This document shows positions 1-64,000 of a stretch of 64,000 nt of DNA, in pieces; position 1 is the stretch's first letter; each line of letters begins with the position of its first letter. Origin of the DNA: Phalacrocorax aristotelis (lineage: Eukaryota; Chordata; Aves; Suliformes; Phalacrocoracidae); the NCBI RefSeq assembly GCF_949628215.1, contig NC_134297.1, positions 2,976,001-3,040,000 of the forward strand, written 5' to 3'. The position numbers and the translations under genes are program-made. The notes beneath the pieces were generated by a model that searched no databases, had not been told where the DNA came from, and saw only the letters and a list, made by a program, of their open reading frames with translations.

Positions 1-66
1 TAGCCCTGCTTTGAGCAGGAGGTTGGGCTAGAGACCCCCTGGGGTCCCTTCCCACCTGAACTCTGC
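1..66 (+). repeat. CR1 LINE 3'-end fragment, truncated by window edge
   Basis: The first ~66 bases match the generic 3' end of amniote CR1 elements in plus orientation: a GAGCAGGAGGTTGGGCTAGA block followed by a GGGGTCCCTTCC block. These correspond to the usual 'GAGCAGG(A/G)GGTTGGACTAGATGACC...GGTCCCTTCCAACC' signature. The ATTCTATG-type terminal tail is not recognisable, so the copy is old or was cut. The rest of the element would lie before position 1. The match is from memory of the consensus, not an alignment. Confidence 0.7.
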
Positions 67-3000
67 TACGAGTACAGGCACTAAGCCTTCGGCCGAAGGT
101 TGCTCATGGGCGCCACACCACGGTTGCTGAGGCCCCTGCAGATGGAGAGTTGCAAAAACGGGTTTTGGGTCACTGGTTATTTTCTGTTGCTGTTTATTTC
201 AAAAGAACTGGAGGATTTATTTGAGAAGAAACATGCTGGTGGGATGAATTACACTTGTCTGTGGTGTTTTCCCGCCCCAGCACTGGTTTGTAATAGGGGT
301 GGTATTCCCTGGAGGATTATTTGACGCCTCTAAGCAGCTTTTGATGTACTGTAGCACACAGTTCTGGGAGAAGGAAGCTGGAGCCAAAACCAGCCGCCTG
401 TGATTGTAGAAAGCACATGCTCTGCATTGCACTGTTGATCTCATTCATTCTAAGTGAATGTAGGGCTTTTGAAATGACACTGATATTAACTAAGCAAGGG
501 GTACTGCTTAATCACAGACTGTGTGCTCCTGAGAGAGATGGAGCCAGCTTCTCTCTCACACCCAATATGAAACATCCAGAGCAAGATAAGTGTGCTCCGA
601 GTCCCTCTTAGGAAACCGGAGTGCAGCAAATATTTGGCCAGAGGAGGGACCCCAGAAACACAGAAGGATGCTGCCTGCTTAAATAGGACAAAAGAACCAG
701 AGAAAACAGAATGCCCCCCTGAGATGTCAGTTGGTATGAGGACCCTTGGGCAGACTCGGCCACCCATGAAAAAAAGCAAGCTACCCATGTGCCCAGTGTG
801 AGGCAGTTTTACTCAGACCACTCTGCCTGGCTGCAGGGCAGGGCTGAGCTGGGATTCACCCTTCACAGCAGCTCGTCTGAAGAGGATGAGGGGAGGGCTT
901 TCTCTAAGCCGGTGTGAGAACCACACTAAGAGATAGGTAGTTTTTTTAAAGTGGAAAATCTCTTCTTAACAGAAAATACCCTCTTCCAGCACCTTGTCCC
1001 TAAGTGACCCAGCTGAGTGGTTGAGCCCTCTGTGGTACCTGCTGTCATATATCACGAGAAACCACTGCTGGAGGAACACTCTGGGATGCAATAATTCAGA
1101 TTATTTATATATAGAGATCCCCCGCCCTTGCATATCAGACAGAATGGTACTCAGAAGAGTCCTCTGAGTTTCAACCAGAAGCTCTGGATAAAATATTGCT
1201 TGTGGTACAGTGTCAAGTGTGTGACAGCAGAATTGCTGGCAAAGTGGAAGGGCCAGCTTAGCAAGGCCCACGTTTCTCTTAGTGCTCTCTTTAGCTTACA
1301 GCTCTCCAAAATTGGTGGCCTTCCAGACAGTTCAAGAGAGACAATTACCTTTCTTTCCTGGTCTTCCCCTCCCCTCCCTGGTCCCCTGCTGACACATCCT
1401 GCCACTTCCACATTTATTTCTTTGTCTCTCCTTTTCTTTGAATCTCCCTTGCCTTTCTCTTTAAGCTGGAGTGGCAGTAGTTGGGTTGTGGGAGCCTTCA
1501 ATTTCCTATTCAGTGCATCATGGAGCAGTAATTTCCAGCACTTCCATAATTAGGGGAATTTTAAGCAAACTACCCTGTGGATGATTACAGCCGGATTCAA
1601 TTTCTGTTGCTTTGATCACCAAAGGACGAAGACGCTGCTTGAATATTTGGTTATGTGCTCTGCCTAAAGAAGAACCTCACACCAGCTGCTTCCTTCCTCT
1701 CTTTTCTTTCTACCTCCCTCCCTTCAGCCCCTATCAACCCTCCCTACCAATTCAGAGATTGTCTTTCTGCTGTTTCTTTAGCTCAAGTGGAAGAAAATTC
1801 CCCTTCTATGAAAATTGGGATATTTTCCCAGCTAAGAGACAGTATGATCTGATTTTTAGAGCAGGATAAAAGGAAACCATAGTCAGGGAATTTAATTTCC
1901 AGGCGTGTGTCTCTCTTTCCTCATCTATGAAGTGATGGGGCCAAGGGACAAGGCATTAATTTGCTGTTCTGCTTTGTAAAGGCTCCTATACGCAATGTTC
2001 CAAGGGCAAGATGCAAGCCTGATTTCTTGGGTCTGCAAGATGGTTTGGGAAACCCTATGACATCAAGGTGTCTTTGAAGTGATAATTGGTTCTTCCTGTT
2101 TTTATCAGCTTTAACACTCAGGAATAAACATGAGGCCTTTTGCCATCACCTTTTTGCTTTATCCACGCTTTAGTTATCTCCCTAATCATCTACTTTACTC
2201 TCCAGGGCTGGAAATTCATCCACAAGGTCCATTGCAGCATTTAATCTTTTCTAGTTCCAGAGAGGGGGAAATGACAGAGGCATGGCTCTGTTTCCTGAGC
2301 CTCCATGAATGTCTAGTGAGGGCTGCAGTGAGTGGGAAGGATGTAGGACAAGAGACATAGGGAGATGCATGCCAGGATTTAAGAAGAGGACAGAACAGGG
2401 GAGAAGGGCTGGGATGATCTCAGTAGAAGTTGGACCACAGCAACTTCGCTCCAGCTCGTATACACAGACAGTGGCAGGAGATGCCCCAGACCTGCCACAG
2501 TCCTTCCCAGCACAGCAGAAGGTCAGACCTCACCTTGCACAGGTAGTTATTCTCAGTGGGGGATAATGCTTGAGGAGGTTCTGCCTTCCTGTTCCCAAAT
2601 GTGAGCATGATGGGCTGTCAGCTCCGGTATATTAATAGACTATTAATGCTTCCAAGTTTCCTGAGCTGCGTGTATGGGTTTTCCATAGGTTAATTAGGCC
2701 ATATTTCAGGATAATTACAGCTGTATATTTCTACACTAATTAAGTGGCTTTAAAACATACCCACAATGTGGCTCAGTGAATCATAATTAAACTTCCTCTG
2801 CCTCCTGCTATATGCTATGGAACTAATACCCATAAAAGACCCAAACGCTGCTCCTTGCCAGCAGCAAATTAGAGCTCACAAAAATAATCTTATGGAATGT
2901 ACCTTTTTTATAGAATCATGTACAAATTAATTCAAAATGAATATTACATGAGTCATCAAAATGCCTCAGCTTCTTTCTCTTTATTTGTATTTATCCTCCC

Positions 3001-5008
3001 ACGTGAACTGTCACCTGGTGAAGACAGCGGGGAACCAGGGTGAGGGGACAGCGACTCATTCATGCATTTGCCGACAGCAATGTGCTTTGCTTTTCCCTCT
3101 CTCCAAGCTGGGGAAGGTTTAAGGTCCATGGGAAAATTGACAGCGAAATCTGTGCTTATTTCTTCCACTTCTGTGAAAGTCTGCACGCTGAAGCAAGCAC
3201 AGGCTGTGGTTAGGTGCTGGTGGGGTAAAGGAGACATGAACTGGAGGCTGTCTGGCTGTTTGTTACTGCCCGTCTGCTAGAGATCAGTGATCCTGCAGCT
3301 TGGCTGGTCAAACGGGTTGTGTGGGGCAGCCAGAGCTTGCCTGGCCAGCATCAGCCCGATGCAGATGAGGAGTGCTCTGGCATGTCGGGGAAATGAGTGA
3401 CCAGGGACACAGGTGGCACTGGCCTATGGCAGGTGTGACTAGTTCGGTCCTCTCTGTGGGCCGTGACCTTCACCAGCGTGGGAGCATCTTCGGTTTGGTG
3501 GTTGTTTGTCCTCATGCATACCAGTGGGTCCGGCTGGCCTGATGGCAAAGAACCTCCTTCTTCTTTCTGGCCTAACTGTAGCCACAAATGTTTTCTCTGT
3601 TTGCCCTCTGTTACTGTTTAGCTGGAGGACTGAAGTTCCCTCCTCCTTTTTCCTCTGCTGTTTTTAGACATAGACATCAGATGCTCTTTCAGCCTCCGCT
3701 TTTGTTAGATGAAAATGCCAGCCCCTTCTCTGCGAGGTAAACGATACCAGTAATTCCTTCTCTGTACTGGTTTCTTTTATGTTTCTCAAGACGTGATCTA
3801 CGCCTTTCTTTGTGCCTTGCCTCAAGGTATCACCACCTCCTGCCTACCGAAAAGCTGCTGTTGAGCCATTCTGTTCTTCACTGGCTGCTTGTAGGCAGTC
3901 CTGACACTTGGCTGGGGTCTCCCAGACCCTCCTGCAATACAAATAATAACTGTACTCTTCTCCCTTACATCAGATTTTGCCATTTCCAGTGGAGCTTTGT
4001 CATCCCTGAGCAAATTTAAACTGTCAGGTTTTTTCACCCCCATGTGCCCCAGCCCTTTTCTGGATTTGTGAATGCTGTTCAGCAGTTTAAAAGGGCCTGG
4101 AAAACTGGGATTTGATATAGGGAAATGTCTTGGCCAGCAGATTTCAGACATCTGTTTGCATTTTTCAACTGATTGACTCTGGTGGAACCTACGAGCCTTT
4201 GATGTGAGCTTGCAGCAAACATTCTAGTGGATGAATTAAAAATTAGACAGTGCAGTGATGGGTGCTCTAGAAATAAAATTATAGAGATAGAGGGATAGAT
4301 AGATCAGTCTGACTGAGGGAAGTGAATTTTAAGAAATGTTATAGTGCATTAATGGAAATCAAATGTGATATTCTTATTCACCCTTGAAACTCATTCCAGG
4401 GGTTGAGTTCAGCTACTCAGGAGACAGACAACATCATGTGAGCAGCATAGCCAATCCAAAACAGCTCTCATTTCAAGTCCTGAATTTTTGCAACTAATTC
4501 CTGCTGCAAAGCAAAGCAAATTCAAAACTACCACCAGGACCACAGTTTCACACCCAGAGTCCCTCTGCCATTTTTATTAATAGATTCTGGGAGAGACATC
4601 TTCATGCAGAGTGCTCACAGACAGGAATGGAAGCCAAATTTGTGAGATTATTGATTAATTATCCAGCCATCTCTGCCTGCAACACTGACATGTGAGTTAG
4701 GAGCTTAATGCCCTGAGGCATCACATTCACTGTGGAAGTACAAATCCTGGAGTGCTGGTTTATAATCAACATATTGCATAAATGCCTCTTACTTGTTCAT
4801 ATCAATTTTCTCCAGGTCTCAGGCCTTAATCTCAAGTGCCTCCAATTTGGGAATAAAATAATTAAGTTTTGGGTGGAGCTCATTCATAAATCATGCAAAA
4901 GTTCATACTGAGCAAGGGGGGCAGGAAAACTGCTTGGTTCATTACTTATTTGTTTAAAATAAATGGGAGAGGAAAAGATGCAACAACACAGTTTGGGTGA
5001 GGTGTAAG
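67..5008. other. Intergenic flank, no gene recognised
   Basis: Both strands contain only short open frames (all under ~145 codons) with no recognisable domain, no in-frame chain of exons and no signal peptide followed by a recognisable mature domain. Composition alternates between neutral stretches and AT-rich patches; the most notable patch, 2620-2960, is listed separately. A stretch at about 1895-1935 (TCTTTCCTCATCTATGAAGT) faintly recalls the core of MIR-type SINEs, but is too short to call. The region lies more than 40 kb beyond the 3' end of the only gene seen in the window. Confidence 0.6.
2620..2960. promoter_or_regulatory. Candidate AT-rich enhancer with clustered TAATTA motifs
   Basis: Homeodomain-type cores are dense here: TAATTA at 2691-2696, ATAATTACAG at 2711-2720, CACTAATTAAGTGG around 2734-2747 (which also contains an NKX2-like AAGTGG), and TAATTAA near 2783-2789. 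A TEAD-like GGAATGT lies near 2895 and a perfect AP-1 site, TGAGTCA, at 2949-2955. Clusters like this are common in conserved vertebrate developmental enhancers. That is an inference from motif density only; such motifs also occur by chance in AT-rich DNA. Confidence 0.25.
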
Positions 5009-5212
5009 GAAAAGCTTTCTAATTATGAGAGGCGTGAGGCATGGGAACAAGTTATCCAGGAGAGTCATTGAATCTCCTCCCTCAGAGGCTTATAAAGGTG
5101 GGTTTAGCCAGCATCTGGCAAGGACATTTTGGATATCTATGATTCAGCTTCAGTGAAAGAGGGAGGGATACCATGTTCTCCTGAGGTCCCTCCCAGCTGT
5201 ACATGTCTAAGA
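5009..5212 (+). repeat. Old, diverged CR1 LINE 3' region
   Basis: The stretch follows the CR1 3' layout from end to end. AAAGCTTTCTAATTATGAGA corresponds to the 'aactttctaactat' block. It is followed by a GGCATGGGAACAAGTTATCC block ('ggcattggaacaggttaccc'), a GAATCTCCTCCCTCAGAGGC block ('gaatctccatccttggaggt'), and finally CTCCTGAGGTCCCTCCCAGC. The last is the hallmark 'gacctcctgaggtcccttccagc'. There are many substitutions and small gaps, so this is an ancient, immobile copy rather than a recent avian insertion. No open frame of meaning remains. Confidence 0.75.
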
Positions 5213-5854
5213 CAGAAAGGAAAAAAAATAAATTATGGGTCAGCTAAGACAGTCCTCAGTTGTGATGAACATGTTTCAGAAACATCACTGAGTGTGGGAG
5301 ACATTAGCCTTGGCAATATGCAGAATCCCCGGTATGGATGAAACCTGCCTTAATTGAAGGCACAGACTCCTTGTCCTGCAACAATCATCAGTGCTGAGCA
5401 CGGCTTTCTTTTCAAAAGGCCTGTAAGCAGCAAGGAGAGAAGAGGAGGGAGTTCAGCAGATCTTCAAAGGCTTCCACCTCTCTTCTGTCCTGTCCCCTAG
5501 AGTCCACGTTGCAGGTCCAGCAATATTGTAAGGGGCTACTTCTCCCCTCGGCCAAATGTAAATCTACCCCAAAGCCTCCAGAAATTACAATATCAGTGTC
5601 CTAAAAAAGCCCACAAAACCCACACACTGAAATTGAGTCATTGTTAGACATGCAAGTGAGGATTTTTAAAGCTGTTTGAAAGGGCTGGGTGCCCTGTTCC
5701 AATTCAGAAGGAAGGGAGTCAACCTTCCCCTCTGCCTGCCCAGTCAGGTTCCTGGACAATGCTTGCCACATGCCATTAAACCAGCTTTCATGTTGCTCTC
5801 CCCAGGGGGCTGTTTTTCTGTCTCTGGAGGAAACAAGGGCCTGTATTTTGATGC

Positions 5855-5925
5855 AACCTGCTAAGTGCCCTGCAACACTTAGACTGGAAGGCACTGTATA
5901 AAATGTCAACCATTATCATTAATCG
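5855..5925 (+). repeat. Possible MIR/CORE-SINE 3' remnant
   Basis: GGCACTGTATAAAATGTCAA followed by CCATTATCATTAAT resembles the 3' end of ancient tetrapod SINEs (MIR/CORE-SINE), where a 'gcgctatataaatg' block precedes an A/T-rich trinucleotide tail. The upstream core is not clear, so a chance resemblance is possible. Confidence 0.35.
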
Positions 5926-7139
5926 CTCCTGTATGTTGCTGCTGACTTTTATGTGGCAGGCACTGCAGTCTATAACAAGCTACTGTCACTGTAAAAATAT
6001 TCCTGTACATTTGTGGCTGAGCTGGAGGGCAGATCAGAAGAAGTGGAATAAGCATTTGCAGCTGCTGAAAGGGGTGAAGGGGGCTGATGCTTTGCAGGGG
6101 TTGGAAGGAGTATGGCCTGGATGCAGCTTCAGTAGGGCTGGGGCTGCACCAGGCAGTGCTTCCAGCAGGAGTTAGTTTGCTGCAGTAACTCCATCCCTGA
6201 GTGCAAACATAGGAGGCTTGGCTCTCTGAATACCAATGGACTTTGTTGCTGTGTGGATGGCCTGAGTAAAAACAGCCGCATCTTTTTCTGCAGTTGGACA
6301 CCAATAGTATACCTCTGGTGCCTTCCAGCAAAATTCTGGATTAGGGAGTATAACTGGGTGTTGGGCATTTGACTTTGAGAACTGAAGGAATGCTGCCACA
6401 GGGAATGAGAGAGCAGGGCCAAGGAGGACCCTCGTGCTACGGGACTCAGAGGACGGGAGGCGCCGGTTGGAGCAAAGTGGTGGTGCTAGAGGTGCATTAA
6501 GGTTGGACTGGAAGAGCTAGAGAAAAGGAGAATGCAATGGGGGTACAGTGGCCCTTCATTGTGCAGAAGGCAGAGGGTCCCTGCTAGGCAGGGCTGAGAG
6601 TCCGGGCTGCAATAGAGTGCATGCCTGGGGACTCAGTACACACCACAGAAGACCTGTTCAGGGTGTAAGTGAGCTCAACAAATGGAAATTGAGTATGTCC
6701 AAGACAGAAGAGGATCTGACAACTGTGTCTGCTTCCTGGTGGACAACTCCTCTGTGTTGGAGGGCATGCAACTGTGGCTTGGCTACACCACTGAAACCCA
6801 GCTGTGCTCCCATCTCCTCCTGCCTCTCCTCCTACTGAAAGGGGGCATGATCCCCCAAACAGCCGCAGCCACTTGCCTTTGCCTTGCCTATAGAGTTGGT
6901 AAGAGATTAAAGGAGAGAGCAGGGGATTTGTTCTAGAAGAAATGCTACCACCTCTGGCAGTTTTAATAAACTGATAATCAAATAAAGAACAGAGTACAAT
7001 AAATTAACATCTTTTACCAGGAGCCAGGGAAGACTGTCCTTTGAAAGCCATTGTCAGTGTTTTAACCAGAGAGAAGAAGGAGGGAGGGGAGAAGAAGGAG
7101 CAGTCGAGGGGAAAAGCAGGGGGGAAAAAAAAGCATTTG

Positions 7140-7260
7140 ACCCTGCTTGTTAGACGTGCGAATCCTGCGTCTAATTTCCAACGGCCTTACACCATGTGTG
7201 AGCGCCGATAAGGCCCTGTGTGAAATTGACAGCTCGGTCTGAGGTGTCTATCTGCCATAA
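7140..7260. promoter_or_regulatory. Candidate regulatory element with CpGs and an inverted repeat
   Basis: This 120-base stretch holds several CpGs in an otherwise CpG-poor flank, a 7-base inverted repeat (GGCCTTA at 7183-7189 and TAAGGCC at 7209-7215, 19-base loop), a GATA motif inside the second arm, and a TGACAGCT MEIS/TGIF-like site downstream. It has the non-repetitive, high-complexity look of conserved non-coding elements. No function can be assigned from one sequence. Confidence 0.25.
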
Positions 7261-9444
7261 ACCATTTCTTTATTGCACAGATAAAGGAGCAAGGCTGGCT
7301 GAGCATGAATGTCTGATTAAACTTTCCATCCAAGGAAGGAGAGGTGAAGAAAGAAACACATTCCTATTAAGGCTGCTATTAGTTAATGAGAAAGCGTGCA
7401 TGTGTACGATGATACAGTATTTGCACACACAGACACACCTGGTCCCATGTTGTATGTGAGAGCGGAGCAGAATGGAGGTGGAAAGGCAGGATGGGCAATG
7501 GAGGGAGTAGGGACAGTGTGAGCACAGGTGGGCTTGGAGATGCGTGCAAGAAACTGAGTGTGAGAAGCAGATAAATAGGGAGCAGTCCAGGTGCAAACCA
7601 TGTTTTGGCATAGTCAGCTGCATTTGTGAGAAGTGGTGTGCAGCAGCGCTGGGGGAGTGGACCACGGAGCGGCTGGATAACAGAGCAGCGCTGATGCTGC
7701 CTGATGGAGTGGCTGTCTGTGCTTTGGGTACTGAAGCTTTCACAGCTTTGCTGGGTGGTGTTACACTGCCTGGCGTGTTTCCTGAGGGTGTTACTTCTGC
7801 AATTCGGATGCTGCTTTACATGTATCTCTATCCTTGTTGCACTCCCCAGCTGAGATCACTGGTGATCAGGAGGGCAAGTAGAAGGGGGAGAGATGTACAG
7901 CCCTCGGGCTCTTACAGCTATTGATTCCTCCTCTCCTTTCCCCAGGCAGGGAAGGTCCCACCTCAGTGCCTGGACAGTAGCCTAACATGGCACTATGTGG
8001 CAGGCAGTGGTGTGCCTCCAGCCCTGTCCTCGCCGCTAGCAGAAGCCAGCGTACTGGGGAGGAGGAAGAATGAGTGGCCCAGAGAGCTTCGAAGTACTTG
8101 GACTGGAGCAGGAATGTTAAACCAGAGCAGATGGCCACATTAGCCCTGCAAAAGAGCAGCAACTATCCCCGTTCATCATTGGCCCCCCACCCAGTCACAG
8201 CCTTCCAATTTTCTCTGCAAGCCTTTGACAGCTGCTCCCAGGGAAATTGTGCTTGTGTGGTGAGCCAGGGTTAGAGAAATATAGCCCTCACCTCCTTTTT
8301 ATTACCAATAAGCACACACTCCCTTTGTCTTCTAAAGCAAATTCATAGACAGTGCACAAACACAGAGCCATCAAAGGAGCCTTTCACTGGGCTGGCACGA
8401 GAGACAATGGGAAGCAGACACACCTTCATCAACAGAGAGGCGCATTTCCATTTTGATAACAAATATCTCTGGCTCCCTGTTGAACACCCATATCTTGTTT
8501 TCCCTCTGTTTTCTCTCTTCTTCCCCGAGACAGCAAGAGGAGTCCGCCAAGCAGAATGGTGCATACAATAGCATTTCCTCCTTCCCTCCCATTGCCAGTT
8601 GTCGTGCTGACAGATCTGATAGGCCTATGTGCCATGGTTTGCCTTTAGTTTTAAACAGGAGAGAGAGAAAAGCAGGCCTTACTTTCCTCTCTTCAGTGTT
8701 ATCTTCCTTTTTCATGTTCTCATTACAATGCCACCCCAGTGATAGAAAGGAGGGATTCAGGAGCTGCCAAAAGAGCCACTGGGTCTTTTTCTGCCTCTGC
8801 CCTTCCCCTGGGTGTGTGAACACTGGACAAAATGCAGCCTCTGTGGAACTGGAGCATTCCTGGGCTTGCACCACAGCTAAGTGTGACTCCCCAGGCTCAT
8901 TATTTTAACTGGCTGTCTGGATACAAGTAGGAGAGGAACAAGAGGGCTGCACACACAGGGCTGCCTACCAACTGACATGTGGCAAACCCTGCATGGGCAT
9001 GTACAGGGGCTGCTGTCTTGTTAGGATTGGTGAACATGGTCCTAACCATACAAAGACAAACAGACAACTATCATAATTAAAGGACTCAACCCATTTCTAA
9101 GTTATTTACCTGTTTTACCTCCTCTATAAACTAATTATCTTGAGCAATTGCACAGCAAATCTCAGTCCATGTTGCAGAAGATGAACAACACTTGTTCCTC
9201 TTGCTTTTGCCAGACTGAAAAAGCAAGGCACTGAGTTTCTGTCCATCTCCCTGTCTTGACCTGATGCTGTCCCATGGTTAAGGTGTTTTCCATGCTGCCT
9301 GAGCAAGATCAGCATCTCATGACTGTCCGCATTGGAGAGGATCCTGATGTTGTTAGGCATTGTGTTACAGAGGGAAATTAGCATAGACAGCCCTCCTGGT
9401 TCAGCTGCTGTCTCCCAGGCTTTGCAATATTAATGTCCCCACGG

Positions 9445-9492
9445 CCAGAGGAAATGTGAGCACGTTCCCCAGAGGAAATGCAAGCATGTTCC
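9445..9492. repeat. 24-base tandem duplication, two copies
   Basis: Two adjacent 24-base units (9445-9468 and 9469-9492), each beginning CCAGAGGAAATG and ending GTTCC, differ at three positions. This is a simple local duplication and not part of a recognised mobile element. Confidence 0.85.
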
Positions 9493-12400
9493 CCTGTGAG
9501 CAGCTCCTGGCTGGGGTCTCCTGACAGAAGAATACATCAGAGAGTTGTTCAAAGCCAATGGGGACAGAGGGAGGCGAACTGGGAGAAATTCTGCTCTGAG
9601 CATTCAGACTCCAAAACAGCATTGCCCTGATGTTGTCATGGCTGTAAAACATCACAGTTGATCTCAGCCACTGGGGATCCTGGGAAAGGCAGGCAAGGAA
9701 ATTAAGAGCTCCAGCTCTTTGTCCTGAGGGGTACTCTGTGACAGAGCACAATCCGAGCACAGCAAGGCTGAGTTTGGTCCCTCCAGACTCTGCTGGGAGA
9801 GGATCCTGAAATGTGGTTGGAAAGATGTGATGCACTGTGCAGGTTCTTCCCTTTACTGCAGTCAAGTGGCAATCCAGAGAAGGGCTCCAGTGCCAGGAGC
9901 TGGCCAGAATGCTGCTTAACCCTCCTCCTCCTTTGTTTCAGTCTCTGGTAACAAAATGGAAACAGGCAATAGCAACTCCCTCTTGTGATGGTGAAGACCA
10001 CATGCATGCCCTTGCTGCTGGTCTTCAGGAGAAGGATGGGTTTTACTCCCTGGAGCTTGTGTATATGGCCATTGTCTCATCTACCAACACTTCTTGCTCT
10101 GGCAAAATTTCCAGCCTCAGCAGAAGAGCAGTTTCCTTATCAGACTCATCCTGAGAGGATGAACAGATGCCTCCTTCCATTACAGTACCTCTTAGTGACA
10201 TGACATGGTGCAGGGATTGAGAGACAAGCAGGCGTGAAAGGGGAAGCTGATTTGGAAGAAATAAAGAGAGAAAGAAAGAATGAGTGAAAGGCAACTTAAG
10301 GAGAGGGAGAGTGGAGTGTGAAGAGGGTAAGGAAACACACAGGACACCTTTTTAAAGGTAGAAGGGAATGAAAGAGTTGTGAAGTGATGAAAACAGAAAG
10401 GGAAAGAAGCATTGCATATGACGGATTGCTTGCCACGAATCCAGGATCAAAATGCCAACTAAATTAGGGTATTATAGGTCACTGAACAGAAATTGCACAA
10501 TGGCGGAGTCTCTAACAAAGGTTAAAACATGGAACAAAGACAAATAATGACACAACCCAGAAGTCAGTGACCATAAACTCCAAACAAAAAGGAGGGCGTC
10601 ACGGAGATGATGGGAAAGCAGAAGAAATCATTGCTTGCAATCAGTGTTCAGTGAGTCAGGCTGAAAATAAAATGTGCTGTTCAGAGCTAGAATCCTAGAT
10701 GCAAACACAGATGCAGGTTTGACAGTGTCTTTCAATAAGATTAATACACTTAAAACACTCAGTAGGAATGAGAAGCCAACATCAGCTTAGGGACAGACAG
10801 AAACATGCTTAAAATGTACAGTATTGCATATGAATGTTAGAGTGAAGGAAGGAAACCCTGGTTTCTCTCAGCTGCTGAATACAGCTGTCTGGGAACTTTT
10901 CAGTGAAATCTTTGGTTGGAAAACAACAATTTACTTAAATTGAAGCCCTTTGCATTGAAAAGGGCAGTTCTGCTAAACTTCTGATTTCGAAAACATTTAC
11001 CAAAAAGAATTGGAATGGTTGAAGCATACCAGCTTTAGGCTGGTTTTCTAAGGAAAGGGAGCTTATGAGATCACACCACATGCAGTATGTATGAGAAAAG
11101 ACAATTTATTTTCTGTCCCCTCCTACAAATCTTGAGCCCTTTGACAGGCTTCAACCAAATTTGACAAAGGGATAGTGGGCCTTGGTGCTATTAAACTCTA
11201 CACAGGTTTGTGCAAGAGGGAGGTCATGTAGAAAAAGATGTTGAGGAAGCAGCTGGGTTGCAACATTAAACACCAGCATCCATTTTCAGGGCTGATTACT
11301 CTGTTCTGATGAGGAATGAGCATTGGAGTCAGTGGCATAGGTAGTGCCCTTTACCAGGGGAAACACAGCCTGCCCCTACTATGGTCCCTGGGGTCTCATA
11401 CCCTCCAGCCTGGGCCCAGAGTCCCAGAAACCCTGACTCCCTCAGTCTTAGACATAAACCATCTCTGCTTTCTCAGACAGGCTGTCCTTTAGGTGACTTT
11501 GGGGTTGCTATGGCAGCAAAATTGATAACTCCCATCTAAAAAGGCAATTCAGTGTTGCACAGGAACATCCATCATGCCTGTACCCCATAGGTGCTGGGAT
11601 AGATGACCACCACTACTTCAGCTGTATTTTTCAGAAGTCCTCGTAGCTGTATGCTGTTAGTTGTGCCATCCTATGAAGAGAAAGCTGTAGCCCAGTATGT
11701 GGAAAGCGAGTGAAAGACATGCAACATCCTTGCTTTGCCACAGATGTTTTACTTCACCTTAGATAAGTCTCAGTAGAGGGTGGCTATGACCATGGCTGCT
11801 GCTTGTCAGATGCTCAGCAGTGCACTGCTATTTGCGGGGGTGCCTTGGGTCTTGCGTGTGGTGCTAGATGCACCTTCAGCTTCATATCTTGTTCTGCTGT
11901 GAGTGTGAGATAGCAAAGACTTTGCCGGATTTCTTTAAGGTACTCTCTTTTTAATACCACAGATCTGCCCGTCAGCCAACGGGGTTATACAAATAGAAGA
12001 AATCTAGGGCTGCAAAGGATGGAAAGGCAGGCCATGTGGTCTGTGACATAAAACCAGTCTGTTATCTCTCTCTCCAGACTGAGGGCAGAGCTGGGAGTCA
12101 TTTACCCTACAACTGTTCATTTTCCTTGGCCCTTTCCATAGATGCTGGATTTGGCACGGTGCATTCAGGAGGCAAAGGTATGAACTCCCTGGTGCCTAGA
12201 CAGAGCAAGAGAGGAGACAGACCCTGCACACTGGCTCCATGGAAGGCAGCTGCAGCTCACAGCAGCTCAGCAGTGCACACAGCGGCTATACTGACTGGGA
12301 AGAAAAGAAAGGGAGTGAGGAGAGACACATGGCAAAGCTAAGAGCACGGTCTGGATATAAAACCTCCTGACTGCAAGAAATTCAGGTGACAACAGCGTCT

Positions 12401-14789
12401 GGAAGATCCCTTCACTGGTGTAGACATTTCTAGGGTCACCATATCTCACCCTTTTTTGACACAACCATGTCTCTGTGAAATAACGTTAAAAGTAAACACT
12501 GCTCCTCTCCCCTCCAAAATCCCAGGCAAAAAGACCATTATGAGATCCAGCTGCATGTACTACAGCACTTAATAAATGTTGACATTTTTACAGAGAGAAC
12601 TGTCTAAATATTTTATTGGTGTTAATATGATCTACACAGGATTAACAGGATCCCAAAATTTGTTCTCTCACCATGCAAGTAAAGGCATATTTACTCTTGT
12701 CTCTTATTTTGGACTTGATTATAGCTTTCCTTCCCTTTAATGCTGAGATGATGGAGCAGGGAGGAGATTGGCCCTCTCCAGCTCCCCAGACCTGGGGAGC
12801 CACTTTACACCTCCTAGCCCCGTCCCTGGCAGCAGGGGCATGCTGCCCTGCTCTGTTGCTGAAGCAGTTGCTGTGCTGCTCAGCTCCGCTCTCCCTCGTT
12901 TTCCCTTTTGACCTGCCTTATTTTTAGCTGCTTCTCACAGATCTCTGAGCTGCATATTTCTTCAGCTTTGATTGTAGCAACTGAGGTAGCAATAGCAAGT
13001 GCAATTTTTGAGCAACGTTTCATGAATGGTTTAGAATAAAAACCCATGCATTAGCCTAAGCAGGCTCCATAGCATTAACAAAGCAACTGTTTATCATGCA
13101 CACATACTGCACTCTGCCCTGTCTTCTCTCCCCTCCTTATAGGACTGACACCATTAGATGGACTGGTCCAGAACTACTGTTTCCCATCCACATAACCTGA
13201 AAACAAACCTCTTTCTCAGTGGCCCTCCAGAGTAATAAAACAATTGCTTTGTACTTCAACATCCCTCACCAGTGATGGAGGTGAAGGCACCTCTCCTCTC
13301 CTGTCATCCTCCATCCCACACGGTTACCATACACTAAGACCCTGACTGCCAGGTCCTGTGCTACCTGCTAGACTGTCCTCACAGTCAGGGCAGTGTCTGT
13401 GACAAAGATCCAGTCATTCCTTTGGAAGCCTGCGAGAAGGCAGCAGTCGGCTAAATCTAGCTCAGCCCTGTGACCAAGCAGGCTGCCAAGTAGAGTACCT
13501 CCAACTGAGGGCATGAGCTCTAAATTATCGCTTATTCCTCCAAGTATTTTCCAGCCTGCATCTCAGCCCTCCTTCCTGCCTCTCTTCATGGTGGAAGAAC
13601 AAATAATCACGACAAGCCACGGGATGCTAAAGGCAGGCTCTCATTCCCTCCCAGGACTCATCTGTGCAGATGCAGTCACCTTCCTCTCCATTAATTCCAT
13701 GGAAGCTCTGCAAACTGCTGCTCCACAGCCCCAGCACTAGTAAATCTCTCTCTCACTCACAGCTGTTTATTCCCTGGTTGGAGCAGCTAGGATTTGCAGC
13801 TCTATAAAACTCTCTGAGCACCACTGGGGCCCCCAGGCACCCTCATGAATAACACTGCTCAGTATGGAAATGATCTGTCTGGGGAGGAGACCAGGCAGAG
13901 CTCCTGGGCTGCCATTGTTGTCTCTTGGCTGAGGGGACGTCATCTATCTGGTGTCCCATTCTAAAGCATGTTGCCTTCACAGTGGTTTTGTATGTAAAAG
14001 TTTCACCCCGCACATAGGGATGAAGGAGATTTTCCCCACAGCCTCTTGGCTTCTGTGCAAGTCCTGTCCTTCCCAACTCACTGTGTGAACCTTTGCCAGA
14101 ACCATGTACCCAGACGTAAGGGGCTAAATCCATTCAGCAGCAATATCACTTATAGGAAATGGCAACTCCACCTCAGTCCTTAAGGGTGTCCCTGACAACT
14201 GAGGCAACCCTGGGGAGAAGTCTGTATGAGACCCAGGAAGCACTGTCAATACCCCTCTTAATGGCATGCTGAGGCACAGGGAGCTCATGTAACATGCAGA
14301 TGGAGGAAACGGTATGGACTGCAGTCCTTCCCCTGACCTACAGCGGTGCACAATCTTGCTATCTTTTTTTGCCATCCACTGCCAGCCTGGCCTTTCTACC
14401 CTGCTGTTCAGTGCACGTCCAGTACAACTTGTGTCACGCTGGTCTCAGTGACTCAGTAAGAAGATGACTGGTAAATACATCAACAGCTCTTGTCTCCCCA
14501 CATTACCCAGAGTCTGGGAAAAAGCTCTGGGAGAGCAGGTTCCAGTCCACTCATTCTGATGCCTCCTTGCCTGGCCAGCCAACATGCCAGCCACCACACC
14601 GAGCTGCGTTCAGCAACCACATATTCTCAAGTGGATGAGCGGAGAAGGATTTAGCCAAGACCCTATCAAAGCTGGAGTCAGAGAAACAGTGAGGTCTGCA
14701 CCTCATGCTAGCTACTACGAAGAAAGTTAACTCTATCCCAGCTGAAACCAGGACAAGTAAGCGGAGTTAGGAAGTGTGACTGTGAGCCA

Positions 14790-15125
14790 CATAGAATCAT
14801 AAAATAGTTAAGGTTGGAAAAGACCCTCAAGATCATCGAGTCCAACTGCTAACCTATCACTGCCAAGTCTACCACTAAACCATATCCTCAAGCACCACAT
14901 CTGCACGTCTTTTAAATACCTCCAGGGATGGAGACTCAACCACCTCCCTGGGCAGCCTGTTCCAATGTTTGACAACCCTTTTGGTGAAGAAGTTTTTTCT
15001 AATGTCCAACCTAAACTTCCCCTGGCGCAGCTTGAGGCCATTTCCTCTCGTCCTATCGCTTGTTACTAGGGAGGAGAGACCAACCCCAACCTCCCTACAG
15101 CCTCCTTTCAGGAGGTTGCTGCTGG
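14790..15125 (-). mobile_element. CR1 LINE, 5'-truncated 3' end (avian type)
   Basis: Read on the minus strand, this is the 3' end of a chicken-repeat-1 (CR1) non-LTR retrotransposon. The frame across 14875-15125 encodes the C-terminal end of ORF2, with the family-typical string [20 protein letters not shown] preceded by [10 protein letters not shown]. After the stop come the usual GGACTCGATGATCTTGAGGG and CTTTTCCAACCTTAACTATT blocks. The element ends in a TATTTTATGATTCTATG tail, the 8-base ATTCTATG-type repeat used by CR1 instead of poly(A). It lacks the endonuclease and most of the reverse transcriptase, as almost all CR1 copies do. It is the best-preserved repeat here and the main reason to call the genome avian. 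Confidence 0.93.
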
Positions 15126-16766
15126 ACATTCATGTTCTGCAGAAGGAAAAGCCTTGAAAGTCTTGAAAGCAGAGGGAGGGGGGAAAGAGAAGGGCTTTGT
15201 ATGGAGGAGTAGAAAAAAACCACAGATAAATAGCAAGGCCAGATCTATCCATGGCCTCTAAAGGACCTCTCTGCAATTCAGACAGCTGGGAGACTGGCAG
15301 GCTTTGCTCTTTCTGATCAGGATGGCAGTGTCACAAACTTGCTCAAGGTCCTCAGCCACCTGTATGTTCATATAGCTTGGTCCTAAAACAGTGTAGCTGT
15401 CCCAGAGGACTTAGTACTGCTGCTGTGCTGATGCAGCTTTACTGCTCCTGGTCCCAGTGTCAGAATGGTTTCTGCTTGCTCAGGAACCTCTGCCCACCTC
15501 AGGGACTTGCCTCAGGGTCAGGCTGATGAACCTGCAGAGCAGCTGGCCCCAGGGCTCCTGAGGCCCATTGCAAAACCTTTGCCACTGCATCTGCCTGCCT
15601 TGTCACCTGAAGCAACAGGTCCTGCCTCAGACACAGTTCTGTGCAGCTACAGTCCCTGCAACACTGGGGCATGCATCTTGGCACAGAGACTGCTGGGTGT
15701 GCAAAAGGGAACCTACCAGCTGGTGAGAGCTTTGGGCCAGATGGTGGGCAGGATTAGAGACATTTGATTTTTCAGAATGCATCAGAAACCTAGATGATCT
15801 AATATCGCTCCAGATGTGAAATGTCTTAATCCACAGGGAGGAGATCTTTTTTTGGGGGGAAGGGACAGTCCTTGCCAACTCCCTTCCCGGAAAGGAATTC
15901 TCTTGCCTTGTCGGGGGTAGTGGTCTGCGAGCGTGTTAAAGAAATTACAGCATATAGCTGGCTCACCACTCTTCACTGGCAAGCCACACAGAGAGCCTTC
16001 CAGCACAGCATCTCCCATACCCCTGCATGCAGTCATTTGGGCTATGAGATTTTTAAAAATGCCTTTATTACAGTGATTATTATTGTAAGTAGGTTAAAAC
16101 ATCATTGACAATGCCAGCTACCCTGAGGAGAAAAAAATAGTGACTTGGAGACTGGTGATTTCAAGCAGCTGCCCACCTCCCCTTCCAACCCCATTCTGAC
16201 TAATTCAGACCTCAGGCAGATGCCTCTTGGCTATGATCTGCAATGTACAAAAAAAAAAGCTTTATAAATAACAACTATTGTTCCAAGATTGCTATCTCTG
16301 CCTCTCCCTCCTTCGCCATCTCCCTAAGGCAGATTCTGAGGCCTCCATTTGTGCTAAGGAGAAGCAGAGGAGGGTCGCTGGAATCTTCCTTCCTGCTCTG
16401 CTTTCCATTTTCTTTTCTCCCAGTACACATGGCTTTGCTACAGTGGAGACACAAAGCTGTGTGCCCCTTGCTTCCGAAGTGCACTTCGTGTGAAAGGCAA
16501 AGCGGAGCTCAGCTTTGTGTGTCTCTGCCCACTTCAGTCTTGCATAAGAACATCTACTCCCTTTGATTATGCGTATTGGCTTCACATCTGGTTTTGTTTC
16601 ATTTCTGTGTTCCTGAACATCCCTAAGTGAAGAACTATTTTACCATTCAGGGAAGGATGCGCCCAGGCAGGGTTTGTGAATAAGGACTGAGAGCCTCCAC
16701 TCCGCAGGACTTCAGACGAGGCTGGAGCAGCTCAGCCCGGCTGGACTCCAAGCACCCAGAGCTTTT

Positions 16767-16804
16767 GCATGCACCCTGCTGCATTGCATGCACCCTGCTG
16801 CATT
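16767..16804. repeat. 19-base perfect tandem duplication
   Basis: The unit GCATGCACCCTGCTGCATT occurs twice in a row (16767-16785 and 16786-16804) with no differences. The following bases, GCCTGCATG, look like a decayed partial third copy. It also gives repeated GCATGC and CTGCTGCA sub-motifs. Confidence 0.9.
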
Positions 16805-17639
16805 GCCTGCATGTGCCCCTGGCAGCCCTCAGGAGCTTTGCATCGCCTGCTAGGCTGTGCAGTGCCTTTTCAGAACAAAGGGTATCTCTGTGTGTGTGTA
16901 GTGCAAGGACTCGAAACACCAAACCCAGAAGCTGGATTTTGAGAGAGACTGAACGCAGAAATCTGTGCCTGAGCAGGGTGACAGCCAAAAGCGTTAGGTA
17001 ACCATGTAATGCCATGCAACGCATGCCCTGAAGTTTGCTGCTGTCAGCCCTGTTCGGGCTGCTGGTGGGCAGTGGGTGTGATTCCAGGGAGCCAGCAACG
17101 GGCCGGTTGCAGAGTCCTGCTCAAAACAGCTTGCCTTCTTCTCTAAGGGGACACCCTGCTTTGTAGGATGCTTTGAAGACAGCTGACGTGAGAGCCATCT
17201 CAGAGGGAGAATTTGGTGTATCCACCCTCAGCACCCCCTCCCAGATTATTTGACTGTGAGAGATTAGGCTGGAGAAACATCCCTGGTTACACATGGTTCG
17301 CTTTCTTAGGTAATACACCCAGTCAGCCCCCCTTCCAAAGTAAATTCATCCTTTCTGGCCTGAGGGGCTTAACACAGATAGAGACCCCAGTTTCCTGTTT
17401 CCCCCTGCACATCAGGGGAGAAGAGAGGGAGGTGTGGAGCACACAGGCACCTGCTGTGTGAAAACAGGCTGGTTTCTCCACGTAAGAACCTGGCGCCAGG
17501 AGGGCAAAGCACTTTCTCCCAGCCTGGTTTCTCTGATGGGGAAACTTTAGTGCCAGGGGTATTTTCCAAGAAGGATTTCTAGAGGAGGGAAGCAGAGAAT
17601 TTCCTGGAGCTAGTTTATGGCAGTTTTCACACTTACCAG

Positions 17640-17830
17640 CTGTTTGCACATGATATTATTTCACACAATTAGGCAGGTAACAGCACCTTTAAGCCCTGTG
17701 TCAAATATTATTATGCAATAAAATAAAACCCTGAAGGAAATTATCTTGACACACACCCTGATTTACACCCTGCACCATGAAGATAATTACATTTCAGCTT
17801 GATATATAAAAGGCAGCATAGGAAGCTTGT
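17640..17830. promoter_or_regulatory. Candidate AT-rich conserved-type element
   Basis: The stretch is AT-rich with high complexity. It includes ACACAATTAGGCAGG, TTATTATGCAATAAAAT (C/EBP- or POU-like TTATGCAAT), GATAATTACAT and, at 17803-17812, a TATATAAAAG string that fits a TATA box. No open frame or transcript evidence follows the TATA-like string, so an enhancer is as likely as a promoter. This is an inference only. Confidence 0.2.
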
Positions 17831-20800
17831 GAAGAAGGTGCAGCTTTCTGCCATACCTGCTAAGTCAGATGTGTCTTGTTAATCATTTTTTTACAGGAAT
17901 CAAACAAACATTGGTACAAAGAGGGACTGACAGGCCTGATCTCCAGGGTGGCTGGAGGTGGGCTGGGAACAGGTCTGATTGGGGAAGACAGCTCTTGCTG
18001 AAAGGGTAACAGGGAGGGTGAGCAGTATGACCTCTTCCTGCTTCTCCATTTCCTCAATAAGTGTATAATACTTAACCCTGTGTGCAATTTCTCATCCCCA
18101 TTCCCAACAACAATAAAAAACATGGCTGAAGGCATGGCTGCAAATGTATTTGAAGAGGTATTAGGCTGGTGGAGAGAAAGGCCAGGAAGGATGCGTTTGC
18201 TTGTGAGGGAACTTGCTGGCTATGAGAAAGTATCCCAGTTTCCTATTCCCAAAATAAAAGCATTGGCCTGCATTTAGGCTGTATTCTGCCTCTGACCTAG
18301 TCTATGGGAAGGAGAAGTATTGAGCTCAGTGGCCACTAGAGCTCATCTATAGTCCATCTTTACCTCGCCTTCATGCAGAAAGACTTTACTTCTTTCTCAG
18401 TTCTGAGGAAGGCAGTGCATGGGGAAATCCCAGGAAGGACTTAGATTTAACCCTCTCTCATTGCCAAAAACCTCATGCCATGAGCTCAAGACCAGCACTG
18501 TTTTTTCCTTTTTTCCTTCTTTTGCTTGGAGGTTGGTGAGACTAATCCTTTCAGGGTGTGAAAAGGAGCAGAAAAGCCTGAGGCAACCAAAAGTCTCAGT
18601 CCCTGCCTCCTTTCCCAGTAGAGAAGTTGTGGCCTGAAAGTGCAGCTCTGTGGTCTCAAAGCAGAGCAAGAGTCAAGAGAGGAGTAGTATGTTATGTGGA
18701 CCTTCACTGACTGAAGTGAGCTGTGCAGGGTATGGAGCACTTCATTTCTCAGTGGTTCATAACCCTTCAGCCTTGGCAGCCCCTGCAATTCATAACTTAA
18801 TGCAAAGGAATATGTATTCGAAATGACAGGCAGATTACACTCTGGGTAGAGCCAAACCTTCTTCATTTGGGTCTGGAATTGGTTTTAAGCTGCAGGGGAC
18901 CCTGACAGTGATAAAGAGTTAACGTGGCGGCCACTGCTGTCTATACTTGCAACTCATTGAGTGGAGTGGATGTTGCATTAACACTGTTCTGTTAACTTCC
19001 CAGTGATGAGAAGTATCAGCTATCATGTTGCATTTTGACTAGAGAGAGCACAAAGACAAACCAGAGACACAGATTAAGGTTCACAAGGTGGCTCCTCCAG
19101 GCTGCCTTTGCTGGCCCATACCCAGGACAGCAAGACTGGGACTCAGGAGAGGCAATTTGGAGTGGACAACCATGCTGGGGGAGAGAGGAAGGTTAAAGCA
19201 AGAGAGTATTTGTTGGAACGAGAAGCAGAACTGAAGCTGGACCTGCTGTGGCATTGTCCCAGGGACTGGAGCTGTGATAGCAGGTCGATGGACTTTGCAA
19301 GTAAAGCCTGGGACGGGGGGCAGACTCAGGATGGGGACAGTGGGACTGAGATAGCTGCTTATGAAAGCTGAGGAGAGCAGACTGAAACCTGGATGTTGCA
19401 GTATTGAATTGAATTCTGTCCCACTCTTACATCTTTGCCTTTTTGCTTGTATGAGCATAAGCAAAATAAGCACTATGATCAGAAAAAAAGAAGAGAAGAG
19501 AAAGAAGTTAATTACTCATAAGAAACTTCTAGGATCATGGGTTAGACACTGCCTTCTTAAAAGTCTCCAAATCCCCATGAAAAGCCAGGTCCACGCAATG
19601 CACTTTACATACTAACAGAGTCTAATTCCCTGTCTGATAAAAGCAGAAGGAAAGATAAAAAAGCCTGAGGGCAAATAGGATTAATTGTGTGTCAGAGGTG
19701 CCTAATTAGAAAGAATGATGGACTGGAAGGCAACACACAGGAGGCACGAGCCAGCCCAGTCTGCTCTTCATGGCCTCTTCTGTGTATCCAGGCGCATCAG
19801 CTATAGGCAATGTAAATGCTCTAGCGTCAACAACCCCCCTTTTTCTGGTCTGTTCCCTCACTCAGGGAGCTGGGAAGCCCTTCTCTAGTAACTCTCATGT
19901 GTCAGTGTGACCCTGGGAAGATTTCATCTGTTCACATGCTTATTTGCTCCACCTACATTTCCCCTGAAAAATCAATGTGATAAAGAACTCTTGTTCCTTC
20001 TTCCTTTTCCCTCTTCATTACAGTGCCTGTCCTTCCTAGTCTTTTCTCCTGGAAGTTTTTTGAGCATCTGGAATTTCTGAGGCCAGTATTTCTTCTCATT
20101 TTCTACCTCAGGGGACCCGAGTCCCTGCCTCCTGTCAGGAGAGAGTTGGCTTCATTAGACTTGCCCCATGCCGGTAGGAAAGCCAAGCTACTCAAGGGAA
20201 CTCATAGTCCATGGGCAGGCAATGGAGATGGGGAGAAGAACCTTTCTCCCCAGGATTATTCTTCTAGTGTGGATCAGGCCAGTGCTGCTGAAGGCCTTTG
20301 CTCTCTTGCTGGCTCCAGGGCCCTACCAGTCCTGCTGGCCCAGCCAAAAAAGAGGAGTCCAGCTGACACAGTCAGCAGAGATATCAATAGCTAGCTGGAC
20401 CAGAGATACCTCCTGGCAATGTCCCATGGCCTATTAGGAGAGAGTATGGGTTGCTATAGTAAATGGAAATAAATGACCATCAGTGTTGCACTGGAATTTT
20501 CCATAAAGGAGAGCAGCTGGAGGAGGTCTGGTTATTACATGTGATGGGCAGGTTCCAGTCTCTTCTCTTGCTTGAGGGCTCAGAGAGCGTGAGTGGGACT
20601 AATTTCATTTCACCTAAAGTATTCAGTGAATCCTTTTCACCATGTAAAATCCATTGCAGTTTTCTCATTAATCCTCCAAAGTACAGACACTGACTCCAGG
20701 CCTAATCCCACTCTGCTATTGTATTTCTCTACTGCAGCCTTCCCTCATCAGCTTAACAAATTCCCTCTATTTCAATAGACTATCCAAAGCTAAACATGCT

Positions 20801-21477
20801 GGCATTAGACTGAAACTGTCTCCCAAGAGCTGCTATACCTTCTTCACTGGCAGCCTCATTTCCCAGCCTGGGCAGGGAAGAATTCTGAAAGCAGACAGGA
20901 GAGGCGGAGGTCATGAGCTGTGACATTAAAAAATTGCTTCTCTGAGCCTGTGTCAGGTCAGACAAAAAGTGTATCATGTCCCAGGCAAATTAGAATTGAT
21001 TGCAGCTTGGTTTGGGGTTGAGAAATTTTTTTCCCTTTTTCTCTCCTCTGGGGCTGATCCTAACTCAGGTAGGAAATATATTGAGAGTCCATGCTGGTGA
21101 TAAGGTGCTGAATCTAATTAAAGTCTTTGTCAAAGGGCTTTGTTTCAGAGGCCTAGCTCTGGCTGCCAACAGACATCAATTTTAAGCAGGCCCTTTCTAT
21201 GCATAGATACTGCAGCCCAAAGTGAGCAATGTGCTGAGGACCTCTTAAACCCCAGCAACTGGCCCTCAGACCTTCTGCTCTCATTAGACTAGCAATGACT
21301 TCAGCACAGTGCTGCTCTTGGGAAAGATCCTCCAAGGACTTTTGTTTCTTCTAACTTGGGTGCCTGGTTTCTTTCTTCTGTGTTCGTGTTGCTTTCCTTT
21401 TCTCTTTCCACACAGAGGCAAGACTTCAGGTTCCTCCTTTAAGTTGGCTGTTGATTCAAAGCCAAGCTATTTCTTTC

Positions 21478-21525
21478 CCTCTGTGCTTTAGTTTGTCACA
21501 TCTAAAATGGAGAATGCCTACCCTT
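21478..21525 (+). repeat. Possible MIR-type SINE trace
   Basis: TCTGTGCTTTAGTTTGTCAC followed by ATCTAAAATGGAGAATGCCT resembles the MIR segment 'tctgtgcctcagtttcctcatctgtaaaatggggataat' with several changes. Only about 45 bases are alignable by eye, so confidence is low. Confidence 0.4.
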
Positions 21526-24500
21526 CCATTTGCTTGAAGATCCTGAAGGAAGAGCTGAAAGACAGCTATATCAGTATTTTCATCTCCAACCCCTTATGCT
21601 TTGTTCACCCATGTAATTTGAACAGCTGTTTCCTTAATTTACACCATGAAATCATGTTGTTTTCTCCTAGTCCAGACTGTGGCTCCCCCTCTCCAGTGTG
21701 GCACCAGTGAGTTGTAGCAGACAAGTGTTGCTTTAGCTATTACGCAATTCCCCAGTTGGGGTGGTTTTCACACAAAGGATTTCTAGCCAGGAAGAGGTAA
21801 AAATCTCCCTGACCTCATGTCTGCCAAGTTCTAGGCCACGAAGAGCCTGTCATGACTAGTCATCTAAAGACCAACTAAACAAATAACTACAAATACCGAT
21901 TCAATTGCAACCTGCCACTTCCCAACTATTCAGTTACTTACTGACAGCCCATTCACAATTCACTGGGGATTTGAGGTGACCTACACAGCTCAGTTTTCCT
22001 ATTTTACCTGGCCCTGCTTTAGCTCTCAAGAGGCACTTAACACCTAAATAAGTTTCAGAGACATATCTGGCCTTAGACCACTTGTCAATAATACAGGCTA
22101 ATACCCTTTGCTGTGTTTCCATTTATAAGGCATGATTCCCATGTAAATGTTTCATTTCCTTCTGAAATTATTTTGATCGCTTCTGAATTTTTTATCTCTT
22201 TTTATTGCATTCTGGGATCATAATCCTGCTTTATGTCCTGGTATCTTTTGGATAGGCCAAATGCCTACATGCATTTGTTTTTCAGTCTGGCATTTTCATC
22301 TTGCAATTGCTACACAAGCACAGTTCTGAGGGAAAGATTCATGGTGGAAATTAAGCACAAAAGACTAAATGCTCCTATTGAACTATGAGCTGTTGTGTTG
22401 GTTTTTTTTATTTTTTTAAGAGTATTTGGGTGGAAATAGTCCCTTTTTTGGTTTAGCTTTTACAGAACTCCTCTGAGGAACCATAGCAGCCTTCTGGAAT
22501 ATGAAAGAGAGACTTGTCTTTTTAAATAAAAGTGAGAAGGCGGAAACAAAATAAACCAAGGAACAGCTATATATCCCCTGAAATTAGCATCGTCACAGGC
22601 ATTCTAGTAGAACTAACTTGGGAATGATGGTGTGACATGCACAGAAATGGGGGAGAGACTTTTTATCTCATCAGATCTGCTCCAAGGGTGGTGATTTTAC
22701 TCTACTCAAACACAGCCCCTGGTGTGATCTCTAGAGTACAGCTCTGTCAACACAGTGCTGAAGTGCTGATTTCGTGCAATGGGGGGAAATGGGCATCATT
22801 TGGTGTGAGGCTATATCCAAGAGAAGAATAATGAGGAGCAAAACGGGTGGGAAGGATGTGTGGGTGAAAACTGGGCTTGGAGGAGATGAAAACGGTGCAG
22901 AAGGGAGAATGTGTATCTGGCGTATTGTGTGTGCCTGTGCTGTGAGAGAACAAGATCTAGTTTTCCATCTTTACCACATTCTGATTTGTAAAGCGAGGTC
23001 ACCCAGCCGAGAGGATTGTTCTACTTACTGCTGGCTTCTGAAAAAAAGAAAAAACCAAGACCTTTCCGTAAAGGACCATTCTAAAAATCCCAACATTAAC
23101 TTGATAGTGCCTCACATTGCCATGCAGGTTCTCCTGTGTTTTATTTTCTTTCATTAGAGAGCCACTTCTGCTCCCTTAGACTCAGGAGGGGATTTAACCT
23201 TCACATGCATGATTACTTGGTGAAAGGCCAGCTGAGGCATCTAGTCTGCCCATTACATATGCATATGATCTTGATGTGTGCCTTGAATGGGTGGTGAATT
23301 TATACAATCAGCCTCTAATCAGATGTCCCTGAGGCATTACTAAAACATAAAGCACAGGACAGGCCTAGGGAATCCTAAAAGCACAGGCTTGGCATGATCA
23401 AACCTGTCTGTCCCTGTTACACTTCAATCCTGTCTTCCTGCAGTTCTTTCAAAAAAAGTACAGCCAACAACACAGTCATGTCCTTAGACAGACAAAGCAG
23501 CCACCGGTGCTATCTGCGAACAAAGCATGTGATGCTGATTGCAACATTTAAAGAGAAATCACTCCTCTCTAGCCCTAGGTCCACTCTACCAGCTCTCACC
23601 ATTGGCAGAGGAGGTTCAATGGCAGCCCCCTCTTTTCCCTTTATCTCCCTCCCTACCACTGAAGCAAGTGCAATATTTCCACAACATCTTTGTCTGGGTT
23701 ACAGCGTTACAGTTGTTATTAAGTTTGGATATTTTTATAGACTTCTCCACTTACAATATACAAGCATGCATACACACACGACCCTTTCGCTTTAATTTAG
23801 TTCTTTCCTTCCCTGCACCACATCAAGTGACTTCTAATAAATGATCGAATAAATGCATTCAGATAGTGCTGTAATGGAGAAAAATTCAGTGTCTAATGAA
23901 GAGATTGTTCGTAACCCAGGACTGTAAAGATGAATGATGGTGACTACAGTTTGAAAACTCCTTTTAGTTTAAAATATTGCTCCTTGGTAAGGAAAAAAGA
24001 AAGCACAAAGGAAAAAAACCCAATCCCGTATAGTTTTTACCAGGAAGGAACTGCATGCACACAGAACTGTCTCAGCCAAAATTGTTTCATACATCATAGA
24101 CCAACACCAGGCAGATAATGGCAAACAAGTTCTGATCAGGGAGTGATTATTTCTCCGTGCCCCAAGCACTGATGTGCAGAGGACTGACTACAGCTTGATT
24201 TTCTTTAACTGAATTGACCTTTTGAGGTTGAAATTAAGAATGTGATCAAACTGGCCACTAAGATGAGGTGCCAACCTGAAGGAAAATTCATAAGTCAGTC
24301 CTTCCTCTCTCATGCTTATTTCTCCTCTTTGAAATAGCATTGTCTCTTTACATATTGTAGCTATAAGTGCTTGTGCTTAAACAGAAAAAAAAAGGCTCTT
24401 GTCTTCCTGACCAGTGAGTGACAAATATCAAATTATCTCAAAATCATATTGCACCTGATGGAAATCTGTGATCAGATGAGTTATCAGATCTCAGACCCTG

Positions 24501-26379
24501 GCAGAAATAGGAAGCAGAGTGGAGGGAATTATGATGGGATCATTTAGTTTAGTATCAGTCTGCTGTCCCCCACACAAGTACCCGTCATCTCCTGTGCAGT
24601 TGCAGTTTTTGTGTGTTTGTTTTGCCAATTCAGGAGAAGAGTTATTCACACAGAACAAAAGGCAGGCTGCTATGACTGGTTTGGGACCAGAGGGGCATGC
24701 CAGGGGATGCATTTATAGGCAAGGCACAAGGCCTGCTAGCACTACACCCGCTGGCCAGGAATGTACAAGGAGTGCTTTTCCTTTTGGCCAGTCTTGCTCA
24801 GCCGCATAGGTCCTTCAGAGAGGATATAAACCTCAGCAGACACCAATGGTCATCTGCTCAATGCCATCTGCTCTGTTATACCCCTCTTGTTGTTAACTCC
24901 ATTTCCCTGGGCACCCCTTTGTTCTCTTTGCTTTGTTTTGCTCTGACTGTACTGATGGTGCTGACGAATACATTCATGCTTTTCAGACTCACAAAAGACA
25001 ACATGATCAAGTGCTCTGGCACTGGAGGTTTAGGCTAGAACAGGGGAGACGCAAAGGCAGGTCCTATTCCATGCCACTGCAATGTGATCACACGGGGTCA
25101 TCAATCAGCCCATTTGGCCAGGCTCAAACTCTTCCCTTCTCCCAGTATTTTGTCTAGTTAGGCCATGTGAGTTTCAGAACGGGGACACTTCCTACCTGGT
25201 ACAGACATAGTACAAACAACTAAACTCTGTCCACTCATAACAGAGCTGTGGGCACAACTCTCCTCCTCTCCTCTACCATTTGAGCCTAATTCAATGGGTC
25301 ATCTTCCTTCAGTGTAAATGTAAAGCTAGAGTCATTCTCTAGAAGCCAATGAGCAGGAGCAGAGAGTTAGACCCAGCCTATTCAGTGCCGATGGCTTTGA
25401 GATGGAGTACTGGGCTGCAGCTTGACCGTGTGCTCCAGTTTCGTACTTCTGCAGAGGCTGAAGGGGAGACAGTTTGTCGGCCTGTGTAATAATGCGGTCA
25501 AACTGTGCAGCTTTACTGCCTGACAGAGGGGAAGGTGGTTGTGAGTGGTAGGACAGGCTGAGCTGCAGGCTCTGGAAAGAGGAAAGCTGTCTGAAACTGC
25601 CCTTTCCTCTGCCCAGAACTTCAGCCTCTAGTGTTATTCTGCCAGTCAATACTGCAAGGGAAGAAATCAAGTAGACCAGGATTTTTGAAAGGTTCAGGGG
25701 TCTATAGCATGTCATTGCACCGGGCTGAGCAGTTACACAAAGTGAGTCCTGAGAGGGGAGTTCAAAGTAGGAAGCAAATAATAAAACAAGAAAAGTCAGG
25801 CACAGATGAATCCCCTGCCACTAAGATATCAAGAAGTCAAACTTTCACCTTCTATGTTTAAGACAGCACATTTAAATTAATTGAATGAGCCCCGATTTTC
25901 ATGAAAAGCATGCTCTATGGCTGTTCATCTGAATCTTTGCTTCCCTCAAAGATGCTTTTTTGTCATTAATCCAAACTTGCATTGCATATACTCTCTCGTA
26001 AAGCAGTGAGACACACAAGACCCAGGATCTGCCACAGTTTGTTATTGAGCTTGTAATATGCAATTGCGGGAATGATTATAATATCACCAACTGAATTTCA
26101 TCTGTCCCCACACATTCAGACATGCAAGCTGAAATGAACAGTGACAAGAAAATGTTCTTGTTTGCACACAAATACTTTAATAACTAGCAATTTCAGAAAG
26201 AGAAAAGTACAAGAAAAAGAAGTTGAAGGACAAAGAACTCACATATTAAATTCTACAGTGAAGTTAACTCTTAAAAACAATATCACTAAGGCTTTCAATG
26301 TGCCCTGAAGAGTGGTAAAAGCAACCAAAAGGGTTAATTCTCCCCCTAAATATCTCATCCAGTGACCACTACTTTGCAT

Positions 26380-26560
26380 GCCTTTTAAGGCAGCCAGGAA
26401 ATGATATTAATTTCTCTAATATGTGCAATGCCGTAAATTCTTTTTTTAATTATGATGATCAAAATATTGCTTAAAATTAAAGGCAGCTGCATTTGTTTCT
26501 GACGGATACCATAATTGCAATTGTAAATTGGGAAATGTAATGTTTCCTGGTGCTGCTGTG
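26380..26560. promoter_or_regulatory. Candidate AT-rich conserved-type element
   Basis: The features are a run of T with TTAATTATGATGATCAAAAT, a perfect CAGCTG E-box at 26484-26489 and a 10-base palindrome AATTGCAATT at 26513-26522. They sit in a stretch without repeats or coding potential. The combination resembles vertebrate enhancers bound by homeodomain and bHLH factors. Only cross-species alignment could confirm this. Confidence 0.2.
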
Positions 26561-27544
26561 AGTAACGGTTCTGAAATCATTATAGATAGGTAGATATAAA
26601 TAAACCAAGAGATCTGTGAAAATAGAGCACAAGCAAGCTAAAAGGGTAATTAGCAGAGCGAATAGAAACAGAGGAATCCAGTGCTCAAAAAAAAAATCTA
26701 AAAATTCTGTGGAGTTCTGTGACTGTATCTGTAGTATTTTATTAAAAAAAGAAAATTGCTCTCCAAAAAGGGAGGAAAAAACTCCTGACAGAAAAAGAAT
26801 TAATTTGAACTCTGGATTTACCGTGAAGTTCCTTTGCTGTCTTTTATACCATTCAGAGAAATAAATTCCTTCCCAGGAGATACTCAAATGCAAATGCCAC
26901 AGATAGAGCCCTGTCCCTTTTGCTGTGTCCTACCTTTGGGCTTGACTTGAGCAATGCTTACACATTATACTGACTGCCCTGCTCTTCCCTGGGTATTAGC
27001 AGGTGAAAAGTGAGTGATCCTGCGGCTCTCTCATTGCTGGTGATGAAAAGACAAGTCAGGTCTTTCAAACTAGCACAGAGGAGAATCAGCTGCCTCTTTT
27101 CACCTACTGCTTGTGAAGAGGGAATGTGAAGCTGGGCTTGGGCTCCTTGCCCCAGGGCTATGCCTCATCTGGGAAGCTGTTACCCTCAGGGAGAGGGATG
27201 GAGTGGCTTTACACCCAGGACGTATTTCTATTCCATACAGCTATGGAAGAGCTGAAAGTATTCAGAAAAGCCCTGAAACAGCCAGCAAGGTGCAGTTGAC
27301 CTCTTTTTCTGTAACTGAATGCCCTCCCAAAACATAATGAGCCGATCTGGAATGGATATAAATCCAGAGGAATACACTATGCCTCCGTTCAAGCCATGGG
27401 GTAGAAAGCAAGCAGAACAACAGACACAGTTGCAAAAAGTGTAGCTTGTAAAAAGTGTGGCTTGTATTTGCCCTAGCCAATACCATTATATTTAGACTGT
27501 AGATGAAAGAGAGGAAAAGGTAAAACTAAGCTTAAAGCCTTGGC

Positions 27545-27566
27545 TCTTTTCTTTTTTTTTTCTTTT
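27545..27566. repeat. Short pyrimidine (T-rich) run
   Basis: Twenty-two consecutive pyrimidines, mostly T with three C (CTTTTCTTTTTTTTTTTCTT pattern). It is a low-complexity tract and not obviously the tail of a retroposed sequence. Confidence 0.7.
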
Positions 27567-30500
27567 AGGGAAAAGAAAAATAAAGGTTTTCTGCTACTGA
27601 GGCCCTGACAACTGGAAAATAGCCAGCTTAACAGCAACATTTATCAGTAGACCCTGAGATATAACAAGCAATCACACTCCAGCTGGTTTATCATCAATAA
27701 GCAGGGGTGGAATATTAGTAACAATTTTGTAGGTTTTAGAAAGTGAACACTGAAAAAAGAACAGTTGCAAATTGGAGACCTCAGGCTGGATTTCCTGGTC
27801 CGCTAAACTCACTTGTTCAACAGCTCCAGGTGGTGTTGCCATGTAACTACATCATGAGAGCCATACTGGAAATTGTGGACTGAACTGACAACTCATTGAG
27901 TAGATAAACAGATGGAAATGGGAAAGCAGTCAACAGCTGTCCAAGCCCCTAGAACATCCCCAGATAGAAAGAAGCTATCACTGGACCAGCTGACCCTAGG
28001 GCTGGAATTGTTCCTAGAACAGGCAGAATGAGCAGGACACAGAGATCAAACACTGTCCTGAAGATACTTGCTAGAGATAAAATTAGAAGCACAGGGAACT
28101 GCAAAAAACTGTGGAGCTCTGGTGCTCTGGGGCAGACCAAACCTGACTTTTACAGTTATGCCCACAAAATTTGCAAGCACAAGTAGAGCTAAAATCATTT
28201 AACATCTGCTGAAGAAATACATGTTCTTGTATGTGTAAGAAGACCCTTTGACCTTAACTGAAGCAAAACCAGGCACCAGAATTTGACTAGCCAGGCAAAA
28301 TTCCAAGAAAAGCCAGACCATCCCATTAAGTTGATTACCAAGAAACACTTTCCCTCTACTGGGGGCAGGCAGAGAAGCCTAGAGACTTCTCAGGGTTCAT
28401 TAGAGAAATGGGGATCATTATTTTCCTTTTTCAGCTCATAGAATCACATCCTGAAAGGGTCTTTTGGCAGCTAGAAACGAACTTAACAAGGACACTGACC
28501 AATTGAAGAGCCGTTGTGGATTCTATAAACAGTATTGATTTTCACATTCACAAAGAAATGAATTAGATACCAGTTGTATATGAACTAAGCTGTTGTCTCT
28601 TGTACACAGTGTGTCTTACTACCTGTGTGAATAGAAGTAGGTCTGCAAAACACTGGGTGCCCTCAAGGGAAAAAAAGGTTGAGGAGGGAGGGAGTACAGC
28701 TGTGGGATTAAAAAGGTTGTCTCCAGTCTAAGTCCTCTGCTATTGTCAGCAAGCACCTTAGGGAAGGCTGCTGCTCAACTAATCAGGCGGCTGTATAAAA
28801 CCATAGGGAAACAGACTTAAACTCCATGATTGCCATGGTGTTGATGTACGTCCTAGCTAAAGGGGACCAGAAGAGAGAGAAAGTGGTCAGTACCAAGTGA
28901 ATAATGTGAAACCGGACTCCCCTCTGCTTCACGGGACTTTTCACTTGCACAAATCCAACTGCATATTTATTCTTGTGCTTGACAAATGACAAATTAGACA
29001 TGTAGGCATCGAGAATCACTATCATCTCTGTGCAAGTCACAATGACCTTTCCCTTCCAGACCTTCAAAACTACCATTCAGGGCAGTCATCCATCTCTGGG
29101 AGACAGAGGGATGCAGAGGTCCTTGCGAATGGACAGGATACCAGTGCTGTGTCCCCTCCTGTGTTGGCCACATTTGACAAGGGCAGACCTGAGAACCATG
29201 ACAAATGACATGACCCATCTCATAAAGCTCTATCTCATACTCTAATCTTCATCACCACCATCACCAAGAAGAGCTCAGACACTGAATCCAGGGCTAGTTT
29301 AATCTTCTGCAGGCCTGTAATGACTCTGAACCCTCTGTCTAACGTCACTCAGCATGACTGCTTAATTGCAGTAATTATGGAGCGTGGTAGAAGCCTGCAC
29401 AGATTGAAGGAGGCACTGCACTCAGGAAATGGATTCTCTGTCAGTCGGGTCCATTAGGAGGTCAGCCTGCCTGTCACTTCCATCTCTTGTGGCAGCCTAT
29501 GCTCACGTCTGGGAGTTTGGGAGGCCTGTCTGAAACATGGTGGGCTGGACCCCGTGTCCTAGGCAGGAGACGTGCATCTTCTCTTCTTTCTTCCTTCCTT
29601 CCCTGCCATTCCCAGGGCTGCTTTTACACTCAAAGATCAGGCCCAGTGAAAGACCACTCCTGGCTACTCTTTAGAAGAAGACAAGGACAGTGCTTGTTAG
29701 AGAGGTGTTCCCGGGGGAGATGGTGGCAGCAAGGGCTCCTCTCCTACCATCACCCTCCATGAGAATGGAAATGCTTATCATAGCTTTACCAGTGAGTCAC
29801 AGGGAGTCTACGTGGGACTTTACAGCTGGCTTAGCCCTCCGCCCCAAGAGAAAGCATACGGAGAACCAACACAGAGGAGATATCAGCAGGATACCATTAC
29901 TCCCACCCCAAATGCATAAGCCAGGATGGCCTTTCCAGTCAATGGCACGTTGAGGGAGTGATTAAAGCTTGCCCTCAAAATAGGTGGAGAAGCATCTCAT
30001 TCCTGACTATGACCAGCCACCTGACCAGGTCGCCTTAGGTCAAATAGCGTAAATCCTCTCTGCCCTGTTCTATGAGTGGCTTCTGCAGGCTTGCAGCACC
30101 TCCGTACCAGATGTGAAGCCAGACCTCCCGAGCACTGGTGCAAACCTTTCCCCACACCACTAAACACGTTCTTCTCAGTCCTGATCCACCCTGGCATGTA
30201 GCCCGCCTGCAAGTATTCCCTTGGCTGCTCTCACTCTGCTAGTCACACCTGATCTTCCCTGAACTGTAACAAAACACATTTCACGCTGGGCCTGCACCAG
30301 GGGTGCTGACCTTTCCAGTCCTCGTGTGGTTCAGAAACACCTTCCCTGCTTGGTGTGATACCCTGTAGGAGCACACAAGACTTTGTTCACACTTCAACAG
30401 GCGACACTGAGCGTGGCCAAGGGACATGGATTAGAACCTGCCCCCAGCCAGGACAGAAATAATCCTGGCCCCACACCACTGCACTGAGGAAGAACTCTGG

Positions 30501-33500
30501 CTCTGAGTTAATGAACCATAAATTCCAGCTTAATGAGTTTTATACTGAGGAGAATAATTAATGTAATTAGTACTGATATGAAAATGATGGTACTTGAGCC
30601 TGGATTACAAGGGGGAGGGGAATCTGGGGGTGGGAGGAAGGTTGGAGAAATTTCATTCCGTCTATGGTGCTATTCACCCAGAGGAACAGGGCTGGATGCA
30701 TTCTTGGCAGGCTTTAAAACCTCACCTCCCATCCACCTCAGAGGGAAAGAAAATAGAGTATGACAGTATAACAAAAAAGAGATCAGGCATCCCTGTTTGC
30801 AGCAGAGATGTGGAATCTTTAATGCAGCTCTTTCCTGTGCTGTCCTTTAATTTGCAGCTCCCCCACTCCACTCCACTCCGTACTTGTGGTGTATCATCTG
30901 CCGTCCATGGTGCCTATTTTTTGCTTCTGTATGAAAAGCTCTTTATAAAGGATAAAACAATAGCTTTTTAGCTATATAAGTGTTTTGATATGTTTTATAT
31001 ATTTAGTGCCATCCAAGAGGCAGTAATACTGATATTTTAGTTTTATACAAATAGATCAATAAATAAATTTCTACATACACATAAAGTGACGCAGCAGTAG
31101 GTATTGTGTTCTGAGTAAGGCACTGATCATTATACATTCAGCGCTGGAGAAAGAGACCTCAAAACTCATCTTAAGTGCTGACCTGCTTGCACATCTGATA
31201 ACTGTGGGGAAATAAAAAAGCAGGAATGGATGTGTTGCACAGCACCTCTGTTTGAGCGGGCATCTTTCCTGCCTTATCTGTGCAGTGTCTCCGATACTAG
31301 CCTGGGTGTTTGTGTGCATTTTCAACTCAGATGAACAAAGCTCTAGCTGAGCAGTGGTGGGACTCTCCATGCAAATGATACCTGTGTTATAAACTGCCAT
31401 GCAGGAGGTAAATCCAGATTCTTTTCCCCTGTTCAGAAAGTACATACAGTCCTGGGGGGAGATGCCACATTCCAGAAATACAGCATAAACTTGTCTGTCT
31501 TCATGCAAAGGGAGGGTAGCATTGCCAGCAGTCTGCTTTCACCATCCTGCACTAGTGCTTGCATCTGCATACTATCCTGGGCCACACTGGCCCTGAGGAT
31601 GAGTTGTGGCTCTCCTCGAACCATTCTGAGAAACAACCAAGAGAAACTCGAGTTCTCAGGAAAATGTGCCATGGTCATGACAGCTTACCTCATGCAATCC
31701 AATAAACACATACCTGGTAATGACCAGCCTTGGCTGCTGCTAACACAGGCTGTATTCAACCCACTGACTGCAAGACAGAGACCCTCTTACCCTCCCTTCG
31801 TGACCCCCCACCCAGCCCTCTGCCATTTGCTGGCCCAGATCTGTGGCTACATTTTTCCGAAATGTCTTTATCCAGAGGCAGAGGCTCTATCCTTGTGCAG
31901 TGGAGCTTTTTTATTAAAAAATATCCTGGGGATTTTTCATTCTCAGGGTTAGTGGCTTGTGCTAAAAATTCTGTAATGGTGTATTGATCAAATGTGTCTG
32001 ATAGGGCACCTCCTAAGTAAGCATGAGCTGCATGTTCAGCTGGACCGGACTGACGCCCCCACATGTGCACACATGCTTGCACATGCACGCGCCAATGTGT
32101 CTGTCTGCCTATAGCTCTTCCGCCCACTGCGGGGTGTTGGCATGCTCACCAGGGCAGGCAGGCACAAGGGCAGGGGTCTGCCTGTTCAGCAAGGCGAACC
32201 CATAGAAGCAGATTGCCAGGCTCACACATAACTCCCTGCAAAGCCCGTGCAGCCTCCTCTTAGAGCAAGCAGTGCCTGGAAGGAGGAAAGGCAGGATTCT
32301 GGCTGGGAAGCCCTCATCCTGCAGCCTACTGGCCTCTCCTCTTCCTGCCATGGATCCCAGACTAAGCCTGAGCTGCTGAGGCTGTGGAAGCGTGCAGCCA
32401 GGCTGGGGCTGTGCCACCAGCACCATGGTCACCTGTCCCTGGGGTCCTGCCCACAGTCATAGGGCTGCAGAGGAACCCCCACCCCAGACAGGAGCACCTT
32501 CCCCAGACCACTTGCTTCTCTCTTTTTTAACCAGAGGACCTCCTTTAAAGACAGGTTTTTCTTCTCTTGCCTGTTTCTTCTGTGAATCCAGCTATTGCTA
32601 ATCCCAGATTAACCATGGAGCACTTCCCACCAGCTGGTGCAGGGCCTGGTCCTGCCCGACCAAGGTACATTTCATCGCCATGTGCTGCTGGTGAGGAAAC
32701 ATCCAGGACACTAGCGTTTGCCTGCTCACTGCACCATGATTCATGGGTGCCAGCAAAGCATGTAATTAAGCCGGAGCAGAGGAGCAGTCTCCTTCCCCCT
32801 GCATTATGGTTGGGGCAGAGGGGTATCTGGGCCCTCCGTCCCTCTCAGAGAATGTACACACAGCACACCAGAGCGCAACAGGGGCTGCCTAGCAGTCCCT
32901 TGCAGCAAAGGCAGCTGCAATGCATTTGTTGTCTTAAAATATTTTTCAGTGTCCACCTTCATATGGAACCAGAAGCATTGATTGCCTGCAGAAGGAAATC
33001 AGGGCACTTGCAAGAGAAACGGGCTAGAGAGGAGTGGGCCTTGGGGGTGACTTCACCTGTATCTTCTCTAAATAGCTGCTCACCCAGAGGATCGTCTGTT
33101 TGTGACTCTGAATCTACTCCACCCACCTACATAGGGAGGCTGGGAGGAGGCTTCCCCAAAAGGTAACAAGTAAAACAAATGAAGTGAAAGAGGCATCTCT
33201 CATAGAGCATTTGGGCATCATAATTATGTTTGTATTGCTCCAATGGCAGAGCTATAGTAGTAATGTGCACCAGGCATCACCTTGCAGGTCACCTGAACAC
33301 TGCTTCTCTGTTTACATTTAAGTCCCATGTCCCCGCCCGTGCTACAGACAGTGAAGGATGCAACAAGAAAGGTGGTTAACCTAGTCCTGAGGACAGCCTT
33401 CCCGAACAGGCAGAACTCAGCCAGTAAGTCCTGGGGCCCAGTGTGAAGGCAGGAGTGCACGTGTGTGTCTGTACATTTTGGGGTGTGAATGTGCGAGGAA

Positions 33501-36428
33501 GATGGATGTAGCGAACAACTCAGGAAGGAGTCAGCACTGGGAGAAAGGAAGAGATCAAGCACCTCTCACAAGTTTCACAGCTATGAGAGAAGTTTTACAA
33601 CTCTTCTGTTCACTTTTATTTAAGTTCTGTGATCAGTCTTTTCCATCGGCAAGAGCTCTTGTGTCAGTGCCACCAATATATGGACCAGAAATTATGGCAT
33701 TTCACCCCAGTAACAGGAAGAATAGCTCATGTCTCCCACCAGTAAGACACAGAATAAAACACCAGTTCCTCCCTCCCACTACTAGCCCACTGGATGCATG
33801 ACCACACTGCACCAGTTTCCAGTTCAACCTGTTCAGCAATCTCCACCCAACAATGTTACTGGATGGCTCTGTTCCCGGAGAAGGGATCTTTTAAAATCAG
33901 TTTCCACCATGGCATGAGAACACCTCTCACTAGCATTGCTGCAGAAGGATTTCTGTGCCTGCAAGGTCACCGCAGACATAGGTAGCCTTATCATAGAGCA
34001 AAGCCAGTGTTAAGCCTGTGGCAACAGGTGCAGCAAAGTTTGGAAACAGCCATTAGGCAAAGATTGTGCAACTGTACGGAAAGGGAGAGAGGAATAAGAG
34101 CCCTGAATCAGAACCATTTCTTAATGCAGCTTTGTAAAACCAAAATGATGGACCTGAATCTCACCATCTCTTTCTTCAGGGGTTTTCCCCCTTTTCCTAG
34201 GGTACAAAGGAATTTGGTGGTGTGCGGAGACTCTCTTTTGCCATTTTTTTGAGACCAACCTTGTTCTTAAGAAGAGAGAACATTAAGAGGCAAAGAGAAC
34301 CAAGACATTCCTAAGCTTAACATATGTGCTGGCATAAGTCAAACTACTGCTTTGAATTTAGGATTTTCTTGGTTTTTCACTTTCTAAGGAAGATGGAAAT
34401 ACTTCTGCTTTGCTGAAAAGCACAGTAAAACTATTCGTGGCAGTCGTCTTTAGGCAGCTCAAATTCAAATCTGCACAAGGCAACTAGAGTTTCTCTGTAA
34501 TGCCACAGTCTGTATCTCTGCCTTCCCCTTCCTCATCAAAGCATTGTTCCTCCAGCCGTGGGCAGCAGAGAAAACTACCTGCAACATGTTCTCTGCCTCC
34601 TCTGGCCAAGAACCATTTTATCTAGCTTGTTTCCCTATGTATTTGAAAACCTGATCATATTCCACTTTTCATTTAAATTCTTAGATCTTTTTGAAACTGC
34701 ATCAGGTGAAGGCTCCAAATCAAATCTACTTTAATTGCTGCTGTGCAGACAGCATCCTGCTATTACAGGCATGAGAATAGGGAAGCATGTAATTGACTTC
34801 TGCTTGCTTTTTCTCCCTGGTCAGTGGCGTTGGGTTGATTCCAGGATGTCAGAAACCCCTGGGTTTTCCAGCACCTCGTTACGTTTCCAAAGAGAGTGAC
34901 TAAAGGCAGATTTGGCAGACTCCAAAGCATGGTTCCCTTGCTGGGTTGAATGTGGTAGCTGTGACTTCAGTTCAGAGCACAGCCAATTTCCAGCTCTGTG
35001 GTAACCAGAAAGTACCCCAAGGTATGTTGACTAAAAAACAAGAGAGGTAAATACATTATATGAATCAAGACATGTAGCACTTGAGTCTTTTGGTGTAAGG
35101 AAGTGACTGGCTGAATTCTCTGGAGTCTGGCAGAGGAAATGTGAATCCAAATGACTTAAAAAGGGTTCCATCAGTCAAGACCAAAAGAATGGTATTGGAA
35201 AAGTTGTTTCATACTCTACGGCTATGTCTATAGTCCTCTGACCCTCCGGGAATGAGAGCGCTCCATGCTCTAGCACATATGAAAGCTGCTATGCCTGTTA
35301 GAGGTACTGGCCATTTCAGCTTGGACAAGAAATACATCAGTGCCCTTTCATCCACACCAAGCCACGCAGAGCAGGTCACCCAGCTGATACAACAACCTGT
35401 CACTCTAGTGGGAAACCACCTCCCAGCAGGAACCACCTCCCCACATTGTGCAGCCATTTCCTACCACAGAGATGAGATCTTGTCCTTGCGACCAGCTACC
35501 ATGCTGTCTCCACAAAGCACAAAGTGGCAACGTGCACCGGAGAAGCAGGGGAAGAGGGGTGGAAAAAGTTGGTTTTCCAAGGGTGTGTTGTATGTTATGC
35601 AAGGGCCCAGCGGGATCAGTGTGTGTGGCATCATCCTCACACAGTGCAGACTGTACTAACTGAAGTATAAACTTCTCTCTTATATACAGATCTATATTAT
35701 TATTATATTAGCCTGCAGGGAATCCACGAGGTAGTGTGAACACAGATGTGCTTCTCTGTGGAGGAAGAGGGAAAAGCAGGGTGAGTCTGGAGGCTGCTTT
35801 AGGTGATAGGAGCACAGAAAGTGCATAGAACAACTATAGCTCTTTAGATTCAGATATACAAAAATAAAACGGTGCCTTGGTCTGTGTGGCATGGCAGGAG
35901 CAGGGCTAGTATCATCCAACATGGTATTCATACCTCCTCTTATGGGGAGGCTTTCATCTTGACGGTAGTTTCACTTCTTATTTGTACAAGTAGCACTGAA
36001 ACATTGTTTGGTGTCTGGGCAGCAGGATAATGATGTGGTCCCCATCTCTCCCTCCCACACGCACTTTGCTCAAACATCCTTACGGTTTCCAGAGTGACGT
36101 TAAGTGTGCAATGTCTGCAGAATGCCAAATACCCAACCCGAGACAAAGGAAAGTAAATGCCCATTGGCCGAGAAGGATTATCCCCTTGTTCAGAATTGTC
36201 CCAGCTGCCATCTCCTCTATGCCATACCTGGGTGAAGCAGATGAAAGTTATCCTTGAAACCAAGCCATTATATTCGATGTTCATACCTCTTCTTTGCTTT
36301 TACATACATTTAAGCGTATATCTATAATTGTTTTTTGTCTAATACAGGTGAATACAAATGCGACGTGAAGATAAATTCCCTTTTCTAAAACACTTTGTGG
36401 TCACAGGAATGTACATGTTTGGATTTAA

Positions 36429-36440
36429 ACACACACACAC
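36429..36440. repeat. Short AC dinucleotide run
   Basis: Six uninterrupted AC units. This is too short to be a highly variable microsatellite, but it is the longest perfect dinucleotide run I noticed. Confidence 0.8.
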
Positions 36441-39400
36441 TTTCCAATAGCAAAAAATTTGTAGCCCCAAACCTAAGATGCTTTTAAAAAAGTTAAAAGG
36501 CCAGATTCCTCTATTGGCTTTTATCCTTCATTAGGAGCAAGAAGATTACCTGAAATCATGATTTCTTCTTTATATTCTGCCTGAGTTCATTTTAAAATTC
36601 CAATCAACAGATGCAAGGAAGAGAGGGGGGAAAAGCTAGTGGGGGGTCATGTTAGGCTTTGAAAAGGAAAATTAGAGAGAGAATGTTTTTCTTTCTAATT
36701 TTTTTCCCCCTTGGGTTTCAGGTTATAAGACAGCTATTTAAAGGATGCTTTCTCCAAATGTGTTGGCTTCAAAATATGTCCCCATGCCATCTGGATTTAA
36801 AAGAGTCAATCCAAGAGATTGGGAGTGGGAGCAGGAGAGAAAAAGGACAGAAACAAAACCCCTAAACCAAGCGTTTTTCTCTGTTCTTGGGTTGGTTTTC
36901 AGCATCTTTCATTATTAGCATCTTATTATTTTGTCCAGCAATCTTGACTGTTTAGCTCTTCACAACAGTGATTTCCTATCCCCACTGCCAAGGGGGAAAC
37001 AAATTTCTCCAAAGGAGGGAAAAAAAAAGATACAGCCTCAGATTTAAGCACTGGCTGTGCTGTAAAACTTCACACAAGCTGGAACAAGGGCTGTGAAAAT
37101 CCACACCCAGCTACTTTGGTGCACAGTGTAGAAATTGACACAAGGGAACCTACGGACATTTAATCAGGTTGGACACATCCCATCCAATACAGGGCAGCTG
37201 TCACCCACATACACATGCATACACATAGCCAGCTTAATACAGGAGGGCCAGGATGAGAAAAGAAGTGAGTACTGAATGAGACGTGGGCAAAGGCAGAGTG
37301 TTCCCTTGAGCATTAGCAAGCCAGGCAGATACTTAACCTAATCATGTCAATTACAATTGCACCAAAATTTAGAAATCAATAAATAAAATAGGCAATGGCA
37401 AAGGGGGGATCTAAAAGGCCTCGGTTTTTGAGCAACAGGATCAGGAGAAGTGAAAAACATTAGCTTCTTCATTTTGCTCTGTTGACACTTTAAACATACT
37501 GTTCCTTAGGACAGATGTAAGGAGCCCGGGAACCGGGAGTTGGGCAGCAGAAGGAGATGTCAGAATGATGAAGATAAAGATCTTGTGGGAGGTCTGACAA
37601 GGGGGTATAGACATGAGGGATCTTCTCCAGATATCGATCTTCATGTGAGTAACAGTGGTTCAGGTAATCACTCGCATTCGATATCTCTGAGTGACACTTT
37701 CCAAAGTTCTGTAAGTAGAGACAAAAGTCAATGGGTGAAAACTCTGGGATCATTGGCCATAAAACATACAACTCTTCAGTTCCTTGCTGAGACACACATA
37801 TAACAAATAGGATGGAAAATTAAACAGTTCTGCTTATGGCTTCAGAAAAATAGAAACTCAGGTGCTAAATCCTCACATTTCAAAATTTTTGTCTCACTTC
37901 CCAAAATATCCATATTGCTGATGAATATGTATAGATTTTGCATCGTTTGCCCCTTGTCTGTAAACACTCTGCCTCTCTGGATAAAATAAGCAGTCGCCTA
38001 AGAAAGAACAGGGTTTTTTCAGTCTTCCTAGCTCTCCCACACCTGAGGTTTGAAATAGCAGTGCTTCTATGCATCATTAATCTAATCCAGGCTCATTCTT
38101 TTTTATTTAAAGGGCACATATGTCTGACCAGGGGCTTTGGAGGCAAAATAGGTTATTGTGTCTAATGTTTACCTAGTAGATAGGAGTGCATGTACTAAGC
38201 TTTACCTGTGTGAGCAGTTCCACTGAAAGCCCTGGGGCCAGTTTTGTAAGTCAAATCAACTACAGAGAATCTAAAACACTTCCAAGATCTAGACTGCTCT
38301 GCGGTCCCATGATCTTCCCTCTGATGGAGTGTATTCTTATGGATGCTTTGCAAAATCTGATTATTCTTCTTTAAGTGCCAAATGAAAGGAAAACCCCTCG
38401 GAGTCCAAAGTACTTTGATGTCTATTGAGATAATTTTGCAGAGGTGTAGCAAGCAATACTGTAGAAACACTGCTTGTTCGAATGCAAAAATCGCAGAGTC
38501 TCTTTTTCTCCCAGAAAGCTCCATGCAAACAGCAGCAACTGGAAGAGAGACCCCCGCCCCACCCCCGCTTATCCTGGTGTGCCTGCAGGGGACGCTTCTG
38601 TAAGCCCACAGGAGGGCAGAGCTTTTCCACAGCCCAGGAATCTGGCTCCCCAGAGGGTGGCAGCAGATGGGAAGGATTCCTCCCTGCTCACAGACCCTTT
38701 CCTCAGGTTTGAAGCCCTGCAAGATGACCCAAGCAGGAGGGACATCTAGCGAGGACAGTGCTTTTTGTCTTTAAAAACAACCCATATTCATAGGCTCTCA
38801 CCAAGGGCTAATCTCTTCTCTAAGAGAGAGCAAATGCACTGGCAATCACCTTTTATGCCTGTGGTTTGAACTGGGGCTGGTTGTAGCAAGTAACTTGCCC
38901 TTGAGCCCTTCCTTGTTCTCTTTCAAAATACCAGAAACAGTCTGTTTAGTGGAAAGGACAGGATTTGACCCTGAGGAGAAAATGCCTGAAGGAACAGAAC
39001 AATCTACTCTGCTCATGTGCTGCCGGTTCCTGGATAAATATTTCACCAGGATGCTTTAAAAGATCATATAGAAAACAAAGCATCGACAATAACGTATTGA
39101 TGGTTCAGACTGCTAGAAGAGACAACAAGCAAGTTGGAGGGCTGCACAGTCTTAACACAGTTTCAGGAACAATCTCACTAAGAGCAATGAAGGCCACTAG
39201 AGGACAGAAAGTTTGTCTGAGCACCAGTAAAACAGCAGCAATGCTAAGGTCAATGTGATTTTCATTTCCCTTTTCTTGGCAAAACTGTACATCCCACCAC
39301 TTAAGCTTTTAAAAGTCAGTGAACTCACTGGGCCAGATAGCAAAGAAAAATAGGCTCTAAGCCCCTTCTATTTAGAATTGCTGTGTTGGTATCTGAAATT

Positions 39401-42400
39401 TGGGTGGGCCATTCCCACAGCTACCTCATGAGGTTTTTGTCCACTTCTGGCTTTTAATTGCAAAATGAAAAGGTAGAGACGTGCTGTGCAGCATTATAGC
39501 TGTTTAACTGGAGGAACCCAAGCAAAGGGACATAAGGATGCTTCACTAACTCTACCTTACCCCTTACAATCTCTTCCTAGCTGCTTTAGGCAGCCCTGAC
39601 CTACAACTCACACGTTCCCAGGAGGGAGCTATATGTACACAGAAAGTTTAGGCTTCCACAGAATTCAAGGCTCAGATTTACACTGCACCATGCACGACCC
39701 TGTGGCTGGAAAACTGGGCAGGCAGTGGCAACACATACTTCAAGCCTGGAGGCAGTTATCTTCATACAAATTCTATAGCATAAACAGGGATCCATACCAT
39801 AAGGGAAGGAATGAACAAAGAACAGCTGATTGCTATTCTTCTGATTGCATCAGCTGATAAAAAGGGATAAAGAAGGGCTAACAGCTAGGGAGAGTGTAAC
39901 CAAGTATTGAGTGAGTGGGGTACTTCTGACTGTATGATCTACTCTCAAGAAATCTCAAACACTATAGAACTCCTTTCCATACCTGCAACTGGGGAAAAAA
40001 AAGAAACATTAGCCATGCTCTCCTCCTGTTTTATAGAGGTAGGTAATTAACTGATAGCTCAACTTTCTGGATAAAGCTAACCTGAAAGAGGAGTTGTCTC
40101 AGTGGTTGAACTTTAGTGAGACATAACAGGTAAGAGGGTCTCTTAGCAAGGTTAGCAATCTATTATCAATTACATGGGCAGGTAGGTTTATCTGCTTTTT
40201 GAGCATGCAACAGAGAAGCATAGGACTTCGTAGTAATATGTGCACTGAAAAGGTCTAATAGGCAGAAAAGAAAGAGATTGTTGGTTAATATAAGTAGACA
40301 TCTTGTGTAAATTGAGCTGGTTGTTAGCATCCAACACTGAAAGAAGCAGAAGGGGTCATGAGGTAGTATTTTATGGGCTGCCTGTTGACAATATACTGGG
40401 TCAGCAAAACCTATTTCTTTCTGTTTATCAGTCAGTTCATATGGGCATGAAAGAAGGGTTAGAGAAAATAAGTGCAATTTTGGCAGTGCTTCTATTTGGC
40501 CAGGTGAACATGAACAAGCTCTCCTTTTCTTTCTGGCCAGTGTTTTGTGCTTACTCCTCACAGGTGGGAGTGGGGCCAAAGCAGGTCGGCTGGAGAATGC
40601 CAGCATCATCTCAAAGGGAAAGACTTCCCTGTCTCCTTTCACCTTTCTTCAGCACGTGAAGCCAGGAGTCACATTGCTCCGGCTTTGTTCCCCAATCTCA
40701 TTTGTAAGTAGTGAAAGGGAAGGGAACAATATCAGCCTGATGTTTTTTAACATATGTAGCAGCCAGTGCCCTTTGACTTCCTTCCCCAGTCTCAATGTGA
40801 CTTTTCCCAAATCTAATTTATCTTTAACAAAGTTTGAAATTAAATTAGGGATAATGAACTAATTAAATTGAACTGGCACACAGTTCTGCCACCTTCCCCC
40901 ACCTGCCTTCTCCCACTTGCCTTTGTTTCCAGCATGACTCCATACAATTCTTCATTATCTGGGTTACATCCTCCCCTCTCAATTTTATTTTCAAGAGCTT
41001 GATTAAAGGGGTTGTCAGCAATCTACCCATTTCAGACAGCCTGGAAGATTACCTTTAAACAGTCTTTATTTGACTGAATTAGAGAGCATTCATTTCTGCC
41101 ATGACTTATTCTCAACCTTTCTCCATCCCCTACACAGCTGTTCCAGCTTTGCTTCTATTTGCAGGTAATTTCTTTGGTAAAACTAGGTGTGCTGCAGACA
41201 GCTTTCCCTCCAATTTGACCGTATACTATACTTTTAATCATCCCTAAATAATGAGTTCTAACTGGTCTAAAAGTGAAAAACTCCTTCTCAGGGTCCTGAG
41301 GATTCCTCTGCTATAATTTCCTCTGGAAAATATGAAGACCCTATTACATGAGAGAGTTGGACAGATACTGCTACAGAGGACTGTGGTTTCTGCTATTGCT
41401 CAAAAGCCCAAGAGCCAGTTAATAACCTCTCTGCCACTACCCTGACCCTCTCCATCAGTTGGCTTTGAATTTTGGGATGCAGCACAGGCTGGTGAATAGA
41501 AAGAAGCAGTTTTGTTTTGTGACAGCAAGAGAGGACTGTTGTCATTGTGTGGACCAACCAGTGGAGAGCATGTAGGTGTTGGAAGATAGAAAATATAACA
41601 GAAGCCAAAAATAAGCACATTTCATCATGGTGTTGGGAGCCTCACATCCTCTCCTCCCTGTTTCTAAACTCCCTGCTCAGCATTTTGGTGCTGCTTTTCA
41701 ACTTCGAAGCGTAGCCACAACTTTAGTTATCTCTTGGCATGCTCCTGCTCTGTTTGACGTGTTATCTATGAGGGAGCTCCTGGAACGATTGCTGTCCTGA
41801 GTAAAGAACAAACATTAACATATTAGGGATGAGCAGGAACCAGTGGCCCTGAGCTTGCTTTTAGGAGTGGCGGACTTCTGTGAGGACAAAACTGAGGGCA
41901 GGTGGGACAGAGGGGCTTACCCCTGGGTTCAGAAAAACAAAAGGCTGAGCATGAGAAAGGCTGAAATTTCTGAAGTATAGGGTAAGGACCTCTGGTGATG
42001 AATACATCTACAGACACATGCAAATATTACTTATGCAGAAAACTTGCTTATAAAGTTGCATTCCTTCTTACAGCATGCTTTTAACGCTTTCTCTCACTGT
42101 CTATAGTACGTACCCATTCTGCATTCCTATAGCGTCTTAGACCATTACTCTTAAACATTTTCCTCCATTCTGTTTCTTTCCTGCATCCTTCTCTCTAACC
42201 TTCTGGAGTAAGGGCAAGACTTATTTTCATTTACAAATGGGAAACTAGTAAGGAATCACATGAGATCTTTCCTTTATCTCTGCTGAAAATTGGAAATGAG
42301 GCTATTGATGGGGGGGTACTCAGGCAACCTTGTGTTGATCGGAAGGAAATCAGGAACCAAGTCAAGGCTGCTACTTTGATGGTTCTCCAATATCCCCAGT

Positions 42401-44284
42401 TCAGTCTGCACCAAATGTGTAACTGGTGCAGGTTTTATAGAGGCATTCAGCAAGCTGAGCTGGGAATCTGAACCCTGGTCAGTAATTTGCTGGGGTTTTG
42501 GTGCAAGTCTCATGGCTTTGAGCTATTCTTGCTGTAACAGGGACAAGAAATTCCCAAACAAAACTGACAGCCAGAGAGTGGGGAGGTGAAGGGGGAGGAA
42601 ATAATTTAAAAAGCATTAAAAAAAAATAATCGCCCTGATCTGTGGTGTGCCTTAACAGGGAGATCTTGTGGTGGTGAGATTACACCTTCAAAGCGCCATA
42701 TGACTGGCTTTATTTTTACTTCAGAGAAACTGGGAGGATTTCCAAATTTGGATTTGGAGGATTACTGTCCTTCTGGTGACGACAAAATTCCCCACCCTAG
42801 GGAGGACAAGGTGATACCTCCCAAGATGCATTAGGGAGTGCTTGCCTTGTTTGTAACAGTGGGAGTAGTCCTCCAGTGCAGCCCAAGAAACTGTTGGGAA
42901 TTAAAGGTGAAAGTATAAAGGAGGGTGACTGCTTTCAACCACATCTTCCTCTGGGCTGGTGTTTTCAACCTCTCTCTGTGTGCAAGAAGCTGGCAGCGCT
43001 GCTGCCTGTTGGTGACAGGCAGGCAGGTGACTGGGAGCTGATCAGCACCTCTCTGCAGTGACAAACAGATCCCACACCAGAATGAAGAAAAATGAAACTC
43101 ATCCAAAACTTACTGTCCAGTCTCGCTCGTTACGTCTACGAAGACCTTGATCCTCATTCTGGGAGCAGGGGTGGGTGAGACATCACAAGAGAGAGAGGTT
43201 ACCGTTCTGGTCCGGGCCAGGCCTGCTGTAGACACTTACCTAGAGAGGCTTTTGCAAGGTAACTACAGGGCTGCTTCCAACACAGGAAAACCAGGGACCA
43301 CAGGGATAAAAGCGAACTGAACTAACCCTGGCACACCTTCCACCCAGGTGTTTCTGCTCCACCTTCACCTACCTGTTAGCATGGATGTTCCTAGTCTGCA
43401 AGGAGACACTACGTCAACAGGGCTGTCCAGTGGGACTTTTTAAAAAAGCTGTTTTTCTCCTGTTTATCCTCCTCCATGGAACTATTCCTTTCCTTCCCAG
43501 GGGTCCAATTCCCCTGCCCTTTGATATCGTTCTCCAACCTGCCTCTCTCCATCCTCAAGCTACTGCTTCTCTGTGTGCCTACTCTGATCTACCCTGGGTG
43601 ACAGGGGTGGGATTCAGTGAGCTGCAGAGCACCTCTTCTCTCCCTTTGCTTTCTTCCTTGTCTACCTACACTTCTCCACACCTCTTCATTGAGTACCCCT
43701 GTGGGGCTGTAGCCCCATTAAACCCACAGCCCCTTCCTCCCATTTAAAAGGCAGCACAGTAAAGGGGAAGGAGCAAGACAGAGGCTGCAGTCACTACAAC
43801 TCAGGGAATACATAGGAGTGAGGGAGAGTTGTAGCCAGGGAGGGGGCTGCCAATGGCATTTCCTTGGCCAATAACTCTTGGCACCTCCCAACAAATCTCC
43901 CAAGGGGTGGGAAAGGAGAATTGTCTCCCTTTCAGACAGGGACCTGGTGGCTTTAATACCTGAGAAAAGGGTATGATTATAGGTAAGGGATTGTAAGAAG
44001 AGCTGAAGCTGCCTCTTTCCACGGCAAACACAATTCCATATCAAAGGGTCACTGGTCGTTGGAAAGGCCCACAATAACCACTTGTAGGTTTAAATGCAAG
44101 CTGAGTCCTAATCAGTCCATGCCACAGGACCTGAGCTTGAAGGAGCTTGATGACAAAGTGGTCAGGCAAGCATGAGAACAGGGAAATGGTCAGGTTTGGT
44201 CTCTAATTTTGAGAAGGACAGCACCAAATAAAATAACCTTTCTCCCTTTCTCAAACTTCCATACATGCTGCCTGCACCAACTTA

Positions 44285-45079
44285 ATGCAGTGAAAGCTCT
44301 TTTATTTTCATATACGCAGCCATCCTCTGACTGTCGCTTATTCACTGACTCTTTCGAATGCAGGAACATTTACGTGTTCCCATATTCTCTCACATACTCT
44401 CCCACCTTGTTCTTTCACACATGCACATATGTTCCATCTTATCTATAGTTGCTTCCATGCACACAAACTTTTCTCTTTTTCTTTCAAACAGTCCCCTTTT
44501 CTTTCCCTCCCCTTCTTGTACTGACTAGTTTGGAAAGGCCCTCTTAACATCTCCATGAGGTTTTGGCTTCAGCTTCTGCACATTCTAATATGGCTGCTTT
44601 GCTCCATGCTGCTGAGCCTTACAAAAATTCCCCAAACAAAATCCCACAGCAAGAGCTGGGCCCTTCAAACCCGCCTCATTTCTCCCTGTGTCTCCAGCCA
44701 CACTAACTGCAGAGGGGGCAGATCCTGGTTCTGAAACAAATCCCTTAACCCCTTCCCCCTCCCACATGCCTCACTGTAGAAAGCAAAGGAAAACACTGCA
44801 AAAAGCATGCACAGAAGGCAAGACAAGGCAAAGGCATTCCTGTCAGCACCCCCAGAAATAAGGGTAGCGAAGAGAGCAGCTATCACGGGCAGCATGCAGG
44901 AGGTAGAGGGTGTGGGGCGGAGGACAGACTGGATGCATGGGGGCCATTCCACAGGAAGAGGAGGAGATGCGGGGAGTGGGGACCGCTGAAGTCAGGAGGG
45001 GGGCACAGTGAGGAAGGCAGAGTGCGATCATGTACCTTGAGGCCAGAATCTGAGGGGAAGGGGCCTAGAGTGACATGCG
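44285..45079 (-). other. NECTIN1: Probable 3' untranslated region of the nectin-type gene
   Basis: After the stop codon at 45080-45082 the minus strand continues without an evident splice donor. The first canonical poly(A) signal met is AATAAA, the complement of TTTATT at 44301-44306. A TTGGTGC/TGTATGG-like GU-rich stretch follows, which suits a cleavage site near 44285. That would give a 3' UTR of about 0.8 kb. A longer UTR using a later signal cannot be excluded. The plus strand across about 44900-45060 is purine-rich, so the transcript is pyrimidine-rich just after the stop. Confidence 0.4.
44301..44306 (-). terminator. Candidate poly(A) signal AATAAA
   Basis: TTTATT on the plus strand reads AATAAA on the coding strand and is the first such hexamer downstream of the stop codon of the terminal exon. 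The context is TGAAAATAAAAGAGC. It is chosen by position only; no transcript end is available. Confidence 0.4.
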
Positions 45080-45220
45080 CTAGCCTAAGTTGGGCTGGAT
45101 GGTTGCATACTCGACTAGGTCTCCGCCAGCATGGATGGAGGTCCGAGGACTGGGTGACGAGGCCAGAGCGGAAGTGTCCAGCTCTGCATAGTGGACATCA
45201 CAGTCCTTGTTGCCAGAGTT
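45080..45220 (-). CDS. NECTIN1: Nectin-type receptor, terminal coding exon (tandem ITIM-like tail)
   Basis: This last coding exon encodes 46 residues and a TAG stop. The acceptor is strong (TTCTCTCCAG, preceded by a long pyrimidine tract), and the exon begins in phase 0, matching the phase-0 end of the exon at 50766-50876. The peptide starts NSGNKDCD. It carries VHYAEL (residues 9-14) and VEYATI (residues 36-41), both fitting the ITIM consensus [SIVL]xYxx[ILV], with the tyrosines 27 residues apart and a Ser/Pro-rich linker between. It ends QPNLG, not with the E/AxYV motif by which long nectin isoforms bind the afadin PDZ domain. ITIMs recruit SH2 phosphatases such as SHP-1 and SHP-2 when phosphorylated. 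That this exon does so is inference. The exon itself is well supported by frame and splice sites; the assignment to nectin-1 rather than another nectin is less sure. Confidence 0.8.
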   Translation of the reverse strand, partial: NSGNKDCDVHYAELDTSALASSPSPRTSIHAGGDLVEYATIQPNLG

Positions 45221-45360
45221 CTGGAGAGAAGAGAGCAGCAAGGCGATGGGGACACAGGAGGGAGGAATTGGGGTGTAAGTGGGGAGCCAGGGGAGTGAGA
45301 ACAGAGGAACCGTGCAGAATGTGGGGAGTGAATGAATGAGACAGAAGAGAGGGAGTGTGT

Positions 45361-45412
45361 GAAGGGTGGAGGGAGAAAGAAGAAAAGGGTGAGAGGGGGG
45401 AGGAAGAAAAAA
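45361..45412. repeat. Purine tract (pyrimidine tract on coding strand)
   Basis: Fifty of 52 bases are purine on the plus strand, with T only at 45367 and 45390. On the coding strand this is a CU-rich tract about 140-190 bases before the acceptor of the terminal exon, inside a broader CU-rich 3' intron end. Confidence 0.8.
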
Positions 45413-48400
45413 CAGTTAAAAAGGGGGAGGTAGGGAGGTAATGAACAGTCAGTCAGGTAAAATTCCAAATCAAAGCAAAAGTCCTAACGGCACTGCTCCC
45501 CAAATCCCCCATTGAGCTGAGTGACTTGGCCCAGGTGGGCAGCATTCCCAGCAACTGCCCCATCTGCCCCTTTTACTGGGGATGCTCCCAGTAGCATCTC
45601 GCTGCTCTGATCGTTCCATCAACCCCTCTGGGACCAGCATTTTCCTTAGCTGGGGGTGGTTCAGTGAATTCAAACCTTATTGGATACCCGAGCTGTCAGT
45701 TTTGACCCAGGAATTTGAGGTTCATCAAAGCACACTGGAGGCAAATGCAGAGTTGAGGGCATGAGTGAAAATGGGGGAGGCTTGACTTTTGGGTGTCAGG
45801 AAGGAGATACCTGGAGGGAGCGGCTTCAAAGCCATAGGTCCCAGGACAGGTTTGCAGCAGACACATTACCATAGGGAAATGACATTCCTTAGACAATACT
45901 GTTGTTTTGCCCTAGCATGGAGGCTGTAGAGTTCTTAAGTGCTACATTTTAACACAAGGCTTGACTGCACAGTATGCTACTGCAGATTAACTATGCAGCA
46001 TGATTTTGTCATTATAAAAATGTCTAATAGATGCTAAAAGCATCCTCCTTTGGCATGAAAACATTTATGGGTATTCCCTTACTAAGCTTATCAGCAAGAA
46101 CGGCATGAATGGAATATCATCCAATTTGTCTGATCATTCCTACCCAGACATCTCTCATGGTTTGCAAGTAATAACGGTCAGAGAACCCTGGAAGACAGGG
46201 TGGCCTGGAAAACTCACTGCTCAGTGGGGAAAATGAGTTACCAGGAGGAGCCCTGGTGTCAGTAACCAAGGTGTGAGGGGGTACCCTGGCTACTTGCCCT
46301 GTGGAGTTTCTTTAATACTGTCTTTTGGGCCTGCTTTCTGTGCCAGCATTAGCCAAGCATCTGCTAAGCCTCTCTGAGAGGAGAGACTTGTCTCTTCTAA
46401 AAGAAAGAGCTTTCCAATTTCTCTATCATCTTTCCAAAATGGCTGTATCACATGGCAATTATGCAAAAGGTGTTTAATTTTAACTATTTTCTCTTCTCTT
46501 TGTTTGGAAGTGTCCTCAGCCACGTAAAAGCTGTGGCAGAGCCATTTTCAGAAGTTTATAGCCCTGTAATGAGCTGGTTTAGTGCCTGTTGCTGGAAGAG
46601 GTTATTCAGTGGGTGATTAACTGTGACTGCTGTGCTGTTCTGTGGCAGGGTTTGGCTGTCTCCCTGCTGGTGTCCCTCAGCCACCAGGATGAGGGGAAAG
46701 GCGAGCACAGCTGAACTGGCATATCCAGCATCTGGCTCCCCTATGGTGCTCAGCACAGCTGGATGCTGGAGGGTCTGGTCGTTTGAGGTCACCCTCTGTC
46801 CTGCCCTTGAGCAGGTGCCCAGATGGCAGTAGCAAGTTGTTGGCGTGAAAGCTGTGCATCCTGTGGCCTCTCTGCTTAATGTCTGAATCCAGACAGTGTC
46901 TATGGACATTTAAGAAAATTAGTAATGCCAGCTCCAGTCTTAAACCTAAACCTATGCCCTGCAGAACTCTTTCCCTGTGGACTCTGCATCTCAGTACCCC
47001 CTCTAGTCCTAGAGAAAGGCAGGCTAAATCTTTACTTCCTATTTCCTATGCTGTTTACTTTGCCTCACTCCTCTCCAAAATAGTGCTTCCTTCCCACTGG
47101 AGGTTTTGTCTCCATGGAGTTCCCCTGCTTTCTGCTGCTCTTGGGCTTGTTCCTGCTCACTGCTGCTTGTTTGGAGCAGAATTTATTACAATATCAATAA
47201 TGTGACTTGTATACAAGGTCTAGTACTGCCCCATGCAAGCGCTCTGTGTTAATCATCAGCATTGGCACCCTGGTAATTGCCCTGTAAACTGAAAGGAATT
47301 ATTTTGCTGTCTGCAGCAATGAAACTTTCCCTTCTACCTGCACAAATGAGTATTGCTGACATGTACACTAATCATACTTCTGCTCCTACATGCACTCGTA
47401 CCTCCACCTCTCTCGCTCATGCTCCCTCTCACACAAACACGCAGCATCTACCATAGGCACTGCCATGAGCACACAGACGCTTTTACCCACACCTGTTATT
47501 CTGCACACTGACACGCATGGGTACTGGTACTCTCAGACATGCATAGTCTTTGTAGATGTTATCTGAAACACACGCTCACCTTTCCATCTCATTCACTCCT
47601 GCCTAGATATCCTCACATAAACCAAAGATTTTACCCCACAAGAGCTCAGAGACAAATGCTGCAGGCAACCCCATCACCCGTATCCCCATTTCTGTACCCT
47701 TAATTGTCCACTACACTGTTCTTGCATAACTCTGCACTGTCAGCTTCATCTTATCTTTCCCACAGTTTGCAACCCATAAACATACATAATCATTTGTAGC
47801 TTCTGACACAGGGCCCATCCCTGCTCCCTTCTGCAGGTATCCTGTCCCTGCAGACGTGCCCCAGCCTCTCCCCTTCAGCTGGTCCCCTGCCAGCACGTGC
47901 CTGCACATGTCTGCACAGACATACCTGCACACCCTTTTTGTGGATTTCTCATCCACCTGCCTCTTTTATTTTCTCCTGGCACCTCTCCCATTTCCCCTTC
48001 CCTTGCTTTTTGCCACCTCTAATCACTTTCTGAATCCCATTCTAGTGCTGTGAAATTGTCAACCCCAGGCAGTGGCTTTCATGCCGCCCTGTGATTAATC
48101 TAGTTTATCCCAAATTATGTGGGTTTGCACCATTCATTTAAAGCTGAATGCACCCGTCCCCTTTTCCTGCAAAATATGTTCCCTTCAACTCATCTTCACT
48201 ACCCTCCGAAGCCAAATCTCCAGATGAAGTGCAAGCAGAACAAGAATATCCTGCCTTTTTCTTGTGCCTTCCCCTCCAAAGGATCCCAGAACCACAAATA
48301 CAACAGAGCTGCTCCTTCCATCTGCGCCTGAATGCAGGGGAGAGGGGCTGTATCAAAGCGAGGTTGGCAGAGACCCGGTGAAGCTGAAAGGAATATGCTT

Positions 48401-49689
48401 CCCTCCTCATCCTCCAACCGACCCATCTCTCAGGCGAAGGACTGTGCAGGTCTAGCCTGCCTTGGGCAGCCCCTTAGCATGCCTTGAGTTGGAGAGTGGT
48501 GACTGGGCCTGAGCTGAATGTGCTGGTTTTGGTAAGCACCATTATCCCTGCTGCTGTTCCCCGGAGGTTTCCATGCAAGTGCTACCACAGTGAGACAATC
48601 CTTACCAACTCCTCTGCAGTGAAGTGCATGTGTGCCACACAAACAGGAGGTCTCTGCAATGCTTTAGGGGTGAAAAAATGATGCCTGTGGGTGGTCCTTC
48701 AGGGAGGAGGGCAAAAGCTGGCTGCCTTTGAAGCATGGCTGGGCAATGTGATGCACACCTGGCCCTGGCAGCACATACTGCCTGTGTTATCTGGGAAGAA
48801 TCCAGCAAAACCAGCACTCCTTGGCAGCAAAGTGACACCTTCCTTCCCCTTACCAGTTACGAACTTGAATAGCCTGCTGCCTGCCCAAAGGATACAGCAA
48901 CTTGGGAAAAAATGGGGGCAACCGTCATCTCATTCTTGGGGCAAAAATCCAAAGAATGGTGCATGTGTGTGATGGGGCGGCCTGACACCATTTACAGGGA
49001 CTGCCAGCCAAGCCGACAAGAGGACAGGTCCGATTCACAGCTGTGCTAGACCTGTGCCAAGAGTGGTACCCCTGTGGCAGCAGCAGTTGAGTCACCCAGA
49101 CACCGCATCCCTACTGCAAAGGGAGTTTCTTCATGGGCTATACGAAACAAGGGCTCCACAGTCCATCGCCTCTTGGCTAAAACCATGGGTAAGGAGCAGA
49201 AAGTGCCAAGTGTGGAACATAGAAATGCATCTTCTCAGACCAGGATTGAGAGCAGCAAACTTGGTTCCCATGGTTACAGAGCAGCTAGCTACCCATCAGG
49301 CCCCATCTCACATCAGTAACTCTGCCACTTAATTAACTGACTGCTCGTTATTTCCTGAAATTAGCTCCTCCATCCTCCTGCTTGCCTCAGATTGTGCTCT
49401 CAGGTGCTCTACGCAGAGCAGCCTGTCTGCCTCTAGCATCCTGTTTCATTTAAAACTCAGCAAGGATTAGAAAGAGCTGGAGACAAGCCCCAGGACCAAG
49501 GGAGGGCTCCAAAGGGAAGTTTTTCTTTAGGGACATCAGCCACGTTCAGCTAGGATGAAGTAAATAGGGTCACATCAACACAGCTCAGCAGAGAACTGTG
49601 TCTTTATTTCCAGTGCCCTCAGCATTTGTGTCGCTGCAGACTTCTGCTGGCTAAAGGTCACTGGGCCCTGTCCTTTGATTATCTGCACA

Positions 49690-49800
49690 TGAATACACAT
49701 TAAAGGGTCATAACGGGATGAACTGGAGGGAGGGTTATAATTAGTTATGTTCGTAAAGTATTACTCTAGTATGGGCTGATATTTATACAAATGGGTTCGC
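49690..49800. promoter_or_regulatory. Candidate intronic element with nuclear-receptor half-sites
   Basis: AGGGTCA at 49704-49710 and TGAACT at 49719-49724 form an inverted pair of nuclear-receptor-like half-sites with an 8-base spacer. An AT-rich stretch with TTATAATTAGTTATG follows. The spacer is unusual for a known receptor dimer, so this is a weak, motif-only suggestion. Confidence 0.15.
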
Positions 49801-50765
49801 ATTGCTGAGATCTAGAAACGTGAGGCCTGGTGTGTAGTGCTCTAGTGAAGGAAGAGTTTGAGACCTGCAGCATTTACACGGAGATCCTGTGTCTCCTATG
49901 GAGAATGGGGGGGAGGAGCCCCATGCCATGGGGTGAGGGAGGGAAAGGATATTGTCCAAGGCCTGGGAGGAGGAAATCTTTCCATTTTCTCATCAGCGGA
50001 GGACTCTAATCCTACCTGTTCTCTGTTTTCTGTCTTTGCCCTTTCATCTAACATCTCCTCCTTCAGCCTCAGTCCTTGAAAACCAGCCTTTCCTGCATGG
50101 CTGCTAATATCTCTGCCTGACTGTTAATCTCTCTGCTGCTGCTGCCTCACATTTGCATCTCCCTGTCTGAGGCTGAACAAATCCACTCCAAAAAAGGAGG
50201 TTTAAAGAACTTGTTGTCAATTGAGAGTCAAACGCTGGCACGCTTTGCCCTGCAGATAATTGCTTTGTGAAGCTCTCACTGCAGTACACGCTGCTCTTCA
50301 AGAGCTGCTTTGTTCAGCTGCAGAACTCTAACAGGGGCTCGATTGCAGGAGGTGAAGAATGACCAGGGTGGGATAAGTGGCTTGTAGGCTTAGCTGTCAT
50401 ACATAGGTAAAGAGGAGACTACCACAGGTTGTGATAGTCATCTGATAAAGATTCGGAATAAGCATAGTGTTTTACTGAGGAATGACCCATAAAGGCACAG
50501 CTTTAGGACCTATGGAAACCAAGGACAAAAGGGACAAGTGCTGAATTGGGGTCAGTGGTATTTGAGATATAGGCTGAGATCAGAGGTTGCGTGGAGGTTG
50601 CCTTCCTCCAGGAGAGGATACTCCCAGACTGTGAAGGTTGCTTGTTCACCCCTGTGGATGATAGGGCTCTTTTGTTTTTTAGGGTGAGAGATCCCGTGCA
50701 AAAGGCAGTGAGGCGGGGTGTAAGGATGAGGCCAGGCAGCACTATTAGCACCCTGATCTCCTTAC

Positions 50766-50876
50766 CAGTTTGTCAGTGTAGGGGGAGGGCTCGGTGGCTG
50801 CCATGTCATAGTATGGAGTCTGCAAAGGGAGTTTCTTGATTTCCTCCTCATGTTTCATGTTGTCCAAGTGAACAAC
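50766..50876 (-). CDS. NECTIN1: Nectin-type receptor, third exon in window (cytoplasmic tail)
   Basis: This is a 111-base exon (37 codons, phase 0 at both ends), so it could be skipped without breaking the frame. Acceptor CTCTATTATAG and donor CTG/GTAAGG are both good. The peptide opens VVHLDNMKHEEEIKKLPLQ and continues TPYYDMAATEPSPYTDKL. Together with the end of the previous exon it makes the block EDIQVVHLD, and LPLQTPYYD follows. Both resemble blocks that I recall from the short-isoform cytoplasmic tail of human nectin-1; a similar KTPYFD block occurs in nectin-2. The first tyrosine of PYYDM starts a YxxM motif (50802-50813), the type bound by PI3-kinase p85 SH2 domains when phosphorylated. 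The acidic/basic stretch before it may be helical. Confidence 0.85.
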
Positions 50877-51370
50877 CTATAATAGAGGAGAGAGAAGAGG
50901 AATGAGAAAAGCAAGTACTATCCCTCTGTCACAGCTTGGGGCAACACCTGCTTCAGGGGACACCACCTCAAGGTATCACTATGAAGGGCACTGTATCTTA
51001 CCTTCTCCCTTGCTCCTACCACACTATTTGCCTCCTGTTCTCTTTCTTTCATAGTCACACCACTCAGTACCACTAATGACATTCAAAATTGTGGGGATGC
51101 TCAAAAGTCCTCATACTTAAAAGCCCATCTGAACACCATTCAATCCCTACAAAAGGGAGTAAGCGGGATCCACATATCAGCTTTCAGTTAGTGCCAATCT
51201 TTGGGATCTCTGGGGCAGACAAGTCCTTTCTTGCTGCCCCTCAATCTTAGGCCATGGACTTCTCTGATCTTGCAAACCCAGTTTTCCAAAATTTAGGTAC
51301 TGTGGATACTGCTTGGAATCAGTTTTCCTTGCCAGAGGAAGGAACTTGCAGCTGGGCTGGGGAGACATAC
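50877..51370 (-). other. Intron between the second and third exons
   Basis: This is a short intron (~494 bases) with donor GTATGT right after the CAG at 51371 and acceptor TATTATAG at the other end. It contains no further exon or repeat that I can see. Confidence 0.85.
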
Positions 51371-51458
51371 CTGGATGTCTTCTGCATTCAGGTGGCTTTT
51401 CATCTCCTGTTTCCTCTTTGGTGGAGGGACAGGTTTGTGGGATGGAGGCAAGTCAATT
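51371..51458 (-). CDS. NECTIN1: Nectin-type receptor, second exon in window (proline-rich tail)
   Basis: This is an 88-base exon. Its first base completes the leucine codon split with the preceding exon and it ends in phase 0 with CAG/GTATGT. The acceptor is TTTATCTGCAG. It encodes IDLPPSHKPVPPPKRK, then QEMKSHLNAEDIQ. The proline segment contains PVPPPK, which fits a class II SH3-binding PxxPx[KR] motif, followed by basic residues. The EDIQ end continues into VVHLD in the next exon. The stretch lies in the cytoplasm about 14 residues after the membrane helix. Similar proline-rich tails occur in other short nectin isoforms. Confidence 0.85.
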
Positions 51459-53487
51459 CTGCAGATAAAGAAGTAGTTGCTGATTAGAGAGCAAGAGAAA
51501 GGGGTCTGCTTGCTTTGATGTGATGTAACAAGCCGGATCCTGCATGCACCAAAGTTTTGACTGTGTTTGTCCCTGAACTGCCAATATCGTTGCATAAATT
51601 ATTCTCAGTAACACCCTCTGTGCCCTCTTTCTCACCTTGATTAGAATTCTTAATAGAAATAAACTCCCTCCTAGCATTCTGTTCCTAATTCCAAGCAAAT
51701 CCCCATGTCGGACTGCAGATCCCAAGGGTGCAGTTGGGATACCTGACTTCGGGTGCTGTTTTGGAATGGCTCCAAATCACCGAATGGGAGGTGGCTCATT
51801 TTGTGGCTGTAGGGTACCAGAAAGTGTCTGGCAGTGGTCAGTGCGAATCAACAAGGTAATATCAGCCCCAGTTGGGAGCTTACCTGGAAAGGTAGCCCCT
51901 GCCACAGGCTTCCCAGTAGGAGTTTGGATCTTCCTTATAGATGTGCTGTGCCACACAGGGACATTTATGCGTGACCCCCCAGTCAGGGGATCAGCTTTTG
52001 CCCCACAGTGTAAGGATTGGCAGCCATTATAATCCCAGCCTAGAGACTGTCTCTGCACATTCTGTTCATATGCACAGATGTGTCTAATCCTTTTACAAAA
52101 CTTATTAAAACTCTGATCCGCTAATTAGCTGGGTGCCCCTCCCTTCTCTCTGTACAGACTTCACCAGATCTTCTGATAGAGATGGGTGACTTTTCTTGGC
52201 AATCCAATGGATTCCAGCATGGGGCCAGAGTGAACAGGTGCAGGGGAGAGTAAAATGGGTCCCTGAGGCTCTGCAAAACATTGACTTTATGGGTCTAAAG
52301 AAAATAAATGCTGTTAACTTTTGGAGGCTTTGGAGCGGACTCCACAACAGCGGCAGTACCGCTGGAGACTAGGGCACCATTGTTTTTCTATTCTCAGCTA
52401 AAGTGGCTCTTCTCTGCACCTGCACGGAGGGCCATTGTGGGAAGCGGACTGTCTGAATGCATCTCTATCACAGGGCCAATGATGATGATACAATTTCAAC
52501 TTGTGGTGCTATTTTTTTGTGTGTGCCTTTCTGTGTCTCCTCCTCCTTTCCCCAGTTCTCTTTATTTTCTCTCCCACTATCCTCCAATGCCCTCTCTCAT
52601 ATGGGATTAAAAGGAGCACAAAATGTGACCAAGATGTAACAACAGTGAGGTGGGGGGTTGTGGAAGATAAAAGCAACTTCTAGCCTTTGGGCTTTCTGTG
52701 CCTCGCCTATGAGGTGGGAAGGATAGGAGGGGGTGCTCTAGTGAAAAGGCAGTGACAAGATGGAGCTTTTCAGGAAGAGGCCGGGTAAACATCTCTTCAG
52801 AGGGCTCCGTTCATGCTGCATAGGCTGAACTCCACACCACTGAATTCCTTGCTTGGGATCTGTGCTGCACAGTGCAGGGCAGAGAAAAAATACCTGTCAA
52901 AGAGGAGCCCATGGGGCATCCCCTCTCCCTGCTCTTGTATTGCCAGAGTTCATGTCTTCAGGCTGGCACAATATATACAAAACTGGAATGTTGAGTTGAT
53001 GTGAATCCTTTTGGACTCTTTGGGGTACATTCAGAGGTGCTCAGGGTCTATCAGAGACCCCCCTCTGATGACAGAACATGATTCAGTCTAAAACAGGAGC
53101 CTGAAGCCATTTCCCTGAAAAAGGAGGAATAAAATCCTGTCCTGCCACTGGAGGTGAGAGTGCCACTGAGCAGTTGCACCGATTCCAAGAAAAAGCATCA
53201 TCTGGGTGGACGCTGCTGTGCTCCAGTTTCCACTTAAGGCTTGTGATAAGAATTCAAAAATGGGAGAGAACAGGATGGAAAGCACTAGAAGGCCCCAAGG
53301 AAGGGAAGAAAATCAGAGGAGTGAGCCAGATGGTGGCAGACAGGAAGAAATGAAGGAAAAACAGTTTGGCACCAGGCTTTTTTTGTGTGCAGGTAGCAGA
53401 AGGGCCGGTGGTGCTCTGTCTGCTGCCCCATCCAATAGTACCTGCACCATCACTGTGCTGTACTTCCGCAAGCATGGGGCTACTTAC
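51459..53487 (-). other. Intron between the transmembrane and second exons
   Basis: This is a ~2.0-kb intron with a near-ideal donor (GTAAGTA at 53487) and a CTGCAG acceptor at 51459-51460. Open frames on both strands (for example 51637-52032, plus) show no domain and lie inside spliced-out sequence. No repeat was recognised. Confidence 0.85.
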
Positions 53488-53635
53488 AGGTCATTGTCCA
53501 TTCCAGTGCGGTTCTTTTGTTGCCGCCTGTAGACAATAATTACGGTGACAGCCACACCGATGATGAGAGCTCCTGCAATGACGCCTCCCACGATCCCAAT
53601 AATGCCTCCCGGGCCACCCTGAGGTAGTGGCTTAT
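53488..53635 (-). CDS. NECTIN1: Nectin-type receptor, juxtamembrane and transmembrane exon
   Basis: This 148-base exon starts in phase 1 (usual for exons following Ig domains) and ends with two bases of a leucine codon. Acceptor TGTATTGCAG and donor GTAAGTA are consensus. It encodes a short linker (KPLPQGGP), then a hydrophobic helix of about 25 residues beginning GGIIGIVGGVIAGALIIG and ending VIIVY (roughly 53529-53603). A basic stop-transfer RRQQKNR and MDNDL follow. The layout, the phase and the tail blocks in the following exons identify it as the membrane exon of a nectin-family adhesion receptor. These are type I proteins with three Ig domains at cell-cell junctions. The Ig exons would lie beyond 64000. 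Family assignment is fairly secure; nectin-1 is my best guess from tail resemblance, with nectin-2 or nectin-3 as alternatives. Confidence 0.85.
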
Positions 53636-54285
53636 CTGCAATACAGAGGGAAGCACAGGAGAGAGGGTTAGAGCATCAGACAACACAACCAGTAAGGAGC
53701 GAAGACCAGTAGAACCAGGGACTCAGGGAGCAACGATGCCAACATGCTCTGAAACTGTCTCAGGTAGCCTTTTGTGGGTAGCTTCAGGAGGGAAGACAGG
53801 TCATACTGAAATGTAGTAGTCTGAGCTGAAGAGGAACAGAAGTCTGTGGCTACAGTTGCAGCCCACTGCAAGAGCTAACTGCTTCCTTAATCTAGTTGCA
53901 ATTTCCCCTCAGATCAGGTGGTTATTCCTGGGTCCATGTTTCTGCTTTTGTTCTGTCCTTGAAGAAAGAAGGGTTTAGGGAACAAAGGTGCTTCTAAGCA
54001 GCCACCCTATGTGGTGCAGAGGGACTCATGTGGACCTGCTACTTGATATTATTTAACTGTCTTGAAAGCCTTCTGCAGAACTTTGTCACAGTGTCTTCAC
54101 TGAATTCCTGGTGCTGTTGAAATGAAGGAGAACTTTGCTATTAATGTAGACCTTAGAAGAGGCCAATGCTCAATTTATTGAGGTGGACCAGAGGTATGTG
54201 CACACTTAACCCTTACAGAAAAGATGCCCTGAGTGTAGGATTTAGGGGTGAGGGGGAGATATATTGTATCTTGCATTTCATCTCT

Positions 54286-54425
54286 TGTTTGCCCCATGGC
54301 TGGAGAGCTCTATGACTTGGGCCAGCTCCTTGGTTACTTACATGGACCTCATTCAAAGGAAACCTATCCCATGGGCCTGATGGGAAAGTGCTTTGAAACG
54401 TACGATAAAAGGATTTAATTTGCTC
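54286..54425 (+). repeat. Possible MIR-type SINE remnant
   Basis: TATGACTTGGGCCAGCTCCT recalls the MIR block 'gaccttgggcaagtcactt', and about 80 bases later AGTGCTTTGAAACGTACGAT recalls the MIR 3' block 'agtgctttgaaaactgtaaa'. The order and spacing suit an old MIR-like copy in plus orientation. The identity is low. Confidence 0.45.
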
Positions 54426-54516
54426 TACCTTCCAACCTAATTAAACTTGAAAACTAGCTAATTGGTACTTTGTACTTACAGCTCCGGCAGTGATGAAAGA
54501 AGGAGATAATTGGAAT

Positions 54517-54548
54517 GGAGGAAGAAGGAGGAGGAGAAGGAAAAGAAA
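54517..54548. repeat. 32-base uninterrupted purine tract
   Basis: A run of A and G only, with repeated GGAGGA and GAAGAAG sub-units, lies in a larger purine-rich stretch (about 54490-54590). On the coding strand it is a pyrimidine tract inside the large intron, about 0.9 kb upstream of the transmembrane exon. Confidence 0.8.
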
Positions 54549-57500
54549 TTCAGGGGAGGGGAGTGAGACAGGGATGAGGGAGCAAGGTGCTTTGTAGAAC
54601 TTGTCTGTCAGACCTAATTTTTATACTTTTCTTAATGCACTGGCTACTGGCTGCTCTTAGAGACTAGATATTGGACTATATGGACCTTATTCTGAAACAA
54701 TTACGGCTTTGGGTATTATAGTGGTAGCAAGTATCTCCACTAAACTGGCCATCCCAAGGCCTCAAAATTATACCCACTTTACATGCGTGCATGGCTATAA
54801 AATGTATATGCACACATTCCCAAACCACAAAGGACAACTTATACAGGATTTTTCAGGGTGAAAACCTGCCATTTATTCCCACCTCCCATCCATGGATTCA
54901 GCACTTGCTTAGCTCAAAGCCTGGGCTCCCTGAAGTCCTACGTACCAGGTGCAATTGCAGAGCTGAATGTGCTGAATAGTTGCCAACAGCCTATTCCCAG
55001 ATCTCACCTCAACAGCCAGCCTTCTTCACCTTTCAGATTTGCTGCTGTCATCCAGAAGTGAACTGAGGTGTATAAATATTTCCCAGGGAAATCCCCTCTC
55101 TGGTCAATACCAACAAATCGCACAGCAGAGAACTGGCATGTTTACTGCATCAGTACAAAACACTTGAACTCCCAGCACCATGCTGAGGCATTGCTACCAA
55201 TGAAGAATTTGCCCTGGGAATTGTCTTGACACTGATCCCCCATCCCTTTCCATGAAAACCTGGTTTTCTCTTGCCTTGCAAGGACATCCCAGAGCCTCCA
55301 TCAGTCTGCATCCCACATGCTGCCTTCCCCTGTTCCTTAATTAAGAGCTCAGAGTTGTGTGTCTTCAAGTGGCAGGATGCTGTAGTCATCAGAACATGAG
55401 GCCCCGCTCCCCACTGTCCTCAGCAGTGGCAGTTACTTTTATTTCTATTCCCTTCTCCATGAGCCACATTACCTTGTAAATAATATTTCTGCCTTGAGAC
55501 AGCTCACTTACAGCCATGCTCAGGCAGACAGCTGACATGTTGCAATCCAAACCCCGTGACACCATTCGAGATTGTGGCAGGGACAGCGACTATAAAGAAT
55601 CTTCCACTCACTTTGGCTGGGGCATTTTCATGATGAATTGTCCCCTAATGGCTTTCTGGATGGCAGGTAGCGAGCAGAGAACATCAGCTTCCTGCTACCG
55701 CTGTAAATCAGTAGGTGTCTATATGTGTGTGAGGGAAAAGGGTGGAAGGAGAAAGAGGGAAAGGGAAATAAGTAAAGCTAAAATTCATCTCCAGGAACTT
55801 GAACAGGGCTGTGTAATAGTGGAAAGGGGCCAGGAAAATTTAAAGGTGGGAAAATACAGCCATCCGTTTCCAGGAGAGGGATAAATATAGGGCAGTGCAG
55901 ATGAGAAGGAAAGAATGGAGGAGCACAAAGGAAAATGCAGATGTTTTGGGGTGTCTACCAGAGTACTTCCTTCTTGCCAAGCTCTGAAGACTATGGTATA
56001 AACATCCTGGTGCTGGCACCCATCCAAGCTGCCTGAGACAGGACTGTGTGGCAATGCCGTGCTTCCACAGAATGGCAAGTACCAGACAATGACAAAATCC
56101 TATGGCAACAAGCCCTGCCCCTACATGTGCAGGTCTCTTTCTTGAGGACAGGCTGACCCATCCTGCAAAATCGTTGGTCACATCTTTGTAGAGTCTAACT
56201 AGGAAACTGTGAAAGCCAACAGAGATAATTGCTGACAATAAGAGGAAACACCAGGAGACAAGGAAGACAAATGAGAGATGAAGGTCCCAAGAGAGCAATA
56301 AAGTGCAGAGGAGAGAAGAAAACAGGAAGAGATGGAAACGGACCTTTCTTTCTGCTGGCACTTCCGTCTTTCGTTTTCCCTCCCCCCACCCTGCCCCTTT
56401 TATAAACCTTCCTTCATCTGCATCCCCTCCTGTTTATTTCCTCAGTCTCCTGTTCCTGGTGAAGAGCTGTGGCTAGTATTCTTCGGAGGGCTCACCTGCA
56501 ACCCAGCCTATTTCCTTCCCTCCTCTGTGTGCATTACCTCTTTAACAGGTAAAGTCAGAGGCACCAACTGGGCTTTTCTGGAGGGCAGGGTGGCTGCAAG
56601 AAATGGTGTTGTAATTCAAACAGGAGGGCACTGGGAAAGCCTCAGGACAAGATGGTAAGAACTGGCAGCTGAGGATTCAGTTACATTGACAGGGCTTTTG
56701 GGCAGGCCTGGGAAGATGTTTGCAAGGCTTGTGAATCAGGATCAGAAGAAATTCGCAGGACAGCTCAGGGGCCTCCAGACTGGAGTGGGAAAAGGCTTTG
56801 CCAATTAAAAATGCAAAACCCCTTGCTCTGTGTCATGCTCAAATAACCTAAAACTCTCCAAAAAGTTTGTGCAAAGCAATTGTCAATGAGGCAGGTACCA
56901 GAGAACCCAAAGGGGCTGAACGAACAGCTCAGCCTTATCTGGATGTCTAAGGGCTGCTGGGAACTCCTCATTCTTACTGGAAACAGAATTAATTCACAGT
57001 ACTAGAGTTAAGGAGAAAAGAAGGATACCGCACCCCCAGCGTCTTTCAGAGCAGTTTTGTTTGTTACTTTGTTCTCCCACGGCTCTTCTGGAGTTGGAAA
57101 CAGACTTTCCTGGAAGAAAAGTGGCTATCCATCTGTAAAGATCCTTCCCGGTCACCTGATGGGGTGTGTGTCTGAGTTTCCAAAAGTAACCAGTAGCAGA
57201 TTAAGATCTTCCTACCAAGTTGGAAGATCAATTAAAACATTTTGAGAGGTGCTGATACTGTAATCCACCAGTCCCAATGCTCAGTTAAATCACATGCAGC
57301 ATTCCAATGATGTCAGTTGTTCACATCTCCCAGATAAGTGAAGAATGTCCACTAGACAAGAATGGCCATCCCGGAGAAATGTATCAGGCATAATCACAGT
57401 ACACTACTGATGCATAGTTTCATAGCATTGGCTATGAAAAAACCCTTGTCCAAACAGCTGCAGGGCTGATGACTGAGTCTGTATGGACAGAGCCGTGGCT

Positions 57501-60500
57501 CAGATCTACTGCAAACAGCCATGGTAGCAATTCAAAGCACAGAGACAAACGGACGGAGCTGTCCACACGCGCCGTGCCCACAGGGTGAAATAGTGCAGCT
57601 GCAGAGCGCAATAGTAAATAACGATAGAGGAACAATGAGGGCTTTGGAGAACCAGCTTGCAGGAGAGCAAGAGAGATGTTCCCAAAGGGGACTTGAAGGG
57701 AGGCAAAGACGGATAAACTGGAAAGCTTCCAGAGAAGGGTATGTCAGAGCAGACAAAATGACTCATTTGCTCTTGGTATGGGGGGAGTGATGTGGGGGAC
57801 TTTGCAAAAGGAAAGGTAAGAGGCAGAGTTTGTCATGCTTTTGGAAGTAAGGCCTCTTCCCTCCTTAAAGCTACTTGTGTGGCTGGGATATTTTCATCAT
57901 GAAGCAGCCTGGCTGTTCAAGACTTGAGACTTGAGAGTGGGGTATGTTACATTCCCACCAAGGTCATGTGCCTGCCTGGGATTGACTTTTTATGTAAAGC
58001 TGTGATCAGCCAGATAATTTTGCACTTGCTGCAGTATATGCACAGTGACATCCAGCCTGGGCAGGTAGGGAGGAGCAGATCTGTGGAATGGGGTCCTACA
58101 CGAATTGCACAGACAGCTGTGGTGTGGGACAAAGGTCCTGGCAGGCAGGAAGGCTCCATTTGGATGAGAGCGCTGGGTCTCATATTGGTACTGTCTTCTT
58201 TCTATCCTGACTGACTGCCATGTATTCAGCTGACCCAGGGGCAGCCTGAGCCCCACCTAATAGCTAATGCACTAACCTGCATCCCCCAGGTAAATCTGGA
58301 AGCCGAGTCAGTCTCTGGGCCCAGTTCACTGCAGCTCTGAGTGAAGCTAGTTTGCTCAAAGAGAGCTGTACACTTTTCTCCTGTCTTTGCCTCCTAACTT
58401 CAACTTCATCCCTCAGTGCTTCACAGAAAACCAGCATAACAACACACAACACCCCTGATAAGCCATTTGTGCAAAGATCTGCCTGCATCTGTAACCAATT
58501 ACAAAGTAGGGTTCCCTTTCCATTTATTTCTTCCCTACACAAAACAAATCCCCATCCATTTCATGGCTGGCTAGCCAAGCCACTCAGCGATGTGCTGCCT
58601 TGCTCACAGACACATTGCAAATCAATGGGAAGGAATTGTGATTCTTCTCCTTTATGCTAGCAGCTTTGAAGCTCTTCTAGCTGCCAGCCTTGCTAGGGTT
58701 AATGTTACCTTCGTGCTCAATTGCATCCCTGTTCACAGGCATATACAGCCTGCATGTCTAAAGCAGCCTGTCCTAGTACAGTGCCAGCTCAAAGTAAGCC
58801 CGTCTGTGACCTGGATTGTCACCCTGATCCAGTAGGTGTTAGCGCTTGTTGGACTGTTTCTGCCTGCTGAACCTTTGAGCAAGACAATGAGATCAGATGA
58901 TCCATATTTATAATACATCCCACCTGACACATTCCAGGGAGCCTGAGACTCAGCAAGTTCACAGCGCTAAATTAAACTGAGTTGAAAAGCTTGGCAGAAC
59001 AAATACATCTCCAGTTTGGTTTTAAAGACAAGAGCAGGACTGGCTAATTTGAGACACACTCCAATAGCATGCACACCCCTAGGCACAAGCTGGTTCAGAG
59101 CTTCGTGATGCTTTGTGTTTGCAAAGGGTTAATGAAATGCTGTTCCCAGGAGAGCCAGAGATGTGAGCTGGCAGAGCTGGTGGGCCGAAGGGTAGGATAA
59201 ACAGCAGGGCTTGTAAGTCACTGGAAATTTTAAAGGGATCTTAAGCCTGAGGGAGGAGAGGTGGGGTAGGTTTCTCTGAGGGCAGTTCCCTTCACTGTGT
59301 ATATTAAGAGAATCCCTTGCAGGGACAGCTAAGCATCCAGAGGATAAAAGGGATTAAGAAGGGAAAGGCACTGCTTGAAAAGCTGGCACTGGACCATTAG
59401 CGTGTGAGGTTGAAATGTGCCGTCCTGCCTCTCAGCAGCAGCATTTCATTCATCCATCAGAGCCGGGTTCAAAATCTTCATGACCCTTCCCTTTGCCCTG
59501 GCCTGAAGTGGAGAGAAGGGCAACACAACATTTTGGTCTCCTCTCACCCAGGCCCTGCTCAGACCTTGCTCCAGCTCAGACCCTCGCCTAACTTCAAGTG
59601 GAGGTGACCAGGCTGCAAGAAACACTTGTAAAAGCACTTCACAGTGAGGAGAATCTGTCCCTGTGCAAACACAGATCAACCTTCTATGGTCAATTTGCAG
59701 TCTGCAGCACCACTTAACCCCTGCAGTATCCAGAACCAGCTCTGTTACCAAGTGCTCTTCATCTGGTGACATGTGGCGAGAGAAAGAGGGGGAGTTAGAC
59801 CTCAGCATGGGGAAGAGGAGTGATTTGGTTAGCAAAGGTGGCTGGCCGGGTTTTCAGGGTCGGAAGAGTATCTGGGCCTCACTTGGTGACAAAAGCATAG
59901 CAAGAGCAGAGCTGATCCAGCAGCCCTCCCCATCCCTGCCTCCCAGAGACTCCTCCAGCTACAGAAGGAGCTCAGGACCTGCTAGCAAAAGAAGGTGCTT
60001 CTGGTCTTGTGTCACCTCAGGAGCTGGAGATGCAGCCAGCCAAGCAAAGGTTAAACACCAAAATGAAGGCAGAGCTGCTTTGATGTAAGTCAGAAGGAAT
60101 TTTAAAATCCGTCACAGCCTCTCCCGTTGGGGTGTTTGTTGATGTAACTCTCATTTACGCAATGAGCCACCACACATGCGAGTGCCAAGGCATGGCTGCA
60201 ATCCTGACACTGCCACCGCACAGGGCTTCAGCCTCATTTCCCTGGAAATCCCCCACTGCACAGGCTGGGTCCGTAGGGCCCCAGTGAGGCAGGATTGCTC
60301 GCCTCCCACACAGGGCTACTCCCCTTGCTGCTGCGCCTCCCTGCATCTGGTCCGAGCTAACGGGTGCTGGGAGGGCCTCGGTTATATTGTATATTTTGAG
60401 TGGAGCCAAAAGCCAGTGTCACCAAGGGTAGTTAAACAAACAAATGCTCCTGATCGCTCTCTGAATTGTTCCTTCCTCTCCTTCCCACAAGTGGGAATCC

Positions 60501-63500
60501 CTCACAACTGCCAAGCCCCTCTATGAGAGCCCTGATATATCCCCTCTCTTATTCCTCTCTGCTAAAGACCAGCCAACTGGGTATCCCCTGGGTCCTAAGT
60601 GCATTCGGAGCATGGGTATCCCACTGTCTAGGTACTAATCACAACATCCCTTTAAGATGCCTGCCCACTTTGCTTTCCTCTGTAATTTTTACTATCCCGA
60701 CTGGCACTTGAAGACTTTGCAAACCACTTGCCTGTCTCTGATGAGGTTTTGGGAGAGCTTGGCAGTGTGTTGTGCAGATCCAGCCCTCCCTGGGGTGCCT
60801 GCTTTGAAAAGCATGCCCAACTGCAAGTGGACACATAGATGTGCTTGGTATTAGTGGAGATTACACACACATTGCAGCAAAGGCAATTGCTTTGCCACTC
60901 ACCAAGGGTGGAGGCATCTAGGCTCTCTCCAGTAATAACCAGCTTTCTCCCTTTCCTCTCCTGCAGGGGAAGCAGCGGAGCCATCCTTAGTTAAGTAGCA
61001 TCTGGTTAAGTAGCTGCTGGCTGCAAAAGCATGTCTGGAATGCAGCTTTAACCCCTGGTGACCTTCCCTTGCAATGCTTCCCAGTGGCCAGTAACAAGGA
61101 TGGGGTTTGGAGAGCAGCAACAGGAGCAGTGTGTTAAGAGATGAGAACTGACTGCTGCAGAGTAGCTGTTGTAGTGGGAGCACTCCTGCAGGTACCTCTC
61201 ACTGGGCTGGTTTTTCCTCCACTCCTGAAGCAAAGAGTAGCAGTTTTTAAACAGCACCTGAGAACATGGTTTGAGAGCTTAGTAAGGAAGCCTTTTCTCT
61301 GTGTGAAAAGACAGAGCTTAGCAAAGTCATTACTGTGCAACAGAAAGGGCCAGTTGTTCAGAGGGTGCAACAGCAAGCAGTCTTTTGCAGCAGTGTCCAC
61401 TCATAGAAACTGAGCCCCTCTGTATGTGCACACGTATGCTACATCCCTGCACTTTCCTCTCAGCCAAGGAATGTCTGCATTAACTCCAGATTCTGGGATG
61501 TCCCTGTCTTTCTGTGCTACTCTGGCTCTAGCAAAGAGGGGCAAGACATGATCTGGTTGTCTCTAACCCATCTATCCAAATCCAGCACAAACCTCACCCT
61601 GCCCTCTCTCCACCCCACTTGGCCAACACCACAGACCCCCCTGCCTTCCCAGAACCAGTGACTTCACAGCTCAGTGCAGCAGTATGGAGAGTGCCCTAGC
61701 CTGTTCTGGGGGAGAAGATGGGCCCTGGAGAAGATGGGAAATATTATCTGACGTTTCCTCTGCCTCCCAGCCCTTAATTTTAGTTCTGCTTCATTTCCTT
61801 GCAGCTCAACAGAGTAATGAACAATCAAATCCCTTTAGTAATTTATTTCTTCTGCTGTACAGTTTTGAGGAGGTGATGACACTTGAAATTGCCTCTCCTG
61901 GAGGGATGAAGGGGCCAGATCCTGAAGCCCATTACACCTGACTGTGTCTCCCTCGATCTTAGCAGCCTGCCCAGAGCACAGCGTGGTCCCAAATCCATGT
62001 TTAGCCAGAGATACAGCCTTGTTCCCTTGATGAGTCCATTAAGGTCATGCTATTACAAGCAGCCACCAGATGAATTCTGTCAGATAGAAGGTACAAGAAC
62101 AGCAGCTCAGACTCTTATCATTTGCGTTAATAGAGTTAATTTGCTCAGCAGTCTTCAGCAGCACTCCTGGGAATGTCTCACTCGACTTGGCCATGTGCCC
62201 TGGGCTGTATTTGTCTCCTGTTGCCTCCAGGGTGCTTACAGCACGGGACAGCTGTTTCTTGAATGTCCCAAAGGATGAGATCAGCTCCCTGTTTGCGTCT
62301 ACTCAGGGAGACTGCTGGGAGTTAGGTGCAGAGCATGTGCGGCAAGGCGAGGAGGAACTGCTCTGCTTCTCTGTCATCTGGCCAAAAGTGCACGAACAGT
62401 TGTGCAAATGACAAGGTGGACAGGACTACCGTTCTCTTATCTCCCCTGGTAGCTGCAGCAGCAAGGAGGGCTCGAGGCTGCAGTGCCTCTTCACACACGC
62501 TTTCCTTCTCTCCTCTCCCACAACCTCCCAAATACCCTTGAGGCCTGCTGCAGTCCACACAAAAGAATGACTCTTCAGCCTCCTGGAGCAAGGAGGGAGC
62601 TGCCAGCCATTCTGCAGTGATGTGCAAGAACGAAGCTGTTGGATGCTCATGTGGCTCTGACCTGGACTCTAGTGCCACTGCCTCCCTTCCGACTCCTCAC
62701 AAGCATCTTACTGACTGGCATTGCTGAGGGTAGAAATCTGCTTCTCCCAAGCCAGGGTGGTCACTGTGCCTGCACTGACTGAGTGAAAGCAGCTGCAGCA
62801 TGTCCCCGGCTATCCTTATTCAGTCCTGCTCCAGGAGAGGGACAATGATGCAGAAGGCAACTCAGACTTTATGTTCCTGACCCTTTTCCTAATTTCTCCC
62901 TCCTGTTAATGGCCATTAAAGTCTCCTAACACACCTTCCCTCCTACCTTCTCAAATGTGTTGCAAGCTCTGTGAGACAGTCTCTGCCCTAGCATGGAACC
63001 ACCTATATTTAGCTGTGTAACCTTATTCAGCTGGGTATTTGTTAGCTGGCACACAGGGAGCTTCCCCCATCTCTGATATAGATCAGATGGAAAAGCTGGA
63101 AGGAGAGTCATCAGTCAGTATGAAAGAGAAGCTGTGAAGGCCAGGCGATTGGTACAAAAACTAGGGTTACCCTGAGGAATACAACAGGAATAAACAAAAT
63201 CTCTGCAATGCTCTATAGGCACTTTGCCAGATGGATATGGTCAAGAGGGCAGTAATGATTCAGAAAAGGCAGAAGATTTGAATAACTATTCATGATCTGT
63301 CTTTGGAGACCAAAAGACATTTGTTTGTGGCTTCTGAGACGCATTTCTGCATGTGTGAGGATGAGAAGACTGAGGAGCTTGCTGGACACCATCTCCTTGG
63401 ATACTCCACTTTGTATAAGCAAACAGATAGGTTGAAAGATCCCTAACTCACTGCTGTTAGTTTTTTCTATTTGTTGGAATAGTTAAATTCTGAAAGGTTA

Positions 63501-63599
63501 AATCTAGCAGACTGGAAGAAGACACAGGGAATGACTTGAATACCACAGGGCGATTGCTGGCACCAAAGAAAAAGCTAACACAGGTTCCAGTTGATAAAG

Positions 63600-63960
63600 A
63601 ATGAAAAGGCAGGAATACAATCAATGCTAGTCTACATGGTTTGTGGGAAATGGGTCTTGTCAAGCACAATGTCATTTTTTGCCTACTAAACCAGTCATCT
63701 CATCAAAGTAAGTGTAGAAATTGAATAGAAAATAGATTAAGAATGGCTAACTGACAGGTCTCAGAAGGAGTTGTCAAGAGGGAATCACTGCCACTGGGCA
63801 TGTTTCTACAGAGTCCACAGGGAGAGGTGGTGGGCCTGATGCTACTCAATGCTTTCATAGGGCTTGTGGAAATAATGACAACCTCAGTGCCTTAGCAATC
63901 CCTAGATGAGACAGAGGTTAGTGTATTTGTAAAGAAGCTCATTAATAGACCATTATAATT
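63600..63960 (+). mobile_element. Old CR1-like LINE fragment, reverse-transcriptase region
   Basis: The plus strand shows degraded pieces of CR1 ORF2 in the right order. CTACATGGTTTGTGGGAAAT and GGTCTTGTCAAGCACAATGT correspond to the 'cagcatggatttgtgaa...tgtcaaaccaac' region. TGGCTAACTGACAGGTCTCA corresponds to 'tggctaactgacaggtctca' (the WLTDRSQ region). TACAGAGTCCACAGGGAGAG and CTCAATGCTTTCATAGGGCT correspond to the SGVPQGS...LFNIFIN region of the reverse transcriptase. Frameshifts and stops make it inactive. Its ends are uncertain, and it may extend left to about 63480 and right past the window. Confidence 0.65.
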
Positions 63961-64000
63961 CAGCCATTGCAATACTCTCTATCCCTGATGAAGCACCAGT

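Follow-up and report, generated by a model that had tools for sequence, protein, structure and literature searches.

One of the questions raised by this locus is why a gene of the nectin type, a family whose members are described as adhesion molecules with an afadin anchor (PMC10416819, PMC7286890), should encode a tail bearing two ITIM-like tyrosine motifs. To what is the exon with these motifs joined, is it peculiar to birds, and what would it do to a receptor that carries it?

The exon chain and the identity of the gene

On the minus strand of the window, which is the whole stretch of 64,000 nucleotides that was analysed, four exons are found between 53.6 and 45.1 kb, all with canonical splice sites and in phase with one another. 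When joined, they give an open tail of 162 residues with one transmembrane helix and the end ...VHYAEL...VEYATIQPNLG.

53488..53635, minus strand: transmembrane exon, DKPLPQGGPGGIIGIVGGVIAGALIIGVAVTVIIVYRRQQKNRTGMDNDL, starting in phase 1, with donor GTAAGT and tblastn matches from nectin-1 models
51371..51458, minus strand: cytoplasmic exon e2, IDLPPSHKPVPPPKRKQEMKSHLNAEDIQ
50766..50876, minus strand: cytoplasmic exon e3, VVHLDNMKHEEEIKKLPLQTPYYDMAATEPSPYTDKL, containing YYD
45080..45220, minus strand: ITIM terminal exon, NSGNKDCDVHYAELDTSALASSPSPRTSIHAGGDLVEYATIQPNLG, then stop; a homologous exon is present in 91 of 134 related proteins

The acceptor of the ITIM exon is canonical (TCTTCTCTCCAG), and the exon follows e3 in phase 0, the donor of e3 at 50766 being GTAAGG. 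A 24-base tandem repeat (45362-45410) lies within the pyrimidine-rich stretch that precedes the ITIM exon and may influence splicing.

A search with the window tail against 5.8 billion proteins gave 96 matches, 86 of which are named nectin-1, 1a, 1b or -1-like, the other 10 being hypothetical, uncharacterised, Ig-like or FAM101A-like; the best is a bird protein (Myiozetetes; cluster of 15) with E = 3e-90 and 91% identity. Judged by the orthology of its transmembrane and cytoplasmic sequence to annotated nectin-1, the gene is NECTIN1, and the original prediction of a nectin-type receptor is thereby borne out by homology. Ig-type Pfam domains are listed for 91 of these 96 relatives. Within the window, no family was found by a Pfam search (E 0.1) of the 44.5-64 kb interval in three minus-strand frames, that of the ITIM exon included, and the Ig-domain exons therefore presumably lie beyond 64000. 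Searching PDB sequences with e3 plus the ITIM exon, or with the ITIM exon alone, gave no match; the tail is expected to be disordered. Further searches with a monkey tail (87 proteins) and a shark tail (106) brought the pooled set to 134 different proteins which, judging by their names, are mostly computed models.

The stem is that of a known form. Nectin-1 beta (HIgR), of 458 residues, has the same transmembrane stem and e2/e3 region, and a 458-residue monkey model, P0097, shares the e3 segment PPYYDLGVSPSY. The difference lies in the end, for P0097 finishes VRTTELGGECP, without an ITIM, and its cluster of 60 mammalian members, which we take to include human HIgR, runs into VRTTE... after e3 as though splicing at the e3 donor had been skipped. 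The equivalent read-through in the window would give VRRSGC and then a stop.

Conservation of the two motifs

The two motifs themselves are placed as follows.

45179..45196, minus strand: first ITIM, VHYAEL, intact in 90 of the 91 relatives that bear the exon
45098..45115, minus strand: second ITIM, VEYATI, kept in all 61 models that continue as far as it and missing from the 30 that leave the exon earlier

Both lie after the transmembrane segment and in the same frame, with their tyrosine codons 27 residues apart, exactly as originally placed and spaced. Both fit [S/I/V/L]xYxx[I/V/L], the ITIM consensus as quoted in PMC8631942; the ITSM pattern TxYxx[V/I] does not apply, as VEYATI has V at -2. 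The consensus is loose, and one match alone is not special, since [SIVL]xYxx[LIV] occurs 160 times in the 105,873 residues of the window's six-frame stop-free stretches of at least 15 residues. Two motifs within an exon of 46 residues are unlikely by composition, shuffles of that exon reaching two in 375 of 200,000 cases. It is conservation across species, rather than the match to a consensus, that is the deciding evidence for the motifs, and a chance origin was rejected on that ground.

The 134 proteins were searched with five ITIM-exon queries in which the motif residues had been masked, and it is by these queries that the 91 proteins with the exon were recognised; among the remaining 43, 32 end EQYV or EQSV and 11 otherwise. 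The single exception to the first ITIM is a badger model (P0100) with H in place of Y. The 61 models that continue to the second motif read VEYATIQ in 60 cases and VEYAIIQ in one, the opossum, whose pair is LHYAEL/VEYAII, and the other 30 all diverge directly after GDLV[E/D]; both ITIMs are intact in 60 of the 91. The pattern that would have counted against the prediction, loss of the motifs from a tail otherwise kept, is the opposite of what is seen.

In terms of alignment columns, the first-ITIM block has a mean pairwise identity of 0.92 against 0.71 for the other cytoplasmic columns and ranks 3rd of 121 six-column blocks (the 91 models plus the window). The second-ITIM block, at 0.72 vs 0.71 and 68th of 121 in the same 92 sequences, does not rise above background because 30 of the models splice away from it. 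In a set of 21 sequences, composed of the window and 20 models picked among those with both motifs, the two together reach 0.93 vs 0.55, a contrast overstated by a choice of models that favours the motifs, and 219 of 100,000 random block pairs were equally conserved (overlapping draws being skipped but counted). Within this set YAELDT, VEYATIQ and, in e3, YYD do not vary, nor does the alanine at pY+1 of both motifs, and the residue at -2 is V or I (L in opossum). The 60 models that fit the strict pattern, P0100 included, have a spacing of 26-28 residues. The e3 motif is YYDL in the placental mammals and the opossum compared here; as YYDM it is a candidate PI3K YxxM site or YxxPhi sorting signal.

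How widely is such a tail distributed? Both motifs occur in models from sharks and rays (Scyliorhinus, Chiloscyllium, Rhinoraja, Mobula), ray-finned fishes (Amia, Erpetoichthys, Gadus, Oncorhynchus, Takifugu), amphibians (Ambystoma, Mixophyes, Pyxicephalus), snakes (Liasis, Pantherophis), a bird (Myiozetetes) and mammals (Rattus, Castor, Cavia, Equus, Sapajus, opossum), and predicted nectin-1 isoforms with this tail extend over sharks, rays, bony fishes, amphibians, squamates, birds and mammals. As the exon and its motifs are kept in models from sharks to mammals, the paired-ITIM tail is, on the evidence of these models, an ancient module and not a peculiarity of birds. A bird nectin isoform with a paired ITIM had been proposed, and such an isoform is indeed predicted in birds; it is no bird novelty, being spread from cartilaginous fishes to mammals. 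To be weighed against the ITIM tail is the sparse annotation of the exon among mammals, where the 458-residue form without it makes up a cluster of 60 members vs 1 to 11 in each of seven ITIM clusters; in birds, likewise, 188 members fall into the EQYV cluster P0016 vs 15 into the ITIM cluster P0001.

Competing endings of the same stem

The ITIM exon is one of several ways in which the stem can end, and the alternatives found in the window, none of which figures in the original prediction, are the following.

45111..45220, minus strand: short ITIM exon, made by an internal donor, GTCGA|GTATGC, within the VEYATI codons, so that the first ITIM alone is kept
43114..43158, minus strand: 45-base cassette exon, read as MRIKVFVDVTSETGQ after the short ITIM exon and as NEDQGLRRRNERDWT after e3
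37490..37708, minus strand: rival terminal exon, ending ...GSRAPYICPKEQYV, with the other frame TLESVTQRYRMRVIT after the short ITIM exon

The rival terminal exon lies 7.4 kb downstream of the ITIM exon, has a canonical acceptor and joins e3 in frame. The claim that the ITIM exon is an alternative terminal exon is upheld, some protein models having this exon and others its competitor. An end of the rival type is seen in 34 proteins, as EQYV in 19 and as EQSV in 15 (teleosts), the EQYV models coming from sharks and rays, sturgeon, salamander, squamates, turtles and birds. A C-terminus of the form E/A-x-Y-V is of the PDZ/afadin-binding type. Such an end is found in the 37.7 kb exon (EQYV), as in nectin-1 alpha and other afadin-binding nectins, and is absent from the ITIM tail, which differs from them in ending QPNLG. 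The nectin-1 alpha exon itself is absent from the window, since the six frames hold no second E/A-x-Y-V end followed by a stop besides EQYV.

The position of the internal donor in the window is the point at which the 30 models diverge, and its overlap with the second motif could explain part of the conservation of VEYA. Splicing from it to the downstream exon shifts the frame and gives the end LVETLESVTQRYRMRVIT, which is the end of a lizard model (P0002). The cassette can precede the 37708-37490 exon, and with it included the end becomes LVEMRIKVFVDVTSETGQTLESVTQRYRMRVIT, that of Anolis P0006 with small differences. In its first reading the cassette is near-identical in P0006, at 14 of 15 residues, and its second reading is seen in Lonchura (P0036) and ostrich (P0025) models. 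Protein models therefore read the downstream exons in two frames, ending KEQYV when joined to e3 and RMRVIT when joined to the short ITIM exon; that RMRVIT might come from an exon of its own was ruled out, as it is the EQYV exon in another frame.

Other parts of the window call for brief comment. The segments 36227-36006, 35026-34970 and 31104-30570 on the minus strand match the ends of bird models P0010, P0027 and P0024 and may represent additional 3' exons, UTR or errors of prediction. An open reading frame at 14875-15129, also on the minus strand, looks like the 3' end of a CR1 LINE, and a Pfam search of that strand over 12.7-17 kb gave no match, nor did an Rfam search of the window.

Signalling readings of the tail

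What, then, would the pair of motifs do? The reading preferred here, and the probable one, is that NECTIN1 has a paired-ITIM terminal exon which, linked through the two cytoplasmic exons that the forms share to a transmembrane exon of the beta type, provides a tail that recruits SHP phosphatases. We infer that, in cell types that would express the ITIM isoform, the receptor would bind in trans through its Ig domains, a Src-family kinase would phosphorylate both ITIM tyrosines, and the motif pair, 26-28 residues apart, would then be a docking site for the tandem SH2 domains of SHP-1/SHP-2, which would damp kinase signalling at the cell contact. Splicing to the 37.7 kb exon would instead end the same stem in EQYV, anchored by a PDZ protein, for which afadin is a guess from the E/A-x-Y-V rule, and use of the internal donor would leave one ITIM. 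Alanine at pY+1 is reported to favour SHP-1 docking (PMC8631942). Given this alanine and the fit to the ITIM consensus, the phosphorylated tail is expected to recruit SHP-1 as well as SHP-2.

Alternatives to this reading concern what the tyrosines are for. YxxPhi sorting signals, a class which YYDM, YAEL and YATI all fit, could set the internalisation of nectin-1 isoforms through AP-2 without any ITIM function. However, YxxPhi demands neither a hydrophobic residue at -2 nor alanine at +1, and both motifs have V or I at -2 (L in opossum) and A at +1 in the 21 sequences; nor would sorting need the spacing of 26-28 residues found in the 60 models, and this explanation is considered unlikely. Phosphorylated motifs might also recruit activating or adaptor SH2 proteins and so support a non-inhibitory adhesion signal, to which the YYDM of e3 could add PI3K p85. 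The YYD of e3 is invariant in the 21 sequences and takes the YxxM form in the window, and SHP-2 is often a positive regulator of ERK, points that speak for such a role, but the M of YYDM gives way to L in the five placental mammals and one shark of that set, and both distal motifs fit the ITIM consensus and have the +1 alanine; a tail of this non-inhibitory kind appears quite improbable. That the exon is unused and the motifs meaningless, a product of gene prediction or chance, might be argued from a set of relatives made of computed models and from a loose consensus; yet models from sharks to mammals preserve the frame, the stop and both motifs although the intervening linker changes, and an unused exon is for this reason extremely improbable.

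The SHP-recruiting reading can be set beside several known systems. The tail may resemble that of MPZL1/PZR; among the papers returned by a literature text search that included MPZL1/PZR motifs, none contained those motifs. Within the family, PVR/CD155 is described as a nectin relative in which an ITIM takes the place of the PDZ motif (PMC7286890) and, in the available text, as having a single ITIM, whereas the nectin-1 tail has two; no protein named PVR is among the matches of the window-, monkey- and shark-tail searches. PD-1 and BTLA, with the ITIMs VDYGEL and IVYASL (PMC8631942), likewise have two tyrosine motifs that dock tandem-SH2 phosphatases, and VEYATI resembles the motif TEYATIVF reported for chicken PD-1 (PMC6930881); the genes are different, and V rather than T at -2 makes the second nectin-1 motif an ITIM and not an ITSM. 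CEACAM1, in its long form, is described as an adhesion molecule that signals through SHP-1/SHP-2 in the isoforms with ITIMs (PMC5387134). It too is a different gene, and nectin-1 would differ from it in exchanging one terminal exon for another, the other choice being an ending of the PDZ type.

Databases already list the ITIM isoform among their 'isoform X' models. No statement that nectin-1 has an ITIM was found in the available text of the nectin literature searched, a scope outside which subscription papers mostly fall. In the available text of a survey of nectin-family evolution, the ITIM is assigned to PVR alone and the longest isoform is taken where there are several (PMC7286890), a choice that could have hidden the ITIM tail. 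In nectin-1, a classical adhesion gene would through splicing give rise to a paired-ITIM receptor. More tentatively, it is possible that NECTIN1 has been splice-switched since the jawed-vertebrate ancestor, its single extracellular adhesion domain being coupled to the junction (EQYV, PDZ), to SHP-1/SHP-2 (paired ITIM) or, in a third setting, to one ITIM, through a donor that lies inside the second ITIM and that shark, fish, frog and lizard models use at the same position, and that it forms an inhibitory counterpart to the nectin-binding immune receptors, overlooked at least partly owing to the survey's use of one isoform for each gene. Nectin-1 is described as a ligand of one such immune receptor, CD96 (PMC6373967, PMC8390200); a conserved paired ITIM would make it signal-receiving too, and nectin contacts could signal both ways. 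Splicing may thus convert a cell-cell adhesion protein into a phosphatase-recruiting receptor.
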